Below, piece by piece: positions 1 through 64,000 of a stretch of DNA of 64,000 bases. Below the pieces are notes generated by a model that ran no database searches, was not told the origin of the DNA, and was given only the letters and a program-made list of their open reading frames with translations. Numbering within the stretch: the first letter of the stretch is position 1; every line of letters starts with the position of its first letter. The stretch is from Candidatus Pullichristensenella stercorigallinarum (GTDB lineage: Bacteria > Bacillota > Clostridia > Christensenellales > Aristaeellaceae). Made by a program: the position numbers and the translations under genes. The stretch spans positions 1 through 64,000 of the forward strand of contig DVFZ01000103.1 of NCBI GenBank assembly GCA_018712945.1, written 5' to 3'.

Positions 1-1
1 C

Positions 2-85
2 TGTGAATTTGACCGGTCTGAACTCGATCAGGAAAACATCGTAGCGGCGGCGATAGGAGGTACGAACAATGGAGCAAACCAATAG
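2..85 (+). CDS. C-terminal end of a sugar ABC transporter ATP-binding protein (partial)
   Basis: Only the last 27 codons are inside the window, ending in a TAG that lies within the start of the next gene (17-nt overlap). The visible tail, including FDRSELDQENIVAAAIGG, matches the usual end of RbsA/MglA-type sugar importer ATPases, where the last residues read like 'SELTQEKIMAAATGG'. Overlap with an RbsC-type permease is the normal order in such operons, so translational coupling is likely. The ATPase motifs lie upstream of the window, so the call rests on the tail and the context. Confidence 0.7.
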   Translation, partial: CEFDRSELDQENIVAAAIGGTNNGANQ

Positions 86-1049
86 GATGTCCTTTAAGAA
101 GTTTCTCAAAGCCGATTCCTTGGCCATCATAGTTGCGCTCATCGTCGAGATCATAATTTTCGGAATTCTCTCCCCGTATTTCTTTACCAGCGGAAATCTG
201 TTGACGATCTTGCAGTATTGCGCGTTGACGGGTCTGGCCGCTTTGCCGATGACGCTTCTGATGATCTCCGCGAATTTTGATATGTCGCTGGGGTCGCAGG
301 TTGCCCTGTGCTCCTGCGTTGTGGGTATGATCTGCCGCAGTACAGATATTGGATGGGGTACGGTGCTCCTCGCCATGGTGGTGGCAATCGTCATCGGCGC
401 GATCTGCGGCTTCATAAATTCCTTCTTCATCATGAAAGTCAATTTGCCGCCTTTTATCGCCACAATGGCAATGATGCAGGCGCTGCGCGGCTGTGCCTAT
501 CTTATGACGAACGGTCAGTCCATCATGCTGATGAGCCCTGTATTTGGCGTGTTGGGCCGTGGCAGGACGTTTGGAATCCCGAACACAGTGTATATTTTCG
601 TCGTCTTTGTCGTGATCTTTGCGTTCATCGCGAAATACACCGTGTTTGGCCGCCGCGCGTATACCATTGGCGGAAACGATGTTGCCGCCCGCCTTTCCGG
701 CATCAACGTCCAAAGAACTTCCATGATTCTTTACATGCTTACCGGCGCAATGTGCGGCCTGGTTGGGTTGCTGACGGCTTCTCAGCTTGGGTCTGCCATT
801 CCCTCCAGCCACAATGACTTTGCGTTTGACGTTATCTCCGCGGTTGTCCTTGGCGGCGTGGCGATGAACGGCGGCAAGGGAACCATTGGCGGAACGGTTG
901 TAGGCGTTCTGGTTCTGGCGATTTTGGATAACGGCCTGATTATGCTGAATGTGTCGTCCCACTGGCAGCTTGTGTGTTCGGGCATCGTGTTGCTCCTGGC
1001 TGTGTCCATCGACTCCCTGAAGCAGATGCGCATGAAAACCAAGGGATAA
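69..1049 (+). CDS. Ribose/sugar-type ABC transporter permease (RbsC family)
   Basis: 326 aa, a usual length for the branched-chain/ribose permease family. The protein is almost wholly hydrophobic with 8-10 predicted membrane segments. It carries the family signature in its last third, VVLGGVAMNGGKGTIGGT (about residues 259-276), which contacts the ATPase, and the NFDMSLGSQVAL stretch early on. It would form the channel of a sugar importer with the ATPase encoded just upstream. The start is supported by GGAGG nine bases before the ATG. It is followed by a strong hairpin terminator, so it is the last gene of its operon. The sugar cannot be told from the permease alone. Confidence 0.9.
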   Translation: MEQTNRMSFKKFLKADSLAIIVALIVEIIIFGILSPYFFTSGNLLTILQYCALTGLAALPMTLLMISANFDMSLGSQVALCSCVVGMICRSTDIGWGTVLLAMVVAIVIGAICGFINSFFIMKVNLPPFIATMAMMQALRGCAYLMTNGQSIMLMSPVFGVLGRGRTFGIPNTVYIFVVFVVIFAFIAKYTVFGRRAYTIGGNDVAARLSGINVQRTSMILYMLTGAMCGLVGLLTASQLGSAIPSSHNDFAFDVISAVVLGGVAMNGGKGTIGGTVVGVLVLAILDNGLIMLNVSSHWQLVCSGIVLLLAVSIDSLKQMRMKTKG

Positions 1050-1120
1050 GCCGAACGGGACAGGTCGCATATACGCACGGTTTTTCTGCGGATACCATTG
1101 TTTTTGCAAGGAGTCACGAA

Positions 1121-1160
1121 TCCCTGCCAGTTTTTGCGATAAAGCTGGCAGGGACTTTTT
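1121..1160 (+). terminator. Rho-independent terminator of the sugar transporter operon
   Basis: A perfect 10-bp stem, TCCCTGCCAG (1121-1130) with CTGGCAGGGA (1145-1154), is followed by CTTTTTAT. It ends the permease transcript. Confidence 0.9.
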
Positions 1161-1165
1161 ATCTC

Positions 1166-1194
1166 TTTACGGTCGAAGGCGATCGTGTTATAAT
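1166..1194 (+). promoter_or_regulatory. Sigma-A promoter TTTACG-17-TATAAT
   Basis: TTTACG at 1166-1171 and a perfect TATAAT at 1189-1194 are separated by 17 bases, directly after the previous terminator. No convincing protein gene follows for over 400 bases, so the promoter probably drives a non-coding RNA. Confidence 0.6.
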
Positions 1195-1200
1195 GAATTG

Positions 1201-1490
1201 TTCGCGGGCAACCGGGAGTTGTAACACCATCCGTTTGCAAGGAGCTTGGGAACCATGCCTGAAAAGTTCATAGCATTGAACGAGGGGCAATCAAGGGGTA
1301 GATAATAATTAGCAGACCGCTGTGTCTCCCGGCAGGGCACGACATTGTTGTAAGCAAGATGGACGGCAGAAACTTGAACCGATGGGGCTATGTGAGGCTG
1401 AGAACAGCACCATGGATTTGTAAACAAATCTTTGACCACGATGGATCTCAAGAAACTCGCCATCCACATGTGGCGGCCTTTGTTGTTTTT
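1201..1490 (+). ncRNA. Candidate structured non-coding RNA
   Basis: This 290-base stretch follows a near-consensus promoter and holds no plausible gene. Its first 120 bases fold on paper into one long irregular stem: CCGGGAG with CTCCCGG (1211-1217/1326-1332), ACAC with GTGT, GTTTGC with GCAGAC, CTTG with CAAG, GCC with GGC and GTTC with GAAC, all nested in order. A further palindrome, GATTTGTAAACAAATC, lies near 1415-1430. The region ends with a weak terminator-like hairpin (CGCCA/TGGCG around 1459-1475) before T-rich DNA. I could not match it to 6S RNA, RNase P RNA, tmRNA or SRP RNA by their conserved motifs. A decayed gene is the alternative. Confidence 0.35.
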
Positions 1491-1607
1491 CCCTTTCTTC
1501 TTATGCTTCGATCTCCTTCGTTGCGTCGTAATGGGCGCTTTTCCCACAAAGAATTCATGGACATCCCATATTTTTGCATATTACAGCAAATTTTTCTTCG
1601 CAAACCG

Positions 1608-1632
1608 GCAACTTTTCATACCCCATATGCGT
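1608..1632 (+). promoter_or_regulatory. Putative ECF sigma autoregulatory promoter (GCAAC-N17-CGT)
   Basis: GCAAC at 1608-1612 and CGT at 1630-1632 are separated by 17 bases, 34 bases before the sigma factor start. AAC-N16/17-CGT is the usual shape of ECF promoters such as those of sigma-W. The same motif with identical spacing precedes the second ECF sigma gene at 11437-11461. Confidence 0.45.
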
Positions 1633-1665
1633 TTACCAGGTACAGGGAAGCGGGGAGGTGCGCTC

Positions 1666-2202
1666 ATGGAGGCTCGGGCGCTTTTGCAGGCGGCAAAACG
1701 AGGCGATGCGCGGGCGTTGGAAGAACTGTGCGCGTTGTATCATCCCCGCTTGTGCCGCTATGCCTATGCGCTCACCCGCTCGCGCGAGGCCGCCGAGGAT
1801 GTGGCGCAGGATACGCTGGTGGCCATGCTGCGCGCCCTGCCGGGCTTTCGCGGCGCGGACGCGGGCAAGTTTGAAGGCTGGCTTCTGCGCATCGCCCGCA
1901 ACCGCGTATACAGCGAGGCCCGCCGCCGCAAGCCCGTGCCGCTGCCCGAGGGCTTTGACCCGCCCGACCCCGCGCCGCCGCCGGGGGAACGCCTCGAACG
2001 CACCGAGCGCCGCACGCACATCCTGCGGGCATTGGATAGCCTGGACGCGGAAATGCGGGAAATGGTGATCCTGCGCTACGAAATGGAGCTTTCCTATGCG
2101 CAGATCGCCGCCGCAATGGAGATTTCCCAGACGCGGGTGAAGTGGCGGCTGCGCGACGCGCGTGAGAAGCTGCGCACGCTGTTGGAAGGAGAGGACGTTT
2201 GA
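1666..2202 (+). CDS. ECF-type RNA polymerase sigma factor
   Basis: 178 aa, typical for group 4 (ECF) sigma factors. The region 2 part includes LCRYAYALTRSREAAEDVAQDTLVAMLRAL (written here as recognised blocks LCRYAYALTRS and AAEDVAQDTLVAML), and region 4 is YAQIAAAMEISQTRVKWRLRDAREKL, a clear helix-turn-helix. The ATG was chosen because GGGGAGG lies eight bases upstream and because it begins at the conserved part; the frame is open further upstream but without a ribosome site. Two membrane proteins follow and one of them may act as the anti-sigma partner. A matching ECF promoter motif upstream suggests autoregulation. Confidence 0.9.
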   Translation: MEARALLQAAKRGDARALEELCALYHPRLCRYAYALTRSREAAEDVAQDTLVAMLRALPGFRGADAGKFEGWLLRIARNRVYSEARRRKPVPLPEGFDPPDPAPPPGERLERTERRTHILRALDSLDAEMREMVILRYEMELSYAQIAAAMEISQTRVKWRLRDAREKLRTLLEGEDV

Positions 2203-2325
2203 GGGACGCTCCTTCCCACGTGAAGGAGACAGCGCCGGGACGTACACGCAAGCCCCGGCGGTGGACAAAGGGAATTTTTCGGCATGCGCGCCGGGAAAGG
2301 GGCGCATGCCCGGGGAGGATAGACG

Positions 2326-2640
2326 ATGAACGACAAGTTGTTTGCCGGTATGGAATGGCCGACCGGAGAGGCAGTGAACGCCCTGCGCGCGGAAGTGTGG
2401 GCGGCGGCGGCGCGGCTGGCGCAAAAGCGCAGGCGGCGGCGGGAAACGCTGGTATTTGCGCTGGCCTTGTGCGCGTTCGCGCTGGGGCTGGGAACGGGCC
2501 TGTGGCTGACGCTCGCGGGGGAGGCGGCGATGGCAAAACTTTCCACAGGGCTGAAAGCGGCGGGTGTCTGCGCCGGCATAACGCTGCTTTTCTCGCCGCT
2601 GCTGGCCTACTTTATGGAGGGGAGAGAGGGAAATGCGTAA
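2326..2640 (+). CDS. Small two-helix membrane protein, possible anti-sigma partner
   Basis: 104 aa with a basic patch (KRRRRRE) around residue 36 followed by two hydrophobic segments (about 41-65 and 80-96). I recognise no domain. It sits 123 bases after an ECF sigma gene and overlaps the next membrane-protein gene by eight bases, so the three probably form one unit. The gap before it holds an inverted repeat, GGCATGCGCGCC with GGGGCGCATGCC (about 2280-2311), which could be a partial terminator or an mRNA stabiliser. The position suggests a membrane anchor or anti-sigma role, but no cytoplasmic zinc-binding anti-sigma motif is present. Confidence 0.6.
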   Translation: MNDKLFAGMEWPTGEAVNALRAEVWAAAARLAQKRRRRRETLVFALALCAFALGLGTGLWLTLAGEAAMAKLSTGLKAAGVCAGITLLFSPLLAYFMEGREGNA

Positions 2641-3826
2641 AAATGGGAAAAAGAGGGACTTTCTGGCGATCTTGCTCGTGTGCCTGCTCATCCTGTCGCT
2701 GGGGGCGGCAGGGCTGAGCGTATATCTTGAACGCGCTTATCAGGACTGCACATCCAGCGAGGAAGCGCTGGAACGCCTCCTGGACGGCATCGAGGCCGCG
2801 GCAAACGCAGGTGGCGCGCCAGCGGTGGAGGATTTTGACGTTGCAACGTATGCTCTCTGGGAGGGCTGGGAGGCCAGCTTCAACGCTGTGCTTGTGGACG
2901 GGGAAGGCGAAATACTCGCCCAAACGGGGGAATTGGTCTGCGGGGATCTGTCTGCGCTCAATATGATGCTGGCGCGTTACGACCGCCCCATTGAACTGCC
3001 CGCTGTGACAGACGCGGACGGTGCAAACGTCCACCGGACGGTCTACGGGCGGCTCGGTCTGCTCACCGGCGAGGACGGCCAGACCATCGCCCGCTTCATC
3101 GCCGATTGCGATGGGGAGGACGTGCCGCTCAAGACGGGCAGCATATCCACGCCCACATACGCCCACTATTTTCCCAGCCTCGACAGGGAGCTTTACGCCC
3201 GCATGACCAGCGAGGGTTACTACGAGGAACAGACCGCCACCGTCAGCGACGAAGATATCGCGGAGGCCGAGGCCTACGTCCGTTGGGAAAACGAAGAACT
3301 TACACAGGTGGGCGAGCTGCGCGCCGAAGTTCGCCCCCTCATGGGCACGTTCACCGGCCGCACGCTGATCGCTTTCTATCTGGATAACGCCGGGATGCGC
3401 TCCATGGACGCGGCCAGAATGCAGATCCACATCTGGGCAGTCGAGGCCGTCACATGGGCCATCGTCCTCTACGCCGCCTTCAGCCTCTTGCTCGCCGTCT
3501 GGGTGTTCCGCGACGCGCGCAGGCGCGACTTCCTGCCCGCCATGTGGGGGCTTCTGACGCTGATTGGCAACGTGGTGGCCTGGCTTGTGTACATGCTGGT
3601 GCGCTCGCGCGGCATGGGCAGCCGCTGCCCGCGCTGCGGCACGGCGTTGCGCGGCGAATTCGCCTATTGCCCGGCCTGCGGCCTGCAGGTCCACCGCTCC
3701 TGCGCTTCCTGTGGCCGCGCCGCCGAAGATGCCTGGAAGGTTTGTCCTTACTGCGGTTCGGAGCTTCCCGAATCGCCCAAGGCCGATGCGAATGGCGCGT
3801 TGCCCGAAGAAAAGGCGAATCCCTGA
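2633..3826 (+). CDS. Membrane protein with extracytoplasmic sensor-like domain and double zinc ribbon
   Basis: 397 aa. An N-terminal membrane helix (about 9-31) leads to a roughly 230-residue domain rich in acidic residues, then two more membrane helices (about 272-322) and a C-terminal double zinc ribbon: CPRCG with CPACG, and CASCG with CPYCG (about 335-378). Because two helices separate them, the first domain should be outside the cell and the ribbons inside. It follows the ECF sigma factor and small membrane protein and overlaps the latter by eight bases. A signal-transduction role is an inference; no enzyme motif is seen. GC-rich hairpins follow the gene. Confidence 0.65.
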   Translation: MRKNGKKRDFLAILLVCLLILSLGAAGLSVYLERAYQDCTSSEEALERLLDGIEAAANAGGAPAVEDFDVATYALWEGWEASFNAVLVDGEGEILAQTGELVCGDLSALNMMLARYDRPIELPAVTDADGANVHRTVYGRLGLLTGEDGQTIARFIADCDGEDVPLKTGSISTPTYAHYFPSLDRELYARMTSEGYYEEQTATVSDEDIAEAEAYVRWENEELTQVGELRAEVRPLMGTFTGRTLIAFYLDNAGMRSMDAARMQIHIWAVEAVTWAIVLYAAFSLLLAVWVFRDARRRDFLPAMWGLLTLIGNVVAWLVYMLVRSRGMGSRCPRCGTALRGEFAYCPACGLQVHRSCASCGRAAEDAWKVCPYCGSELPESPKADANGALPEEKANP

Positions 3827-3855
3827 CGGCCCAACCGTTTTTTCCGTGCGCCCAC

Positions 3856-3886
3856 GGCCCCGCGCCCGCAACGCGGGGCCAGTTTC
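3856..3886 (+). terminator. Likely terminator of the first sigma-factor operon
   Basis: GGCCCCGC (3856-3863) pairs with GCGGGGCC (3873-3880), followed by a modest T/C-rich tail. A second perfect hairpin, CCTCGCAAAA with TTTTGCGAGG (3926-3952), follows with a short T run. Together they separate this operon from the T-box region. Confidence 0.55.
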
Positions 3887-4012
3887 CTTCCAGAGAAACT
3901 TTCCCGACCGCTTCCCCTGCAAAACCCTCGCAAAATCAAGGCTTTTGCGAGGCTGTTTGCATCTTTTATACGGCAAGCATGCGCGCCTGGTAAAATTTTT
4001 TGCAAAAAGGGG

Positions 4013-4041
4013 TTGACAAACGGGGAAAATGGTTGTATCAT
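4013..4041 (+). promoter_or_regulatory. Sigma-A promoter TTGACA-17-TATCAT driving the T-box leader
   Basis: A perfect TTGACA at 4013-4018 is spaced 17 bases from TATCAT at 4036-4041. The transcript start would fall at the base of T-box stem I. Confidence 0.85.
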
Positions 4042-4045
4042 TGCA

Positions 4046-4300
4046 TCAACCGTTGAGGGAGAAAAGTACCCGGAACGGCGTCCTTCAAAGAGAGTCGCGG
4101 GCGGTGGAATCGCGGCAGGGAGGCGTCCGGAGAATGGGCTTCCGAGGGCGCTCTTGAAGTCACAGTAGGGAGCGACGGGAACCGCACCCGTTATCATGGC
4201 GGCATGTGTGATGGCACATGGAGCGAGTGGGTCGAAAGACCAAGTTGAGTGGCACCGCGGGCAACCGTCTCAAGCAAATGGCTTGAGGCGTTTTTTGTTT
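4046..4300 (+). promoter_or_regulatory. T-box riboswitch, predicted tRNA-Trp (UGG specifier)
   Basis: The leader has the landmarks of a T-box in the right order. An AGTA motif follows the base of stem I. An upper stem, CCGGAACG with CGTCCGG, is followed at once by the specifier segment AGAATGGGCT, placing UGG (4135-4137) at the codon position with a purine after it. The T-box sequence TGGCACCGCGGG lies at 4249-4261, and the terminator is CGTCTCAAGC (4266-4275) with GCTTGAGGCG (4281-4290) plus six T. Uncharged tRNA-Trp should stabilise the antiterminator and switch on the transporter downstream. Family T-box is nearly certain; the specifier reading is slightly less so. Confidence 0.93.
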
Positions 4301-4352
4301 CCCCCGGCTCAACGGCCTTCCATCAAAAATTATTTTTTGAGGAGGAACCCCC

Positions 4353-5306
4353 ATGAAGAAGTTTGCCGCCCTGATGATCGCCGTGATCCTTGCCCTGTCC
4401 TGCTTTGCCTTTGCCGAGGAAGAAAGCTATACCATCGGCATCGCCCAGTTCGCCGAGCACGGCTCTTTGGACAACTGCCGCGAAGGCTTCCTGGCTGGTC
4501 TTGCCGAGGAAGGCATCGTCGAAGGCGAGAATCTTACCGTCGAATACCAGAACGCCCAGGCCGACACCAGCATGGCGACGACGATTGCATCGAACTTCGT
4601 GGCCAACGGCTACGACCTGATTTGCGCCATTGCCACGCCGATGGCCGTGTGCGCCTACAACGCCGCCGAGGACGCCATTCCCGTGATTTATACCGCCGTT
4701 TCCGCGCCGGAAGAAGCCGGCCTGACCGATGGCGGCAACGTCACCGGCACCAGCGACGAACTGCCCGTGGCCCAGCAGCTTGCAACCATCCGCGCCATGT
4801 TGCCCGAGGCTGAAAACATTGGCATCCTCTACACCGTGGGCGAGACCAACAGCCTTGTGCAGCTGGAAACCTACAAGGAGTTGGCTGGCGATTACGGCTT
4901 CACCATCGTGGAAAGCGGCGTCACCAGCGGTGCGGACATCGCCCTGGCCGTGCCCCAGCTTCTGCCGCAGGTGGATTGCCTGACCATGCTCACCGACAAC
5001 ACGGTGGTGCAGTACCTCGAAGTGGTGCTCGATGAGACCGACGCCGCGGGCATCCCGGTGTTTGGCAGCGAGATCGAGCAGGTGACGTTGGGTTGCGTGG
5101 CCGCCGAGGGCCTGGACTACGTGGCGCTGGGTATGCAGACTGGCCGCATGGCCGCCCGCGTGCTCAAGGGCGAAGCCAACGCTGCCGACATCCCCTATGA
5201 GACGATTGAGGAAAGCGCACTCTACGTCAACACCGCCGCCTGCGAGGCTTTGGGCGTGACCATCCCCGAAGAACTGATGGCGCGCGCCACTGACATGGCC
5301 GAATAA
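4353..5306 (+). CDS. trpX: Substrate-binding protein of a predicted tryptophan ABC importer
   Basis: 317 aa with a signal peptide (cleavage probably after AFA, about residue 20). It belongs to the family of ABC substrate-binding proteins named tryptophan/tyrosine transport system (ABC_sub_bind): YTIGIAQFAEHGSLDNCREGF at the start of the mature protein, then VEYQNAQAD and FGSEIEQV further on (quoted here in short blocks). The GGAGG site and ATG are unambiguous. It is first in an operon with a permease and an ATPase, under a Trp-specific T-box, which fits the predicted TrpXYZ system of Firmicutes. A hairpin-forming GC-rich spacer (about 5320-5345) separates it from the permease, as often seen after highly expressed binding-protein genes. 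Confidence 0.9.
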   Translation: MKKFAALMIAVILALSCFAFAEEESYTIGIAQFAEHGSLDNCREGFLAGLAEEGIVEGENLTVEYQNAQADTSMATTIASNFVANGYDLICAIATPMAVCAYNAAEDAIPVIYTAVSAPEEAGLTDGGNVTGTSDELPVAQQLATIRAMLPEAENIGILYTVGETNSLVQLETYKELAGDYGFTIVESGVTSGADIALAVPQLLPQVDCLTMLTDNTVVQYLEVVLDETDAAGIPVFGSEIEQVTLGCVAAEGLDYVALGMQTGRMAARVLKGEANAADIPYETIEESALYVNTAACEALGVTIPEELMARATDMAE

Positions 5307-5414
5307 GATGGGGCGCCCGGCCTGGATTTCTCCGGGCCGGGCGGCCTGCGGGCGCGCCCTGCGTCGGACGCGGCCGCAAGCCGCCCGGAAAACACGACGG
5401 AAGGATGGGATACC

Positions 5415-6317
5415 GTGCTGACGAATTTTGTAAACGCCCTGCCCAGCACCCTGGAACAGGGGTTGATTTACGCCCTGCTGGCGATGGGCGTTTTGATTAC
5501 CTATACAATCCTTGATTTCCCCGACCTGTCTGTGGACGGCACCTTCCCGCTGGGCGGCGTCATTTCCACGATGATGATTGCCGCCGGGCAAAGCCCGATG
5601 CTGGCGCTGCTGGCGGCGGTGGCGGGCGGCGCGGTGGCCGGGCTGTGTACGGGGCTTATCCACGTCAAGCTCAAGGTGCGCGATTTGTTTTCCGGCATCA
5701 TCGTCTCCACGGCGCTCTACTCCATCAATTTGAAGATTTCCGGGGGCAAGTCGCTGGCGACCATCGGTCGTCAGGACGTGACCCTGTTTCAGAACAATGC
5801 CCTCGCGGATTTCCTCGGCGGCATTGTCGGGGATTACAGCACGCTGGTGATTATCATCCTGGTGGTGCTGGTGATGAAAATCCTGCTCGACCTGTTTCTC
5901 AAGACACGCGCGGGCTACCTTTTGCGCGCCGTGGGCGATAATGAGCGCGTGGTGACGGCGCTGGCCTGCGACAAGGGGCGGGTGAAGATTGTCGGCCTGA
6001 TGATTGCCAATGCCTTCGCGGCGCTCTCAGGCGCGGTGCTCTGTCAGCACCAGCGCATGTTCGAGGTGTCCATGGGCACGGGTTCCATGGTGCTGGCGTT
6101 GGCCAGCGTCATCATCGGCATGAACATCTTCCGCCGCGTTTCCTTTGTCAAGGGCACCACGGCGGCCATCGCCGGTGCGATTGTATACCGCATGTGCGTG
6201 TCCCTGGCCATTGCCTGCGGCATGGGCGCCAGCGATTTGAAGCTCATCACCGCCGTTTTGTTCCTCCTCATCCTCGCGGCGGGACTTTTGCGCAAGGGAG
6301 GGAAGAAGCATGCTTGA
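5415..6317 (+). CDS. trpY: Permease of the predicted tryptophan ABC importer
   Basis: 300 aa, strongly hydrophobic with about eight membrane helices. It contains the family stretch YTILDFPDLSVDGTFPLG (about 31-48), in which the DLSVDGTF motif is shared by this type of binding-protein-dependent permease. GTG or a nearby start follows AAGGATGGG; the annotated start gives the full first helix. The gene ends eight bases inside the ATPase gene, implying coupled translation. It would form the homodimeric channel with the neighbouring ATPase and receive substrate from the TrpX-type protein upstream. Confidence 0.88.
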   Translation: MLTNFVNALPSTLEQGLIYALLAMGVLITYTILDFPDLSVDGTFPLGGVISTMMIAAGQSPMLALLAAVAGGAVAGLCTGLIHVKLKVRDLFSGIIVSTALYSINLKISGGKSLATIGRQDVTLFQNNALADFLGGIVGDYSTLVIIILVVLVMKILLDLFLKTRAGYLLRAVGDNERVVTALACDKGRVKIVGLMIANAFAALSGAVLCQHQRMFEVSMGTGSMVLALASVIIGMNIFRRVSFVKGTTAAIAGAIVYRMCVSLAIACGMGASDLKLITAVLFLLILAAGLLRKGGKKHA

Positions 6318-7083
6318 ATTGCGCAACATCTGCAAGGTCTACAACCCCGGCACTGTGCAGGAAATCTGCCTGTTTGAGAATTTCAATCTTTCCGTGCCGG
6401 AGGGGCAGTTTGTCTCCGTGGTCGGCTCGAACGGCTCAGGCAAAACCAGCATGCTCAATATACTCTGCGGCTCTATCCCCGCGGATTCGGGCAGCATACT
6501 GCTCGGCGGCAAGGATATCGTGCGCGAAAGCGAACACCGCCGCGCCCGGCGCATGGGCCGCGTCTACCAGAACCCGGCCATGGGCACCTGCGGTTCGATG
6601 ACCATTCTGGAAAACATGGCTCTGGCCGACAACAAGGGCAAGCCATATAACCTGCGTCCCGGCACCGACCGCCGCCGCGTGGAAGCGTACAAGGAGCTTT
6701 TGCGCCCGCTGGGCCTGGGCCTGGAGAACATGCTTTCCTCCAAAGTGGGCAGCCTTTCCGGCGGCCAGAGGCAGGCGCTTTCGCTGATTATGTCGTCGAT
6801 GACGCCGATAGAGTTTTTGATTCTCGACGAACATACCGCCGCCCTCGACCCCAAGACCGCCGAGATCATTATGGAGCTGACCAACCGCATCGTGCGCGAA
6901 AAGAAGCTCACCGCCCTGATGGTCACGCACAACCTGCGCTATGCCCTCGAATATGGTGACCGCCTGCTGATGATGCACCAGGGCGGCATCGTGCTGGACA
7001 AGGCCGGGGAGGAAAAGCAGAATGTGCGCATGGACGATATCCTGAAGATATTCAACGAGATCAGCATCGAGTGCGGCAATTAG
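6310..7083 (+). CDS. trpZ: ATP-binding protein of the predicted tryptophan ABC importer
   Basis: 257 aa. It has a Walker A motif GSNGSGKTS (about 38-46), the ABC signature SLSGGQRQAL (about 148-157) and Walker B LILDEHTAALDP, where the DEHTAALDP form is typical of this transporter family. A switch histidine follows in MVTHN. It energises uptake with the permease it overlaps by eight bases. The operon ends with or just after this gene; an acetyltransferase gene begins two bases later and may be co-transcribed. Confidence 0.92.
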   Translation: MLELRNICKVYNPGTVQEICLFENFNLSVPEGQFVSVVGSNGSGKTSMLNILCGSIPADSGSILLGGKDIVRESEHRRARRMGRVYQNPAMGTCGSMTILENMALADNKGKPYNLRPGTDRRRVEAYKELLRPLGLGLENMLSSKVGSLSGGQRQALSLIMSSMTPIEFLILDEHTAALDPKTAEIIMELTNRIVREKKLTALMVTHNLRYALEYGDRLLMMHQGGIVLDKAGEEKQNVRMDDILKIFNEISIECGN

Positions 7084-7085
7084 CC

Positions 7086-7634
7086 ATGAAAGTGATTTTA
7101 CAAACCGAGCGCCTGTTTCTGCGCGAGCTTGTGGAAGGGGACATCCCCGACCTGAAGGAGATATTGCAGGACAGGCGCGTTATGTATGCCTACGGGCATG
7201 ATTTCAGCGACGCGGACGTGCTCGCCTGGTATGAGCGCCAGCAAAGGCGTTATGCCGTCCTCGGCTTCGGCCTCTGGGCGGCGGTGGAAAAGGACAGCGG
7301 CGCGGTGGTGGGCCAGGCGGGATTGATCATGCAGCCCTGCGAGGGTGCGGAAGTTCTCGAAGTGGGCTATCTGCTCAAGTGGAAATACTGGCATCGGGGC
7401 TATGCCCGCGAGGCCGCGCGCGCCTGCCGGGACTATGCGTTCGAAACGTTGGGCGCGGAAAAGGTCTTTTCCATCATCCGCACGGACAATCTGCCCTCCA
7501 TTCGCGTGGCGGAGGGCATCGGCATGCGCCGGGAAAGGGAATTCATGGCGCGCTATTACGCCGGGGACATGCGGCATTATCTGTACGGTGTGCAAGGGGG
7601 AAAGCAGGCGGGAAACGTCGCAAACGGCGTTTGA
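7086..7634 (+). CDS. GNAT family N-acetyltransferase (RimJ/RimL type)
   Basis: 182 aa. The opening LQTERLFLRELVEGD is the standard start of RimJ/RimL-like acetyltransferases. The acetyl-CoA segment YLLKWKYWHRGYAREAAR (about 98-115) holds the Q/R-x-x-G-x-G/A-type loop in the variant form HRGYA, and IIRTDNLPSIRVAEGIGM is the usual alpha-4 region. The ATG at 7086 is preferred to a GTG 15 bases upstream because it begins the conserved domain. The gene starts two bases after the transporter ATPase, so it is likely co-transcribed. The acceptor (a small amine, an amino acid or a protein) cannot be told. Confidence 0.85.
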   Translation: MKVILQTERLFLRELVEGDIPDLKEILQDRRVMYAYGHDFSDADVLAWYERQQRRYAVLGFGLWAAVEKDSGAVVGQAGLIMQPCEGAEVLEVGYLLKWKYWHRGYAREAARACRDYAFETLGAEKVFSIIRTDNLPSIRVAEGIGMRREREFMARYYAGDMRHYLYGVQGGKQAGNVANGV

Positions 7635-7819
7635 AAGCGCTGACAAGTCACGAAAAAATTGCTTTTAAAAAATCAAGACCATTCGTATCGACGTCCATGC
7701 GGCCCGCGTCTCCCTGTGCCAGGCGCGCCCCAAGGCTACCGGTTTTCCCATTGCTCCGCCTGTCCCGACAACAGTTCAGGCCGCGGCGAACGGTTTCAAT
7801 TTATGGCCAACCGGGCCGT

Positions 7820-7866
7820 AAAAAGCGCCCCGCCCCCGCAGCAATGCAGGGGAGCGGGGCGCTTTG
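7820..7866. terminator. Bidirectional terminator between two convergent operons
   Basis: A long GC-rich stem (AGCGCCCCGC near 7824-7833 with GCGGGGCGCT near 7854-7863) is preceded by A residues and followed by T residues on the opposite reading, so it can stop transcription from both sides. The rest of the gap 7635-7819 shows nothing recognisable. Confidence 0.8.
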
Positions 7867-7872
7867 CCTCTC

Positions 7873-8667
7873 TTACGAAAGCAGGGCCCGGTCGTTGGCG
7901 AACTGACTGCCGCTGGCGGCGGAGAACTTTTCCAGAAGCTCCTCCACGGTCAGCCTTTGCTTGGCTTCGCCAGCGATGTCGAGGATTACGCGGCCTTCGT
8001 ACATCATCACCAGCCGGTTGCCGTGCTGTATGGCGTCGCGCATGTTGTGCGTCACCATCAGCGTGGTCAAGTGGTCGCGGCTGACCACGCGCTCGGTCAG
8101 CTCCAGCACGCGCCCGGCAGTCTTGGGGTCGAGAGCGGCGGTGTGCTCGTCCAGCAAGAGCAGCTTGGGCTTTTTGAGCGTGGCCATGAGCAGCGTCAGC
8201 GCCTGCCGCTGGCCGCCGGAGAGCAGACCCACCTTGCTGGTAAGGCGGTCCTCCAGCCCCAGCCCCAATTCGTGCAAAAGCGCGCGGTACTGTTCCCGTT
8301 CGGCGGGGCGGATACCCCATCGCAGGCCGCGCCTTTGCCCGCGGCGGTTGGCGAGGGCGAGGTTTTCCTCGATGCCCATGTCCGCGGCGGTGCCCATCAT
8401 CGGGTCCTGGAACACGCGCCCGAGGAAACGCGCCCGCTTGTATTCGGCCATGCCGGTCACGTCCTGGCCGTCGATGATGATTTGCCCCTCGTCCGGCCGC
8501 CAAACCCCGGCGATGGCGTTGAGCATGGTGCTCTTGCCCGCGCCGTTGCCGCCGATGACGGTGACAAAGTCGCCCTCTTTGAGCGTCAGCTCCAGCCCGT
8601 CCAGCGCCTTCTTGGCGTTGACCGTGCCGGGATTAAAGGTCTTGTGCAGGTTGCGAAGCTCAAGCAT
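7873..8667 (-). CDS. ATP-binding protein of a second aromatic-amino-acid-type ABC importer
   Basis: 264 aa. Walker A is GGNGAGKST (about 37-45), the signature is LLSGGQRQAL (about 149-158) and Walker B is LLLLDEHTAALDP, with MVTHN after it. It is closely related to the ATPase of the neighbouring operon, including the opening LELRNLHKTFNPGTV against LELRNICKVYNPGTV. It is last of three genes read on the minus strand and overlaps the permease gene by eight bases. Its operon is under a tyrosine-rich leader peptide, so tyrosine is the likely effector and perhaps substrate. Confidence 0.92.
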   Translation of the reverse strand: MLELRNLHKTFNPGTVNAKKALDGLELTLKEGDFVTVIGGNGAGKSTMLNAIAGVWRPDEGQIIIDGQDVTGMAEYKRARFLGRVFQDPMMGTAADMGIEENLALANRRGQRRGLRWGIRPAEREQYRALLHELGLGLEDRLTSKVGLLSGGQRQALTLLMATLKKPKLLLLDEHTAALDPKTAGRVLELTERVVSRDHLTTLMVTHNMRDAIQHGNRLVMMYEGRVILDIAGEAKQRLTVEELLEKFSAASGSQFANDRALLS

Positions 8668-9580
8668 GCGTCTTCCCTCCCTTGCCGCGCGCGAAATAGC
8701 GGCCTTTCCAATAGGGCACCGCCAGGAATACCGCCACCACCAGCGCCGAGAGCATCTTCAGAAGGTCGGTATCCAATCCCAGCCAGATGACCGTCTGGTA
8801 GACGATGTAGTAGATGATGCCGCCGAACACCACGCTCAAAAGCCGCAGCGCGAAGTTGCGGAAGATGCGCGAAAACAGCGCTTCGCCGATGATGACCGCC
8901 GCCAGGCCGATGACGATGGCGCCGCGGCCCATCTGCACGTCGGCAAAGCCCTGATACTGCGCCAGCAGCGCACCCGAAAGCGCCACGATGCCGTTGGAAA
9001 TCACCAGCCCCAGCACCTTGTTAAAGCCCGTGTTGATGCCCTGCGCGCGGCTCATGTTCGGGTTACAGCCCGTGGCGCGCAGCGAGCAGCCCAGCTCTGT
9101 GCCGAAAAACCAGTATAGAAACGCGATCAGCACGACCACGAAAATAGCCACAATCAGTATGGTGTTTTCGTAAACGGGCACGTTCCGCAACTTCTGCATG
9201 CTCACCAGCACGTCGTAATTGCGGGCGTTGATGGCCTGATTGGCCTTGCCCATGATCTTTAAGTTGATGGAATAGAGTGAAAGCTGGGTGAGGATGCCCG
9301 CCAGGATGGCGGGAATGCCCATCAGTGTGTGGAAAAGGCCCGTCACCAGCCCGGCCGCCATGCCCGCCAGCACCGCGATTAGCATCGCTGCGGGCAGGGG
9401 GAAGTTCGCGCGCATCAGCATGATGCACACCGCGCCGCCGGTGCAGATCGAGCCGTCCACGGTCAAATCCGCGATATCAAGCACTTTGTAGGTTATGTAT
9501 ACGCCGATGGCCATGATGCCCCAGATCAGCCCTTGGGCGATCGCGCCCGGCATGGTCGCCAGCAGGCTTGCAATCGTCAT
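8660..9580 (-). CDS. Permease of the second aromatic-amino-acid-type ABC importer
   Basis: 306 aa, about eight membrane helices. YKVLDIADLTVDGSICTGG (about 31-49) aligns with the YTILDFPDLSVDGTF stretch of the sister permease. An ATG eight codons further upstream is in frame, but the start chosen here sits seven bases after GAGAGGGAG and is the better one. A hairpin, GCGTCCGG (9609-9616) with CCGGACGC (9631-9638), lies between this gene and the binding-protein gene, mirroring the arrangement in the sister operon and probably protecting the upstream message. Confidence 0.87.
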   Translation of the reverse strand: MTIASLLATMPGAIAQGLIWGIMAIGVYITYKVLDIADLTVDGSICTGGAVCIMLMRANFPLPAAMLIAVLAGMAAGLVTGLFHTLMGIPAILAGILTQLSLYSINLKIMGKANQAINARNYDVLVSMQKLRNVPVYENTILIVAIFVVVLIAFLYWFFGTELGCSLRATGCNPNMSRAQGINTGFNKVLGLVISNGIVALSGALLAQYQGFADVQMGRGAIVIGLAAVIIGEALFSRIFRNFALRLLSVVFGGIIYYIVYQTVIWLGLDTDLLKMLSALVVAVFLAVPYWKGRYFARGKGGKTHA

Positions 9581-9649
9581 GCGCTCCCTCTCCTCTTTAT
9601 GCATGGATGCGTCCGGACGGCATGAACCGCCCGGACGCTCAAGCGTTTT

Positions 9650-10600
9650 TTAGCCGATGGCTACGTAATCGTCGGGAATCTCCACGCCCAGCTCTTCGCA
9701 GATTTCGGGGTTGTACTTCTTGGTGAACGTGGGCGCGTACTCGATGGGCATGGTGGTGATGTCCTCGCCGCCGTCGAGGATGCGCACGGCCATTTCGCCG
9801 GTGGCGACGCCCAGGTCATAGTAGCTGATGGACAGCGTAGCCACGCCGCAGCCGGAACAGATGCCCTCCTCGCCGGCAATGACCGGCACGCCCGCCGGGC
9901 GGCACACGCCGTCAATGATGCCGGTGGAGGAAGCGGCGGTGTTGTCGGTGGGCACGTAGATTACGTCGCTGTATTCGCAGGCGGCGCTGGCGACGGCGGC
10001 CAAGTCGTTGGAATCGGAGAAGGCGAAGTCCTCGCACTCGATGCCGGCGGCCTCAAGCGTCTCGGTGACTACCTGCACCTGGTACACGGAGTTCGGCTCG
10101 GCGGAGCAGTAGAGCATGCCCACGGTCTGCGCGTCGGGGAACAGCTCCATCAGCATGGCGGCCTGCTCGTCCAGGGGCGCCAGGTCGCTGGTGCCGGACA
10201 CGTTGTAGCCGGTCACGCCGTCAAAGTCCGGGATATCCAGCGCCACGCCGTATTCGGTGACGGAGGTACCCAGAATCGGGATGTCATAGGTGGCGGTGGC
10301 GGCGGCCTGTACCGCGGCCGTGGCGTTGGCCATAATCAGGTCTACGCCCTGGGAGACAAAGCTGTTGACGATGGTGGCGCAGGTGTTGCTGTCGCCGGAG
10401 GCATTCTGCACGTCAAACGTCACCCGGTCGCCCATGGCCTCGGTCACCGCGTCCATAAAGCCCTGCGTGGCGGCGTCGAGCGCGTCGTGCTGCACCAGCT
10501 GGCAGATGCCGATGGTATAGGTTTCCTCCTCGGCCGACGCGCCAAGCGCGCAGCCCAGGGTAAGTGCGAGTGCCAGAACCAGCGTGAGAACCTTCTTCAT
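9650..10600 (-). CDS. Substrate-binding protein of the second aromatic-amino-acid-type ABC importer
   Basis: 316 aa with a signal peptide (ALGCALGASA, cleavage near residue 23; a lipobox is not convincing). The mature start TYTIGICQLVQHDALD and VDLIMANATAAVQ and IPILGTSVTEYGVAL belong to the same binding-protein family as the TrpX-type protein at 4353, with clear but moderate similarity. A GGGAG site lies 11 bases before the ATG; the frame is open upstream through the attenuator but that part is not coding. It is first in its operon and lies 40 bases after an intrinsic terminator that forms the attenuator. Confidence 0.9.
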   Translation of the reverse strand: MKKVLTLVLALALTLGCALGASAEEETYTIGICQLVQHDALDAATQGFMDAVTEAMGDRVTFDVQNASGDSNTCATIVNSFVSQGVDLIMANATAAVQAAATATYDIPILGTSVTEYGVALDIPDFDGVTGYNVSGTSDLAPLDEQAAMLMELFPDAQTVGMLYCSAEPNSVYQVQVVTETLEAAGIECEDFAFSDSNDLAAVASAACEYSDVIYVPTDNTAASSTGIIDGVCRPAGVPVIAGEEGICSGCGVATLSISYYDLGVATGEMAVRILDGGEDITTMPIEYAPTFTKKYNPEICEELGVEIPDDYVAIG

Positions 10601-10640
10601 TGTTGTCCGCTCCCTTTCATGCGTTGTTTGTCTATACAAG

Positions 10641-10726
10641 AAAGACGGCTCCCCGGCAAAATCATGGGAGCCGCCTTCAAGTATCCTGCAAAATACCCTA
10701 GCAGTCCGGCCAATGATTTTTCCGGG
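10641..10726 (-). promoter_or_regulatory. Attenuator: terminator with competing antiterminator segment
   Basis: Read on the minus strand, GGCGGCTCCC (10675-10666) pairs with GGGAGCCGTC (10653-10644) and a TTTCTT run follows: an intrinsic terminator. The loop and inner stem (10668-10652) are complementary at 15 of 17 positions to CCCGGAAAAATCATTGG at 10726-10710, which lies inside the leader reading frame just after its tyrosine run. Pairing of that segment would consume three bases of one stem arm, the whole loop and two bases of the other arm, so the two structures exclude each other. This is the geometry of classical ribosome-mediated attenuation. Confidence 0.85.
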
Positions 10727-10856
10727 AAATAGAAGAAATATTGTTATAATAATAGGTATAGCAAAGCTCGCCCCAGCTAAATCGAAACTGGGCGAAAGCA
10801 ATAGCGGGAGTGGCGGCGTGCGTCGCCGCGCAACGCATGCAGTACGGATTGTGCAT
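10698..10856 (-). CDS. Tyrosine-rich leader peptide controlling the second transporter
   Basis: 52 codons starting at an ATG with AAGGAGGGC eight bases upstream and a perfect promoter before that. The peptide includes FSWGELCYTYYYNN: Tyr at residues 33, 35, 36 and 37, i.e. four Tyr codons in five. The stop TAG lies just before the terminator. A ribosome stalled on the Tyr run would leave codons 44-50 free to pair with the terminator loop, giving antitermination; a ribosome reaching the stop would cover them and allow termination. Low charged tRNA-Tyr should therefore switch the importer on. Two Trp codons (28 and 49) are present but isolated. Confidence 0.85.
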   Translation of the reverse strand: MHNPYCMRCAATHAATPAIAFAQFRFSWGELCYTYYYNNISSISRKNHWPDC

Positions 10857-10890
10857 ATAAAACGCCCTCCTTGCCATTGGATTTGCAAGA

Positions 10891-10919
10891 ATTATAGAGC
10901 AAACTTGCAAAATTGTCAA
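10891..10919 (-). promoter_or_regulatory. Consensus sigma-A promoter TTGACA-17-TATAAT of the leader-peptide operon
   Basis: Read on the minus strand, TTGACA (10919-10914) and TATAAT (10896-10891) are both perfect and 17 bases apart, about 35 bases before the leader ATG. Such a strong, apparently unregulated promoter fits control by attenuation. Confidence 0.92.
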
Positions 10920-10978
10920 GAAAGGCTGTGCGAAGTTTTGGTTATAAAGGCGCGATGGACCCAAAGCATCCGTTGCGC

Positions 10979-11368
10979 TTACTGGATTTGGCTGAATTCT
11001 ATCTTTTCGCGGTTGGGGCCGTAGAAGGTGAAAAAGCGCACGCCCTTTTCCCAGAAGGGCAAAAATTCAATGCCGTCGCTCGCCAATTCGTATCCCAGCG
11101 CCTGCACGCTGGCAAAAGCAGCCTCGATATCGCGTGCCTTTAGGGCAAGGTGGTCGATGGCGCCGGGCCTGCCCGCCGCGTCCGCGCTTTCGTAAGTCTC
11201 GATGACCACATTGCCAAGCTGCAAAAAGGCCACCTTGCCGCCATTGGGTATATTGGTGCGCAAAATGGCCGCAAAGCCGAGGCTTTCGTAAAAGGCGATG
11301 GTCTTATCCAAGTCTGCGGTGGGGATACCTACGTGTTCCAAACCCGTCAAATTCTCCTTCAGGTTCAT
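10979..11368 (-). CDS. VOC family (glyoxalase-like) protein
   Basis: 129 aa, one vicinal-oxygen-chelate module pair. The start LEHVGIPTADLDKTIAFYESLGF is the usual first beta-alpha-beta unit, DHLALKARDIEAAFA the second. Likely metal ligands are His12/13 region (EHVG), a Glu in VIETYE, His in DHLAL and Glu in KIEF near the end. The reaction is unknown; lactoylglutathione lyase or methylmalonyl-CoA epimerase-like roles are possible, but the short length and single-domain form do not decide. It is transcribed alone from its own promoter, divergent from the sigma factor gene. Confidence 0.85.
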   Translation of the reverse strand: MNLKENLTGLEHVGIPTADLDKTIAFYESLGFAAILRTNIPNGGKVAFLQLGNVVIETYESADAAGRPGAIDHLALKARDIEAAFASVQALGYELASDGIEFLPFWEKGVRFFTFYGPNREKIEFSQIQ

Positions 11369-11388
11369 GAAAATCCCTCCTTTTTTCC

Positions 11389-11417
11389 AGTATAGCGTTA
11401 TTTGAGAAAAAAAGCAA
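11389..11417 (-). promoter_or_regulatory. Sigma-A promoter TTGCTT-17-TATACT of the VOC gene
   Basis: On the minus strand TTGCTT (11417-11412) and TATACT (11394-11389) are 17 bases apart, followed by an AAGGAGGG ribosome site. Confidence 0.7.
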
Positions 11418-11436
11418 TTTTATTTTTCCCCAAATT

Positions 11437-11461
11437 GCAACGTTTTGGGCGCTTTTTACGT
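11437..11461 (+). promoter_or_regulatory. Putative ECF sigma autoregulatory promoter (GCAAC-N17-CGT)
   Basis: GCAAC (11437-11441) and CGT (11459-11461) are 17 bases apart and 25 bases before the second sigma factor gene. The motif and spacing equal those before the first sigma gene. Confidence 0.45.
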
Positions 11462-11485
11462 ATAACAGGTAAAGGAGGCGGGAAG

Positions 11486-11986
11486 ATGAACGACGCAGAG
11501 CGCGCGCGGGAATTGGAACGGCTGATGCGCGCGTATGGAAGCCAGCTTGTGCGGCTGTGCTATGTCTGCCTGCGCGATGCGGATTTGGCCCACGACGCGG
11601 CGCAGGAGGCGTTTTTGAAGGCGTGGCGGGCGCTGGACACATTGCGCGCAGGGGAAACCGAACGGGCATGGCTTTTCAGCATCGCCGTCCATACCTGCCG
11701 GGATATGCGAAGGGGCGCATGGCTGCGCCGCCGCGCCGGATGCTCGCTGGACGATTTGCCCGAGCCCGCCTGCGAGATGGAGCAGCGGGACGGTGAACCG
11801 CTGCGCGCGGTGCTTTCCCTGCCGCAGAAGTACCGCGAGGCGGTCATCCTGCACTACTATCAGGGGTTTTCCCAGGAGGAAATCGCCCGCGCCCTGAGCG
11901 TGCCCCCCGCAACGGTGCGTTCGCGGCTTGCACGGGCACGCAAAAAGCTGGAAAAGGCGCTGAAGGGGTGGTATTTCGATGCGTGA
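11486..11986 (+). CDS. ECF-type RNA polymerase sigma factor (second copy type)
   Basis: 166 aa. Region 2 is LVRLCYVCLRDADLAHDAAQEAFLKAWRAL in content (blocks VRLCYVCLRDADLAHD and AAQEAFLKAW), and region 4 is FSQEEIARALSVPPATVRSRLARARKKL, the SigW/SigV-like form. AAAGGAGG lies seven bases before the ATG. The next gene overlaps it by eight bases and has a cytoplasmic N-terminus, one membrane helix and a large outer domain, the layout of a sigma/anti-sigma pair. The two sigma factors of this window are only distantly alike. Confidence 0.92.
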   Translation: MNDAERARELERLMRAYGSQLVRLCYVCLRDADLAHDAAQEAFLKAWRALDTLRAGETERAWLFSIAVHTCRDMRRGAWLRRRAGCSLDDLPEPACEMEQRDGEPLRAVLSLPQKYREAVILHYYQGFSQEEIARALSVPPATVRSRLARARKKLEKALKGWYFDA

Positions 11987-13211
11987 ATTTCGCAAAGAGC
12001 TGGAAGCGCGCCTTTCCGCGCTGACATGGACGGAGGAGGACGCGCGCTGTGTGCGCGGCCGGCTTGCAGGGGAAGGAGGAGCAGTTGTGAAGCGGAAACT
12101 GCGGTGGAGCGCAGTGCTGGCGGCGATTCTGGCGTTGGCGCTGGCGGGCGCGGCGTTGGCGGCCACGAACGCCTTTGGGATCTTGGACAGGTTGTTCCCG
12201 GATGGCGAGCCGGGGGAGATGGCGCAAAAGCTGGCCGCACCGGTGGGCGAGAGCTACGGGGATGGGGAGAACACATTCACCGTCAAGGAATACCTCTTTG
12301 ACGGCCGCGAGCTGCACGTGGAATGGGAGGCGCGCACGGCGGGGGACGAACTGGTGCTGTTCACGGCCAGCAAGCTCAGCGCCGGTACGGAGCAGGAATT
12401 GCTTCAGCACGGGGATTTGAGGAGTTTATACCTGAACGAATATGCCGCCCTGGGCGGCGAGTATGGCACGATTTGGGCGGGGTATACCGTTGGCGAATTT
12501 GCCGGCGATGCGCCGGTTGAGCCGTTTACCGTGACGATGCAGGCATATTTCCTTCGTCCGCTTGCGCCTGTTTTTGCGGAGGATGACCATGAGCTGGAAA
12601 AGACGCGCACAGGCCCCATGATTTTGCTGGAGCATTTGGACGGCGCCTGTTGGCTGGCAACTCCGGCGGCGCTTCATGAGGCGCGGGATAGTGAGGAAGA
12701 AATTCCGGAGGGGATGAACCAAATTGAATACTATGCGTCGCTGAACTATTATGATATAATAGAGTCGTTTGAAGTTTCCTTCACCATCGTGCCAGACGTT
12801 GAAACCATTGCGTCCACCCGAATCGTTGGGCAGAACGTGTTTGAAACCGATGATTACCGCATGGAATTTACCAAAGCTGAATTCAACGCCGCCGGGACGG
12901 AGATTTTATGGCGCGTGTATTCCCAAACCGGCCTGCCATTTGACGAGGATTGGGTATACGATTTGGATTACGCCATATGCGTAAACGGGAAGGAGATTCC
13001 GCTGGACCGAGGCGGAGGCGGCAGTCCGGATATGAAGTATTATGAGTGCGAGGCTTGGGGAAACCCTCTGGCGGAGCTGCCCACGATTGTGGAGATTACC
13101 CCGCGCGCCGGCAATCTCATGCGCGGCAAGGGTACCGACGCCCGCATCCCCGAAGGCACGGAATTCCCCACCATGACCCTCACCCTGGAACCGGTGAAGT
13201 TGGCGCAATAA
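11979..13211 (+). CDS. Probable membrane anti-sigma factor with large extracytoplasmic domain
   Basis: 410 aa. About 38 cytoplasmic residues precede a single membrane helix (LRWSAVLAAILALALAGAALA, about 40-60), followed by about 350 residues outside the cell. The outer part recalls DUF4179-type anti-sigma proteins: NAFGILDRLFP, then ENTFTVKEYLFDGRELHVEWEA blocks and a C-terminal EFPTMTLTLEPV strand. It overlaps the sigma gene by eight bases, which implies coupled synthesis. The short cytoplasmic part lacks the HxxxCxxC zinc motif of ZAS anti-sigmas. The gene downstream repeats the outer domain without the anchor. Confidence 0.75.
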   Translation: MREFRKELEARLSALTWTEEDARCVRGRLAGEGGAVVKRKLRWSAVLAAILALALAGAALAATNAFGILDRLFPDGEPGEMAQKLAAPVGESYGDGENTFTVKEYLFDGRELHVEWEARTAGDELVLFTASKLSAGTEQELLQHGDLRSLYLNEYAALGGEYGTIWAGYTVGEFAGDAPVEPFTVTMQAYFLRPLAPVFAEDDHELEKTRTGPMILLEHLDGACWLATPAALHEARDSEEEIPEGMNQIEYYASLNYYDIIESFEVSFTIVPDVETIASTRIVGQNVFETDDYRMEFTKAEFNAAGTEILWRVYSQTGLPFDEDWVYDLDYAICVNGKEIPLDRGGGGSPDMKYYECEAWGNPLAELPTIVEITPRAGNLMRGKGTDARIPEGTEFPTMTLTLEPVKLAQ

Positions 13212-13248
13212 TATGCCCTGATTTTTTCGCAATAAGGGAGGAAGCCTT

Positions 13249-14394
13249 TTGAAGAAACGGCGCTTTTGTACAATCGTGGCGGCGTTCCTGGTGTTGGCGC
13301 TTTCAGGAACGGCAATGGCAACGGGCGGCTTGTCCGTGCCGGTCGGCCAGGCCAGCGGAGAGGGCGAAAACACCTTCACCGTGCTGGAGTATACCTTTGA
13401 CGGCCGGGAATTGCGGATGACTTGGGAGGCGGAAACAACGGGGGACGAGCCGCTTTTGTTTGCCACGGGCGTGCTTGATAATGACGTCGGGCCGGTGATA
13501 TCATGGTACGAGGGAACAAGCTGGTATGTGCCGGTGGGTGGGGAAGACGCCGCGTGCTGTACGGGCTATGAAGCTGCGGGCTTTGACGGCGTGACTCCCT
13601 CGCGTCCATTCAATGCTACGATTGTGGGGTATTTTGTGCGTCCGCTGGTGGAGGTTGTCGATCCCGGCGCACCGGACTGTGCGCTTGAGCCCGGCGTGGA
13701 GCATACCGGCAATCTGCTCGTCCGCTCCGGGGAGTGCGTTACGCCCGTCTCCTACCTCTATTGGGAGCCGATGGAGGACGGCGGTATCTCGATTACGACC
13801 CAGGAGGATTTCATTGACGGCGATACATTGTACACCAATCCTCACAAGGATTTGGTGGAGCTGTATGCCGATATGGGCTACTTTGAGATCGTCGATATTT
13901 GCGAGGTAACCTTTCCTGTCGAACTGCCCATCGGCGAAGTCGTGGCCATGCGCGCCACAGAACTGCCCACAGTGTCGACGGAATACTACGACATCGAATT
14001 CATACGGGCAGAGTTCAGCCCCTTTGAAGCGCGGGCCGAATGGCTGGTGCGTTCCAAGACGGGGCTGGAGGTGAGGAAGGACTGGGTTTTTGACCTTCGA
14101 TACGAAGTTCGCCTGAACGGAGAGCCGTTGACGGTAAGCACTGGCAGAAGAAGTAGTACGGACGAGGCGAATTGGTATCATTGCGATATGTGTACGCACG
14201 ATGGATATACTGTCCCGCTTGGCGACGAGGCGGTGACGCTGGAGATCGCGCTTGCCCCGCCCGACGTGGCGACAGACGAAAGCAAGGAAAGCGAGGCGCT
14301 TCCCTGGTACGCTTTAACTCCAGTTTCTGCGCCCGAGGACGCGGAGTTCCCCACCATTACGCTGACGCTGGAGCCGGTAACCCTGGAATCGTGA
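13249..14394 (+). CDS. Secreted paralogue of the anti-sigma extracytoplasmic domain
   Basis: 381 aa beginning with a TTG preceded by AAGGGAGGAAG. A signal peptide (about 1-24, ending GTAMA) replaces the cytoplasmic part and anchor of the upstream protein. Thereafter the two run in parallel: VPVGQASGEGENTFTVLEYTFDGREL here against APVGESYGDGENTFTVKEYLFDGREL upstream (given as matching blocks), the shared MTWEAETTGDE/VEWEARTAGDE, and an identical ending EFPTITLTLEPV. It arose by duplication of the sensor domain. It may compete for, or present, whatever the upstream protein senses; that is inference. Confidence 0.7.
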   Translation: MKKRRFCTIVAAFLVLALSGTAMATGGLSVPVGQASGEGENTFTVLEYTFDGRELRMTWEAETTGDEPLLFATGVLDNDVGPVISWYEGTSWYVPVGGEDAACCTGYEAAGFDGVTPSRPFNATIVGYFVRPLVEVVDPGAPDCALEPGVEHTGNLLVRSGECVTPVSYLYWEPMEDGGISITTQEDFIDGDTLYTNPHKDLVELYADMGYFEIVDICEVTFPVELPIGEVVAMRATELPTVSTEYYDIEFIRAEFSPFEARAEWLVRSKTGLEVRKDWVFDLRYEVRLNGEPLTVSTGRRSSTDEANWYHCDMCTHDGYTVPLGDEAVTLEIALAPPDVATDESKESEALPWYALTPVSAPEDAEFPTITLTLEPVTLES

Positions 14395-14484
14395 CCGACG
14401 CGAAAAACGCGGACAGAGGGAAGGCGTATGCACCCTTACGCCTTGACGTACCGTAGCGATCAAACCGCTTGTCTTTGTATTTTG

Positions 14485-14522
14485 CAAAAAAAGGAGGCCG
14501 CATGTTTGCAGCCTCCTTTTTC
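14485..14522. terminator. Bidirectional terminator between convergent genes
   Basis: AAAAAAGGAGGC (about 14487-14498) pairs with GCCTCCTTTTT (14511-14521), with A residues before and T residues after, so it serves both the secreted paralogue gene and the cobalamin-binding protein gene. Confidence 0.85.
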
Positions 14523-14531
14523 CCATATAGC

Positions 14532-15476
14532 TCAGTCATACGCGCCCGCGTCCGCCAGCGCGTCTACCACCTGCGCAAAGCCCTCGGCAATGCGCGGGCC
14601 GGGACGGCTGATCAGGTCGTCCGTCAGGGCGTAGACATGGCCTTCCTGTACGGCGCGCAGTTCGCCATAGCCGTCCAGCGCGCAGAACTGGTCTACCGTT
14701 GTGCCGTCGCCATAGTCGGAAAGGAGAATGACGTCCGGGTCGGCGGCGACGATGCCTTCCAGGCTGTACATCGGCCAGGCGTATTCGGAATCCCCGGCCA
14801 CGTTTTCGCCGCCCGCCATGGCAATCAGCTCGTCGATAAACGTGCCGGGGCCGGCGCTGTAATCGCCGTATTCGCCGAAGGAAAGGGCGAAGTAAACGCT
14901 GACCGGTTCCATGTCCTCGGGCACGATGGCGGCGCTTTCGGCAAGGGAAGCATCCATTTCCGCCAGCAGCGGCGCGGCATCCGCGCCCACCACCGCGGCA
15001 ATCAGGGCGATGCCCTCATACAGCTCCGCAAGGTTCGTTGGCTCCACGCACACCACGTTCAGCCCCAGCGCTTCCATCTGCTCCACCGCATCCAGCTGCA
15101 AGGTCGTAGAGGCAAAGACCACGTCCGCCCCGGAAGAAGCAATCAATTCCACATTCGGGCCGGAATAGTCTCCCATGCGGGGCAGGGCGTTGGCCTCCTC
15201 GGGGTAGTCGCTGTAAGCGTCCGCGCCCACCAGCAAATCGCCCGCGCCCAGCGCGTAGAGAATCTCGGTGTTCGCGGCGGTGAGCGACACTACGCTTTCC
15301 ACCGTTTCGGGGATTTCCACCGCGCGGCCAAGGCCGTCCGTCCATTCGCCGGTGACGTAGATTTCCGTGGGGCCGTCTGCGCCGCCGACAATGCCCACGG
15401 AGCTTTCTTCCGCCAGGCCCAGCGGCACAAACAGCAGCGCAAGCACGGTCAACAGGGATAAGAGTTTGCGATTCAT
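14532..15476 (-). CDS. Cobalamin-type ABC substrate-binding protein (BtuF-like)
   Basis: 314 aa with a signal peptide ending GLA (about residue 22). The body is a periplasmic-binding-protein class III fold: VESVVSLTAANTEILYALGAGDLLVG, then GPNVELIASSGADVVFAS and DPDVILLSDYGDG, as in BtuF (blocks quoted). AAGGAGG precedes the ATG by seven bases. A cobalamin riboswitch lies directly upstream, which makes vitamin B12 or a corrinoid the likely ligand. No permease or ATPase gene adjoins it; both neighbours face other ways. The N-terminal stretch VGIVGGADGPTEIYV is not part of BtuF and resembles a motif of sodium-pumping decarboxylase beta subunits. Confidence 0.88.
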   Translation of the reverse strand: MNRKLLSLLTVLALLFVPLGLAEESSVGIVGGADGPTEIYVTGEWTDGLGRAVEIPETVESVVSLTAANTEILYALGAGDLLVGADAYSDYPEEANALPRMGDYSGPNVELIASSGADVVFASTTLQLDAVEQMEALGLNVVCVEPTNLAELYEGIALIAAVVGADAAPLLAEMDASLAESAAIVPEDMEPVSVYFALSFGEYGDYSAGPGTFIDELIAMAGGENVAGDSEYAWPMYSLEGIVAADPDVILLSDYGDGTTVDQFCALDGYGELRAVQEGHVYALTDDLISRPGPRIAEGFAQVVDALADAGAYD

Positions 15477-15540
15477 GGGGTTCCTCCTTCTCGCGGCCCT
15501 CCGCCGCGAAGCAAATGTATCCATCCGCGGGAAGCGCGCG

Positions 15541-15690
15541 GGCAGGTTTTCTGGCTCGGCATCGTCTCCCGCGCCGCCTTCCCATCCTGTGGACAGTGGC
15601 ATACCGGCACGGAATCCGCCTTACAGCAGCGGGGGCTGCGCCGGTCTTTCACCGGCTTCCCTTCACCTGCGCAACGGATGAACCGATACA
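15541..15690 (-). promoter_or_regulatory. Cobalamin (B12) riboswitch
   Basis: On the minus strand the conserved blocks appear in order: AGGTGAAGGGAA, CGGTGAAAGACCGGCGCAGC as two adjoining blocks (CGGTGAAAGACCGG and GCAGCCCCCGCTGCTGTAA), GCCACTGTCC, GGGAAGGCG and GAGCCAGAAAACCTGCC. These are the B12-box aptamer core. It precedes the BtuF-like gene by 65 bases, so control is more likely at translation initiation or by a compact terminator near the ribosome site. Confidence 0.95.
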
Positions 15691-15719
15691 AGTATACGCC
15701 ATTTTTCCCCAAAGCGCAA
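15691..15719 (-). promoter_or_regulatory. Promoter of the B12 riboswitch (TTGCGC-17-TATACT)
   Basis: On the minus strand TTGCGC (15719-15714) and TATACT (15696-15691) are 17 bases apart, immediately before the aptamer. Confidence 0.75.
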
Positions 15720-15788
15720 GGGGAACCGGACAGTGGCAAAAAGCGTCCAATATATATCCAATATTTACAAAGAATGGGAGGAAGGGAT

Positions 15789-16916
15789 ATGAGACGCATA
15801 CTGTGCGCGCTTTTGGCGCTGCTGTTTCTGATGGGCGCAGGATTCGCGGAGGCTTCCGGGAACCTGCTGGGGTTGAGGCTGCTTGCAGGCATGACCGATG
15901 GCACGCAGAATGCGGCCATATCGCCTCTGAGTTTGCAAATGGCGCTTTCGCTGGCACGCGAGGGCGCGGTGGGGGAAACGCGCGCGGAACTGGACGCGCT
16001 GCTGGCCGGGGATGCGATCAACCTGGAGACGCTGTTGGCCAATGATGCATACACGGGAATGGATGATGGCCAGACCGGGCCGGGGCTTCGATATGCCAAC
16101 GCCGGATTTGTCAAGCAGGAGTTTGAAATTTTGCCGGAGTATAAGGCACGCGTGGACGCGGAATGGTTCCCGTTGGATGAAGATGTGGAAGTTATCAACG
16201 CTTGGGTGCGGAAGAACACCAACGGCCTGATTGACAAGCTGCTGGAAGGCCCATTGCCGCCGGAAACAGCGCTGTGCCTGGTCAACGCCCTGTCGCTGGA
16301 AGCGGGATGGGCCGAGCCGTTTTCGCAGGATGACACTTCGCAAGGCGTGTTCTTTTCTCCGAACGGAGAAATAGAAACCGACTTCATGTATATTGAGCAC
16401 ACTTTCCGCTACGGCGAACGCGACGGCGCGCAAATCGTCCGCCTGCCCTATGCAGGCATGCCGCTTGCGATGTATGTCATTCTGCCCGAGGCAGGCGGCG
16501 TGTCCCAAACGCTGGAGACGCTCGCCAACGAAAGCATGGGTTATTTTTCGGATATGACTGCCGGTCCGGAAGTTCATCTGACGCTGCCGAAGTTTTCCCT
16601 TTCATACGATGGGTCGCTCATGGAGGGACTCAAGGCGCAGGGGTTGGACATCGCTGCTAGAAGGGGCGCGGATTTTTCTGCCATGTGCGCGGACGGGCGG
16701 CTCTATATCGACGATGTGATCCAAAATGTGCGTATTGATGTGGACGAAGAAGGCACCAGCGCAGCGGCGGCCACAGTGTTGGTGATAGAAGCCTATTTCG
16801 GATACGGCGAGACGGCTGAAAGCGTGGAAATGAACGTCAACCGCCCCTTCATCATCGTCATCGGCGGAGAAGATGGCGGCATCATCGCTTTTGCGGCGGT
16901 GGTGGCGGAAGTCTAG
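15789..16916 (+). CDS. Secreted serpin (serine protease inhibitor) 1
   Basis: 375 aa, normal for serpins, with a signal peptide (about 1-20, ending FAEA). Family landmarks: NAAISPLSLQMALSLAREGA (shutter region), LCLVNALSLEAGW, the breach/gate strands, and VNRPFIIVI near the end. The reactive-centre loop (about 318-348) keeps the inhibitory hinge EEGTSAAAAT, so it should trap proteases. Counting from the hinge puts P1 near Tyr in IEAYFG, which suggests a chymotrypsin-like target. GGGAGGAAGG precedes the ATG. The stop is 12 bases before a second serpin gene. Confidence 0.93.
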   Translation: MRRILCALLALLFLMGAGFAEASGNLLGLRLLAGMTDGTQNAAISPLSLQMALSLAREGAVGETRAELDALLAGDAINLETLLANDAYTGMDDGQTGPGLRYANAGFVKQEFEILPEYKARVDAEWFPLDEDVEVINAWVRKNTNGLIDKLLEGPLPPETALCLVNALSLEAGWAEPFSQDDTSQGVFFSPNGEIETDFMYIEHTFRYGERDGAQIVRLPYAGMPLAMYVILPEAGGVSQTLETLANESMGYFSDMTAGPEVHLTLPKFSLSYDGSLMEGLKAQGLDIAARRGADFSAMCADGRLYIDDVIQNVRIDVDEEGTSAAAATVLVIEAYFGYGETAESVEMNVNRPFIIVIGGEDGGIIAFAAVVAEV

Positions 16917-16928
16917 GGAGGGATACGG

Positions 16929-18068
16929 ATGAAAAGGATTTTGTGCGCGCTTCTGGCATTGCTGTTGCTGACGGGCGCGGGCTTGGCGGAGGCTTCTGGG
17001 AACCTGCTGGGGTTGAGGCTGCTTGCGGGCATGACCGACGGCACGCAGAATGCGGCCATATCGCCTTTGAGCTTGCAAATGGCGCTTTCGCTGGCGCGTG
17101 AGGGCGCGGCAGGGGAGACGCGGGCGGAGTTGGACGCGCTGCTGGCCGGGGATGAAATCAACCTGGAGGCGCTGTTGGCCAACGCGCGCTATGCGGATAG
17201 CTATGCCTGGGAGGGCGCTGACGCGGTTGCGCCCGGGCTGCAATACGCCAACGCCGCTTTCGTTGCCCCGGGCGTGGAAATTCTGCCGGAGTACAAAGCG
17301 CGCGTGGACGCGGAATGGTTCCCGCTGGATGAAGATGTGGAAACCATCAACGCCTGGGCGCGGGAAAACACCAATAGCCTGATCGACAAGCTGCTGGAAA
17401 ACCCGCTGCCGCTGGACATGGCGCTGTGCCTGGTCAACGCCCTGTCGCTGGAAGCGAAGTGGGAGCAGCAGTTTTTGGAGGAGGATACCTATTCAGGCGC
17501 TTTTTTCGCCCCGGAAGGTGAGACGGAGGCAGACTTTATGTACGCCGAAAGCGATTTCCTCTATGGCGAACGCGACGGCGCGCAGCTCGCCTGCCTGCCC
17601 TACGAGGGCACGACGCTTGCCATGTATGTGATTCTGCCCGAGGTGGGTGGCGTCCCGGCAGCGCTGGAAGCCCTGGCGCGCGAAGGCACGGCCTACTTTG
17701 CGGACATGAATTACGATTCCGAGGTGCATCTCTCCCTGCCCAAATTTTCCCTCTCCTATGGCGGTTCGCTGATGGACGGCCTGAAGGCGCAGGGAATGCA
17801 GATTGCTACCGGTGCAGACGCGGACTTTTCCGCGATGTGCGCAAACGCACCGCTCTATATCAGCAACGTCATTCAAAACGTACGCATTGACGTGGACGAA
17901 AAAGGCACCAGCGCGGCGGCAGTGACGGCGCTGTGGATGTGCGGAGCCGCCATGCCCGAGGAAGAACCGGAGTTTGTGGAGATGAAGGTGAACCGCCCCT
18001 TCATCATCGTCATCGCCGATCTGGACAGCAAGGCCATTGCCTTCGCGGCGGTGGTGGCGGAGGTGTAG
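16929..18068 (+). CDS. Secreted serpin (serine protease inhibitor) 2
   Basis: 379 aa, signal peptide ending LAEA. The body is very close to the upstream serpin (for example GNLLGLRLLAGMTDGTQNAA is the same in both), so this is a recent tandem duplicate. The reactive loop (about 322-352) has the same length and keeps the hinge EKGTSAAAVT but differs at most positions after it: ALWMCGAAMPEEEP against VLVIEAYFGYGETA. The predicted P1 is Ala, as for elastase-type targets. The two genes are 12 bases apart and probably co-transcribed. Confidence 0.93.
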   Translation: MKRILCALLALLLLTGAGLAEASGNLLGLRLLAGMTDGTQNAAISPLSLQMALSLAREGAAGETRAELDALLAGDEINLEALLANARYADSYAWEGADAVAPGLQYANAAFVAPGVEILPEYKARVDAEWFPLDEDVETINAWARENTNSLIDKLLENPLPLDMALCLVNALSLEAKWEQQFLEEDTYSGAFFAPEGETEADFMYAESDFLYGERDGAQLACLPYEGTTLAMYVILPEVGGVPAALEALAREGTAYFADMNYDSEVHLSLPKFSLSYGGSLMDGLKAQGMQIATGADADFSAMCANAPLYISNVIQNVRIDVDEKGTSAAAVTALWMCGAAMPEEEPEFVEMKVNRPFIIVIADLDSKAIAFAAVVAEV

Positions 18069-18103
18069 TTTTGTAAATGCAAAGATATGCAGGGAGGGAA
18101 ACC

Positions 18104-18433
18104 ATGCATACATGTGAACCTGTTTACAGAAGAAAATACAAAACGAAATGGGATATGGCCAATGTTCTGGGCTTTTTAAGCAGGAAAAATATCTATGATT
18201 TATGGGAATACAGATTTGAATGTATTGAAGGACAGTATTATTTAACGATTCTCAGCAAACGCATTGGTGATGGGCATTATAAAATAACACTTTGCGCCAT
18301 GTCTGATAATACAACGGTATTTGAAGTCAGCGGCAATTCGTTCCTGGGCGCGGTTTATGATACAGATATGGATAAATTCTTTGCTCAAAAACTGGATGCC
18401 AGTCCATTGAAAGACGATGTTCCCAAGGTATGA
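18104..18433 (+). CDS. Hypothetical small protein
   Basis: 109 aa, not recognised. No signal peptide or membrane helix; a mix of basic and aromatic residues (KTKWDMANVLGFLSRKNIYDLWEYRFECIEG, in short blocks KTKWDMANVLGFLSRK and YDLWEYRFECIEG) suggests a soluble alpha/beta domain. GGGAGGG lies five bases before the ATG. It is clearly more AT-rich than the serpin genes 35 bases upstream, so it may have been acquired separately although it could share their transcript. Confidence 0.6.
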   Translation: MHTCEPVYRRKYKTKWDMANVLGFLSRKNIYDLWEYRFECIEGQYYLTILSKRIGDGHYKITLCAMSDNTTVFEVSGNSFLGAVYDTDMDKFFAQKLDASPLKDDVPKV

Positions 18434-18686
18434 TTTCCATAAGAGACACTGGCAACCGCCCCGGCGTCACATCGGAACGGTTGCTTACCGGATTGTATCT
18501 ATTTCTGCAAAAAAGACAGCGCCGGAGAGACAGAATTCCGTCCTGAGACCGCACGAACATCCATGACAGGCCGTGGGACGGGCGTAGGGTTGCGCGGGGC
18601 ATGGGGAAACCGGGCGCCGTCCATGCTGCGCCGCCGTACTGCCAAACGGCCCGCGCCCGGATGTTCAACTGTTTTCGTCTCCCCGT

Positions 18687-18797
18687 ATGCCGGCCGTCAT
18701 GGATATGAGCCGTTCGGAGCTGATTGACCAGCTGGAAATACGAGGGCTTTACACCAGCGAGCAGGCCGCGTATGGGGCGGCTGCAGCTGGAAAATAG
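18687..18797 (+). pseudogene. Remnant of a host-cell-surface-exposed lipoprotein (Ltp-type) gene
   Basis: A 36-codon frame reads MSRSELIDQLEIRGLYTSEQ at its core, close to the Ltp repeat pattern 'FSREGLIDQLEYEGFS-x-EQA-x-YAVD'. There is no ribosome site and the frame stops soon after, so this is a decayed fragment. The rest of the gap 18434-18856 shows only a hairpin (GCAACCG with CGGTTGC, about 18453-18485) and no gene I can support. Confidence 0.4.
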
Positions 18798-18856
18798 GCG
18801 CAATCCTGATGCGTGACGCGGCGTGGGAAGGCAGGTCCTGCGCCGTTTTTGCGCGC

Positions 18857-18886
18857 AAAAGAGCCGCCCCACAGATGGGGGCGGCT
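18857..18886 (-). terminator. Terminator of ppdK
   Basis: On the minus strand AGCCGCCCCC pairs with GGGGCGGCT across a short loop (18885-18862) and is followed by CTTTTGCG. Confidence 0.8.
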
Positions 18887-18897
18887 GCAGCAATGCC

Positions 18898-21537
<2,640 letters not shown>

Positions 21538-21676
21538 AGTATTCCTCCCTAGATACAAAATTCACACGAGATTAAAGGCACTTTATTCTAACAGCATTAT
21601 GGCCAAAAAGGCAAGCATATAATGGTTAAATTCCGCCTTTTTCAACAATTTTTGGTGGAAAACGTGCCTTGTGCTA

Positions 21677-21705
21677 TTGACGAACGCGCCAGTTTGGGAC
21701 ATAAT
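21677..21705 (+). promoter_or_regulatory. Sigma-A promoter TTGACG-17-CATAAT
   Basis: TTGACG (21677-21682) and CATAAT (21700-21705) are 17 bases apart, 36 bases before the DUF512 gene, and would drive that gene, der and plsY. Confidence 0.75.
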
Positions 21706-21741
21706 GATAATGGGCGGAGTTTGCGAGTTTTGGAGGCAACA

Positions 21742-23064
21742 ATGGCGCACAGAATCGTTTCAGTGGATGCGGGCAGCCTGGCGGAGGAGATGGGCGTGTG
21801 TGCGGGCGACGAGCTTGTCGCCGTCAACGGCGAAACCATCGTCGATCTTCTGGACTACGAGGCGCTCTGTGCCGAGAGCCGCGTGCGCCTGCTTCTGCGC
21901 AGGGATGGCGAGGAGACGGAGTACGACGTGGAAAAGGACGAATACGAGCCCTTGGGCTTAAACTTTGCCCAGCCGCTGATGTCGCCCACGCGCCTGTGCT
22001 GCAATCGCTGTCTGTTCTGCTTTGTAGACCAGCTCCCGCAAAACGCGCGGCCTTCGCTGCGCGTCAAGGACGACGACTGGCGCATGAGCATGATGATGGG
22101 CAATTATGTTACCCTCACCAACGTTTCCGACCGCGAGCTTGAGCGCATCATTCGCCGCCATGCCTCGCCGCTGTATATTTCCGTGCATGCCATAGACCCG
22201 CAGCTGCGCAGCCACATTCTTGGCACGCCGCGGGGCGCGCGCCTGCCCGGGCAGCTGCAAAAACTGGCGGCGGGAGGCATTGCGTTTCATACCCAGGCGG
22301 TGCTCTGCCCGGGCCTGAATGACGGCGCGGCGCTGGAGGAAACCATCCGGACGCTTGCGCGAATGTATCCGGCGGCGCGTTCGCTTGCGCTGGTGCCGGT
22401 GGGCTTGACCGGGCATCGTGAGGGTCTGTGCCCGCTGCATAAATATACGCGAGAGGAAGCGCGCGCGGTGCTTGAAACCGCCGGGCGGTGGCGAAATAGG
22501 TTGCTCGGGGAACTGGGCACGCGCTTTGTGTTCCCCTCGGATGAGTTTTATCTCGCCGCGGACATGCCCCTGCCCGAGGATGAGGAATACGAAGATTACG
22601 GGCAGATTGACGACGGCGTGGGCATGCTGCGCCTGCTGGAAACGGAATTTGCCCAGGCTTACGCGGAGCTTCCCAGGGCCATGCAAGCGCCGGGGGGCGT
22701 GACGAAAGTGACGCTCGCCTGCGGCGTTTCGGCGGGGGCGTTTTTTGCGCAGATGCTTGCGCGGCATCCAGTGGCAGGCGTTTCGGTGGCCGTGAAGCCG
22801 CTTGAAAACGGTTTTTTCGGGCCTTCGGTAACGGTCAGCGGCCTGCTCACCGGCGGCGACCTCATCCGCGGCCTGCGCGGGGACGAGAGCGCGGCGGTGC
22901 TGATTACGGTGTGCATGCTGCGCGATGGGGAAAATGTTTTTTTGGACGATATGACGCTGGAGCAAGTCTCCCGCGCCCTCGGCAAGCCGGTGATCCCGGT
23001 GGGCCGGAGCGGGGAGGAACTGCTCCAGGCGATTGTGGAGGCGGGCAAATGGCAAGGCCGTTAG
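21742..23064 (+). CDS. DUF512 radical SAM-like protein with PDZ domain (TIGR03279 type)
   Basis: 440 aa. A PDZ-like segment opens the protein (IVSVDAGSLAEEMGVCAGDELVAVNG), followed by the Cys motif CCNRCLFCFVDQLP (about 88-101), which holds the C-x-x-x-C-x-x-C-like cluster of this radical SAM family, and by the DUF512 C-terminal half. Short ISVHAIDP and CPGLNDG motifs are typical. The function of the family is not settled; it always sits beside der and plsY in Clostridia, as here. The start has TTGGAGG seven bases upstream. It overlaps der by 16 bases. Confidence 0.92.
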   Translation: MAHRIVSVDAGSLAEEMGVCAGDELVAVNGETIVDLLDYEALCAESRVRLLLRRDGEETEYDVEKDEYEPLGLNFAQPLMSPTRLCCNRCLFCFVDQLPQNARPSLRVKDDDWRMSMMMGNYVTLTNVSDRELERIIRRHASPLYISVHAIDPQLRSHILGTPRGARLPGQLQKLAAGGIAFHTQAVLCPGLNDGAALEETIRTLARMYPAARSLALVPVGLTGHREGLCPLHKYTREEARAVLETAGRWRNRLLGELGTRFVFPSDEFYLAADMPLPEDEEYEDYGQIDDGVGMLRLLETEFAQAYAELPRAMQAPGGVTKVTLACGVSAGAFFAQMLARHPVAGVSVAVKPLENGFFGPSVTVSGLLTGGDLIRGLRGDESAAVLITVCMLRDGENVFLDDMTLEQVSRALGKPVIPVGRSGEELLQAIVEAGKWQGR

Positions 23065-24377
23065 TGGCGATTGTGGGCCGCCCAAACGTGGGCAAGTCCA
23101 CCTTTTTCAACCAGATGGCGGGCAGGCGCATCGCCATTGTCGAAGACACTCCTGGCGTCACGCGCGACCGCGTGTATGCCGATTGCGAGTGGCAGAACCA
23201 TAAATTCACGCTTATTGATACCGGCGGCATCGACCCCCGAAGCGAGGACCCGCTGCTCACGCAGATGCGCCGCCAGGCGGAGATTGCCGTGGAGACGTGC
23301 GACGTAATCCTCTTCTTCGTGGACGGCCGCCAGGGCCTGACCGCCGACGACGAGGATGTAGCCGACATGCTCCGCAAGAGCGGCAAGCCGGTCATGGTGG
23401 TGGTCAACAAGATCGACAACGTGCGCATGATGGATGAAATCTATGATTTCTACCAGCTCGGCATGGGCGACCCCATCGGCATTTCCTCGGTCAACCTGCT
23501 CAACTTCGGCGACCTGCTCGAAGCGCTGTGCAACCTGTTCCCCGACCCGGACGAGGCGGGGGAGGAGGACAAGGCCGTGTCCATTGCCGTGGTGGGCAAG
23601 CCCAATGTGGGCAAAAGCTCACTGGTCAACCGCCTGCTGGGCGAGGAGCGCGTGATGGTTTCCGATATTGCCGGCACCACGCGCGACGCCATCGACACCC
23701 GTTTTACCAACGGCGAGGATACGTTCGTCATCATCGACACCGCCGGCATCCGCCGCAAGCGTGCCATCGAACAGCAGTCGCTGGAGCGCTACAGCGTGGT
23801 GCGCGCCCTGGCGGCCATCGACCGCTGCGACGTGGCGCTTTTGCTCATTGACGCCACCCAGGGCGTCACCGAGCAGGATACCAAGATCGCCGGTTATATT
23901 GACGAGTGCGGCAAGGCGGCGGTCATCTGCGTCAACAAGTGGGACGCGGTGGAAAAGGAAACGGGCACGCTGGAAAAGTACGTAAAGGACGTGCGCGAAC
24001 AGCTCAAGTTCATGGCCTACGCGCCGGTGCTGTTCATTTCCGCCAAGACCGGCCAGCGGGCAAACCGCGTGCTGGACGCGGTGCGCTCGGTGTATGCCGA
24101 GGCCACCCGGCGCGTCACCACCGGCGTTTTGAACGACGTCATGGCCGACGCGCAGGCGGCGCTGCAGCCCCCGGCCACCTCAGGCCGCCGGTTGAAGATT
24201 TACTACGCTACGCAGCAGGCCGTGCAGCCGCCCACGTTCGTTCTGTTCGTCAACGATCTGGAGCTGATGCACTTTTCCTACGAGCGTTATCTCGAAAACC
24301 AGTTCCGCAAATCGTTTGGCTTCGAGGGTACGCCCCTGCGGTTTATTCTCCGGGAACGGTCGAAAAAAGAGGACTGA
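23049..24377 (+). CDS. der: Ribosome biogenesis GTPase Der (EngA)
   Basis: 442 aa with two tandem G domains and a KH-like C-terminus, the Der architecture. G1 motifs: GRPNVGKST (about 9-17) and GKPNVGKSS (about 184-192); G3 DTGG and DTAGIRRK; G4 NKID and NKWD. It acts in maturation of the 50S subunit. The start MARPLVAIVGRPNVG is the conserved one and lies inside the end of the upstream gene, so translation is coupled; the longer open frame upstream is a shadow. Confidence 0.97.
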   Translation: MARPLVAIVGRPNVGKSTFFNQMAGRRIAIVEDTPGVTRDRVYADCEWQNHKFTLIDTGGIDPRSEDPLLTQMRRQAEIAVETCDVILFFVDGRQGLTADDEDVADMLRKSGKPVMVVVNKIDNVRMMDEIYDFYQLGMGDPIGISSVNLLNFGDLLEALCNLFPDPDEAGEEDKAVSIAVVGKPNVGKSSLVNRLLGEERVMVSDIAGTTRDAIDTRFTNGEDTFVIIDTAGIRRKRAIEQQSLERYSVVRALAAIDRCDVALLLIDATQGVTEQDTKIAGYIDECGKAAVICVNKWDAVEKETGTLEKYVKDVREQLKFMAYAPVLFISAKTGQRANRVLDAVRSVYAEATRRVTTGVLNDVMADAQAALQPPATSGRRLKIYYATQQAVQPPTFVLFVNDLELMHFSYERYLENQFRKSFGFEGTPLRFILRERSKKED

Positions 24378-24419
24378 CCGGAGCGGTTTTCCATCTATGA
24401 ATTATGCGGAGGGATGGCT

Positions 24420-25055
24420 ATGGTCTGGCGTTATGCGGTGATCGTCGTCGTGGGATACCTCTTGGGGAATATCTCGATGGGCCTCATCGTGTCCGAACGC
24501 TATCATATGGATATACGCGAGCATGGCAGCGGCAACGCGGGTACTACAAACGTCCTGCGCACGCTGGGCTGGCTGCCCAGCGCCATGACGCTGGTGGGCG
24601 ATGTGCTCAAATCGTTTGCGGCCTCCATGCTGGGTAAGTGGCTGGCGGGCGATATCGGGTTGCTGGTGGGTGGCTTCATGGCCGTGCTCGGCCACAACTG
24701 GCCGGTATTCAACGGCTTTCGCGGCGGCAAGGGCATGGCGGCTTCGCTAGGCATGCTCTTTGCGCTCAACTGGGCGCTGGCGCTGGGGCTTTTGGGGCTG
24801 GAAGTGCTGGTGGCCGGGCTGACGGGTTATGTGTCTGTGGCCTCGCTGGTCACTTCCGTGGCCTTTCCCATCGCCGCGGGCATCATCTACCGGGACAGCC
24901 CCGATTTCTGGTTCTATCTGATTTATTCCATCCTGCTGGCGGCCGTCACCATTTTCAGCCACCGCTCCAATATCAAAAGGCTTTTGAGCGGCACGGAAAA
25001 CCGCATCAATTTTAAGAAAATCAAGGTAAAACCCGACGAAAAGACGAAAGGATGA
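24420..25055 (+). CDS. plsY: Acyl-phosphate:glycerol-3-phosphate acyltransferase PlsY
   Basis: 211 aa membrane protein of about five to seven helices. The three PlsY motifs are visible: GSGNAGTTNVLR (about 38-49), GHNWPVFNGFRGGKG (about 93-107) and a later hydrophobic segment. It transfers the acyl group from acyl-phosphate to glycerol-3-phosphate, the first step of phospholipid synthesis in Gram-positives. Two ATGs lie six bases apart; the second is chosen because GGAGG is only one base before the first. It follows der by 42 bases and its stop overlaps the xylB region. Confidence 0.94.
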   Translation: MVWRYAVIVVVGYLLGNISMGLIVSERYHMDIREHGSGNAGTTNVLRTLGWLPSAMTLVGDVLKSFAASMLGKWLAGDIGLLVGGFMAVLGHNWPVFNGFRGGKGMAASLGMLFALNWALALGLLGLEVLVAGLTGYVSVASLVTSVAFPIAAGIIYRDSPDFWFYLIYSILLAAVTIFSHRSNIKRLLSGTENRINFKKIKVKPDEKTKG

Positions 25056-25060
25056 AACAC

Positions 25061-26596
25061 ATGGCAAGCAAATACCTCATCGGTCTGGACATAGGTACAT
25101 CCGGCGCGAAGTGTATCCTGGTGGACGACCAGGGCGCGGTGCTCGCCTCCTCCACGCAGGAATATCCCCTTTACACGCCCCGGCCCGGCTGGGCGGAGCA
25201 GAACCCCGAAGACTGGTGGGACGCGGTGGTGCGCGGCCTGAAGGTCATCCTGCCCAAGGCCAACGTGCCCAAAGACCAGATTGCAGGCGTGAGCTTTTCC
25301 GGGCAGATGCACGGCCTGGTGGCGCTTGATAAGGACCTGAACGTCATTCGTCCGGCCATTCTCTGGTGCGACAGCCGCACCCAGAAGCAGTGCGACTGGA
25401 TTACCGAGAAAGCCGGTGGGCTTTCCGGCTTGCTTTCCTACACCAATAATCAGATGTTGGCTGGCTACACCGGCGGCAAGCTGATCTGGTTCAAGGAAGA
25501 AGAACCGGAGCTGTTTGCGAAGATGTGGCGCTTTGTCTGCCCGAAGGACTATATCCGCCTCAAGGTTTGCGGTGAGCTGGCCATCGACGCTTCCGACGCC
25601 TCCGGCACGGGCTTTTTCAACACCCGCGAGCGCGTGTGGGCCGACGATCTCATCGCCCTGGCCGGACTTGACAAGGCCATTTTCCCGGACGTGCTGGAAT
25701 CGACCGATCTGGCCGGCCGTGTCACCCGCGCCTGCGCCGAGGAAACGGGTCTGCCTGAGGGCCTGCCCGTCTATGCCGGCGGCGGCGACGCGGTGATTCA
25801 GACCACCGGCGCGGGGCTGGTCAAGCCCGGCGTGGTGGGCGTGGTCATCGGCACGGCCGGCAACGTCTCCATGGCGCTGGACAAGTACTTTGACAACCCC
25901 AAGGGCGCTTTGCAGATGTTCTGCAACAACGCTCCCGGCCTGTGGCAGGCCATCGGCTGCACGCTGGCGGCGGGCGGCAGCTACCGCTGGTACCGCGATA
26001 CGCTGTGCGAGCACCTGAAGGAAATGGCCGCGCAGGGCAAGGGCAACGTCTACGACCTGATGGGCGATTTGGCCGCCCAGTCCAAACCCGGCGCAAACGG
26101 CGTGCTGTTCGCCCCCTATATGTCCGGCGAGCGCTGCCCGTATCCGGACCCGAACGCGCGCGGCGTGTTCTACGGCCTGTCGCTTTCCTCCACCCGCGCC
26201 GACATCACCCGCGCGGTCATGGAGGGCGTGACCTATTCGCTCAAGCAGGTCGCAGACCTGATGGATGGCTTTGTGCCCATCGAAAAGGTCTATTCCTCCG
26301 GCGGCGGCTCGGTGTCCCCGCTGTGGCGGCAGATGCAGGCCGACATCTTCGATCTGCCGGTGTACACCATGTCTGCTTCCGGCGAGGGCGGCGCTTACGG
26401 CGCGATCCTGGTTGCTGGCGTGGGCGCGGGCGTTTGGGGCAGCCTTGAGGAAGCGGCCTCCATCATCCACCCCGAAACCGAGACCCTGCCCATCCGCGAA
26501 AACCAGAAGGCTTATCAGGACGCCTACGGCCTCTATTGCGAGCTGTACGGCGCGCTCAAGCCCGTCTACGACAAGGGCGCGGCGCTGGAATTGTAA
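25061..26596 (+). CDS. xylB: Xylulokinase
   Basis: 511 aa FGGY-family kinase. Motifs: LIGLDIGTSGAKCILVDDQG (N-terminal ATP loop), VSFSGQMHGLV, the substrate-domain WCDSRTQ, and GGGDAVIQTTGAG plus SSGGGSVSPLW in the C-terminal half, all matching XylB. It phosphorylates D-xylulose to feed the pentose phosphate pathway. An in-frame ATG nine bases upstream overlaps plsY by four bases; the internal start has better spacing from AAAGG. Xylose isomerase and a regulator are not nearby, and its place after plsY is unusual, so other ketoses remain possible. Confidence 0.9.
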   Translation: MASKYLIGLDIGTSGAKCILVDDQGAVLASSTQEYPLYTPRPGWAEQNPEDWWDAVVRGLKVILPKANVPKDQIAGVSFSGQMHGLVALDKDLNVIRPAILWCDSRTQKQCDWITEKAGGLSGLLSYTNNQMLAGYTGGKLIWFKEEEPELFAKMWRFVCPKDYIRLKVCGELAIDASDASGTGFFNTRERVWADDLIALAGLDKAIFPDVLESTDLAGRVTRACAEETGLPEGLPVYAGGGDAVIQTTGAGLVKPGVVGVVIGTAGNVSMALDKYFDNPKGALQMFCNNAPGLWQAIGCTLAAGGSYRWYRDTLCEHLKEMAAQGKGNVYDLMGDLAAQSKPGANGVLFAPYMSGERCPYPDPNARGVFYGLSLSSTRADITRAVMEGVTYSLKQVADLMDGFVPIEKVYSSGGGSVSPLWRQMQADIFDLPVYTMSASGEGGAYGAILVAGVGAGVWGSLEEAASIIHPETETLPIRENQKAYQDAYGLYCELYGALKPVYDKGAALEL

Positions 26597-26672
26597 GGTT
26601 TCGCGCGGGCATATTTTTGGGGCCGACGGCCATTTTGCCGCCGGCCCTGCGTATATTTCCGGGGAGGTGCGC

Positions 26673-27497
26673 ATGAAAAAACTTCTCTGTATGCTGCTGC
26701 TTGCCTGCCTTGCCCTGACCGGCTGCGCCGCCGAAAGCGCGGATACCGGCGGGGACGAACTGACGGCGGTATTCCTGGACGTGGGCAAGGCCGACGCCAT
26801 CCTGCTTTACAACGGCGAAATGGCGGCGCTCATCGACGCAGGCGAAAACGACGATGGCGACGCGGTCGTGGAAGCGATACGCGCTCGGGGCATCGAGCGC
26901 CTTGACCTGATGATTATCACCCACTTTGACAAAGACCACGTCGGCGGCGCGGACAAGGTGCTCGAACAAATAGAGGTCGCGCGCGTGCTGGAGCCGGGCT
27001 ACGAAAAGGATTCCAAACAGGTTCGTCAATACCGCGAGGCGCTCGCTGCGGCGGGGGTGGAGGCCGAAGCCCTGACGGAGAACGTCGAGTTCACGCTCGG
27101 CGGCTGTGGTTTCGCCATCGACGTGGCCAACGCGGACGACTACGGCTCGGACGAGGAGAATGACTTTTCCCTCGTCACGCGCCTTACCCATGGCGGCGTG
27201 CGCTTCCTCTTTGCGGGCGACGCCGAGAACGCCCGCCTTGCCGAACTGCTTGACGAGGGCGATCTGGACAGCGACGTGCTCAAAGTGCCCCATCATGGCC
27301 GCTACGAGCGCCTGAGCGCGGCCTTCTTCGCCGCCGTGTCGCCGCAGTACGCCGTCGTCGCCAGCAGTCAGGACGACCTGGAGGACGCTGAAACCGTCTA
27401 CGCCCTGCAGGCTGCGGGCGCGCAGGTGCTGCTCACCCGCAACGGCGCGGTGGAGATCGTCAGCGACGGAGAGTCGGCGCGGCTGGCGCGGCCGTGA
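26673..27497 (+). CDS. Lipoprotein metallo-beta-lactamase-fold hydrolase (ComEC C-terminal type)
   Basis: 274 aa. A lipobox (LALTGC, Cys at about 18) anchors it outside the membrane. The MBL core follows: FLDVGKADAILL, LIDAGEND, ITHFDKDHVGG (the HxxxDH-type motif with the first metal-binding His), FLFAGDAE and LKVPHHGRYERLS near the end. This is the extracellular hydrolase domain found in ComEC and in stand-alone lipoproteins, presumed to act on DNA or phosphodiesters. GGGGAGG lies six bases before the ATG. A terminator follows directly. Confidence 0.88.
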   Translation: MKKLLCMLLLACLALTGCAAESADTGGDELTAVFLDVGKADAILLYNGEMAALIDAGENDDGDAVVEAIRARGIERLDLMIITHFDKDHVGGADKVLEQIEVARVLEPGYEKDSKQVRQYREALAAAGVEAEALTENVEFTLGGCGFAIDVANADDYGSDEENDFSLVTRLTHGGVRFLFAGDAENARLAELLDEGDLDSDVLKVPHHGRYERLSAAFFAAVSPQYAVVASSQDDLEDAETVYALQAAGAQVLLTRNGAVEIVSDGESARLARP

Positions 27498-27523
27498 AAA
27501 CAGTTGTCCCAAAGCATACCCAG

Positions 27524-27550
27524 AAGGAACCGTCGCACGGTTTCTTCAGC
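27524..27550 (+). terminator. Terminator-like hairpin after the lipoprotein hydrolase gene
   Basis: AAGGAACCGT (27524-27533) pairs with ACGGTTTCTT (27537-27546) across a 3-base loop, with two G-T pairs. A similar GGAACCG hairpin recurs at 28564-28590. Confidence 0.6.
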
Positions 27551-27600
27551 TTGTCCCAAAATGGTCGCATCAAGCGGCCATTTCTGATATACTGGATACG

Positions 27601-27690
27601 GGTGAAGAAAATGCTGAAGAAACAGAACAGCGGCAGGCAATCGAGATGCTGAGCACAGACATGCTGGTGCCCAGGGATCATCTGTTATAA
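27601..27690 (+). pseudogene. 5-prime remnant of an IS1182-type transposase gene
   Basis: The frame reads EQRQAIEMLSTDMLVPRDHLL and then stops. This matches the start of IS1182-family transposases, including the complete one in this window (QQMEIVIMEQMVPEDHFL). Only about 30 codons survive and there is no counterpart of the rest nearby. The gap 27498-27800 otherwise holds only the hairpin before it. Confidence 0.5.
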
Positions 27691-27802
27691 ATTCCCTTCC
27701 GGCTTCTCAGCCATACCTTGTTACGATACGTGGCGCTGATGGAATGCTTAGAGAAATCAGTGTGTACGAAATCTAAACGTGGAGAGAGGAAAGCATTTGT
27801 AA

Positions 27803-28369
27803 ATGCGGAAAAAACGTGGGTGGGGAGACAAAAAAATACTGGATGTGACAATCAAGGAGCTATGCCTCTATTTGGGTTTGGCTTTATGCTGCGAAATCTT
27901 CGGGGTTATTGTAGCGAACTATTATATCGACCGATATAGTGGCGAACATTTTTTCACGGTGGGTATATTGGAAAGCGTTTCCTTTGAATCGCGCAAAAGC
28001 GAATATAAAATCGAGTTACGAATGGGTGGAAAACAATATGAAATCTCAAGGCCCTACAACATACCGTCGTATAACTATGGCATAGAGGGTGACAGTGCGT
28101 TGGACGCTATGCGTGAGCTGCAAGCGCAACTGGAAGGTAACATTGGCAGAGAGATACGCATTGAGTATATTGAGCATAGGAATCAAATTTTAGGACTCAC
28201 TATTGGAGATACGGAGTACATAAATGCCGACGCAGCGCTGAAAGATTTCACTGCGGCAGAGAGATCTGTGCGCAATATTTTTCTTGCAGCTTTCGTCATA
28301 ACCTTTGTCCCGTTTGTCATGATACTATTCCGCTTACTGCATGAGAAAAATTTCGATGAGTCGCGATAA
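27803..28369 (+). CDS. Hypothetical membrane protein with two helices
   Basis: 188 aa, not recognised. One hydrophobic helix near the N-terminus (LCLYLGLALCCEIFGVIVANYY, about 20-41), a central domain of about 110 residues with beta-rich character (FFTVGILESVSFESRKSEYKIEL in blocks), and a second helix near the C-terminus (IFLAAFVITFVPFVMILFRLL, about 157-177). By topology the central domain would be outside the cell. AGAGAGG precedes the ATG by 12 bases. It is markedly more AT-rich than neighbours and lies just after a transposase relic, which hints at acquisition. Confidence 0.6.
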   Translation: MRKKRGWGDKKILDVTIKELCLYLGLALCCEIFGVIVANYYIDRYSGEHFFTVGILESVSFESRKSEYKIELRMGGKQYEISRPYNIPSYNYGIEGDSALDAMRELQAQLEGNIGREIRIEYIEHRNQILGLTIGDTEYINADAALKDFTAAERSVRNIFLAAFVITFVPFVMILFRLLHEKNFDESR

Positions 28370-28563
28370 AAAGTATCTGATATACTTTGAACCGCACTTG
28401 GTAGAGCTTGGATGGCGCAACGTACATCCAAGGCAAATGGCGCGATAGCGCAACCACCAGCATACTCAACAGGTGATGGCCTTTATTGTTTTTTTCCTCT
28501 TCGTGCCTTCCGCCTGCGATTCAGCTATCTTCGCTGTGTTGCGTTGGGGCTTTTTGACAGACT

Positions 28564-28590
28564 AAAGGAACCGCCGTGCGGTTCCTTTTG
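28564..28590. terminator. Hairpin terminator between convergent genes
   Basis: AAAGGAACCGC (28564-28574) pairs with GCGGTTCCTTTT (28578-28589); A residues before and T residues after allow use in both directions. The stretch 28370-28563 shows no gene. Confidence 0.75.
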
Positions 28591-28604
28591 GCATCGTGAG
28601 ATTT

Positions 28605-28844
28605 TCAGCAGTGCGCGTCCATCATGCAGCGCATCAGGCGCGCCTGGTCGTTCGGGTTTTCGGCAAGCACTTCCAGCGCGGGGATTTCCCGCGGCCGCAG
28701 CGGCGCGCCGTAGGTGAGCATCTGTGCGGCCACCGGCTTGAAGTCGCGGCGCGCACCTTGGCCGTCCAGGTAAGAAACCGCTCCCTCGCACTCGCCGACC
28801 TTGCGGAAAAGCGCGTCGGGATTTTGAACATTGACAAATAACAC
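28605..28844 (-). CDS. Small HPr-like protein (tentative)
   Basis: 79 aa. A GTG start is chosen because GGGAGGG lies seven bases upstream; an ATG five codons earlier has no ribosome site. The spacing of motifs, NPDALFRKVGECEGAVSYLDGQG at the start and LEVLAENPNDQARLMRCMMD at the end (in blocks ALFRKVGECEGAVSYLDG and LEVLAENPNDQARLMRCMM), recalls small HPr-fold proteins of Clostridia that lack the phosphorylatable His. The resemblance is weak and by eye. The promoter has a palindrome between its two boxes, and an AraC-type regulator is encoded divergently. Confidence 0.5.
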   Translation of the reverse strand: MLFVNVQNPDALFRKVGECEGAVSYLDGQGARRDFKPVAAQMLTYGAPLRPREIPALEVLAENPNDQARLMRCMMDAHC

Positions 28845-28895
28845 ACAAATCCCTCCCATGGCCTTGTTTTGCATACCATCCTGTGGTACAATGGA

Positions 28896-28924
28896 AGCAT
28901 ACCGCATATTTTTGCGGTAATCAA
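28896..28924 (-). promoter_or_regulatory. Promoter TTGATT-17-TATGCT with palindromic operator in the spacer
   Basis: On the minus strand TTGATT (28924-28919) and TATGCT (28901-28896) are 17 bases apart. The spacer is almost filled by ACCGCA (28901-28906) and TGCGGT (28913-28918), an inverted repeat well placed for a repressor. Confidence 0.55.
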
Positions 28925-28973
28925 CGAATATAGCGACGAATAAAGGTAAAATACAGACGAAAGGCGGCGGCAT

Positions 28974-29867
28974 ATGATTTACCACCCTTCGGAATTGGCT
29001 TTGGATGGGCGGCAGCAGGAAAAGCTGCTGGGCTACGATCCGGATTTCCCCTATACCGCGCTGGATTGTGCGTTCGACCGCTATGTGGGCCGCTGCGTGG
29101 ATTGGCACTGGCATGCGACGCTGGAGGTGAACGTCTGCGTCGAGGGCGTTCTCAAAACCTCCACCCAGCGCGGTGAATACCTCGTCAGGCCGGGCGAGGG
29201 CATTCTGGTCAACGCCAATGTGTTGCACCGCAACGACGCCTTGGATGGCGCGGCCGGTGTGCGCGTACACACGCATATATTTGACCGCGGCATGTTGGCC
29301 GCGTCGGAACGGGCCATGCGCCGTTATGTGCTGCCGGTGGCAGAATGCGTGCAGATTGACGTGTTGCCGCTCTCGCGCGCGGACGCGGCGCAGCGTGCCA
29401 TACTCGATTTGCACGCGCGCGCATTCGCTGCCGCTGGAGAGGAGGCGCCGGGATATGAGCTGGAGATCTGCGCCCTGCTCACGCAGGCATGGCGAGGCAT
29501 ATACGCCTTGGCGCAGCCTATGCTCGACGCGCGGCGCGGCGTTTTCAGGCCGGAAAACATACGCCTGAAGCAGATGCTGGCCTATATTTACGAGCACTAT
29601 GCCGAGGACATTTCCCCTGCGGAAATTGCGGCGGCGGCGGGCGTATGCGAGCGCGAATGCTTCCGCTGCTTCAAACAGGAATTGGGCACCACGCCGCTTT
29701 CCAGCCTCACGGACTATCGCCTGCGCAGGGCGGCGGCGCTTCTGCGCGAAACAAACCTGTCCGTTACCGAAATCGCTACCGCCTGTGGCTTTGCCACCGC
29801 CAGCTATTTTGGCAAGGTCTTTCGCCGCCGCATGAACCTTTCACCGCTTCAGTATCGCCGGGGTTAA
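28974..29867 (+). CDS. AraC family transcriptional regulator
   Basis: 297 aa. An N-terminal cupin-like ligand domain with WHWHATLEVNVCVEG (the 'H-x-H-x-x-x-E' element) and GEYLVRPGEGILVNANVLHR is followed by two helix-turn-helix motifs in the last 100 residues: DISPAEIAAAAGVCERECFRCFK and LSVTEIATACGFATASYFGKVFRRRMNLSPLQYRR (given in blocks; the second is the AraC signature). GGCGGCGG precedes the ATG weakly. Such regulators usually sense a sugar or small metabolite. It may control the divergent HPr-like gene, whose promoter has a palindrome 50 bases away. Confidence 0.9.
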   Translation: MIYHPSELALDGRQQEKLLGYDPDFPYTALDCAFDRYVGRCVDWHWHATLEVNVCVEGVLKTSTQRGEYLVRPGEGILVNANVLHRNDALDGAAGVRVHTHIFDRGMLAASERAMRRYVLPVAECVQIDVLPLSRADAAQRAILDLHARAFAAAGEEAPGYELEICALLTQAWRGIYALAQPMLDARRGVFRPENIRLKQMLAYIYEHYAEDISPAEIAAAAGVCERECFRCFKQELGTTPLSSLTDYRLRRAAALLRETNLSVTEIATACGFATASYFGKVFRRRMNLSPLQYRRG

Positions 29868-29886
29868 GAGCAGCGTATTTTTTAGC

Positions 29887-29915
29887 TTGCCGTTTTTGCA
29901 CATATGTGATAAAAT
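29887..29915 (+). promoter_or_regulatory. Promoter TTGCCG-17-TAAAAT with CACATATGTG palindrome
   Basis: TTGCCG (29887-29892) and TAAAAT (29910-29915) are 17 bases apart. The perfect palindrome CACATATGTG (29900-29909) fills the end of the spacer and is a plausible operator for the regulator encoded downstream. Confidence 0.6.
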
Positions 29916-30025
29916 AGGAATATAGCGATTATTTTTCAAGAATACTTGGGAATATATTGACAAAAAAAGGAAAATACCGACTGGATAGCAAAAATCGTAG
30001 GCAAAGTACCAATGGAGGCAGACCC

Positions 30026-30931
30026 ATGCAGGCTTTTGTGGAAGTGATGAGCGACGGTTCGGAGCATGTTTTGTACAATCGTCCCGGCTTTGCGGTGTTC
30101 ACACGCCGGGAGCGGATGTCCGCCTTTTCCAAAGGGCGCGTCCTCTGCCACTGGCATGAAGATTTGGAATTCCTGGCCGTGCGCCAGGGCCGCATGCGCT
30201 ATTCCGTCAACGGCGAATTCTTTGAAATCGGGGAAGGGGAGGGCCTGTTCATCAATTCCTGCCATATGCACAGTTTTGAATGCCTGCGGGGCGCGGACTG
30301 CGCGTTTTCCTCGCTGTTGGTGCATCCATCCGTGCTGGGGGCAAACGCTTATCTGCGGGAAAACTTTGTCCGTCCGCTTTCGCGCAACGATGCCATTGCC
30401 TGTTTGACGTTGAATGCCGCCACGGGCTGGCAGGAGACGATTCTGCGCGACGTATGCGCGGCCTGCGAGATCATGGAGGGCGACGACCCCGCGGCCGAGC
30501 TTTCCGTGATGAGCCTGGCCTTTGAAGCCGCCGCCCTGCTCACGCGCCATATGCCCGCCCCCGGCCCTTTGGCCATGGCGACGGACCGGCGTTCGCTGGC
30601 CCTGCGGCAAATGCTCGGCTTTGTGCAGCGGCACTATTCGGAAAAGATAGCCATTGGCGATATTGCCGCCGCCGGAGGGCTTTCGGTCAGCGCCTGCTGC
30701 GACATTTTTCGCCGGCATACCGGCCAGACGCCCGGAGGCTACCTCACCCGTTACCGCCTGCAAAAAGGCATGGAGCAGCTGCAAAACCCCAACCTGTCGG
30801 TGGCGGAGGTAGCGCGCTGCGTGGGCTTTGCCAGCGCCAGCTACTTTACAGAGTGCTTCAAGCGGTATTTGCACACCACGCCGTTGGCCTATCGCCGCGA
30901 CGCCGGGGCAGAGCGGGCCGCTGGTCTTTGA
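30026..30931 (+). CDS. AraC family transcriptional regulator adjoining an aldo/keto reductase gene
   Basis: 301 aa. Cupin domain: LCHWHEDLEFLAVRQGRMRYSVNGEFFEIGEGEGLFINSCHMHSF contains the H-W-H-x-D-L-E-F element (quoted blocks CHWHEDLEFLAV and GEGLFINSCHMH). C-terminal double helix-turn-helix: IAIGDIAAAGGLSVSACCDIF and VAEVARCVGFASASYFTECFKRYLHTTPLAYR (blocks). The ATG with ATGGAGGC nine bases upstream is preferred to one 23 codons earlier. The aldo/keto reductase gene starts 26 bases after its stop, so this regulator probably controls its own operon. Confidence 0.9.
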   Translation: MQAFVEVMSDGSEHVLYNRPGFAVFTRRERMSAFSKGRVLCHWHEDLEFLAVRQGRMRYSVNGEFFEIGEGEGLFINSCHMHSFECLRGADCAFSSLLVHPSVLGANAYLRENFVRPLSRNDAIACLTLNAATGWQETILRDVCAACEIMEGDDPAAELSVMSLAFEAAALLTRHMPAPGPLAMATDRRSLALRQMLGFVQRHYSEKIAIGDIAAAGGLSVSACCDIFRRHTGQTPGGYLTRYRLQKGMEQLQNPNLSVAEVARCVGFASASYFTECFKRYLHTTPLAYRRDAGAERAAGL

Positions 30932-30957
30932 AAGAATTTTAAGAAGGGGGAAAGAGC

Positions 30958-32049
30958 ATGGAGTACAGAATACTGCCGCATGGTGGAGAGAAGATTGGCG
31001 TCATCGGCATGGGCACAAGCTCCCTGCACGAAGCCGGGGAGAACGCCGTAGCCGTGGTAGAGGCGGCGCTGGCAAAGGGCGTCAATTACATCGACCTTGC
31101 CGCCGCTGAAGGCGCTTCTCTGGAGGCCGTGGCCACGGCCCTGCGCGGCCGCCGCGGGGACGCGCTTTTACAGGTGCACTTCGGCGCGCTCTACGAAAAC
31201 GGTACATACGGCTGGACGCGGGACCTTGAGGCGATCCGCCGCACTTTCCGCTGGGAGACGGAGACGCTCGGCCTGCAATACGCGGACATGGGATTTTTGC
31301 ACTGCGTGGACGACCCGGACGATTTGGAAACCGTGCTCCATGGCGGCCTGCTGGACTACTTGCGCGCCCTCAAGGCCGACGGCCTGGTTCGCCATATCGG
31401 CTTTTCCTCGCATGACCCCCAAATCGCCCGCCGCATACTTGATACGGGCGAAATTGATATGTTCATGTTCAGCATCAACCCCGCTTACGACTACCAGAAG
31501 GGCGAATACGGCATTGGCGAGGTGGAAGGCCGCGCCGCCCTTTACCGGGATTGCGAGCGCGCCGGGGTGGGCATTTCGGTGATGAAGCCCTTTGGCGGAG
31601 GACAGCTCCTAGACGCGGGTACATCGCCCTTCCAGCGGGCGCTGACAAAAAACCAGTGCCTGCAATACGCCCTCGACCGCCCGGCGGTGATGACGGTGCT
31701 GCCCGGCGTGCGCAACATGGACGACCTGGAAAGCGTGCTTTCCTATCTGGACGCATCCCGCGAGGAACGCGATTATTTCGTCATCGGCGAATTTACGCCG
31801 CAAAACGCCTGGGGCAACTGCGTCTATTGCAACCACTGCCAGCCCTGTCCGGCCAGTTTGAACGTAGGGCTTATCAACAAGTATTACGACCTGGCCCGCA
31901 TTGGGGACGCGCTGGCGAAGGAACACTACCATAAATTGAACCTCCATGCGGGCGACTGCCTGCACTGCGGGCACTGCGAGCGGCGCTGCCCTTTCCACGT
32001 CAAGCAGATGGAGCGCATGGATGAGATTGCCGCCTATTTCGGCATGTAG
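30958..32049 (+). CDS. Aldo/keto reductase-like protein with C-terminal 4Fe-4S ferredoxin domain
   Basis: 363 aa. A TIM-barrel of the aldo/keto reductase type (GVIGMGTSSLHE, HIGFSSHDPQIARRIL, FSINPAYDY, VLPGVRNMDDLE) carries two Cys clusters at the end, CVYCNHCQPCP (about 288-298) and CLHCGHCERRCP (about 337-348), which should hold two 4Fe-4S centres. The active-site positions are odd: where the family has D-T-A-x-x-Y-G this protein has DLAAAEG, and where the catalytic Lys is expected it has QVHFG, so Tyr and Lys are missing while FLHC keeps a His. It may be a redox protein with different chemistry. AAGGGGG precedes the ATG. Confidence 0.85.
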   Translation: MEYRILPHGGEKIGVIGMGTSSLHEAGENAVAVVEAALAKGVNYIDLAAAEGASLEAVATALRGRRGDALLQVHFGALYENGTYGWTRDLEAIRRTFRWETETLGLQYADMGFLHCVDDPDDLETVLHGGLLDYLRALKADGLVRHIGFSSHDPQIARRILDTGEIDMFMFSINPAYDYQKGEYGIGEVEGRAALYRDCERAGVGISVMKPFGGGQLLDAGTSPFQRALTKNQCLQYALDRPAVMTVLPGVRNMDDLESVLSYLDASREERDYFVIGEFTPQNAWGNCVYCNHCQPCPASLNVGLINKYYDLARIGDALAKEHYHKLNLHAGDCLHCGHCERRCPFHVKQMERMDEIAAYFGM

Positions 32050-32129
32050 GTCAGGCGAAACCCGGCTGGACGCCGCGCCATGTTCCGTATACCAATTTCA
32101 ATGGCCGGAGGGGAACCCCCTCCGGCCTC

Positions 32130-32328
32130 AGAGCGCTGACAAAGCCTGCAAACGCAAAAATTGCCCTGATGAAAGAGAAATCAGGGGCAATTTTTGCTTC
32201 CTGCGTCAGCTGCACAAGCAGCCTGCGGTCACTTACGTCCATGTAAGCTCCCTTGCCTGCAAGTTTGCTTCCTTGTCTTGCGGGCTTTTGTATCCCTCTG
32301 GCAGTCTGTTGACTTTGTCAACATCCTG
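32130..32328. repeat. 199-bp multi-hairpin repeat, copy 1
   Basis: This block recurs at 50874-51072 with the same length and about seven mismatches. It folds on paper into nested stems: AAAGCCTGCAA with TTGCGGGCTTT, GCAAAC with GTTTGC, a long hairpin GCAAAAATTGCCCTGAT with ATCAGGGGCAATTTTTGC (32154-32197), GCTGC with GCAGC, CTTAC with GTAAG, and GTTGACTTTGTCAAC at the end. It carries no gene. It is bracketed by near-identical GC-rich hairpins of the GGCCGGAGGG/CCCTCCGGCC type (32103-32127 and 32330-32354). It is either a miniature mobile element that targets terminators or a structured RNA gene. It fills most of the gap between the reductase and TetR genes. Confidence 0.9.
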
Positions 32329-32357
32329 TGGCCGGAGGGAAACCCCTCCGGCCTTCG

Positions 32358-32963
32358 TTATTTTTCTTCGGGTCGGGCGACGCCAAAGACGATCATATTC
32401 CAAAGTTGCTCCGCTTCCTGTGGGGCAGGGTCGGCGCTGTAACCCGCCAACAGTTCCCAAAACAGGGATTCAACGCTTTCAAAATAGCGTATGGCCTCTG
32501 CCGCGTCCAGACCCGGGCGCAGGGGAAGATGCGGAACTGTCCGCCGCAAAAATGTCTGGTTGACCTCCTGCAAGGGGCGGCGCAATGTGCGAATGCGCTC
32601 GCGCAGGTGTTTTGGAGGATGCAGCAGCGCGTTTTCAAAGACATTTCTCTCCAGCGGCCGTGCGCGGAAAAAGTCCTCCCGGCAGAAGAAATAATCGCGG
32701 ATGGAGCTGGCAACGCCCCGTTCGGCCGGCATTGCGAGTTTTTGCTCCAGATACGCGCGCAAATCGCGGAACACGGATTCCACGCACAGTAAAAACAGCT
32801 CGTCCCGATTGGAAAAGTAATGATATAGAACGCCTTTGGAAAGATGATGGCGCGCGCAAAGGCTATCCATGGTTACATTTTCATAGCCGTTTGCCCCAAA
32901 TTCCTCCATGGCCGCATTTAAGATTTCCCGTATGCGTCGTTCGCGGCGTTCTTCTTGCTTCAT
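32358..32963 (-). CDS. TetR family transcriptional regulator
   Basis: 201 aa. The N-terminal helix-turn-helix is typical: REILNAAMEEFGANGYENVTMDSLCARHHLSKGVLYHYFSNRDELF in blocks (AAMEEFGANGYENVTM and LSKGVLYHYFSNRDELF). The C-terminal domain is variable, as usual. It overlaps the antiporter gene by four bases and is transcribed after it from one promoter that carries two copies of a palindrome, so it most likely represses its own operon. The inducer is unknown; a cation or toxic compound handled by the antiporter is a fair guess. Confidence 0.92.
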   Translation of the reverse strand: MKQEERRERRIREILNAAMEEFGANGYENVTMDSLCARHHLSKGVLYHYFSNRDELFLLCVESVFRDLRAYLEQKLAMPAERGVASSIRDYFFCREDFFRARPLERNVFENALLHPPKHLRERIRTLRRPLQEVNQTFLRRTVPHLPLRPGLDAAEAIRYFESVESLFWELLAGYSADPAPQEAEQLWNMIVFGVARPEEK

Positions 32964-34192
32964 GCATCCACCCGCTTATTGATTTCCCCAGCCCATTCAA
33001 ATCCCTTCTTGGCGACGAATACGGCGATGATTTCATTAATGACTGCTGCAGCCGCGATGGTACCCTGAATGATCGAGGCGCACTCCGGGGCGGGCCCGCT
33101 CAATACGGATACGGCAATGCCGGTAAACACCAGCGAAACGCCCGAGTGCGGCAAAAGCGTAAAGCCCAGATAACGGCGCACAGTGTCTGGCGCGCCAGTC
33201 GCGCGCGCGCCAATATATGCGCCCGAGTATTTGCCAATGGCGCGGGAGACGATGTATACCGCCGTATAAACGCCTGCCCCGAAGATGAGATGGTAATCCA
33301 GGGGCGCGCCCAGATTGAGGATGGCCACAATCAGCGCCAGGCCGATGACGGGGTTCATGACGTCCATGATGTCCGAAAGCTGTTCCTCGGAAATCATATT
33401 GGCAAATACCGTGGAGAAAGACATGCCAATCAGCATGAAATTGATCACCGGCATGGGCAGTACCGATTCGTTCAGATACATGCCGATCGCCCAGGAAAGG
33501 AGCAGCATGGCAACCATGACCGCGACCGAGGCCTTTTTCCCCTTGACCAGCCGCAGGAGCTTCCCGGTGATAAAACCGGTGATAATGCCCAGAAATACCG
33601 GCAGGAACACATAAAACAGCATTGCGAAGACGGAAATTCCCTGCGTGGAAATGCCGGCGCTTACCAGGGCGATGACAGTAAAAAATACCGCCGCGCCCAC
33701 CAGGTCGTCCAGCGCGGCCATGGGGATGAGCGTATTGGTCACCGGCCCGGCGGTTTTCATATCATTGACGATGGAAAGCGAGGGAGCGGGCGCCGTAGCC
33801 AATGCGATGCCGCCGAACATGAAGGCAAGGTACACCGGCACGCCGCTGAAATAGAAGATTACCCCGAAAACAAGGCTGACCACCACAAATGTGCCCAGCG
33901 ATTCGGTGATTGTGGTAACGACAATCTGCTTGCCCGCCTTTTTCATCGTTTTCCAGATCAGTTCCGTACCGATCATCAGGCCGAACGTGCATTCCAGAAT
34001 ATGCACCACGATGTTGAACCAACGGGCGTCCAGCATGGATTGGCTGATAAATCCAAACGCATGCGGGCCAAGCACCATGCCCGTAATCAGCCATCCGAGA
34101 ATTGAGGGCAAGCGGAGCTTCGCCACCAGCCGGCCGACCAGAAAGGCCGCCGCAATGGAAACCAGCAGTTTTAAAACGTCAAGGGCAATCAT
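32960..34192 (-). CDS. Cation/proton antiporter (CPA2 family)
   Basis: 410 aa with about 12 membrane helices. It opens with the CPA2 pattern LVSIAAAFLVGRLVAKLRLPSILGWLITGMVLGP (blocks FLVGRLVAKLRLPSILGWL and GMVLGP), and has ALATAPAPSLSIVND and AALDDLVGAAVFF, the latter holding the paired Asp residues that bind the cation. It exchanges Na+ or K+ for protons. The start with GGAGGG 12 bases upstream is chosen; the frame is open further up, across the operators. It is co-transcribed with the TetR gene. Confidence 0.9.
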   Translation of the reverse strand: MIALDVLKLLVSIAAAFLVGRLVAKLRLPSILGWLITGMVLGPHAFGFISQSMLDARWFNIVVHILECTFGLMIGTELIWKTMKKAGKQIVVTTITESLGTFVVVSLVFGVIFYFSGVPVYLAFMFGGIALATAPAPSLSIVNDMKTAGPVTNTLIPMAALDDLVGAAVFFTVIALVSAGISTQGISVFAMLFYVFLPVFLGIITGFITGKLLRLVKGKKASVAVMVAMLLLSWAIGMYLNESVLPMPVINFMLIGMSFSTVFANMISEEQLSDIMDVMNPVIGLALIVAILNLGAPLDYHLIFGAGVYTAVYIVSRAIGKYSGAYIGARATGAPDTVRRYLGFTLLPHSGVSLVFTGIAVSVLSGPAPECASIIQGTIAAAAVINEIIAVFVAKKGFEWAGEINKRVDA

Positions 34193-34220
34193 CTGCAAAT
34201 ACTCCCTCCGGCAAAAATAT

Positions 34221-34271
34221 AGACGAATTCGTCTGTTTCTTATAGTATAAAAAATATAGACGAATCCGTCT
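34221..34271 (-). promoter_or_regulatory. Promoter region with two TetR-type operator palindromes
   Basis: AGACGAATTCGTCT (34221-34234) and AGACGAATCCGTCT (34258-34271, within a longer palindrome) have centres 37 bases apart and flank a minus-strand TATACT box (34249-34244). One covers the likely -35 region, the other lies downstream of the start, a standard arrangement for repression by the TetR protein of this operon. Confidence 0.8.
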
Positions 34272-34302
34272 ATATTTTTGCAGTAAATATTTCGTTTCAT
34301 TT

Positions 34303-34333
34303 TAAAAATTCCTTCCGCAATGTGCGGAAGGAA
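34303..34333 (-). terminator. Terminator of the XRE-PHP-HD operon
   Basis: On the minus strand TTCCTTCCGCA pairs with TGCGGAAGGAA (34333-34309) and TTTTTAAA follows. Confidence 0.9.
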
Positions 34334-34370
34334 CGCTGAAAAGTATGGCAGCCCTAGATGGCCTCGCGGG

Positions 34371-35030
34371 TCACAAAAGCGTGATATCGTTGATGAGCAA
34401 TTTGAACTTCAGCCCCAAAAATTCCGCCGCCCGGCGGCAGAGAAGCATGCGGGTGAGGAAAATTTCAAAGTAGTCCATTACCGCGCAGATGCCGGTATCA
34501 ATGGTCAACTGCAATGTCACCGAATCGCGGCGGGGGCCGATGACAAGCGAAGAGGACTCCACCGCGTAATTGACGCGGTCGTGGATATCCCCGGCGTTCA
34601 CAGCCCGCGGGCGCACGCGGCTGCGGCGCACATCGCCTTTGTCGGCGAGGATGAGGGCGGCGGCAATTTCGTTGACCGGCGCGCCAGTGCCCTCGTCGTG
34701 GTTGCCGATGGCGGAAACGACCTTGGCGATTTCCTCGGCGGGCATGCCCAGGTTGTCGAGAATGCGGAAGGCCATCACCGCGCCGGTGAGGGCATGTTCA
34801 TGGCGATTGACGGCGTTGCCGATATCGTGCATGTAACCGGCAATTTTGGCAAGCTCCCGGGTGCGCTCGGAATAGCCCAGCGTTTCCAAAATATCCGCGG
34901 CTTGCACAGCGGCGCGGGTGACGTGGGCAAAGGAGTGCTCTGTGTAGCCGATGGCGTCCATCACCTTGTCCGCGGCGCGGATATAGGCGTTGATTTCCTC
35001 GTTGTTTTTGATGTCCTCAAATGTTATCAT
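34371..35030 (-). CDS. HD domain phosphohydrolase
   Basis: 219 aa. The HD motif is YMHDIGNAVNRHEHALTGA (His-Asp pair about residue 68), with further metal-binding His in EHSFAHVTR and NHDEGTGAP, as in small HD-domain proteins that cleave phosphate esters or nucleotides. The substrate is unknown. It is last of three genes read on the minus strand (XRE regulator, PHP phosphoesterase, HD), with 21 bases between it and the PHP gene, so it likely acts in the same nucleotide- or phosphoester-related process. Confidence 0.88.
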   Translation of the reverse strand: MITFEDIKNNEEINAYIRAADKVMDAIGYTEHSFAHVTRAAVQAADILETLGYSERTRELAKIAGYMHDIGNAVNRHEHALTGAVMAFRILDNLGMPAEEIAKVVSAIGNHDEGTGAPVNEIAAALILADKGDVRRSRVRPRAVNAGDIHDRVNYAVESSSLVIGPRRDSVTLQLTIDTGICAVMDYFEIFLTRMLLCRRAAEFLGLKFKLLINDITLL

Positions 35031-35051
35031 AAACTGGCCTTTCTCCTGGCG

Positions 35052-35753
35052 CTAACACGCGCCGCCTTTGATGTATGTAAATAGCGATGCCACGCTCTTC
35101 TCGGAAACCTCATAGGAGATTTCCCGCTCCAACATGTTTTCCAGATAGTGCGCGTCGCTGGAGTTGAGAACGCGCAGACGGGAAACGTCCGCCTGGCAGG
35201 GAAGCTCCCGCCACACCTCCACAGCGGCCACCTCCAATCCCGGCGGCAGAAAACCAAGCACATTGAGCAGGCCGTTGTTGCCGCGGTTGATGTGCGCGGG
35301 CACCGCGGCGCCGCCGCGCGCGTTGATGCGCTCTACCAGTTCGTCCAGCGACAGGGATAGCGCGCTGAGCAGCAAAAGCTCCTCTGTGCCCACCTGCTCG
35401 TCGTCTTCGTTGAGCACCTGCTGCGCTCCGAACAGGTCGGGCCGGTTGGGAATGGGCGGCAGAAAGGCGTGGATTTCCTCGGAAAAATCCACCGCCGCTT
35501 CCACGGTGGGAAAATACGAGAGCAAATGCGCTTCCTCGGCGGTGGTGATTTCCATCGCCGGTAAAAGCATGACGCCCATGGCCGCGCAGGTCTTGGCCAG
35601 CGCCGGCAGGTTGCGGGCGGAATTGTGGTCGGCCACGGCGATTGCGTCCAGCCCCTTGAGCATCGCCATGCCCGCGATGTTGTTCGGCGTCATCAGCTCG
35701 TCGCCGCAGGGCGACAGGCAGGAGTGGATGTGCAAATCGCAGTAAAGCCGCAT
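35052..35753 (-). CDS. PHP domain phosphoesterase
   Basis: 233 aa. The four PHP metal motifs are visible: DLHIHSCLSPCGDE (about 6-19), VADHNSARN (about 41-49), PAHINRG (about 151-157) and NSSDAHYLE near the end. This is the TrpH-like class acting on nucleotide or oligonucleotide phosphates; the exact substrate is not known. It starts one base after the XRE regulator's stop, and the HD gene follows, so the three are one operon. Confidence 0.9.
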   Translation of the reverse strand: MRLYCDLHIHSCLSPCGDELMTPNNIAGMAMLKGLDAIAVADHNSARNLPALAKTCAAMGVMLLPAMEITTAEEAHLLSYFPTVEAAVDFSEEIHAFLPPIPNRPDLFGAQQVLNEDDEQVGTEELLLLSALSLSLDELVERINARGGAAVPAHINRGNNGLLNVLGFLPPGLEVAAVEVWRELPCQADVSRLRVLNSSDAHYLENMLEREISYEVSEKSVASLFTYIKGGAC

Positions 35754-35754
35754 G

Positions 35755-36444
35755 TCACAGCCTCCGTTCCAGTTTTACGCACCGCGCCAGCACGCGAGCT
35801 TCGGCGGCGGGAAGCGTCTGCGAGGCAAACTCGCGGTCGTAGCTCTGCAAATGGATGCGGTTTCCGTCCATCTTGTTGGCCTTGCGCGCGGCCCGCTTGC
35901 CATTTAGGAGGAACAGGGAAATGGCCCCGTCCTCTACCTTCTGCGTAGGCACGCACAAAAGCAGGTCGCCAGCGTGGATGCGGTAGCCGCGCAGGGCGTC
36001 GTCCGGGCAGCGGAAGTAAAATACCTTGTCCGGCGCGCCGCCTTCGATTTTGCCGCCCACGATGGGCACCAGCACATGGTCGATTACCGTGGAATCCTCG
36101 TCCGTCACCGGCACGCGCTTGACCACACCGCCCAGCGCGTCCAGCCAGGCCGCGCCGTCGCCCTCCTGCCGCGTTTCCGGTTCGGAGACGGGCAGTTTGT
36201 AGGGCCGCGGACGGGGGCGCAACGGCACTTCCGGCTCCTGCGCCACTTCCAACTCGGCGGAAACGGGGTTTTCCACACCGAGGATCTTCAATATACGCTG
36301 TGCCTGGCCGTCGGAAACGATGCGGCGGCCGGATTCAATATCCTTGATGACGCCTTCGGCCATGCCGCATTTTTTGGCCAGCGCCTTTTCTGTCATCTTT
36401 GCCTGGATCCGTGCGCTGCGGATGGTTTCGCCCAATCTGCTCAT
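35755..36444 (-). CDS. XRE-type regulator with inactive S24 (LexA-like) domain
   Basis: 229 aa. The N-terminal helix-turn-helix is LGETIRSARIQAKMTEKALAKKCGMAEGVIKDIESGRR in blocks (ARIQAKMTEKALAKKCGM and VIKDIESGRR). A Pro/Arg linker leads to an S24-like fold ending RIHAGDLLLCVPTQ. At the position of the catalytic Ser (D-S-M-x-P) it has DALRGYRIHAGD, so Ser is replaced by Ala and self-cleavage is unlikely; the domain probably serves dimerisation or ligand sensing. GGAGG precedes the ATG by ten bases. It heads the operon with PHP and HD genes. Confidence 0.75.
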   Translation of the reverse strand: MSRLGETIRSARIQAKMTEKALAKKCGMAEGVIKDIESGRRIVSDGQAQRILKILGVENPVSAELEVAQEPEVPLRPRPRPYKLPVSEPETRQEGDGAAWLDALGGVVKRVPVTDEDSTVIDHVLVPIVGGKIEGGAPDKVFYFRCPDDALRGYRIHAGDLLLCVPTQKVEDGAISLFLLNGKRAARKANKMDGNRIHLQSYDREFASQTLPAAEARVLARCVKLERRL

Positions 36445-36469
36445 AAAACAAGTTCCTCCATACAGGGTT

Positions 36470-36499
36470 ATTATAGCACGCGCGGCGGGGGATGGGCAA
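36470..36499 (-). promoter_or_regulatory. Promoter TTGCCC-18-TATAAT of the XRE-PHP-HD operon
   Basis: On the minus strand TTGCCC (36499-36494) and a perfect TATAAT (36475-36470) are 18 bases apart, 25 bases before the regulator start. Confidence 0.65.
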
Positions 36500-36561
36500 G
36501 CAAAAACCATGCGGAAAAGCGCTTCCGGCGCGGCAATTTTAAATATAAATTTATTTTTAAC

Positions 36562-36590
36562 TTGACATAAAATTTTTATTATGATAGATT
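36562..36590 (+). promoter_or_regulatory. Promoter TTGACA-17-TAGATT of the C45 gene
   Basis: TTGACA (36562-36567) and TAGATT (36585-36590) are 17 bases apart in very AT-rich DNA, 49 bases before the gene. Confidence 0.6.
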
Positions 36591-36638
36591 CCCGTCGAAT
36601 AGCCGGCATCTGCATTTTTTAGGATAGGAGAGAGAACT

Positions 36639-37637
36639 ATGCTGCACGCATATCTGCGGGGAACGCATTACGAAATGGGGCTGCAATGGGGGAGGTCGCT
36701 GGCCCGGGAAGGGCATTTCATCCTTGAGAATACGCCGCTCGCGCCCAGCAAAGAGCGCCTTGCCTACGCCGGCGCCTGCCTGCCGGTCTATCAAAAGTAT
36801 TTCCCTGCTGTCTTGGAGGAGATGCGCGGCCTTGCTGGCGGACAGGGCTGCGCGTTTGAGCAAATTGCCGCCGTGCTTTTGAGCATGTATGCCTTGCCGC
36901 CCGCGCATGCCTGCTCCTGCTTTGCGGTTAAAACGCCGCGGGGCGCACTGCTAGGGCGCAACAGCGATTTTTACACTGCCATGGAGGGACGAAACCTGAA
37001 CGCAATCTACGTTCCCGCGGATGGCGGCTATGCCTTTACCGGCAATACCACTGCCTTTATTGAAATGGAGGACGGCGTAAACGCGCGGGGCCTGGCCGTG
37101 GGCCTCACCAGCGTGCCTGCCCGCGCGATTGCGCCGGGGATGAACGCGGGATTGCTGTTGCGCTGCATTCTTGAAACTTGCGCCAGCGTAGACGAAGCGA
37201 TCGGGTTTCTGAAAAGCGTTCCCATTGGTTCGGCGCAGACGCTGACGCTGGCGGACGCGGCGGGGGAGATTGCCGTGGTGGAGTGTGACGCGCGTGGCCT
37301 GGCGGCCGTCCGCCCGGAAGCGGGACAGAGCTGGGTATGTGCTACGAACATGTTTTGCCGACTGCCATCCGCCCCGCCGCCGGACGGGGATGACTGGTTT
37401 GCCCGGCGGCGCTATGAAACGCTCGAGCGCGCGCTGGGCGCAGGCGCGCCCACGGATGCGGCGGGAGCGCAGGAATTGCTCGCGGGCAAGCGAGGTTTCC
37501 TCTGCCAGTACAACCGCGCCGAAGGACGCGATACGGTCTGGTCGGCCATCTACGACCTTGGGAGGGGCGGGATTTTCCGTGCCGAGGGCAACCCCGCCCG
37601 CGTTCCCTTTCGGCGCGACCTTCGTTTTGCCCTGTAA
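36639..37637 (+). CDS. C45 family autoproteolytic acyltransferase/hydrolase-like protein
   Basis: 332 aa Ntn-hydrolase of the acyl-CoA:6-APA acyltransferase type. It begins YLRGTHYEMGLQWGRSLA, the usual start of the family, and the nucleophile Cys lies in HACSCFAVKTPRGALLGRNSDFY (blocks HACSCFAVKTPRG and LLGRNSDF), where chain cleavage before Cys would expose it; the NTTAFIEMEDGVNARGLAVGLT stretch is also typical. Members cleave or transfer acyl groups of peptides, bile acids or beta-lactams, but the substrate here is unknown. AGGAGAGAG precedes the ATG. It stands alone. Confidence 0.87.
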   Translation: MLHAYLRGTHYEMGLQWGRSLAREGHFILENTPLAPSKERLAYAGACLPVYQKYFPAVLEEMRGLAGGQGCAFEQIAAVLLSMYALPPAHACSCFAVKTPRGALLGRNSDFYTAMEGRNLNAIYVPADGGYAFTGNTTAFIEMEDGVNARGLAVGLTSVPARAIAPGMNAGLLLRCILETCASVDEAIGFLKSVPIGSAQTLTLADAAGEIAVVECDARGLAAVRPEAGQSWVCATNMFCRLPSAPPPDGDDWFARRRYETLERALGAGAPTDAAGAQELLAGKRGFLCQYNRAEGRDTVWSAIYDLGRGGIFRAEGNPARVPFRRDLRFAL

Positions 37638-37747
37638 ATGCCGCAAAAATGTCCTGGCAAACGTTACAAACTGTTCATGGAAAGACCATGCTCATACGAC
37701 TTATCCCTGCTATACTGCTCCCGTACCCCAGAAAGGAGGAGATGCGC

Positions 37748-38242
37748 ATGGAAAACGCATTCAGGCGTCTGACCCTGCTTCTGACGTTGCTGCTGGCGCT
37801 TGGCAGCCTGGCGGCGGCGGAGGAGGTTCCCAACCCAAGGCAGGAGATGGCAAGCGCCGCGGAGGTTGAAGCCGCACTGGGTTTCCCCGTGGCCGCGCCC
37901 GAGAATGTCGAGGCGGAATACGTCGTTATCAATGGAACGACTGGCGAAGCAACCTTCCGCGTGGATGAACTCGAGTGTACGCTGCGTGCGGCGCGCACGC
38001 AGGATGACATCTCCGGGCTGTTCATGGAAATGAGCGATCCGGTTGAGGAAGAGCGCGCCGCGGGGGAAGACGCCGTTTCCGTCACATACCGTGCTACGGA
38101 AGAAAATGGCGGTTATGACGTATATACCTGGTTCGTGGACGACGTGCAATATTGCCTGGTACTCCACGGCGAGGCAAGCGCCATGATTGCCGGAAAGATC
38201 GTGGACGGCGTGCTCGCAGCCTGCGCCACGGCGCAGCAGTAA
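37748..38242 (+). CDS. Secreted protein, possibly DUF4367-like
   Basis: 164 aa with a signal peptide (about 1-22, ending SLAAA). The mature part, with VEAALGFPVAAPENVEAEYVVINGTTGEATFRV in blocks (EVEAALGFPVAAPENV and YVVINGTTGEATFRV) and VDDVQYCLVLHGEAS, resembles the small DUF4367-type domain found outside the cell in Firmicutes. No enzyme motif is seen. The second of two ATGs six bases apart is chosen because AGGAGG is then eight bases upstream. Another secreted protein follows after 70 bases. Confidence 0.65.
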   Translation: MENAFRRLTLLLTLLLALGSLAAAEEVPNPRQEMASAAEVEAALGFPVAAPENVEAEYVVINGTTGEATFRVDELECTLRAARTQDDISGLFMEMSDPVEEERAAGEDAVSVTYRATEENGGYDVYTWFVDDVQYCLVLHGEASAMIAGKIVDGVLAACATAQQ

Positions 38243-38312
38243 AAAGGCCATTTTGCGGAGCGCCTTTTCAGCGCCCGTGAAGAATAAATTATAAAAAGAA
38301 AGGATGAAACTC

Positions 38313-39119
38313 ATGAAAAAAACGTTGGCTTTATTCCTGACCTTGGCTATGTTTGGCAGCGCTGCATTTGCGGAGACGGACCCGGTGACCCGCCAGCGTG
38401 ATATAACGGTTGAAGGCGTGACCGAGACGATCAACGAAACGCTCTATACATCCGCTTCCGGCTATACAATCTGGCTGCCGGACGGCTGGACGCTGCAGGA
38501 CGCTGCGGCTGCGGATCCGGCGACAGATGAAACGGCGACAGATGAAACAACGGCCGATACCGCCGGCGATGCCGTAACCGACACCGCTACGGAGGATGCT
38601 GCGACCGGCACCGCCACGGACGATGCCACGTCCGCCGATGCAACGACCGATACCGCTACGGATGCTGCCGCGTCCGACGATGCGGCCACCGGCGATGCCA
38701 CTGCGGATGATGCGGCGGCGACGGATGCTGCTGCTGCGGCGGATGACGCTACGGCGACGGATGATGGCACCCAGTTTGCCGCCGACGTATATGTTCCCGC
38801 CGACAATGCGGATGTGTCTCTGACCGTACAGCCCAGCACTACGCTGACGGCGGACGACGCGGAAGCGTCCCTGCAGGAGGCAAGCTACACCGAGGACGCC
38901 GATGCCACCGTGGGTGAGATTGAATCCTTTACCATGGATAGCGGCGTATCGGCCAGCACCGTCGAAGTCATCAGCGGCGGCGTAGTCTACCGTTACTACT
39001 TTATCGCGGGCGATTCGCTCACCCTTTGCGTGACCGCGCAGTTCCCTGAGGAAGCCACCGAAGGCTATGGCGCGCGCATGGAAGAAATGGTCGCCGGCAT
39101 TGAGTTTGCCACCTGGTAA
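38313..39119 (+). CDS. Secreted protein with an 88-residue Asp/Thr/Ala low-complexity tract
   Basis: 268 aa. A signal peptide (about 1-20) and a short folded piece ending YTIWLPDGWTLQ are followed by a tract of almost only Asp, Thr and Ala (about 64-151, e.g. TDTATEDAATGTATDDA), then a second folded piece starting VYVPADNADVSLTVQPS and ending GARMEEMVAGIEFATW. The tract looks like an expanded insertion in one domain, since both flanks resemble halves of a single lipoprotein-type domain. It would be a highly acidic extracellular linker. An IS element lies 73 bases downstream and its transposase frame runs antisense into the last codons of this gene. Confidence 0.7.
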   Translation: MKKTLALFLTLAMFGSAAFAETDPVTRQRDITVEGVTETINETLYTSASGYTIWLPDGWTLQDAAAADPATDETATDETTADTAGDAVTDTATEDAATGTATDDATSADATTDTATDAAASDDAATGDATADDAAATDAAAAADDATATDDGTQFAADVYVPADNADVSLTVQPSTTLTADDAEASLQEASYTEDADATVGEIESFTMDSGVSASTVEVISGGVVYRYYFIAGDSLTLCVTAQFPEEATEGYGARMEEMVAGIEFATW

Positions 39120-40612
39120 GCGTGAACGCGCGGCTCAGTAGCCGTGAGCGCATAATCATAAAGGGCCGTCCGCCATATAGCGGACAGCCCCTGACCATTG
39201 ACAAACCCCTGCATTTGTGTATAAATGCAGGGGATAATATATAGCCACACACGCCGTAAAGATGCTACCAGCCTCTTGATGTTTTGCACAGCCGCAGTCA
39301 GGAAGCACTGTTCCCGCATGTTCGCAATACCGAGCATGCGGGCATAGCGCAGGCCATGGTTCTCTTTGGCCTCCGCGAAGGAGCGTTCAATCGTTTCTTT
39401 CCGCCTGCCGTAAATCCTCTTGCCACGATGCGTTTTCGTAAAGCCAATGACTCTGTCCAGCGCTCCCTGCCACACATGCCTCTCCACCACCTTTCGGCTC
39501 ATACTCGCCCCAAAGCATTCTCTACGCCTTGCACACCCCTTGCAGACTTTGCTCTCGCAACAGTATTGCCGGTATCCTTCCCGGGTCGTGTTCTTCCATG
39601 TGAGCCGTTGCTTCTCAGGACAGATGTATTCGTCGCGCTCCGCGTCGTAGCCGAAGCGGTACTTCCCGTAGTGTGCGCCTTTGTGTGTGTGCCGCCGGTA
39701 GCCGATTACCCCTTGTATTCCCTTCCTCTCCAGCAGATGCGCGATCCCCGCGTTGTGATATCCCGCGTCCAGTCCCATGTACCTGGGCAGCGTGCCCAAT
39801 CTTGTTTCGATTTCGTCGAGGATCTCGGGCAGCGCAGTTACGTCGTTGATGTTTGCCGGCTCCACATGTACATTTACAATCACGTTGCGCTTGCTGTCCA
39901 CGGTGCGGTGCTCGCTGTAATAAAACCCGTTCGGTTTCCCCTCCCGGCTTTGCTGGCCGCTCTCAGGATCCGTCGTGCTCTGCATCCGCTTCGCGCTTCC
40001 GCCGCCCCTGTGCTCACCGTCTTCCCGCTCAAACGGCTTCTTCCCCAGTTCTTCCCGCTCCTGGTCCACCTGCGCGTCCAGTTCGGCAAGATATGCCTTC
40101 GGCGTGACCGCAACCTCCACCTGCTTCTTTTTGTGCTTGTTTGCCTTGGCCTTGATGTGCGTCGAATCCGTGTACAGAATCCCTCCGCCTACCAGTCCCT
40201 TTTCCACGCATTGCCTCAGGATCTCGTTGAAGATTTGTTCCGCGATGTTATTGTCCCGGAACCGCCGCCGTCGGTTCTGGCTGACCGTCGTTGCATCCGG
40301 CGCCTTCTGCGTCAAATCCAGCCCGCAGAACCATTTGTACGCGATGTTGTAGTTGACCTCTTCTTCCAGTCGCGCCTCCGATTTGATCCCGTACAGATAC
40401 CCTACAAACAGCATCCGAAACAGTATCTCCGGGTCAATGGCAGGACGTCCGTTTTCCGCGCAATACAGCGGCGCGCACAGATCGTAGATGAAACTGAAAT
40501 CCACCGCCCGGTCCACTTTGCGCAGAAAGTGATCTTCCGGTACCATCTGTTCCATGATCACGATCTCCATTTGCTGCTGTTTCTCCCGCCGCTGCTTGAG
40601 CATTTCCTTCAC
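39065..40612 (-). CDS. IS1182-family transposase
   Basis: 515 aa. The N-terminus (QQMEIVIMEQMVPEDHFLRKVDRAVDFSFIYDL in blocks QMEIVIMEQMVPEDHFLRKV and DFSFIYDL) is the DUF772 domain. Likely DDE residues are in YTDSTHIKA, MGLDAGYHN and IERSFAEAKENHGLRY, and a Cys cluster (CCESKVCKGCARRREC) lies before the last. A GTG start is given; an ATG three codons later is possible. The frame has no stop inside the element: it runs about 43 codons past the left end into host DNA and overlaps the neighbouring secreted-protein gene antisense by 55 bases. Confidence 0.9.
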   Translation of the reverse strand: MKEMLKQRREKQQQMEIVIMEQMVPEDHFLRKVDRAVDFSFIYDLCAPLYCAENGRPAIDPEILFRMLFVGYLYGIKSEARLEEEVNYNIAYKWFCGLDLTQKAPDATTVSQNRRRRFRDNNIAEQIFNEILRQCVEKGLVGGGILYTDSTHIKAKANKHKKKQVEVAVTPKAYLAELDAQVDQEREELGKKPFEREDGEHRGGGSAKRMQSTTDPESGQQSREGKPNGFYYSEHRTVDSKRNVIVNVHVEPANINDVTALPEILDEIETRLGTLPRYMGLDAGYHNAGIAHLLERKGIQGVIGYRRHTHKGAHYGKYRFGYDAERDEYICPEKQRLTWKNTTREGYRQYCCESKVCKGCARRRECFGASMSRKVVERHVWQGALDRVIGFTKTHRGKRIYGRRKETIERSFAEAKENHGLRYARMLGIANMREQCFLTAAVQNIKRLVASLRRVWLYIIPCIYTQMQGFVNGQGLSAIWRTALYDYALTATEPRVHAYQVANSMPATISSMRAP

Positions 40613-40730
40613 CGCCTGATTTTCTTTCTGGTTGTGTTGATGTAGTTTTATTCGACGTGAGGGGGCCTTTTCCTTTTGGTTTTTCGGGGGTTTAAAAAAT
40701 TAGACCGTTGACGAGGTTTGTCAACGGTCT
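39193..40730 (-). mobile_element. IS1182-like insertion sequence, about 1.54 kb
   Basis: The ends carry imperfect inverted repeats: TGACCATTGACAAACCCC at the left (39193-39210) and, read inward from the right, AGACCGTTGACAAACCTC (40730-40713), 14 of 18 positions the same. Inside the left end is a perfect hairpin, CCCCTGCATTT with AAATGCAGGGG. No clear target duplication is visible. The right repeat is itself part of a hairpin that acts as the fucI terminator, so the exact right boundary is uncertain. Confidence 0.7.
40692..40730 (-). terminator. Terminator of fucI
   Basis: On the minus strand AGACCGTTGAC pairs with GTCAACGGTCT (40730-40702) and TAATTTTTT follows. It coincides with the right end of the IS element. 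A second hairpin (GGCGGGGC/GCCCCGC, near 40737-40755) lies before it. Confidence 0.75.
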
Positions 40731-40768
40731 GAAAGCGGGGCCATTGCCCCGCCTTCTGCTTTTCAGGC

Positions 40769-42592
40769 TCAGAACTTTCCGTACAGCGCGCCCAGCGCCT
40801 TGCAGGCCCGGAAGTCCGCACCCTCCCGATCCTTGGTGCCGAAGGCGTTCCAGGTGCTGGGACGGAAGATGTCCTTTTCCGGCACGTTGTGCATGCACAC
40901 GGGGATGCGCAGCATGGACGCCAGCGTAATCAGGTCTGCACCAATGTGTCCGTAGTGGAAAGCACCATGGTTTGCGCCCCAGTTGTTCATGACGCTGTAC
41001 ACGTCCGTGAAAGCGTCTGTACCCGTCAGGCGCGGCACGAACCAGGTGGTCGGCCAGGTGGGGTCGGTGCGCTTGTCCAGCGTCTTATGTACTTGTTCGG
41101 GCAGTTCGCACGTCCAGCCCTCGGCAATTTGCAACACCGGGCCAAGGCCTTCAACCATGTTCAGACGCGACATTGTCAGCGGCATGCCGCCCCTGGAGGA
41201 CAGGTGCGAAGAATACCCGCCGCCACGGAAGTAGAACAGGTCGCCATAGCAATACTGCGTGGCGTCAAAGCACTTGGCCGCCTCCTCGGAGGTAATCTCC
41301 CACCAGGGTTTCATGGCCGGTTTGCCGTCTTTTTCGCACTGGCCGGTGGCATCCAGCGTCACCGAGCCGGAGTTGATCAGGTGGATAAAGCCGTCCTTGG
41401 CCAAACCGTCGGGCTTCCAGCCGGTGACGCGCTCCACGGCCTCGGGGCTCCAGTAGGTGCGCACGTCGGCAAAGCCGGGGGCGGTGTTGGCCAGCAGCTT
41501 GCCAAAGAGCATGGCGATGCCGTTGAGCATGTCGTTTTCCGTGGCGATGACGAACGGCTCGCGGATGCCATTCCAGTCAAAGCTGGAATTGAGGATGGAT
41601 TCCATCATGTCGCCATTGGGCATGTGGTCGGTCCACTGGCGCTGGCCCTGGAAGCCTGCGGCAATGGCGTTGTGGCCGCAGCTTTCCTCCACAAAGCCCA
41701 TTTCCGCCAACTTGGGGTTGCCAATCATCAAATCGCGGCCGATCATTACCATCTTCACGCATTTTTCCAGCACTTCGCGCTTCTTTTCCGGGGTATGGGC
41801 CACTTCGGGCGGGTTCTTGTCCCAGCCGAGGGTGATGTTTTCATCCACCCACTGCATGGCGCGCTCGAACTCTTCGGGGTCATAGATGCCCTCGTTCCAG
41901 CGGCGGACAATTTCGGACATGTCTATGGATTCATAGCGCATGCCCAGGTATTTTTCAAACAGCGTCGGGTTAGGGGTGGAACCGGCGATGCCCATGGCAA
42001 TGGAACCCATGGCCATATAGGACTTGCCGCGCATTTCCGCCACAGCCAGGCCGGCCTTGGCAAAACGGAGCAGCTTTTCCTTTACGTCGTCGGGAATTTC
42101 ATTGTTGCCGGCGTCCTGCACGTCATGGCCGTAAATGCCGAAGGCGGGCAGGCCCTTCTGGGCGTGCGCGGCCAGCACTGCCGCCAGATACACGGCGCCC
42201 GGGCGTTCAGTGCCGTTAAAGCCCCACACGGCCTTGGGGGTGAGGGGGTCCATATCCATCGTTTCGGAGCCATAGCACCAGCAGGGGGTCACGGTCAGGG
42301 ATACGCCCACGTTTTCACGCGCGAATTTCTCGGCGCAGTCGGCAGCCTCTTTGAAGCCGCCAATGGTGGTGTCGGCGATGACGCATTCCACCGGCAAACC
42401 GCAGCTGTGGCGCAGGTTGGCCTCAAGGAACGCCTTGGCAGCCTTGGCAAGGCCCATCGTCTGCTCCTCGAGCGATTCGCGCACGCCTCTGCGACGGCCG
42501 TCAATGACCGGACGGATGCCGATCTTCGGCAGCGAACCGCGCAGGCGATGGACGGGTTGTGTCATGGGGATTGCCTGGGGATTTGCCTTCAT
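40769..42592 (-). CDS. fucI: L-fucose isomerase
   Basis: 607 aa, close to the 591 aa of the E. coli enzyme. It converts L-fucose to L-fuculose (and D-arabinose to D-ribulose). The start [27 protein letters not shown] in blocks ([20 protein letters not shown]) and the active-site region [12 protein letters not shown], with the Glu and Asp that hold manganese, are characteristic; [21 protein letters not shown] and [19 protein letters not shown] are other strongly conserved stretches. AAGGAGG precedes the ATG by eight bases. An MFS transporter is encoded divergently; fuculokinase and aldolase are not in the window. Confidence 0.97.
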
Positions 42593-42631
42593 ACTGGGAA
42601 CCTCCTTGAAAATTCGGTTAAGGACACATTT

Positions 42632-42660
42632 ATTATATAACCGATTTCTTCGAATAGCAA
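42632..42660 (-). promoter_or_regulatory. fucI promoter TTGCTA-17-TATAAT with flanking inverted repeat
   Basis: On the minus strand TTGCTA (42660-42655) and TATAAT (42637-42632) are 17 bases apart. CGGTTA (42615-42620) and TAACCG (42638-42643) bracket the -10 box and could be an operator for an unlinked repressor. Confidence 0.65.
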
Positions 42661-42779
42661 GCAATTTTTTCAAGTTACATATACAAAATTTTTGCGAATT
42701 GGAAAATATAAGTAGACGGATGCGGTAAAAACTGCTATAATGCACGAGGGATTGAATTTGCCATGGGGGAGGAATACAT

Positions 42780-43955
42780 ATGCGCAGCCGGCAGAGCGCG
42801 CAAAACTGGCTGTATTGCACGCTTGTGGGCGTATTGGGGCTTTACGCAAGCACCTATCAGACCTTGGTGGACCGCCTTGCAGCGCGATTTGGCATGGACG
42901 AGCGTATGATCGGCGTGCTTTTGTCAGTTTATGCCATAGGCTCCTTGTGCAGCGTGTTGGTTTCCGGCATGCTTTCAGACTCCATGGGCAAACGCCGGGT
43001 GGTGCTTTGCGCGGCGCTTTTGATGTGTCTGGGGTTGGTATGCGTAGCAACCGCGGGTGGAACCGTGCCGCTTTTTGTGGGATTGTTTCTTACGGGCGTG
43101 GGCTTTGGGCCGAGCGAATCCATCGGCAGCGCCCTGCTCACCGACGAAAACCCCGGCTCTTCGACCAAATGGATGAACCTTTCGCAGATCTTTTTCGGCG
43201 TAGGTGCCATACTTGCGCCTTTGGCGGCGACATGGTACTTGACCCTGCCGGGCGTGGATGCTTCCGGCGCACTTTTGATCTGCGCGGGCGCGGTGTTTCT
43301 CTGTTGGGCGGCCATGGCGCTTACCTCCGGCGGCAGGCTGCAAACGCCCGCAGGCGCAAGGCGGGAATTGAACGTGTTCAGCGTACTGAAAAATCGGGAA
43401 TTTCTGCTCTATGCAGTGCTGATCTTCGTGTATTTGTGTTATGAGAGCATAGGGCCGGTGTATTTCCGACAGCTTTTCCTAGAGCGCGGCGCCACAGAAG
43501 CCGACGCGAACCTCGCTATTTCCATTTTTTGGGCGGCGATGGTGCTTTTGCGCCTGGTCGGCGTGTTTATGGGCGGCCGGGAGCTTGCCTGCGTGCGATG
43601 GCTTTCGCCGCTGATCGCGGTAGGCGTGGCGGTGGCGCTCCTTGCGCAAAGCAATGGCCTGCGTCTTTTGGGCGTGGTGCTCTATGGTTTTGGTTGCGGC
43701 CCGGTGTGGCCGATGCTGTTTGTGCTGGCATCGCGCGTATTTCCGCATCGCAGTGGCGCCGCCTATGCCACGATGATGCTCTTTTCGATGGCGGGCAATT
43801 CGCTTTCCCCGGCGATTCTCGGCTCAGGCGTGAACAATGTGGAAATTACGTTCATCATCTGCGCTTTTCTTTCCCTGGCGGTTGCCGGGGGCGGCTGGTA
43901 TGCCATGCGGAAATATGCCGCGCCGGTTTCCAGGCCCGCCCGTGGAGAAATGTAA
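42780..43955 (+). CDS. MFS transporter
   Basis: 391 aa, 12 membrane helices. The loop 2-3 motif of major facilitator proteins is present in the form [14 protein letters not shown] (about 63-76). The opening pairs helices with [35 protein letters not shown] (blocks). The substrate is not clear from sequence; divergence from fucI suggests a sugar such as fucose, but drug exporters have the same fold. GGGGAGGAA precedes the ATG by eight bases; a TATAAT box lies at 42735-42740. Confidence 0.82.
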
Positions 43956-43986
43956 TTCAGAACACGGTTGTTTAACATTTGCGGTG

Positions 43987-44016
43987 TTGACAAATGACGC
44001 GAAAGGATGATATGAT
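43987..44016 (+). promoter_or_regulatory. Promoter TTGACA-18-TATGAT of the M-box leader
   Basis: TTGACA (43987-43992) and TATGAT (44011-44016) are 18 bases apart, directly before the M-box. Confidence 0.8.
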
Positions 44017-44017
44017 G

Positions 44018-44222
44018 CCTACGTTCGGTAGGTAAGGCTCCTGTTGGGATATGGGCTGTTGCCGCAAAATGGTGGAGACACCATGCGCCGGTTTGAACAA
44101 GACGCATCGAACCCAAGGTGCGTTTTAACACAGCTTCACCGCCCTGCAAAGCTAAAGCTCAAACGAATGCACAGGAATGGCTGTATTCCCGTATGTTCAC
44201 CGAACATGCGGGATTTTTTTGT
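44018..44222 (+). promoter_or_regulatory. M-box (ykoK-type) magnesium riboswitch with terminator
   Basis: The core blocks GGTAGGTAAGGCTCCTGTTG and GGATATGGGCTGTTGCC match the M-box pattern GGT-x-AGGCTCCT...GGATA...GGCTGCTGCC, followed by AATGGTGGAGACACCATGCG. A terminator, CCCGTATGTTC with GAACATGCGGG plus ATTTTTTT (about 44189-44221), closes the element. Mg2+ binding should favour termination. The gene downstream is a Mg-type P-type ATPase, which supports the call. Confidence 0.92.
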
Positions 44223-44241
44223 GAAAGGCAGGTGGCGCACC

Positions 44242-44316
44242 ATGGATTATGGCAGTAGTCTTGGCAGAATCGCAAGACGATGGATGCGGTACCGGTACGG
44301 GTGCGTCCGCCCGTAA
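44242..44316 (+). CDS. Possible 24-codon leader peptide between two terminators
   Basis: Peptide MDYGSSLGRIARRWMRYRYG followed by CVRP and a stop. It lies between the M-box terminator and a second intrinsic terminator, 300 bases before the ATPase gene. AGGTGG ten bases before the ATG is a possible ribosome site. Its Arg-rich content and position recall leader frames such as mgtL of Salmonella, which add translation-dependent control to Mg transport genes, but no sequence relation is claimed. Confidence 0.4.
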   Translation: MDYGSSLGRIARRWMRYRYGCVRP

Positions 44317-44340
44317 CGGGAATCTCCGTTTGCTTTTTTG

Positions 44341-44381
44341 ACCATCGTTTTGCAGGGTTTTCTTGCGGACGATGGTTTTTT
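44341..44381 (+). terminator. Second terminator in the mgtA leader
   Basis: ACCATCGT (44341-44348) pairs with ACGATGGT (44369-44376) and TTTTTT follows. It lies downstream of the short leader frame and upstream of mgtA. Between it and the ATPase (44382-44615) there are only short frames that I cannot support. Confidence 0.75.
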
Positions 44382-44615
44382 GCGCCCTTTTTTGGGGTGG
44401 AAATTGATTTTGAGTGGTGTAAGGAAAGCGAGGTGACAGGGATGGACGTGACAGGCAACGGCAGTGCAGGTTCGGTTGGGCGAAGAAAAATCGCGCTGAA
44501 AATTGAGAGGGAAAGCGGAAGCCCCTGTCGCTCCGTTTCCCCTTGACGGCCGGTTGCTTCTTCTGCCCTGCGCCGAATATGGATCAGAATTTTGATGATT
44601 TGGAGGTGCAGAATC

Positions 44616-47318
44616 ATGAAGAAGGTAAACAGGAAGTTCGCAGTCATGCGCGCGCTCGCGGGAATGGTCCGTCAGGATGAAATCAGGGAAAGGCTTCGCT
44701 GGGCATCCGCGCATGCGGAAGCGGAAGTATTCGAGCGATTCGCTACCCGGCAAAACGGCCTGGATGCGCAGGGCGTGGAACTTGCCAAGGAAAAATATGG
44801 ATGCAACATCGTTTCCCAGGGCAAGAAAAGCGCGGCGGTAAAGCGCTTTTTCTCCGCGTTTATCAGCCCGTTTACGGCGATTCTGCTGGCGTTGGCCGTC
44901 ATTTCCGCGTTTACGGATATTGTTTTTGCCGCGCCGGGCGAGCGGAATTATGTGACGGTTATAATCATCGCCACGATGGTTTTCCTTTCGGGCGCGCTTC
45001 GTTTTATCCAGGAAACGCGCAGCGGCAACGTGGTCGAGCGGCTCAGCGGCATGCTCCATACCACGGCCTGCGTTCTGCGGGCGGGCGCAAGGATGGAAAT
45101 CTCCATGGATGAGATCGTGGTGGGCGATATCATATATCTGTCTGCTGGGGATATGATTCCGGCCGATCTGCGGATTCTGGAGGCCAAAGATCTGTTTGTC
45201 AGCCAGTCGGCGCTCACAGGCGAAAGCGAGCCGGTGGAAAAGCTGGGTGTGGTTCTGGACAAGGGCGAAGCCACGGCGGAGGCGCAAAACCTCGCCTTTA
45301 TGGGCAGCAATGTGGTCAGCGGCAGCGCCCGGGCAATAGCGCTCGCCGTCGGCGACGATACCATGCTCGGCGGCATGGCAAAGGAACTGGAAGAAAAACC
45401 GGTCAAAACAGCCTTTGAAAAGGGCATCGGCGATGTTTCCAAAGTGCTGATTCGCTTTATGCTGCTGATGGCGCCGGTGGTGCTCTTTATCAACGGCTTT
45501 ACCAAGGGGGACTGGATGCAGGCGCTGCTTTTCGCCATTTCCGTGGCCGTGGGCCTGACCCCGGAAATGCTGCCGATGATCGTCACCACCTCGCTTGCCA
45601 AGGGCGCGCTGGCGATGAGCAAAAACAAGGTGGTCATCAAAAACCTCAATTCCATCCAGAACCTCGGCTCCATGGATGTGCTTTGTACGGACAAGACCGG
45701 CACGCTCACGCAGGATCGCGTGGTGTTGGAGTATCACCTCAACATCGACGGCGAGGAGGACGACCGCGTCCTGCGCCACGCCTTTTTGAACAGCTACTTC
45801 CAGACGGGGCTGAAAAACCTCATTGATGTCGCCGTGATTTCCCGGCAGGAGGAAAAGGGCGCGGAGGCATTGATTCACAGATACACCAAGGTGGATGAAA
45901 TCCCCTTTGACTTCGAGCGCCGCCGGATGAGCGTCGTGGTGATGGATACGGACGGCAAAACCCAGATGGTCACCAAGGGCGCGGTGGAAGAAATGCTCAA
46001 ATGCTGTGCCTACGCCGAATGCGGCGGCGCAATCCAGCCGCTTGGCGAGGATGTGCGCAGGCTCGTCCTGGAAAAATCCGCGCAGATGAACGAACAGGGC
46101 ATGCGCGTCATCGCCGTCGCGCAAAAGACCGATCCCGCGCCCGTAGGCGAGTTTTCTGCCGCCGATGAAAAGGATATGGTGCTCATTGGCTTCCTCGCTT
46201 TCCTCGACCCGCCCAAGGAGACGACCCGGGCGGCGCTGGACGCGCTCAGAGAATACGGCGTGGCCGTAAAGATCCTGACGGGCGACAATGAGAAGGTCAC
46301 CCGCGCCATCTGCGGCCAGGTCGGCCTGCGCGTCGACCGCATTCTCCTGGGCACGCAGGTGGATGCCATGGGCGACCAGGAGCTTGGCAAGCTGGCGGAG
46401 GAGACTGCCGTATTTGCAAAGCTCTCTCCCGCGCAGAAGGCGCGCGTCGTGCGCGTGCTGCGGGACAGGGGCCATTGCGTGGGCTACATGGGCGACGGCA
46501 TCAACGACGCGGCGGCGATGAAGGCCGCGGATGTGGGCATTTCCGTGGATACGGCGGTGGATATCGCCAAGGAATCCGCCGGCGTGGTGCTGCTGGAAAA
46601 GAGCCTGATGGTGTTGGAACAGGGCGTGATTGAGGGCAGAAAGACCTATGCCAACATGATTAAGTACATTAAGATGACCGCCTCTTCCAACTTTGGAAAC
46701 ATGTTTTCCGTGTTGGCGGCGAGCGCGTTCCTGCCCTTTTTGCCGATGGCGTCTCTGCAACTGATCCTGCTCAACCTGATCTATGACATTTGCTGCACGG
46801 CGATCTCCTGGGACAATGTGGACGAGGAATACCTCAAAATACCGCGCAGATGGAACGCGGCCGGCATCAGCCGCTTTATGCTGTGGATTGGCCCGACCAG
46901 CAGCGTATTTGATATCGCCACCTATCTGCTGCTGTATTTTGTCCTCTGTCCGGCGCTTACCGGCGGCCAGCTGTTTTCGCAGCTTACCGACCCGGCGGCG
47001 CGGGCGATGTACATTGCCCTGTTCCAAACGGGTTGGTTTGTGGAATCCATGTGGAGCCAGGCATTGGTTATCCACATGATTCGCACGCCGAAAATACCGT
47101 TTGTGCAAAGCCGCGCCTCTGCGCCGGTCATGGCGCTGACCTTCCTGGGCATCGGCGCCGCCACGCTGCTTCCCTTCACGCCCGTGGCGTCTGCGCTGGG
47201 GCTTACGGCGCTTCCGCTGGTTTACTTTGCCTGGCTTGCCGCCATCATTTTCGGATATATGGCCCTGGCGACGGCGATAAAGAAGATGTACGTCCGCAAA
47301 CGCGGAGAGTTGCTCTGA
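44616..47318 (+). CDS. mgtA: Magnesium-translocating P-type ATPase
   Basis: 900 aa, the length of MgtA/MgtB (P3B ATPases). Landmarks: the actuator loop [12 protein letters not shown] (about 205), [12 protein letters not shown] in membrane helix 4 (the P3B form of the PEGL motif), the phosphorylation site [16 protein letters not shown] in the nucleotide domain, and [20 protein letters not shown]. It imports Mg2+ at the membrane using ATP. GGAGG lies eight bases before the ATG. Expression should rise when Mg2+ is low, through the M-box and possibly a second attenuator. A strong terminator follows. Confidence 0.96.
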
Positions 47319-47327
47319 AAGGGGCTT

Positions 47328-47376
47328 GGCGGCCGCTTCGCGCAAAAGCAAAAGCGCGGAAGCGGCCGCCTTTTCT
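47328..47376 (+). terminator. Terminator of mgtA
   Basis: A long stem, GGCGGCCGCTTCGCGC (47328-47343) with GCGCGGAAGCGGCCGCC (47354-47370), is followed by TTTTCT. Confidence 0.88.
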
Positions 47377-47391
47377 GCTTCGGCATTCATC

Positions 47392-47420
47392 TTGACAGAC
47401 GCGCGCCGCCTTGCTATAAT
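47392..47420 (+). promoter_or_regulatory. Consensus sigma-A promoter TTGACA-17-TATAAT
   Basis: Both boxes are perfect and 17 bases apart, 34 bases before the CNNM/CorC gene. Confidence 0.92.
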
Positions 47421-47454
47421 AGCAACCATAACATACCAAAAGGGGGAATTTACC

Positions 47455-48810
47455 TTGGGCCCATTGGCGGGTCAAATACTGCTGCAGTTTGTGTTCATTG
47501 CCATCAACGCGATTTTTGCCGCGACGGAGATGGCGCTTGTCTCCCTCAATGAAAACAAACTCCGGCGCGAGGCGGATGCCGGCGACAAACGCGCCGCGCA
47601 GCTGCTCAAAATCGCCGAAACGCCGACTACCTTCCTTTCTACAATCCAGATTGCGATTACGCTGTCCGGCTTCCTGGGCGCCGCTTTCGGCGCGGATAAC
47701 TTTGCCGAGCGTATTACAGATTACTTTGTCAATACCGTGGGCGTCACGGCCATTCCCGCCTCCACGATCAATACCCTTGCGGTGGTTGTGGTTACCATTG
47801 TCATCTCCTATTTTACATTGGTGTTGGGCGAACTCGTGCCCAAGCGCGTGGCTATGAAAAAGTCCGAGCAGATCGCCCGCATGATCTGCGGCTTTATCAA
47901 CGGCATGTCCAAGGTTGTCAAGCCGATTATCTGGCTTTTGACCAAGTCTACCAACGGTGTTTTGCACCTGATGCACATCAACCCTGAAAACGAGGAAGAG
48001 GAGGTTTCCGAAGAGGAAATCCGCTACATGGTGGATGTGGGCGAGGAAAAGGGCGCCATCGAGTCCAGCGAGCGGGATATGATCGAAAACATCTTCGAGT
48101 TCAACAATATCACCGCCGAGGACGTGATGGTACACCGCACAGATATGCGCTTTATCTGGATGGATTCTACCCATGAGGAGATTATCCAGACCATCCGCGA
48201 AAGCGGTCTGTCCCGTTTCCCGGTAATCGGCGAGGATGCGGACGACGTCAAAGGCTTGCTCATCGCCCGCGATTACCTGCTCAACGAGGAGCGGAAGGAA
48301 AAGCTGCCCTTTGAGGCGCTGATCCGTCCGGCTTATTTCGTGCCCGAAAGTGTGCGCGCGGATATACTTTTCCGCAATATGCAGCTCAAGAAGGTGCATA
48401 TGGCCATCGTCGTGGATGAATACGGCGGTACCAGCGGCCTTGTAACCATGGAGGACTTGCTTGAGGAAATCGTCGGCAATATCTACGACGAGAGCGATCC
48501 CCTGGAAGCGCGGGAGATCACCGAGCTGGAGCCGGGCGTGTGGCGCGTGGCCGGGCATTGTGACCTGGATGTCCTGCGCGAACGCCTGGGCGTGGATATT
48601 CCTGAAAACGACGAAATCGACACCCTCAGCGGCCTGATTATCAACGAGCTTTCCAACGTCCCCGAGGACGGCAGCACCTTTGATATCGACCTGTGCGGCA
48701 TGCGCGTGCATGTCGAGGAGGTGCATGACCGGCGCGTGGAGTGGACGACCATCCGTCTGCCCGAAAAAGAAACTGCCGGTGAGGATAAACCCGCGGCCAA
48801 GGAGGATTGA
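47455..48810 (+). CDS. CNNM/CorC family transporter-associated protein (hemolysin family)
   Basis: 451 aa. A CNNM (DUF21) membrane domain with about four helices (1-140; NAIFAATEMALVSLNENKLRREADAGDKRAAQLL in blocks AIFAATEMALVSLNENKLRR) is followed by a CBS pair (MVHRTDMRFIWMDS, GLSRFPVIGED, VDEYGGTSGLVTMEDLLEEIVG) and a CorC_HlyC domain at the end. Such proteins export Mg2+ or Co2+; the CBS pair binds ATP-Mg. The TTG start is chosen because AAAGGGGGA lies nine bases upstream and no ATG fits. It lies beside mgtA but has its own promoter. Confidence 0.9.
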   Translation: MGPLAGQILLQFVFIAINAIFAATEMALVSLNENKLRREADAGDKRAAQLLKIAETPTTFLSTIQIAITLSGFLGAAFGADNFAERITDYFVNTVGVTAIPASTINTLAVVVVTIVISYFTLVLGELVPKRVAMKKSEQIARMICGFINGMSKVVKPIIWLLTKSTNGVLHLMHINPENEEEEVSEEEIRYMVDVGEEKGAIESSERDMIENIFEFNNITAEDVMVHRTDMRFIWMDSTHEEIIQTIRESGLSRFPVIGEDADDVKGLLIARDYLLNEERKEKLPFEALIRPAYFVPESVRADILFRNMQLKKVHMAIVVDEYGGTSGLVTMEDLLEEIVGNIYDESDPLEAREITELEPGVWRVAGHCDLDVLRERLGVDIPENDEIDTLSGLIINELSNVPEDGSTFDIDLCGMRVHVEEVHDRRVEWTTIRLPEKETAGEDKPAAKED

Positions 48811-48811
48811 C

Positions 48812-50089
48812 ATGTCCTCCGCCAAACGGCCAGGCCCCAAAAATAAAAAGAAGGATATGCGCGGCGCGATCGTGTTTTTCACGGTCGTCGCCGTGTTGCT
48901 TTTGACGCTGGTTATTCTGGTCCTTAAAATGATTGATGGCCCGGCGGGAACAGGTCAGGGGAGCCCCGCGTCTGCCGGTGTGACCGCGCCTGTGCCTTCC
49001 ATAACGGCGACGCCTGTGCCCACGCCCACCCCGGAGCCGGCCTTTTCGCCCCGCACGGCCACCATACGCGCCGTGGGCGATTTGATGATGCACGAGGAAC
49101 AGCTCGAAGCGGCGGCACGGCCGGGGGAAGGCTATGATTTCTACCCTCAGTACGCGATGATTGCCGAATCGCTTTCCGCGGCGGACTATACCATTGCCAA
49201 TCTGGAAACCACCGTCGGCCTTTACAGCGATAATCCCTATTCGGGCTACCCGCTGTTCAACGCCCCGCCCGAGCTCGTAGAAGCCGTGCGGGACGCGGGC
49301 GTGGACTTTGTATCCCTGGCCAACAACCATATACTTGACCGCTATTACGATGGCATGATGATTACCATCGACAGTGTGGAAGCGGCTGGGCTGGCCTACG
49401 GCGGCGTCAACCGCTCGCAGGCGCAGAAAGACGCGCCCAACATCGTCGAAGTCAACGGCATCAGGCTGGGCATGCTCTGTTACACGCAGTCCACCAACGG
49501 CATGGAGGATCACAGCGATCCGCGCGCTACTGAATTCGGCGTCAATTATACCGCGGGCGCGGACTATGCCGCCGAGGTGCAAAAGCTGAGGGATGCGGGC
49601 GCAGATGTTGTCATTGCCATCATGCACTGGGGCCGCGAGTACCGCCGCGACGCCAACAGCGCCGAGGAGCGCATCAGCCAGAGCCTCATCAATGCCGGAG
49701 TGGACGTCATTCTCGGCAGCCATCCGCATGTGGTGCAGCCGGCGGGCATGCGCGAAACTACATTGGCCGACGGCACGCCGCACGAGACATTCCTGGTGTA
49801 CAGCATGGGGAATTTCAACAGCGGTATGGTTGATGAATATGCCAACGCCGGCATTATCGTGGAATTCACGCTTGTCGAGCGCGAGGAAGGGGGCTTTGAT
49901 GTGGAAAACATCGGCTTTTTGCCCACCTATTGCTGGCCCAAGAATGGTTGTTTTACCACGATCAACGCCGTGGAGTACTACGACGTGCGCCCCGATGGGA
50001 TGACCGCTGAAGAACATGCGCGTCTGCGCAAGAGTGTGGATGATGTGCAGGCGCTGATGGGCGGGCGGCTGAGCATGCTGGAGAAGTAG
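48812..50089 (+). CDS. CapA family protein (PGA_cap metallophosphatase fold)
   Basis: 425 aa. One membrane helix (about 18-40) and a Thr/Pro linker (TPVPTPTPEPAF) lead to the CapA domain outside the cell: IRAVGDLMMHEEQL, ADYTIANLETTVG, VSLANNHILDRYYDGM, VIAIMHWGREY, ILGSHPHVVQP and YSMGNF, the full set of calcineurin-like metal-binding motifs. The family is linked to poly-gamma-glutamate capsule synthesis, but many members lie apart from capsule genes, as here, and their role is open. It starts one base after the CNNM stop with AAGGAGG upstream, so it is co-transcribed. Confidence 0.92.
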   Translation: MSSAKRPGPKNKKKDMRGAIVFFTVVAVLLLTLVILVLKMIDGPAGTGQGSPASAGVTAPVPSITATPVPTPTPEPAFSPRTATIRAVGDLMMHEEQLEAAARPGEGYDFYPQYAMIAESLSAADYTIANLETTVGLYSDNPYSGYPLFNAPPELVEAVRDAGVDFVSLANNHILDRYYDGMMITIDSVEAAGLAYGGVNRSQAQKDAPNIVEVNGIRLGMLCYTQSTNGMEDHSDPRATEFGVNYTAGADYAAEVQKLRDAGADVVIAIMHWGREYRRDANSAEERISQSLINAGVDVILGSHPHVVQPAGMRETTLADGTPHETFLVYSMGNFNSGMVDEYANAGIIVEFTLVEREEGGFDVENIGFLPTYCWPKNGCFTTINAVEYYDVRPDGMTAEEHARLRKSVDDVQALMGGRLSMLEK

Positions 50090-50137
50090 AGGCGGAAAGC
50101 CTTTACATAAATGCTTTACTTTGGGAGGACGGGAACC

Positions 50138-50836
50138 ATGAAAAGGACGATTTCACTGTTGCTTGTTTGCCTGCTGCTGCTCGTTGCCCTGCCGGTTTCA
50201 GCGGAGGCGGATTCCCTTGCCGGCACATGGGTGCTGTCGAGCCTGGAGGCCGAAGGGCTTGCTGTTGCCCCTGCCGAGCTTGGCCTGGAAATGACAATTA
50301 CCCTGCAAGAGGATGGCAGCGCCGAGATGGCTATGCCGGGCGTGAGTACGGAGACGGGTTCCTGGACTGTCGACGGCGAAAGCCTTTCCATCACCGACAG
50401 CGCCGGCACGCCGCAGGTGTTCACCGTGGGCGAGGATGGCACGCTCAGCACTGATGCCAACGGCGCAGTGATGATTTTTGTGCGCGAGGGCGCCGAGCTG
50501 CCCGCTGTGGAGAGTGAGGCGCTGCCTGCCGTGCTTGAGGAAGTGACGCTGGCAGACTTCGACGGCGAATGGACGGCTACGCACGGCATGGCAATGGGCG
50601 TGGAAGTATCGCTGGAAATGCTCGGGATGCAGATGGATATGAGCATCAGCGATGGCAGCGTCACCGTCAGCGATAGCACAAGTTCCCAGGTTATGGAGGC
50701 TGTGCTGGATGGCAACGCCCTGGTCGTCGATATGTCCGGCGTGGAAGTGCTCCTCTATCTGCGCGATGATGGCACGCTGGCGATGAGCATGAATCTGGGC
50801 AGTTATACGATGGATATTATCTTTGCGCGCGTCTAA
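50138..50836 (+). CDS. Secreted lipocalin-like protein with two repeats
   Basis: 232 aa with a signal peptide (about 1-22, ending VSA). The mature part holds two related beta-rich units: LAGTWVLSSLEAEGLAVAP through MIFVREG, and DFDGEWTATHGMAMGVEVS through YLRDDGTLAMSMNLGSYTM. Each has the GxW start and a VDGESLSITD- or LDGNALVVDM-type strand, as in small lipocalin-like or DUF4923/5004-type domains. A function is not evident. GGGAGG precedes the ATG by nine bases. It follows the CapA gene after 48 bases and a hairpin (TGCCTCTCC/GGAGAGGCA, 50850-50871) follows it. Confidence 0.65.
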   Translation: MKRTISLLLVCLLLLVALPVSAEADSLAGTWVLSSLEAEGLAVAPAELGLEMTITLQEDGSAEMAMPGVSTETGSWTVDGESLSITDSAGTPQVFTVGEDGTLSTDANGAVMIFVREGAELPAVESEALPAVLEEVTLADFDGEWTATHGMAMGVEVSLEMLGMQMDMSISDGSVTVSDSTSSQVMEAVLDGNALVVDMSGVEVLLYLRDDGTLAMSMNLGSYTMDIIFARV

Positions 50837-50873
50837 ATACCCTGGACCTGCCTCTCCTGATGGAGAGGCATAC

Positions 50874-51072
50874 AGAGCGCTGACAAAGCCTGCAAACGCA
50901 AAAATTGCCCTGATGAAAGAGAAATCAGGGGCAATTTTTGCTTCCTGCGTCAGCTGCACATGCAGCCTGCGGTCACTTACGTCTATGTAAGCTCCCTTGG
51001 CTGCAAGTTTGCTTCCTTGTCTTGCAGGCTTTCTCATCCCTCTGGCAGTCTGTTGACTTTGTCAACATCCTG
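50874..51072. repeat. 199-bp multi-hairpin repeat, copy 2
   Basis: Same length as copy 1 (32130-32328), with about seven substitutions. Several of these keep or improve pairing, e.g. TTGCAGGCTTT here against TTGCGGGCTTT in copy 1, opposite the unchanged AAAGCCTGCAA. It also lies between two hairpins (TGCCTCTCC/GGAGAGGCA on the left, CCGCCC/GGGCGG at 51074-51092 on the right), but these differ from each other and from those at copy 1, so only the 199 bases are the mobile or conserved unit. The rest of the gap 51093-51194 shows nothing further. Confidence 0.9.
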
Positions 51073-51194
51073 AGCCGCCCGATAGTGGGCGGTTTTGACT
51101 GCCAGCAGGCGGCATGGCAAGCCCAACGCTCAAAGCGCGGGAACGCCTGTCGCGTCCAGGCCGAACCGGGAAGCGAGCGGCTGGGGGCGCGGCA

Positions 51195-51229
51195 ATAAAA
51201 ATGCGGGGCCGGAAAAGCATCCGGCCCCG
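51195..51229 (-). terminator. Terminator of the rnj-ylbF-mltG operon
   Basis: On the minus strand CGGGGCCGG pairs with CCGGCCCCG (51229-51204) and CATTTTTATT follows. Confidence 0.88.
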
Positions 51230-51240
51230 TTTGCGCGCCT

Positions 51241-52551
51241 TTATTCCGCGCTGTCCGTGTTCGTGTTCTGCTCGGCCATCTGGCGGTCGTAAGCTTCCCA
51301 CAGCGGGCGGTATTGCGCCACGTTCGCCTCGTGTTCCTCAAGCGTCTTGGCGAATGCCAGCTCGCCGGAGGTCGGTTCCTTGGCGCAGAAGTAGAGGTAG
51401 CCTTCATTGATGTACTCCACATCCGGATAAAGCGCCGCCTCCATTGCCGCCGCCGAGGGGTTGCAGATGGGGCCGATGGGCAGGCCGTCAATCACATAGG
51501 TGTTGTAGTTGTTGACTGCGCTGGTCTCCTCCGCGGAAAGCGCCAGCTTGTCCACGCCCAGCAGGTAGGTAGCCGTGGGGTCGCTCTCCAAGCGCATGCC
51601 GGCGTTGAGACGGTTGGTAAATACCGCCGAAACGCGGGCATAATCCTCCGTATTGCCGGCCTCCTTTTCAATCATCGAGGCGAGGATGATGATTTCATCC
51701 AGCGTCAGGCTGTCGTTGCGGTAGCGCTCGACTTCTCGATACTCGCCGGTTTCCGGGTCTACCTCGTACTGGATGGTGTCAGAGTAGTACACATCGTCGA
51801 TGACGGTGTTGGTCTGTTCCACCAGCGTGTTGATAATATCCTGCGCGCTGGCGGTGCGGAACACGCGGTAGGTATCCGGCGCCAGATAGCCCTCGAGCTG
51901 ATACTTGCGGCCGGAAAGCGTGCCCAGATCCTGCGCCAGTTTGAGCGGATAACTCATGTCGGCAAAGGCGGTGGCGTCGCGGCAGAGGTTCAAGAATTCC
52001 TCCCGGCTTTCGATTGCGCCCTCCGCGTAGAGGTAATCAGCGATGTCCTCCACCGTCCAGCCCGGGATGATGGTGATGGTGCGCTCGGCGTTCTGGCTTC
52101 CCGATGACAATGCTTCGATGATGGCGTTTACGTCCATGGAAGGCGAAAGCTCATACGTGCCGTAGCTGATTTGATCGGTTACGCCCAGGAACTGCACCAA
52201 GTAGCGGAATACCGTACGGTTACGCAAAAGGTTTGCTTCCTCCAGGTTCTCGCCAATGGTGGAGATGGAATCGCCGGATTCAATGGTGAAGCGCACCGTT
52301 TCCGTGTTATCCGGGTCTACGGGCATGAGGAAAGTTTCATAGACCTTATTCCAGCCCGTGGTGACCAGGCCAATGACAATCAAAACTGCGCACAAAAACA
52401 CCAGCACCGGACGCAGGATCTGCCACAGCCAGGAATACCAGTATACGCCGTATTCGCGCTCCTCGCGCACGGTGCGTGCGTCATAGCGCATCGGTCGGGA
52501 AAACGGCCGCCGCTGGCGCTGGGGACGCGGCGTTTTTTTCTTGCCTGCCAT
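51241..52551 (-). CDS. mltG: Endolytic murein transglycosylase MltG
   Basis: 436 aa. A basic cytoplasmic start (about 1-40), one membrane helix (about 43-66), a LysM-like segment and the YceG catalytic domain, which has LEGYLAPDTYRVF, the catalytic Glu in ILASMIEKEAG, FTNRLNAGMRLESDPTATYLLG and NNYNTYVIDGLPIGPICNPS. It cuts nascent glycan strands during cell-wall growth. It is third in an operon after RNase J and a YlbF-family gene, with three bases between it and the latter. An unusual Glu/Asn/Thr-rich tail ends the protein. Confidence 0.95.
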   Translation of the reverse strand: MAGKKKTPRPQRQRRPFSRPMRYDARTVREEREYGVYWYSWLWQILRPVLVFLCAVLIVIGLVTTGWNKVYETFLMPVDPDNTETVRFTIESGDSISTIGENLEEANLLRNRTVFRYLVQFLGVTDQISYGTYELSPSMDVNAIIEALSSGSQNAERTITIIPGWTVEDIADYLYAEGAIESREEFLNLCRDATAFADMSYPLKLAQDLGTLSGRKYQLEGYLAPDTYRVFRTASAQDIINTLVEQTNTVIDDVYYSDTIQYEVDPETGEYREVERYRNDSLTLDEIIILASMIEKEAGNTEDYARVSAVFTNRLNAGMRLESDPTATYLLGVDKLALSAEETSAVNNYNTYVIDGLPIGPICNPSAAAMEAALYPDVEYINEGYLYFCAKEPTSGELAFAKTLEEHEANVAQYRPLWEAYDRQMAEQNTNTDSAE

Positions 52552-52554
52552 ATG

Positions 52555-52905
52555 TTAGCTCCTGGTGAGCGAATCGAGGTCGATATCGGCCACGTCCGCC
52601 AAGATTTTGAAGATATCCGAGAGCATCTTCTGAAAGCGGAATTCCGCCAACAGATAGGCGCTCACATCCGGGTTGAACTGCAAAAGCGTGCCGATTTGCT
52701 GAAGCCTTTGCAGCTCATCCTCCGGCATATTTTCGCCCGAGGCCAATTTTGCCTGCATGCGGAATTGCAGGCGTTTGTATTCGTCCAGAAGGGCGCGGTT
52801 GGTATCGTCCGCATAGGCCGGCTCGCGCAGGCGTTCATATTCGCGGTATTCCTCGCTGTCCTTCATGGCGCGCGCGAGCTGGTGCGCCAGGTCGTAAGGG
52901 TTCAT
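52555..52905 (-). CDS. YlbF/YmcA family protein
   Basis: 116 aa, all helical. It opens NPYDLAHQLARAMKDSEEYREYERLR and continues with DDTNRALLDEYKRLQFRMQAKLASGE (quoted in blocks), the YlbF pattern. In Bacillus YlbF and YmcA form a Y-complex that steers RNase Y and affects sporulation and biofilm genes. It sits right after RNase J, which fits a role in RNA turnover. An ATG six codons upstream lacks spacing; the start here has GGAGG eight bases before it. Confidence 0.88.
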   Translation of the reverse strand: MNPYDLAHQLARAMKDSEEYREYERLREPAYADDTNRALLDEYKRLQFRMQAKLASGENMPEDELQRLQQIGTLLQFNPDVSAYLLAEFRFQKMLSDIFKILADVADIDLDSLTRS

Positions 52906-52975
52906 CAAATCGCCTCCTGTCAAACGCGGGCAAATCCGCGCCTTTTTTCTTGGACGAAAACGCGGGCCGTTTGGT

Positions 52976-54658
52976 TCAAATTTCCACGATGATGGGCAGG
53001 ATCATCGGGTTGCGCTTGAGCGTTTCGTAAATGTAGCGCTGCACCGAATCGCGCACGTTGTTTTTCAAATGGTTCCAGTCGGTGCTATCCACTGGGCCAA
53101 AGGCGTCGATAGCCCGCTTTGCCGCCGCACGCGCGCCTTCCACCAGGTCGTCGGCCTCGCGCATGTAAACAAAGCCGCGGCTGATGATGTCCGGCCCGGA
53201 CACCACGGCGCGTTCTTCGTGATCCACGCCCATCACCACGATCAAAAGACCGTCTTCGGAAAGGTGCTTGCGGTCCTTGAGCACGACCGCGCCCACATCG
53301 CCCACGCCGAGGCCGTCGATCAGCGTCGAACCGCTGGGAACCGTGCCCGCCACGACCATGCTGCCCTGCGCAAGCTCGATAATTTCCCCGATTTCAGGGA
53401 TGTGGATGTTGTTCTCCGGCATGCCCAGCGCCTCGGCCAGCCGCGCATGGTGGTAAAGGTGGCGGTATTCGCCGTGGACGGGCATAAAGAACTTGGGCTT
53501 CACCAACATCTGCATCAGCTTCAGCTCTTCCTGCCGGGCGTGGCCGGAAACGTGCACCTCAGCCAGAGCCTCGTAGATGACGTCCGCGCCGGTGCGCACA
53601 AGCTGGTTAATGACCCGGGAAACACTCTTTTCGTTGCCGGGGATGGCCGATGCCGAAACAATCACCATGTCGCTTTCACGGATCTCCAGCTTGCGGTGTT
53701 CGGCAAAGGCCATGCGGGAAAGCCCGCTCATCGGCTCGCCCTGGCTGCCGGTGGTGATCACGGCGATTTCGTTGTCCTCATAGCGGTCGATGTCGTCTAC
53801 GCTGATGAGCCGGCCCTCGGGAATGCGCAAATCGCCAAGCTGCATGGCCGCCTTGGCGATGTTGACCATGCTGCGGCCTACCATGCACACTTTGCGGCCG
53901 TAGCGCACCGCAGAATCCACCACCGACTGTATGCGGTGGATGTTGCTGGCGAACATGGCGATGATGATGCGCCCCTCGGCCCGCTCAAAGAGCGTGTTGA
54001 ACGTCTGGCAGACCTTCTTTTCCGACATGGTGTAGCCCGTGCGCTCGGCGTTGGTGGAATCGGCCATCAAAAGCAGCACGCCCTTGCGGCCGAGTTCAGC
54101 AAAGCGCCCGAGGTTGATTGGCTCGCCGTCCACGGGGGTGAAGTCCACCTTGAAATCGCCCGTGTGCACCACCGTGCCCACCGGGGTGTGAATCGCCAGC
54201 GCGCACGCGCCCGCGATGGAGTGGTTGACCTTGATGAATTCGATCTTGAACACGCCCAGGGCAATCATGTCGCCTGGTTCCACCACGTTCATCTCGATGC
54301 CTTCAATGTGACGGTGCTCCTTGAGCTTCTGCGCCACCAGCGCCAGCGTCAGGCGCGTGCCGTACAGGGGCGCGGGCAACTCTTTGAGCACATAGGGCGC
54401 GGCGCCGATGTGATCTTCGTGGCCGTGGGTGATGATATAGCCGCGAATGCGGTCGCGGTTTTTCTCCAGGTAGGTAAAGTCCGGGATGACCAGGTCGATG
54501 CCCGGCATATCCTCGCGGGGGAACATCGAGCCGATGTCCACCACCACAATGTCGTCCCCGTATTCAAATACGGTCATGTTCTTGCCGATCTCGCCCAATC
54601 CCCCCAAGGGGATGACGCGCAGTTTCGGCTCCTTCCTCTTCGGCTTCTTCTGGGACAG
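52976..54658 (-). CDS. rnj: Ribonuclease J, probably starting at CTG
   Basis: 560 aa, normal for RNase J. The metallo-beta-lactamase motif is THGHEDHIGA, followed by VNHSIAGACALAI, TGDFKVDF, the beta-CASP region (TTGSQGEPMSGLSRMA) and VHVSGHA, then a C-terminal domain. It is a 5-prime exo- and endo-nuclease in mRNA decay. No ATG or GTG fits: the first ATG (residue 35 of the longest frame) would cut into the fold. A CTG has AGGAGGG six bases upstream, while a TTG further up has no ribosome site, so CTG is taken. The operon continues with ylbF and mltG. Confidence 0.93.
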   Translation of the reverse strand: MSQKKPKRKEPKLRVIPLGGLGEIGKNMTVFEYGDDIVVVDIGSMFPREDMPGIDLVIPDFTYLEKNRDRIRGYIITHGHEDHIGAAPYVLKELPAPLYGTRLTLALVAQKLKEHRHIEGIEMNVVEPGDMIALGVFKIEFIKVNHSIAGACALAIHTPVGTVVHTGDFKVDFTPVDGEPINLGRFAELGRKGVLLLMADSTNAERTGYTMSEKKVCQTFNTLFERAEGRIIIAMFASNIHRIQSVVDSAVRYGRKVCMVGRSMVNIAKAAMQLGDLRIPEGRLISVDDIDRYEDNEIAVITTGSQGEPMSGLSRMAFAEHRKLEIRESDMVIVSASAIPGNEKSVSRVINQLVRTGADVIYEALAEVHVSGHARQEELKLMQMLVKPKFFMPVHGEYRHLYHHARLAEALGMPENNIHIPEIGEIIELAQGSMVVAGTVPSGSTLIDGLGVGDVGAVVLKDRKHLSEDGLLIVVMGVDHEERAVVSGPDIISRGFVYMREADDLVEGARAAAKRAIDAFGPVDSTDWNHLKNNVRDSVQRYIYETLKRNPMILPIIVEI

Positions 54659-54759
54659 AAAAATCCCTCCTCTTTGCAAAATTTCACAGAATAAGATAAC
54701 TATACATCACGTGCCGCCGGCGACGCGCGCGGCCACGCAAAACACGGCTTGCCCTCGTT

Positions 54760-54789
54760 AAATAAAAACGCGCCGGTAGATGCCGGCGC
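54760..54789 (-). terminator. Terminator of trxA
   Basis: On the minus strand GCGCCGG pairs with CCGGCGC (54789-54770) and GTTTTTATTT follows. Confidence 0.88.
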
Positions 54790-54880
54790 ATTGACAGGAT
54801 GGCAGACCTCTTAATCCACCATAAGTATACCACAAAATTCTGCGCAAATCGCGCATGTGCGCACGATTTAACGTGAAAAC

Positions 54881-55207
54881 TCAATTCTGGCTGTTGATAA
54901 AGTCCACAATCGCGCCCTTGGGGTTGGCGCCGATCATGCGTGCAGCCTCCTTGCCGTCCACAAACAGGATCATGGTGGGGATGCTGGAAACGCCATACTG
55001 GGCGGCGGCATCCGGGTTGTCGTCGATATTGACCTTGGCAATGGTCACCTTGCCGCTCATTTCAGCGGCTACCTGTTCCAGAATTGGCGCCACCATACGG
55101 CAGGGACCGCACCAGGGGGCCCAGAAATCCACCAGCACCTTGCCCAGCGAGGCCAGCTTCGTCTCGGTCAGGTCGCTGCCCTTGAGGTTGAGAATCTGTT
55201 CAGACAC
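54881..55207 (-). CDS. trxA: Thioredoxin
   Basis: 108 aa. The active site is FWAPWCGPCRMVAP (about 28-41), with the cis-proline in VSSIPTMILF and the usual fold length. It reduces protein disulfides in the cytoplasm. It lies three bases after the RseC-like gene, so the two are co-transcribed; the pairing suggests shared work in electron transfer or thiol balance. Confidence 0.96.
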   Translation of the reverse strand: MSEQILNLKGSDLTETKLASLGKVLVDFWAPWCGPCRMVAPILEQVAAEMSGKVTIAKVNIDDNPDAAAQYGVSSIPTMILFVDGKEAARMIGANPKGAIVDFINSQN

Positions 55208-55210
55208 AGT

Positions 55211-55606
55211 TTATTCCTCCCTTTTTTCACAGGGCCGCACGCCCGGGCGCAGTTGGCGCAGGCGCGGCTCCAGAATTTTGATAATCAGAAGGCCAATACC
55301 CAGCCCGGCAAGCGCGCACACGGCCTGCCAGACTTCTGTAAGCCCGAAAAAGGCGGCGGCGAGCAATCCAGCGAACAAAAGAAGCACCGGCAGCCCATAC
55401 GCCAGCAGCGACGCCCGCGTAAAGCGCCCTTCCTCCAGCGTCAGTTCCACCGTATCGCCGGGATGGAAGTCGCCCTCCGGCAATTCTACCCGCACGCTCG
55501 CGGTTTGCCCGAACTGGCAGGCGCGGCACTGTTGGCACGCTTCGGTGCGCACCACTTCGGCCATCAAACGGCCGTCCACTTCAATGACCGTTGCCTCCCG
55601 CTTCAT
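55211..55606 (-). CDS. SoxR-reducing system protein RseC family
   Basis: 131 aa. A cytoplasmic Cys-rich start with TEACQQCRACQFGQ (about 22-35), whose C-x-x-C-x-x-C spacing suits an iron-sulfur cluster, a small beta domain (DTVELTLEEGRFTRASLLAYGLP) and two membrane helices (about 65-110). This is the RseC/MucC layout seen in Rnf-linked proteins. It probably relays electrons at the membrane. GGGAGG-like site and ATG are clear. It is followed by trxA. Confidence 0.85.
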   Translation of the reverse strand: MKREATVIEVDGRLMAEVVRTEACQQCRACQFGQTASVRVELPEGDFHPGDTVELTLEEGRFTRASLLAYGLPVLLLFAGLLAAAFFGLTEVWQAVCALAGLGIGLLIIKILEPRLRQLRPGVRPCEKREE

Positions 55607-55740
55607 CGCACAGCCCTCCGTCTATAATATACACGCTATGCCCGCCGGATAAACATCCCGGCAGGCAAAAGCCGCGTTCATTTTCCGCGCGCCGCCTTGG
55701 AAGCGCCTCAGCTTATGAAAAGAGGGTGGCAGGACGGCCT

Positions 55741-55985
55741 GTAAAATCGGGCCCGGCGACATGTGTGGCGGGCCCACAGGGATTTTATCGCAGGCAAGTT
55801 TACTTGCCGGAGAGAAAATCCCTACCTTGCAAAATTCGCTTGTGCCGCAAAGCGGCGCGAGCGAATTTTGGAGAGGGTGGCAAGGCGCAGAATCCGCAGG
55901 ATTCTACGGTTTCGCCAAAGGCGAAACTGCCACGGCTCAAATTGGAAATTTGAGGCGCGGCACCCGGCGGGGGAGATACTCCCCC
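55741..55985. repeat. Array of consecutive perfect palindromes (about 245 bp)
   Basis: At least eight hairpins follow each other: GGGCCC/GGGCCC (55749-55775) inside TAAAATC/GATTTTA; GGCAAGTTTACTTGCC (55793-55808) inside GGGATTTT/AAAATCCC; CAAAATTCGCT/AGCGAATTTTG around GCCGC/GCGGC (55830-55870); AGAATCCGCAGGATTCT (55889-55905); GTTTCGCCAAAGGCGAAAC (55909-55927); CTCAAATTGGAAATTTGAG (55936-55954); and GGGGGAG/CTCCCCC (55969-55985). Spacing between them is short. No gene lies here. It fills the gap between glgB and the RseC-like gene, and the remaining 55607-55740 and 55986-56002 show nothing recognisable. Confidence 0.85.
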
Positions 55986-56002
55986 GTCCGCAACGCGCAG
56001 CC

Positions 56003-58015
56003 TCAGACGCGCTTGAACACCACGGCGGTGCGGCTGGGAATATACACCTCAAAGCCAACGCCATGCCCGGGCACGTCGCGCGCCACGTACACATAGTCCT
56101 CGCTGATGTTGCCATTGCCGCCGAAGGCGGGATCGTCGCTGGAGAACACGGCGCGATATTCGCCCTCGCCCAACGGGTGGGTGGGCAGGAAGAAGTTCGT
56201 GGGCGACTCGGTGGGGTGGAAGTTGAACAGATAAATCAGATCGCCCTTGCAGAAGGCCAGCAGCTTGCGCTCCTGATCCACCCACAGGTTGAATGCCCCG
56301 CGCTTGGAAAGCACGCGGTATTTGCGGGCAAACTTGAGCATGGCGCGGTCAAAGTCGCGCAGCCAGGCGTATTTGAGCATGTCGTTGTCGCACAAAGACC
56401 ACTGGCGGCGAGCATATTTGTAGCTCCAGCCGTTGCCTTCGCGGGGGAAGTCAATCCATTCGGGGTGGCCGAACTCGTTGCCCATGAAGTTCAGATATCC
56501 TTCGCCCGCCAGCACCAGCGTGATAAAGCGGATCAGTTTATGCAGGGCGATGGCGCGATCCATGGTGATGGAGTGGTAGTCCTTGTTCATGCCGGTGTAC
56601 ATCTCGGCGTCGGCCATGCGGAAGATGAGCGTCTTGTCGCCCACCAGCGCCTGGTCGTGGCTTTCGCTGTAACCGATATTCTTTTCCTGAGGACGGCGCG
56701 TGGTCAATTCGTGCCACATCTTGCGTATATCCCAATTTTCATCGCTTTCCTTGAGCGTCTTGATCCAGAAATCGGGCACGCCCATGGAGAGCCGGTAGTC
56801 AAAGCCGATGCCGCCATAGCGGATGGGCAGGCACATGCCGGGCATGCCGCTCATATCCTCGGCGATGGTGACGGCAAAGGGGTTGACCGCGTGGATCAGC
56901 TCGTTGGCAAGCTGGAGGTAGGTGACGGCCTCCACGTTGGTGTTGAGGCTGAAGTAACGGTCGTAGCTCATGAAATCCGTGCCCAGGCCGTGGTCGTGGT
57001 AGAGCATGGAGGTCACGCCGTCAAAGCGGAAACCGTCGAAGTGGTATTCCTGCAGCCAGAATTTGAGGTTGGAGAGCAGGAAGTGGATGACTTCGTATTT
57101 GCCGTAGTTGAACAGCTTGGTATCCCAGGCCGGGTGATCCTCGGCGATGAAATACTGGTCGTCGGTGCCATCGAAGCGGTTGAGGCCTTCGTTGGTGTTT
57201 TTGCTGGCATGGGAATGCACCACATCCAGCAGCACGAACATGCCCATCTCATGCGCGGTGTTGATGAGGTATTTCAAATCCTCGGGGTTGCCGTACCACG
57301 AGGAGGCGGCGAAGAAATTCGTCACCTGATAGCCGAAGGAGGCGTAGTAGGGGTGCTCCATGATGGCCATGAGCTGAATGGTGTTGTAGCCGGCCTCCTG
57401 AATGCGGTCGAGGATGCGGTCGGCAAATTCGCGGTAGGTGCCAATCTGCTCGCCCTCCTGCGCCATGCCCACATGGGATTCGTAGATGAACAGGGGATTC
57501 AGCTTGCGCTTGCCATAGCCGCCGTCCGTCCAGCGGAAGGGCCGGTGCGGGGCCCATACCTGGCCGTAAAATTCGTTGGTTTCCGGATCGCGCACCACCC
57601 GGCGTATGTAGGCGGGGATGCGGTCGAAGGTTTCGCCGTTTTTCGTCACCTGCACCTTGACGCGCTGGCCGTGCATGAGCGCGTCCTCGCCGGGAAGCTG
57701 TATCTCCCAATTGCCGTTTTCCAGGCGGGTGAGGGGATGGCTTTCGCGGTTCCAGCCGTTGAAGTCGCCGATGAGGTGCATCTCGTCCGCGCCGGGCGCC
57801 CACTCGCGGTATACCCAGCCGTCGTCCGTGCGGGAAATGCCGTAATAGAGATAGCCGTTGGCAAAAGAGGACAGGTCGGCCTTGTCGCCCAGGAGCGCGC
57901 GGCGCGTATCCGCATGGCGCTGCATGCGCAGGGCGATGTCGCTGTAATAGGGTTTGAGGTATGGGTCTATGGTCAATATCTTATACTGCGGCTGTTTCGC
58001 GGCGCTGCGTTTCAT
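56003..58015 (-). CDS. glgB: 1,4-alpha-glucan branching enzyme (eukaryote-type GH13_8)
   Basis: 670 aa. It adds alpha-1,6 branches to glycogen. A CBM48-like domain (WVYREWAPGADEMHLIGDFNGWNRE) is followed by the GH13 barrel: VLLDVVHSHAS, DGFRFDGVTSMLYHDHG, TIAEDMSGMPG and YSESHDQALVGDKT, which hold the catalytic Asp, Glu and Asp. NEFGHPEWIDFPREGNGWSYKYARRQW (in blocks NEFGHPEWIDFPREGNGW and YKYARRQW) is the form found in animal, plant and some bacterial GH13_8 enzymes, not in E. coli GlgB. GGAGGG precedes the ATG. No other glycogen gene is in the window. Confidence 0.94.
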   Translation of the reverse strand: MKRSAAKQPQYKILTIDPYLKPYYSDIALRMQRHADTRRALLGDKADLSSFANGYLYYGISRTDDGWVYREWAPGADEMHLIGDFNGWNRESHPLTRLENGNWEIQLPGEDALMHGQRVKVQVTKNGETFDRIPAYIRRVVRDPETNEFYGQVWAPHRPFRWTDGGYGKRKLNPLFIYESHVGMAQEGEQIGTYREFADRILDRIQEAGYNTIQLMAIMEHPYYASFGYQVTNFFAASSWYGNPEDLKYLINTAHEMGMFVLLDVVHSHASKNTNEGLNRFDGTDDQYFIAEDHPAWDTKLFNYGKYEVIHFLLSNLKFWLQEYHFDGFRFDGVTSMLYHDHGLGTDFMSYDRYFSLNTNVEAVTYLQLANELIHAVNPFAVTIAEDMSGMPGMCLPIRYGGIGFDYRLSMGVPDFWIKTLKESDENWDIRKMWHELTTRRPQEKNIGYSESHDQALVGDKTLIFRMADAEMYTGMNKDYHSITMDRAIALHKLIRFITLVLAGEGYLNFMGNEFGHPEWIDFPREGNGWSYKYARRQWSLCDNDMLKYAWLRDFDRAMLKFARKYRVLSKRGAFNLWVDQERKLLAFCKGDLIYLFNFHPTESPTNFFLPTHPLGEGEYRAVFSSDDPAFGGNGNISEDYVYVARDVPGHGVGFEVYIPSRTAVVFKRV

Positions 58016-58073
58016 GATCTTCCCTCCGCCATTCTTTGTACATCTATTATACGCGCGCAATGAAAAAACACTA

Positions 58074-58102
58074 TTGAGAATTGGCAGGAAATACGTTATA
58101 AT
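58074..58102 (+). promoter_or_regulatory. Promoter TTGAGA-17-TATAAT of the S-component gene
   Basis: TTGAGA (58074-58079) and TATAAT (58097-58102) are 17 bases apart, 57 bases before the start. I looked for folate or other riboswitch motifs in the leader and saw none. Confidence 0.8.
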
Positions 58103-58159
58103 TAGCGATGTGAGCCGCTTTTTACAAAATTATGCGCCACGTGCAAAGGAGTGCTGCCA

Positions 58160-58678
58160 ATGAATGCCAGACGCTTGACGACCAACGCGGTGGGTATCGC
58201 GCTGTTTGTGTTGCTCAGCTATGTATCAATCGATCTCGCCTTTCTCAAGCTCACGTTCGCTTCGTTCCCGATTATCGTTTCTTCGCTGTTGTTTGGCTGG
58301 GTAGACGGAATCGCTGTGGGCGCGATTGGCGAGTTCATCCACCAGCTTTTGACCTATGGCCTTACGCCTACAACGGTTTTGTGGATGATCCCGGCCTTTG
58401 CCCGTGGCTTGATCATCGGCCTGTACGCGCAAAAGCATGGCTTTGAACTGAGCATGAAGCAGACGGCGGCAATCGTGCTGGTCAGCAGCCTGGTTGTTAC
58501 GGCGCTCAACACCATCGTTCTGTATCTGGACGCGGCCATCGTCGGCTACCCCACGGGGCTGAACTTCGCGCGCATCGTGCTGCGGTTCGTGTCATCCGTG
58601 GTCATGGCAGCGATCTATACCGCCATATCGCCGCAGGCCGTGCGCCTGATCCGCAAAAGCGGCGCGGGAAAGCGTTAG
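58160..58678 (+). CDS. ECF transporter S component
   Basis: 172 aa with about five to six membrane helices. The pattern FASFPIIVSSLLFGWVDGIAVGAIGEFIHQLLTYG followed by TTVLWMIPAFARGLIIGL (blocks) is typical of vitamin-type substrate-binding S components, nearest in feel to the folate family. It would work with a shared energising module (EcfA, EcfA', EcfT) encoded elsewhere. The substrate is not certain. An ATG with AAGGAG nine bases upstream is preferred to a GTG three codons earlier. It is transcribed alone and ends in a strong terminator. Confidence 0.82.
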   Translation: MNARRLTTNAVGIALFVLLSYVSIDLAFLKLTFASFPIIVSSLLFGWVDGIAVGAIGEFIHQLLTYGLTPTTVLWMIPAFARGLIIGLYAQKHGFELSMKQTAAIVLVSSLVVTALNTIVLYLDAAIVGYPTGLNFARIVLRFVSSVVMAAIYTAISPQAVRLIRKSGAGKR

Positions 58679-58704
58679 ACGCGAAAGCGCCGCCCTATCC
58701 ATTT

Positions 58705-58734
58705 GCCTGCCGGGATATCCCGGCAGGCTTTTTT
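58705..58734 (+). terminator. Terminator of the S-component gene
   Basis: GCCTGCCGGGA (58705-58715) pairs with TCCCGGCAGGC (58718-58728), followed by six T. Confidence 0.92.
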
Positions 58735-58787
58735 CATGGGATAAGCCGGGGCTTGGGCACATATATTCGCTGTGTGGGAGGTGCGCT

Positions 58788-59660
58788 ATGGAGGCGTTGG
58801 AAAGGATTTGCGCCTGTCTGCCCGGCGATGTGGCCCGCCGCGCCCGCCAGCGCGCGGACGATTTGACGGAACTGCGCCTGCGGCCCGGGGGAAGGCCGCA
58901 GCTCTGCTTTGCCGGTGGGGACGAGCTGCTGAACCAGCCTCTTTCCCCGGAAGAATTTCGCAATATCGCCGCGCGCATGCTCGAATTCAGCCTCTACGCC
59001 TGGGAGGACGAGCTGCGGCGGGGATTTTTTACCCTGCCGGGCGGCTCGCGCGTGGGCGTGTGCGGCCGCTATGCCGTAGAGAAGGGCGAGATTGGCGGCA
59101 TTTCCTACATCAGCGCCCTGTGCGTGCGCGTGGCCCGGGAAGTGCGCGGCACGGGGCGGGCGCTGGCGGAAGCCATGCTCGATAGCGGCGGCGTAAAAAG
59201 CGCCTTGCTGATCTCGCGCCCCGGCATGGGCAAGACCACGCTTTTGCGCGACACGGCGCGGCTGCTCTCAGGCGCGGGCAAGACGGTGGCCCTCGCCGAC
59301 GAGCGTGGGGAACTGGCCGCCTGCCGCGCCGGCGTGCCCACGCTGGATGTGGGCGAACGCACGGATGTGATGGACATGTGCCCCAAGCACATCGCCATCG
59401 CCCACATGGTGCGCTCGCTGCGCCCGGACGTGGTTGTGACCGACGAGGTGGGCGACCGCCGCGACGCAGACGCCGTGCTCGACGCCCGGCGCGCCGGCAC
59501 GGCGGTGCTGGCCAGCGCTCATGCCGCTGGGATTGCCGAGGCCGCGCGACGCCCGGCCCTGCGGGAAATGTTGGAAATGGGCGCGTTTGACATGGTGGCG
59601 CTTATTGATGGGGGTTTGGGCCGCCTGGCCGCCCTCGCGCCGTGGGAGGGATGCGCGTGA
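58788..59660 (+). CDS. spoIIIAA: Stage III sporulation protein AA
   Basis: 290 aa ATPase related to secretion ATPases. Walker A is SRPGMGKTTLLRD (about 145), with DERGELAAC and VVVTDEVGDRRDADAV further on. It powers or assembles the feeding-tube channel between mother cell and forespore, encoded by this operon. GGGAGG precedes the ATG. CATATATT at 58760-58767 could be the -10 box of a mother-cell sigma-E promoter, but the -35 is not clear. Seven more spoIIIA genes follow without gaps over 45 bases. Confidence 0.95.
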   Translation: MEALERICACLPGDVARRARQRADDLTELRLRPGGRPQLCFAGGDELLNQPLSPEEFRNIAARMLEFSLYAWEDELRRGFFTLPGGSRVGVCGRYAVEKGEIGGISYISALCVRVAREVRGTGRALAEAMLDSGGVKSALLISRPGMGKTTLLRDTARLLSGAGKTVALADERGELAACRAGVPTLDVGERTDVMDMCPKHIAIAHMVRSLRPDVVVTDEVGDRRDADAVLDARRAGTAVLASAHAAGIAEAARRPALREMLEMGAFDMVALIDGGLGRLAALAPWEGCA

Positions 59661-60157
59661 GGGTGGCGCTGGTGGTGCTTGCGGCGGTAGGCGCGGCGCT
59701 GGTGGGACGCAGCGTGGCCGCTTCCTGTGCGCGGCGGGCGCGCACGCTCCGGCAGGCGATGGACGCGCTGCAGATTCTGCGCATCCAGATGTTGGAACGG
59801 CTTTTGCCCCTGCACGCGGCCTTGAAACACTCGCGCTTTGAGCCTTTGCAGCGCGTGGGGGAGCGCATGGCCGGGGGCGAGGACGCGGCAACGGCGTGGC
59901 GGGCGCTTCTGCCCGCGCTTTCCCGGCGCGGCGGGGCGCTGGACAGCCTGACGCGGGAAGATTTTGATGCGCTCGCGGCCCTGTTTGGCGGCCTTGGCAC
60001 GGGGGCGCGCGCCGAACAGGAAGCGCTGTTTTCCGCAACGATGCGCGAATTGGGCCGTCTGGAGGGGGAAGCGTCCAAAACTGGTGCGGAAAAGGGCAAG
60101 CTTTACACAACGCTGGGACTTTTGTGCGGCCTTATGCTGGCGATTGCCTTTGTATAG
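59651..60157 (+). CDS. spoIIIAB: Stage III sporulation protein AB
   Basis: 168 aa. An N-terminal helix (about 3-20) and a C-terminal hydrophobic segment (YTTLGLLCGLMLAIAFV) flank a helical domain with LRQAMDALQILRIQMLERLLPLHAAL, the GspF-like pattern of SpoIIIAB. It overlaps spoIIIAA by ten bases; GGGAGGG precedes the ATG. The family normally has this length. Confidence 0.93.
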   Translation: MRVRVALVVLAAVGAALVGRSVAASCARRARTLRQAMDALQILRIQMLERLLPLHAALKHSRFEPLQRVGERMAGGEDAATAWRALLPALSRRGGALDSLTREDFDALAALFGGLGTGARAEQEALFSATMRELGRLEGEASKTGAEKGKLYTTLGLLCGLMLAIAFV

Positions 60158-60198
60158 GGCATGTCCGCCACATGCGGAGAAGCGGGGGAGGGATCTGC

Positions 60199-60396
60199 AT
60201 GGATATGGATTTTGTGTTCAGGATTGCCGGCATCGGCATCCTCACTTCGGTCATCAGCATCGTGCTCACGCGCGCGGGGCGCGACGACGTGGCCATGCTG
60301 GCCACGCTTTCGGGGCTGGTGGTGGTGCTTTTGATGGTGGTAAACATGCTGGCGGGCTTTTTTGACAGCGTGCGCGCCGTGTTTCAACTCTCCTGA
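60199..60396 (+). CDS. spoIIIAC: Stage III sporulation protein AC
   Basis: 65 aa with two membrane helices: FRIAGIGILTSVISIVLTRAGRDD and ATLSGLVVVLLMVVNMLAGFF (blocks). Length and pattern are those of SpoIIIAC. GGGAGGG precedes the ATG by seven bases. Its TGA shares one base with the next gene's ATG. Confidence 0.95.
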   Translation: MDMDFVFRIAGIGILTSVISIVLTRAGRDDVAMLATLSGLVVVLLMVVNMLAGFFDSVRAVFQLS

Positions 60397-60779
60397 TGGA
60401 GGCGGTGCGCATCGCGCTTCTGCTGGTGGCGGCGGCGTTGGCCTGCGCCGCCATGCGCGTGCAGCGGCCGGAGCTGGCGGCGGGCGTGGCGCTGGCGGCG
60501 GGTGCGGCGGTGTTGGTCATGCTCCTGCCCGGCCTGCGCGAGGCAGCCTCGGCATTGACGCTGTTTGCAGACGCATCCGGACTGGACGGCGGCGCGGCGC
60601 TGATTTTGCGGGCTACGGGCGTTTCCCTGATTGCGGAATTTGCCACCCATCTGTGCGAAGACGCGGGCGAAAAGGCGCTGGCGAGCCGGGTGGAGCTGGC
60701 GGTGCGGGTGACGTTGTTTGCCATGGCCGCACCGCTTTTGACCGAACTGGTCAATCTGGTCACGGAGGCGCTGGCATGA
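60396..60779 (+). CDS. spoIIIAD: Stage III sporulation protein AD
   Basis: 127 aa with three to four membrane helices. VSLIAEFATHLCEDAGEKALASRVELAVR in blocks (LIAEFATHLCEDAGEKALAS) is the conserved part of SpoIIIAD. Its C-terminus overlaps spoIIIAE by four bases (ATGA), so synthesis is coupled. The first two thirds are unusually rich in Ala. Confidence 0.93.
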   Translation: MEAVRIALLLVAAALACAAMRVQRPELAAGVALAAGAAVLVMLLPGLREAASALTLFADASGLDGGAALILRATGVSLIAEFATHLCEDAGEKALASRVELAVRVTLFAMAAPLLTELVNLVTEALA

Positions 60780-61888
60780 AGGCGGCGCGCGTGCTGCTCA
60801 TCCTGGCCGCCCTGTTGCTTCTCTGCACGCCTGCGCTGGGGGAAGAGGGCGTGGACGCAGTGGTGGACGCGCTGGAGCTGGACGATTTTTCCGCGTCCGT
60901 GGAACAAACGGGCGTGGACGTGCGCGAAATGATTCTCTCCCTTGCCGCCGGGGAGGAAACATGGGATATCAACGACCTGTTGGCGCGGGGGCGCGACGCG
61001 CTCCTGGAAGAACTTTCGCAGGCGGCGGCGATGGTGGCGGGCCTGCTGGCGCCGGCGCTGCTCAGCGCCGTTGCCCGCCAGCTTTCCGGGGAGGCGCGCA
61101 GTGCGCAGGTCGTTTCGCAGCTTGCCTATCTGGTGTGCGCTTCCCAACTCGCGGGATGGTTTGTGCGCCTGACGGCGCAGGCAGAAGAGCTGATCGCGGG
61201 CGTGGCGCGCCTGGCGGACGGGGTTTTCCCGGTGTTAGCTTCGCTTCTGTCCCTTTCCGGGGCCACCGCCTCGGCGGCCATGGTCACGCCCCTGTCGGCG
61301 CTGGCGGGCAACGCCTTTTCGCGCCTGCTTTCGCAGGTGGGTTTGAAATTGTGCACGGTGGCGGCGGCATTGGCGGTGGCCGGGCAGCTCAGCCCGCGGA
61401 TCCGCCTGGAAAGGCTGTTCGGCCTGGTGCGCTCGGCGGTCAACTGGGCCACGGGCGTGCTGATGACCGGATTTCTGGGCCTTTCGGCGGTGCGTTCGCT
61501 TTTGAGCACGGGTTATGATTCCGCCGCCGTGCGCACCGCGCGCTATGCGGTGGACAACCTTTTGCCCGTGGTCGGCGGCGAGGTGGCCAACACCATGGAC
61601 GCGCTGGTTTCCAGCGTGCTGCTGGTCAAAAACGCCGCCGGGGTAGCGGGGCTTTTCGCGCTGCTGTTGCTGTGCGCGCGGCCGCTGATGACGCTGGCGG
61701 CGGCGCTGGTAGCGCTCAGGCTGGTTTCGGCGCTGCTGGAACCGGTGGCGGAGGATACGTTGATCGCCCTGGCCGACAAGTTTTCCCAGGTGGCGGGCAT
61801 GCTGCTGGTAATCTGCGTTTCCGCCGCGGTGATCCTCACGCTTTTGCTGGGCGGCACGCTCACGGCCGGGCAGAGCGTGGTAAGGTAG
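60776..61888 (+). CDS. spoIIIAE: Stage III sporulation protein AE
   Basis: 370 aa with a signal-like N-terminus and about seven membrane helices. TGFLGLSAVRSLLSTGYDSAAVRTARYAVDNLLPVVGG in blocks (GYDSAAVRTARYAVDNLLPVVGG is the most conserved stretch) identifies SpoIIIAE. It is the largest membrane part of the SpoIIIA complex. The start overlaps the spoIIIAD stop by four bases. Confidence 0.95.
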   Translation: MKAARVLLILAALLLLCTPALGEEGVDAVVDALELDDFSASVEQTGVDVREMILSLAAGEETWDINDLLARGRDALLEELSQAAAMVAGLLAPALLSAVARQLSGEARSAQVVSQLAYLVCASQLAGWFVRLTAQAEELIAGVARLADGVFPVLASLLSLSGATASAAMVTPLSALAGNAFSRLLSQVGLKLCTVAAALAVAGQLSPRIRLERLFGLVRSAVNWATGVLMTGFLGLSAVRSLLSTGYDSAAVRTARYAVDNLLPVVGGEVANTMDALVSSVLLVKNAAGVAGLFALLLLCARPLMTLAAALVALRLVSALLEPVAEDTLIALADKFSQVAGMLLVICVSAAVILTLLLGGTLTAGQSVVR

Positions 61889-61899
61889 GTGAAGGACGG

Positions 61900-62067
61900 A
61901 TGACGCACTTGACGCAGACGGCGGCGCAGCTCACGGCGCTGTGCGCGCTTTCGGCGGCGGTGGAGCTTCTGCTTGACGAGGGCGCGAAAAAGCGCGGCGT
62001 GCGCTTCCTGCTCGGGCTGATGGCGCTTTTGCTGATTGCGCGCGCGGCGGAGGCGTTGTTTCCATGA
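61900..62067 (+). CDS. spoIIIAF: Stage III sporulation protein AF, very short form
   Basis: 55 aa only, against about 200 in Bacillus. It covers just the N-terminal membrane part: LTALCALSAAVELLLDEGAKKRGVRFLLGLMALLLIARA (blocks ALSAAVELLLDEGAKKRGVRF and LGLMALLLI), which aligns with the two helices at the start of SpoIIIAF, and ends before the soluble domain. GGAGG-like GAAGGACGG lies before the ATG; the stop overlaps spoIIIAG by four bases. Either the soluble part has been lost or the lineage needs only the anchor. Confidence 0.8.
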   Translation: MTHLTQTAAQLTALCALSAAVELLLDEGAKKRGVRFLLGLMALLLIARAAEALFP

Positions 62068-62549
62068 TGGGCATGTGGCATGGGTTGCGCGAAAAGCTGC
62101 GCGGCGCGCGGGGGCTGGAATGGCTGCTTCTGCTGGTGGCGGCCTGCGTGGCGGTGCTGGCGCTGTTTCAGGGCTCCGGCGGTGATGGGACGGTTCAGTC
62201 CACCGAGCTGGAAGCCCGGCTGGAGCGCGTGCTTTCGGCGGTGGAGGGCGCGGGCGATGTGCGCGCCATGGTTACCGAGCGCGAGGAAAAAATCGTTGGC
62301 GTGGTGATCGTCGCCGAGGGCGCGGGCGATATCGGGGTGCGCCTTTCGCTGATGCAGGCGGCGCGCGCCCTGCTGGAAATTGATCTTGAACAAATCGAAG
62401 TGATTGAGATGCGGAGGGAAGGCAATGCGCGGTCGATGGTGGTGGATGGCCTGTATTTTTGTCCTGCTGGCGGCGGGGACGGCGCTGGTGTGCTCAAAGC
62501 TCCCGGGGCGGCCGCAGAGCGAGCCGGCGGCGGCCTCCGTTTCCTCTGA
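62064..62549 (+). CDS. spoIIIAG: Stage III sporulation protein AG with out-of-frame extension
   Basis: 161 aa. One membrane helix (about 19-35) and the ring-forming domain: LEARLERVLSAVEGAGDVRAMVT and IVGVVIVAEGAGDIGVRLSLMQAARALLEIDLEQIEVIEM (blocks), which is where the protein normally ends. Here the frame continues for about 42 residues of Gly/Ala-rich sequence and overlaps the spoIIIAH gene by 125 bases in another frame. The ring of SpoIIIAG spans the intermembrane space. Confidence 0.88.
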   Translation: MMGMWHGLREKLRGARGLEWLLLLVAACVAVLALFQGSGGDGTVQSTELEARLERVLSAVEGAGDVRAMVTEREEKIVGVVIVAEGAGDIGVRLSLMQAARALLEIDLEQIEVIEMRREGNARSMVVDGLYFCPAGGGDGAGVLKAPGAAAERAGGGLRFL

Positions 62550-62931
62550 AGCGGAGCTGGAGGAGACGGCGGCACCCGAAGCGGACGACCCTCTGGAAGA
62601 ATTCCGCTTGGAACGCGAGCAGCTTCGCAGCATGCAGACCGCCCAGCTCAACGACATCATTCACGACAGCGCGACCGACGAGGAAACCCGTGCCCTGGCC
62701 CAGCGCACGCTGATTTCCCTGCTTACCTGGTCGGAGCAGGAAACGACCATCGAGGGCGTGTTGCGCGCGCGCGGCTTCGCGGACTGCGTGGTCACTGTGC
62801 ACGAGGACACGGCCAATGTGCTTGTGCGCGCCCAGACCCTTACCCGTGAGGAAAGCGCGGTAATTCTGGAGCTGGTTTTGCGGGAAACAGACGTAAGCAG
62901 CGGCAATGTCAAGATCATTCCAATAAATTAA
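62425..62931 (+). CDS. spoIIIAH: Stage III sporulation protein AH
   Basis: 168 aa. One membrane helix (WWWMACIFVLLAAGTALVCSKL) precedes a low-complexity acidic linker and the YscJ/FliF-like domain (DPLEEFRLEREQLRSMQTAQLNDIIHD, RTLISLLTWSEQETTIEGVLRARGFADCVV, in blocks) that pairs with SpoIIQ in the forespore membrane. GGAGGGAAGG precedes the ATG by six bases, inside spoIIIAG. It ends the operon. Confidence 0.93.
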   Translation: MRGRWWWMACIFVLLAAGTALVCSKLPGRPQSEPAAASVSSEAELEETAAPEADDPLEEFRLEREQLRSMQTAQLNDIIHDSATDEETRALAQRTLISLLTWSEQETTIEGVLRARGFADCVVTVHEDTANVLVRAQTLTREESAVILELVLRETDVSSGNVKIIPIN

Positions 62932-62941
62932 AGCAAACCAT

Positions 62942-62970
62942 TTGCCAGCGGCGCGGTTTTCTGCTATAAT
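62942..62970 (+). promoter_or_regulatory. Promoter TTGCCA-17-TATAAT of the Asp23 gene
   Basis: TTGCCA (62942-62947) and TATAAT (62965-62970) are 17 bases apart, 26 bases before the gene; AAAGGAGG follows. Confidence 0.85.
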
Positions 62971-62996
62971 AGGGGCAGATAAAGGAGGTCTGCGAT

Positions 62997-63671
62997 ATGA
63001 GCGACAATTATCCGTCGGACGTCAAGCTCGACGAAAACCCGGATGGTAGCGTATCCTTTGCCACCGGCGTGGTCGAGACCATCGCGGGTCTGGCGGCTCA
63101 AGAGGTCGAGGGCGTGGCGAGCATGGCCAGCACCTCGACGGGTTTTGCCGATATGTTTACCCGCAAGTCCACCCGCAATTTCACCAAGGGCGTGCGCGTG
63201 GATATAGACGGCGGCACCGTGGCTGTGGACGTCACCATCGTCGTCGAGTACGGCTCGCCCGTGCCAGACGTGGCCAGAAGCATCCAGGAAAACGTCAAAA
63301 AGGCCATCGAGACCATGAGCGGCCTCGACGTGCGCAATGTGGACGTGCATGTGCAGGCCGTCAGCTTTGAACGCGAGAACCGCGCCGCGCAGGAACTTAA
63401 GGAACAACAGCAGAAGCTGTTGGAAAACAGCCTGCGCCAGCAGGACGTCCAGCAGGCGGAGGCTGCTCCGGAAGCGGAAGAACCGGCGGCGGAAGAACTC
63501 GGTGATCTGCCCGAGGAGGAGATCGTTGAGGACGACGGTATCGAGGAAGAGGACGACGACCTGGAAGACGTCGATGATCTGGACGAGATTGACGCAGCCG
63601 ACCTGGACGACCTGCCCGGCGAAGAAGCGTCAGAACAGCTGGATAGCGACGGCGGACAGCCGCAGATGTAA
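62997..63671 (+). CDS. Asp23/Gls24 family envelope stress protein with acidic tail
   Basis: 224 aa. The Asp23 domain (about 15-125) shows VSFATGVVETIAGLAAQEVEGVASMAS, KGVRVDIDGGTVAVDVTIVVEYG and NVDVHVQAVSF (blocks). It is followed by a Gln-rich helix and about 70 residues that are mostly Glu and Asp (EEEIVEDDGIEEEDDDLEDVDDL in blocks). Asp23 proteins coat the inner membrane through AmaP, which is encoded just downstream. AAAGGAGG lies seven bases before the ATG. Confidence 0.93.
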   Translation: MSDNYPSDVKLDENPDGSVSFATGVVETIAGLAAQEVEGVASMASTSTGFADMFTRKSTRNFTKGVRVDIDGGTVAVDVTIVVEYGSPVPDVARSIQENVKKAIETMSGLDVRNVDVHVQAVSFERENRAAQELKEQQQKLLENSLRQQDVQQAEAAPEAEEPAAEELGDLPEEEIVEDDGIEEEDDDLEDVDDLDEIDAADLDDLPGEEASEQLDSDGGQPQM

Positions 63672-63758
63672 CGAATATGCAGGCCTGTTCCTGGAGCGCG
63701 GGGCGCGCTGTCGGGAATTGACGGCTTCATCCGGCGCGGCCGGAGGAAAGGAGGCCCC

Positions 63759-64000
63759 ATGAAGACGAGTTTTTGGGACAGGATTCTGATGTTTCTCTAT
63801 GTGCTGATTGTGCTCGCCTTTGGAGTGTGCATGGCGCTCAGGCCCTTTGGGGTGGATTTGCTCGGCAATATGTTCGCTGGCCTTGAGCAGTCGGCGGGGC
63901 ATTTCCTGACGCTGCTCATTGGCCTGGGGCTGACGGCGATTGTGGCGCTTTTGAGCGTGTACATGCTGATGATGATTTTCCGCAAGGGCAAAAGGCACGT
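63759..64000 (+). CDS. AmaP-like Asp23 membrane anchor protein (partial)
   Basis: The first 80 codons are inside the window; the gene runs off its end. Two membrane helices (LMFLYVLIVLAFGVCMAL, about 11-28; FLTLLIGLGLTAIVALLSVYML, about 49-70) and a basic end match the start of AmaP (YloU-linked alkaline shock anchor). AAAGGAGG precedes the ATG by six bases. Its place after the Asp23 gene supports the call. Confidence 0.8.
   Translation, partial: MKTSFWDRILMFLYVLIVLAFGVCMALRPFGVDLLGNMFAGLEQSAGHFLTLLIGLGLTAIVALLSVYMLMMIFRKGKRH

Follow-up and report, generated by a model that had tools for sequence, protein, structure and literature searches.

The window, by which we mean the whole 64,000-nucleotide stretch analysed here, carries on its minus strand an operon encoding a substrate-binding protein (PF04392; 9650..10600, ATG at 10600), a permease (Pfam family PF02653; 8660..9604), and an ATP-binding protein (Pfam family PF00005; 7873..8667). 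The binding protein is homologous to the solved aromatic amino acid binding proteins of the TrpX/CD0873 type; its nearest solved relatives are CD0873 (Tyr bound), SP1069 (Trp), and VC_1101 (Phe), with CD0873, which binds Tyr, being the closest. A Glu is present at the position of CD0873 Glu263, the residue that contacts the Tyr hydroxyl; because the same Glu also occurs in a paralogue under a Trp T-box, this residue does not decide the substrate. As a discriminator between Tyr and Phe, the position was rejected as uninformative, being acidic in all. The operon probably imports Tyr/Phe. The paralogue belongs to another binding protein-permease-ATPase operon of the window (4353-7083), which is preceded by a T-box leader at 4044-4275 (plus strand) with the specifier UGG (Trp); the window's two sister importers are found under two different sensors, a leader and a T-box. 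A cobalamin riboswitch (15524-15702, minus strand) and an M-box magnesium riboswitch (44017-44178, plus strand) lie elsewhere in the window.

The leader of the importer operon is also read on the minus strand. Its −35 box TTGACA (10914..10919), read directly and found as the same hexamer before most homologous leaders, is separated by a 17-base spacer from the −10 box TATAAT (10891..10896); in the homologous leaders, TTGACA mostly lies 17-19 bases before a TATAAT-like box. Transcription is expected to start near 10884, approximately 28 bases before the leader frame. The Shine-Dalgarno sequence AAGGAGGGC (10864..10872), again read directly, precedes a 52-codon leader peptide frame (10698..10856 including the stop; ATG at 10856, TAG at 10700-10698), the translation of which is MHNPYCMRCAATHAATPAIAFAQFRFSWGELCYTYYYNNISSISRKNHWPDC. 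Control codons 33-37, Tyr-Thr-Tyr-Tyr-Tyr (TAT ACC TAT TAT TAT), occupy 10746..10760; the other aromatic residues of the frame are Tyr at residue 5 and Phe at residues 21, 24, and 26. Just 5' of the control codons, folding places an in-frame hairpin (10766..10799), the counterpart of a hairpin designated P1 in the homologues; the fold of 10755-10810, which holds it, has an energy of −17.2 kcal/mol, and the hairpin is regarded as tentative in the window because it is weak in the sister locus described below.

The end of the frame (10700..10729, core 10710-10726) constitutes the antiterminator strand, as identified from duplex energy and nascent folding. The interval from the stop codon to the terminator folds into a small hairpin (10680..10697), and small hairpins are similarly placed in many homologues. 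The intrinsic terminator with its U-rich tract (10638..10679; −23.2 kcal/mol), for which covariation is seen in homologues, has a stem formed by AAGGCGGCTCCC (10677-10666) and GGGGAGCCGTC (10654-10644), and its U-rich tract extends to 10638. Of the 17 bases of CCCGGAAAAATCATTGG (10726-10710), 15 can pair with 10668-10652, and this match forms the core of an extended duplex in which 10729-10700 pairs with 10676-10649; the extended duplex is the best one, at −29.9 kcal/mol versus −23.2 kcal/mol for the terminator. An earlier note on this DNA had named the TTGACA-17-TATAAT promoter, the 52-codon frame with Tyr at residues 33 and 35-37, the intrinsic terminator before the binding-protein gene, and the 15-of-17 complementarity; each was found where it had been placed, with TAT as the Tyr codons, and the complementarity count was exact. 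The window duplex was exceeded by 32 of 2000 dinucleotide shuffles and that of the sister locus by 227 of 2000. Because shuffles match a single-locus duplex often enough, the strong evidence is comparative.

Relatives of the leader

The sister locus belongs to a congener (G004, also L034), where identity to the window is 97% for the binding protein and 80% for the leader DNA. Its leader peptide is 67% identical, with an in-frame three-base (one-codon) insertion, and the run CYTYYYNN is retained identically, as are the stop position, the antiterminator, and the terminator. The leader DNA was found in only 2 of the 7 genomes of the genus, the window's own included. In G479, from another family of the order, MHTLKGKMMRQSIAAARVSPYAFIFTSGVRYWGELFFYYYFANAAHGRPQRQPAC is located before a homologous binding protein-permease-ATPase operon, and this leader is related to that of the window; the window-type leader is represented by the two close sequences plus G479. 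A profile of these three window-like leaders, searched against 248 genomes of the order, returned only those already known.

A wider family of leaders precedes approximately 45 further orthologous binding-protein genes in the bacterial family, the binding proteins being mostly 62-71% identical to that of the window. These aromatic leader peptides (Phe/Tyr, up to eight Tyr) are encoded by Shine-Dalgarno-preceded frames of 45-59 codons located between about −250 and −80 relative to the gene (−250 to −90 for those of about 50 codons, which span some ten genera of the family); examples are ...AARFSFALRFYFFGIYPP, ...AARYFGVLRFYFYAYFF, and ...VLSFYYYYYYYYKK. A Shine-Dalgarno-preceded, aromatic-rich short frame was present in 35 of 115 homologue upstream regions versus 3-15 in 20 Markov shuffles. 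Of 300 genomes from the family, 57, belonging to 12 genera, gave a match to the covariance model R1, which was built from 17 homologous leaders; matches beyond the family were rare. Weak matches at L215, L217, L221, and L223 came without a credible leader frame and were taken as chance. On the window leader, R1 matched at the right place with an E value of 0.99, the window pair lying beyond its calibrated reach. Because of this E value, and because the window lineage falls outside the main leader clade on the binding-protein tree, common descent of the window leader with the main family is likely, not proven.

Orthologous binding-protein genes of other Clostridia and of one MAG labelled Bacillales are preceded by short leaders of 18-22 codons. 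The short Clostridia leaders are unrelated in sequence (MAVRFAYAYGYYYYFSNR, MLQFRFVYAYSTYYRCKG, and MKHAFFYFYSYYYPKHNQ), and several short leaders have antiterminators of 9-11 base pairs (e.g., L094, L067, and L066). A further type of leader, MRPSPYYYLYTVAPAYAMRAVCVYLKL at L131 and MSPSPYYFYGQAPAFALRAVCVHFLL at L133, stands before binding-protein orthologues; a search for a terminator at L133 gave no convincing one.

Covariation and nascent folding

In the homologues, the last part of the frame (CCCAUCUG, CCGUCUG, UCGUCUA, etc.) base-pairs with the loop and arms of the terminator (CGGAUGGG, GGACGG, UAGACG). Standard pairs accounted for 93.9% in the antiterminator with 6 double changes (1 of 500 shuffles), for 95.2% in the terminator with 11 double changes (0 of 500), and for 86.9% in the in-frame hairpin P1 of 17 homologues with 12 double changes (0 of 500); slid controls and shuffles gave lower covariation for all three elements. 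The cognate antiterminator duplexes had a mean of −27.7 kcal/mol versus −23.5 kcal/mol for swapped ones, and none of 20000 permutations reached the cognate mean.

We then folded nascent transcripts extending as far as six bases beyond the terminator loop. The fraction of terminator bases in the antiterminator was 0.69 when the ribosome stood at the aromatic codons and 0.08 when it stood at the stop codon, a contrast seen in 19 of 19 loci; it was weaker when the RNA behind the ribosome was allowed to pair (0.69 versus 0.35; 17 of 19 loci). L012 failed the shuffled nascent control, its run end having been set too far downstream. Without a ribosome, 0.71 of the terminator bases were in the antiterminator on average, and this nascent folding found no protector (1:2) pairing that would hide the antiterminator in an untranslated leader, which should therefore read through. 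Protector pairing belongs to the trp/his type, and not every attenuator needs it. The complete leader folded at equilibrium gave too weak a contrast to serve as a test, and nascent folding was used instead; in many loci the completed terminator prevailed at full equilibrium in spite of a stalled ribosome, and the attenuator model must therefore be kinetic, like that of other attenuators.

Sequence and comparison establish the parts of the leader, their conservation, their covariation, and the mutual exclusivity of the antiterminator and the terminator. The window leader, which unites a promoter and a Shine-Dalgarno-preceded short frame with clustered, conserved control codons, is very probably a ribosome-mediated transcription attenuator responding to Tyr (Phe/Tyr in relatives). 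A shortage of charged tRNA-Tyr would hold the leading ribosome at codons 33-37 with its front edge near 10734, and 10729-10700 would stay free to pair with 10676-10649, which comprises the 5' arm, the loop, and the inner part of the 3' arm of the nascent terminator; with the antiterminator formed, RNA polymerase would continue into the binding protein-permease-ATPase operon. When tyrosine is plentiful, the ribosome would reach the stop codon (10700-10698) and cover most of the antiterminator segment, whereupon the terminator would form and the operon would be off. Translation of the frame and Tyr-tRNA charging as the signal are the presumed inputs, and the in-frame hairpin may pace RNA polymerase.

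The earlier note had proposed this same switch, in which a ribosome at the Tyr codons frees the antiterminator and one at the stop codon covers it, and had suggested folding the leader with and without a ribosome footprint; the co-transcriptional folding model agrees, as the stall frees the antiterminator and the stop position removes it. It had also staked its reading on relatives, which bear it out: the frame and the Tyr run are kept at the sister locus, and the complementarity persists among orthologues as a covarying terminator/antiterminator pair.

Control codons and downstream genes

The identity of the control codons changes with the gene downstream. Among R1 matches, about 46 lie before binding-protein genes, whose leaders carry Phe and Tyr, with Tyr in 28 of 42 distinct runs, and 12 lie before genes for phenylacetate-CoA ligase (paaK), whose leaders carry Phe, sometimes Trp, Tyr being present in one of 10 distinct runs (Fisher p 0.003). 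These R1-type leaders before ligase genes are L163, L184-L188, L192, L193, L198, L202, L212, and L220 (not L189); their Phe codons suggest that the ligase serves phenylalanine synthesis from phenylacetate and, with it, aromatic amino acid supply. R1 also matched before two DAHP synthase genes with the run FFFGWWSW, one of which heads aroF-trpE-trpG-trpD-trpC. Leaders with this run before DAHP synthase genes are L226 (G114 C2), L189, and L201; the operon is that of G114, its trp gene names having been assigned by reading translations, without a family search. At L194 (G066 C226), the run RFLLLGL precedes a leuA-like gene, for which 2-isopropylmalate synthase models matched below the cut-off. 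Because such tracking of the downstream gene by codon identity is hard to explain otherwise, we regard the peptide codons as the sensor, and Tyr/Phe control codons predict the substrates of the importer.

A real attenuator that responds chiefly to phenylalanine, or to translation slowing down in general, with the Tyr codons secondary, is unlikely. Most orthologous leaders do contain more Phe than Tyr, and most orthologue T-boxes read UUC; however, the run in the window has four Tyr and no Phe, the sister has the same CYTYYYNN, and L116, L213, and L094 have Tyr runs. We consider it improbable that the leader works by nascent-peptide arrest or drug sensing, in which the peptide or a small molecule, not uncharged tRNA, would stop the ribosome. 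The AARF..ALRF motif that recurs before the run could have hinted at such a peptide, as could the length of the leaders (~50 codons), and a passage of PMC4191407 describes drug-dependent ribosome-mediated attenuation for the ABC transporter BmrCD of B. subtilis; but the motif is accounted for by the covarying RNA hairpin P1, the 18-22 codon peptides of other lineages are unrelated and share little with the longer ones beyond the aromatic run, and codon identity tracks operon function.

It is very improbable that a U/A-rich RNA element, such as a pause site or a U-tract after P1, produces the aromatic run incidentally and that the frame is no sensor. Although most homologues have a U-rich tract directly after P1 that also encodes Phe, the aromatic codons are concentrated in one frame (Phe/Tyr at 104 of 190 run codons in frame 0 versus 47 and 39 in the other frames), and the runs use TAC and TTC besides TAT and TTT. 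Tyr codons, up to eight consecutive and with TAC among them, make no U-tract; moreover, Trp codons stand before the trp operon and Leu codons before the leuA-like gene, and the Shine-Dalgarno-preceded frame is kept in nearly all leaders. That the site is a T-box or another riboswitch, its frame being incidental, has a negligible probability: T-boxes control the window paralogue and many orthologues, but neither the T-box sequence GGNACCGCG nor a Stem I with specifier was present upstream of leader-bearing loci, and the Rfam 15 covariance models gave no match at the leader site on the minus strand at E values up to 10.

Orthologues without a leader often carry a T-box instead. Its specifier, taken as the codon after the specifier-loop GAA, is UUC (Phe) in most and UAC (Tyr) in three, for which the exact register is less certain. 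Accounting for the leader and T-box labels on a tree built from 150 binding proteins takes 7 changes versus 20 in shuffles, and supported branches force at least 5 switches; one orthologous importer under either a T-box or a translated leader offers a natural series on sensor replacement. As for the attenuator itself, we lean towards a reusable module in this Clostridia family, composed of an in-frame hairpin, exchangeable codons, a stop-codon segment, and a terminator, which would have moved between operons, had its codons reset (Tyr/Phe, Phe, Trp, Leu), and been repeatedly swapped with T-boxes; having no protector, it would also turn the operon on when translation is lost. If so, ribosome and polymerase would be closely coordinated on leaders in these Clostridia. 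Because classical attenuation requires a ribosome close behind RNA polymerase and the leader family is widespread in Clostridia, coupling becomes testable there.

Comparison with known systems

In the proteobacterial trp, his, phe, leu, and thr attenuators, a leader frame carries control codons, and the position of the ribosome selects the antiterminator or the terminator. The window leader resembles them in its control-codon frame, its mutually exclusive antiterminator and terminator, and the presumed decision by ribosome position, whereas its Tyr/Phe transporter target, its Clostridia host, and its leader of ~50 codons are different. Unlike the trp/his paradigm, the leader design has an in-frame hairpin before the control codons, and no protector pairing was found in it.

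In Firmicutes, control by amino acids is mostly associated with T-boxes. Few cases of leader-peptide attenuation are documented there (PMC2965389). The His leader peptide of hisZ/hisS in bacilli (PMC2965389) and the Leu/Ile leader-peptide attenuator of S. aureus ilv-leu (PMC5794164) are similar in that leader-peptide attenuation replaces a T-box in Firmicutes, but they concern other amino acids and genes, in bacilli and staphylococci. The S. suis trpXYZ operon, in which a T-box controls a trpX-type transporter (PMC9382623), shares the transporter family and transcription attenuation upon amino-acid starvation; its T-box binds tRNA directly, without translation, whereas the window operon has a leader expected to be translated instead. 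The uORFC-13-1 motif of Acholeplasma aroF (PMC8632094), compared here by its textual description, likewise combines a promoter, an RBS, a uORF with a Phe-coding U run, and a terminator at an aromatic amino acid gene, but it belongs to another lineage and gene, has at least one Phe only, and is claimed in no Tyr or transporter version by that paper.

The earlier note knew of no described Tyr attenuator for this transporter family, and our literature search for a Tyr leader-peptide attenuator, or one for this transporter, also found none, with many journals outside its coverage. Its reading of the locus as an attenuator is supported, with the amendments that the antiterminator is longer than 17 bases, that relatives mix Phe and Tyr, and that the design is not limited to the transporter. 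A leader family with exchanged codons in related gut bacteria appears to be undescribed. Collectively, the working principle is classical, and the specificity, the lineage, the targets, the in-frame hairpin, and the missing protector are new.
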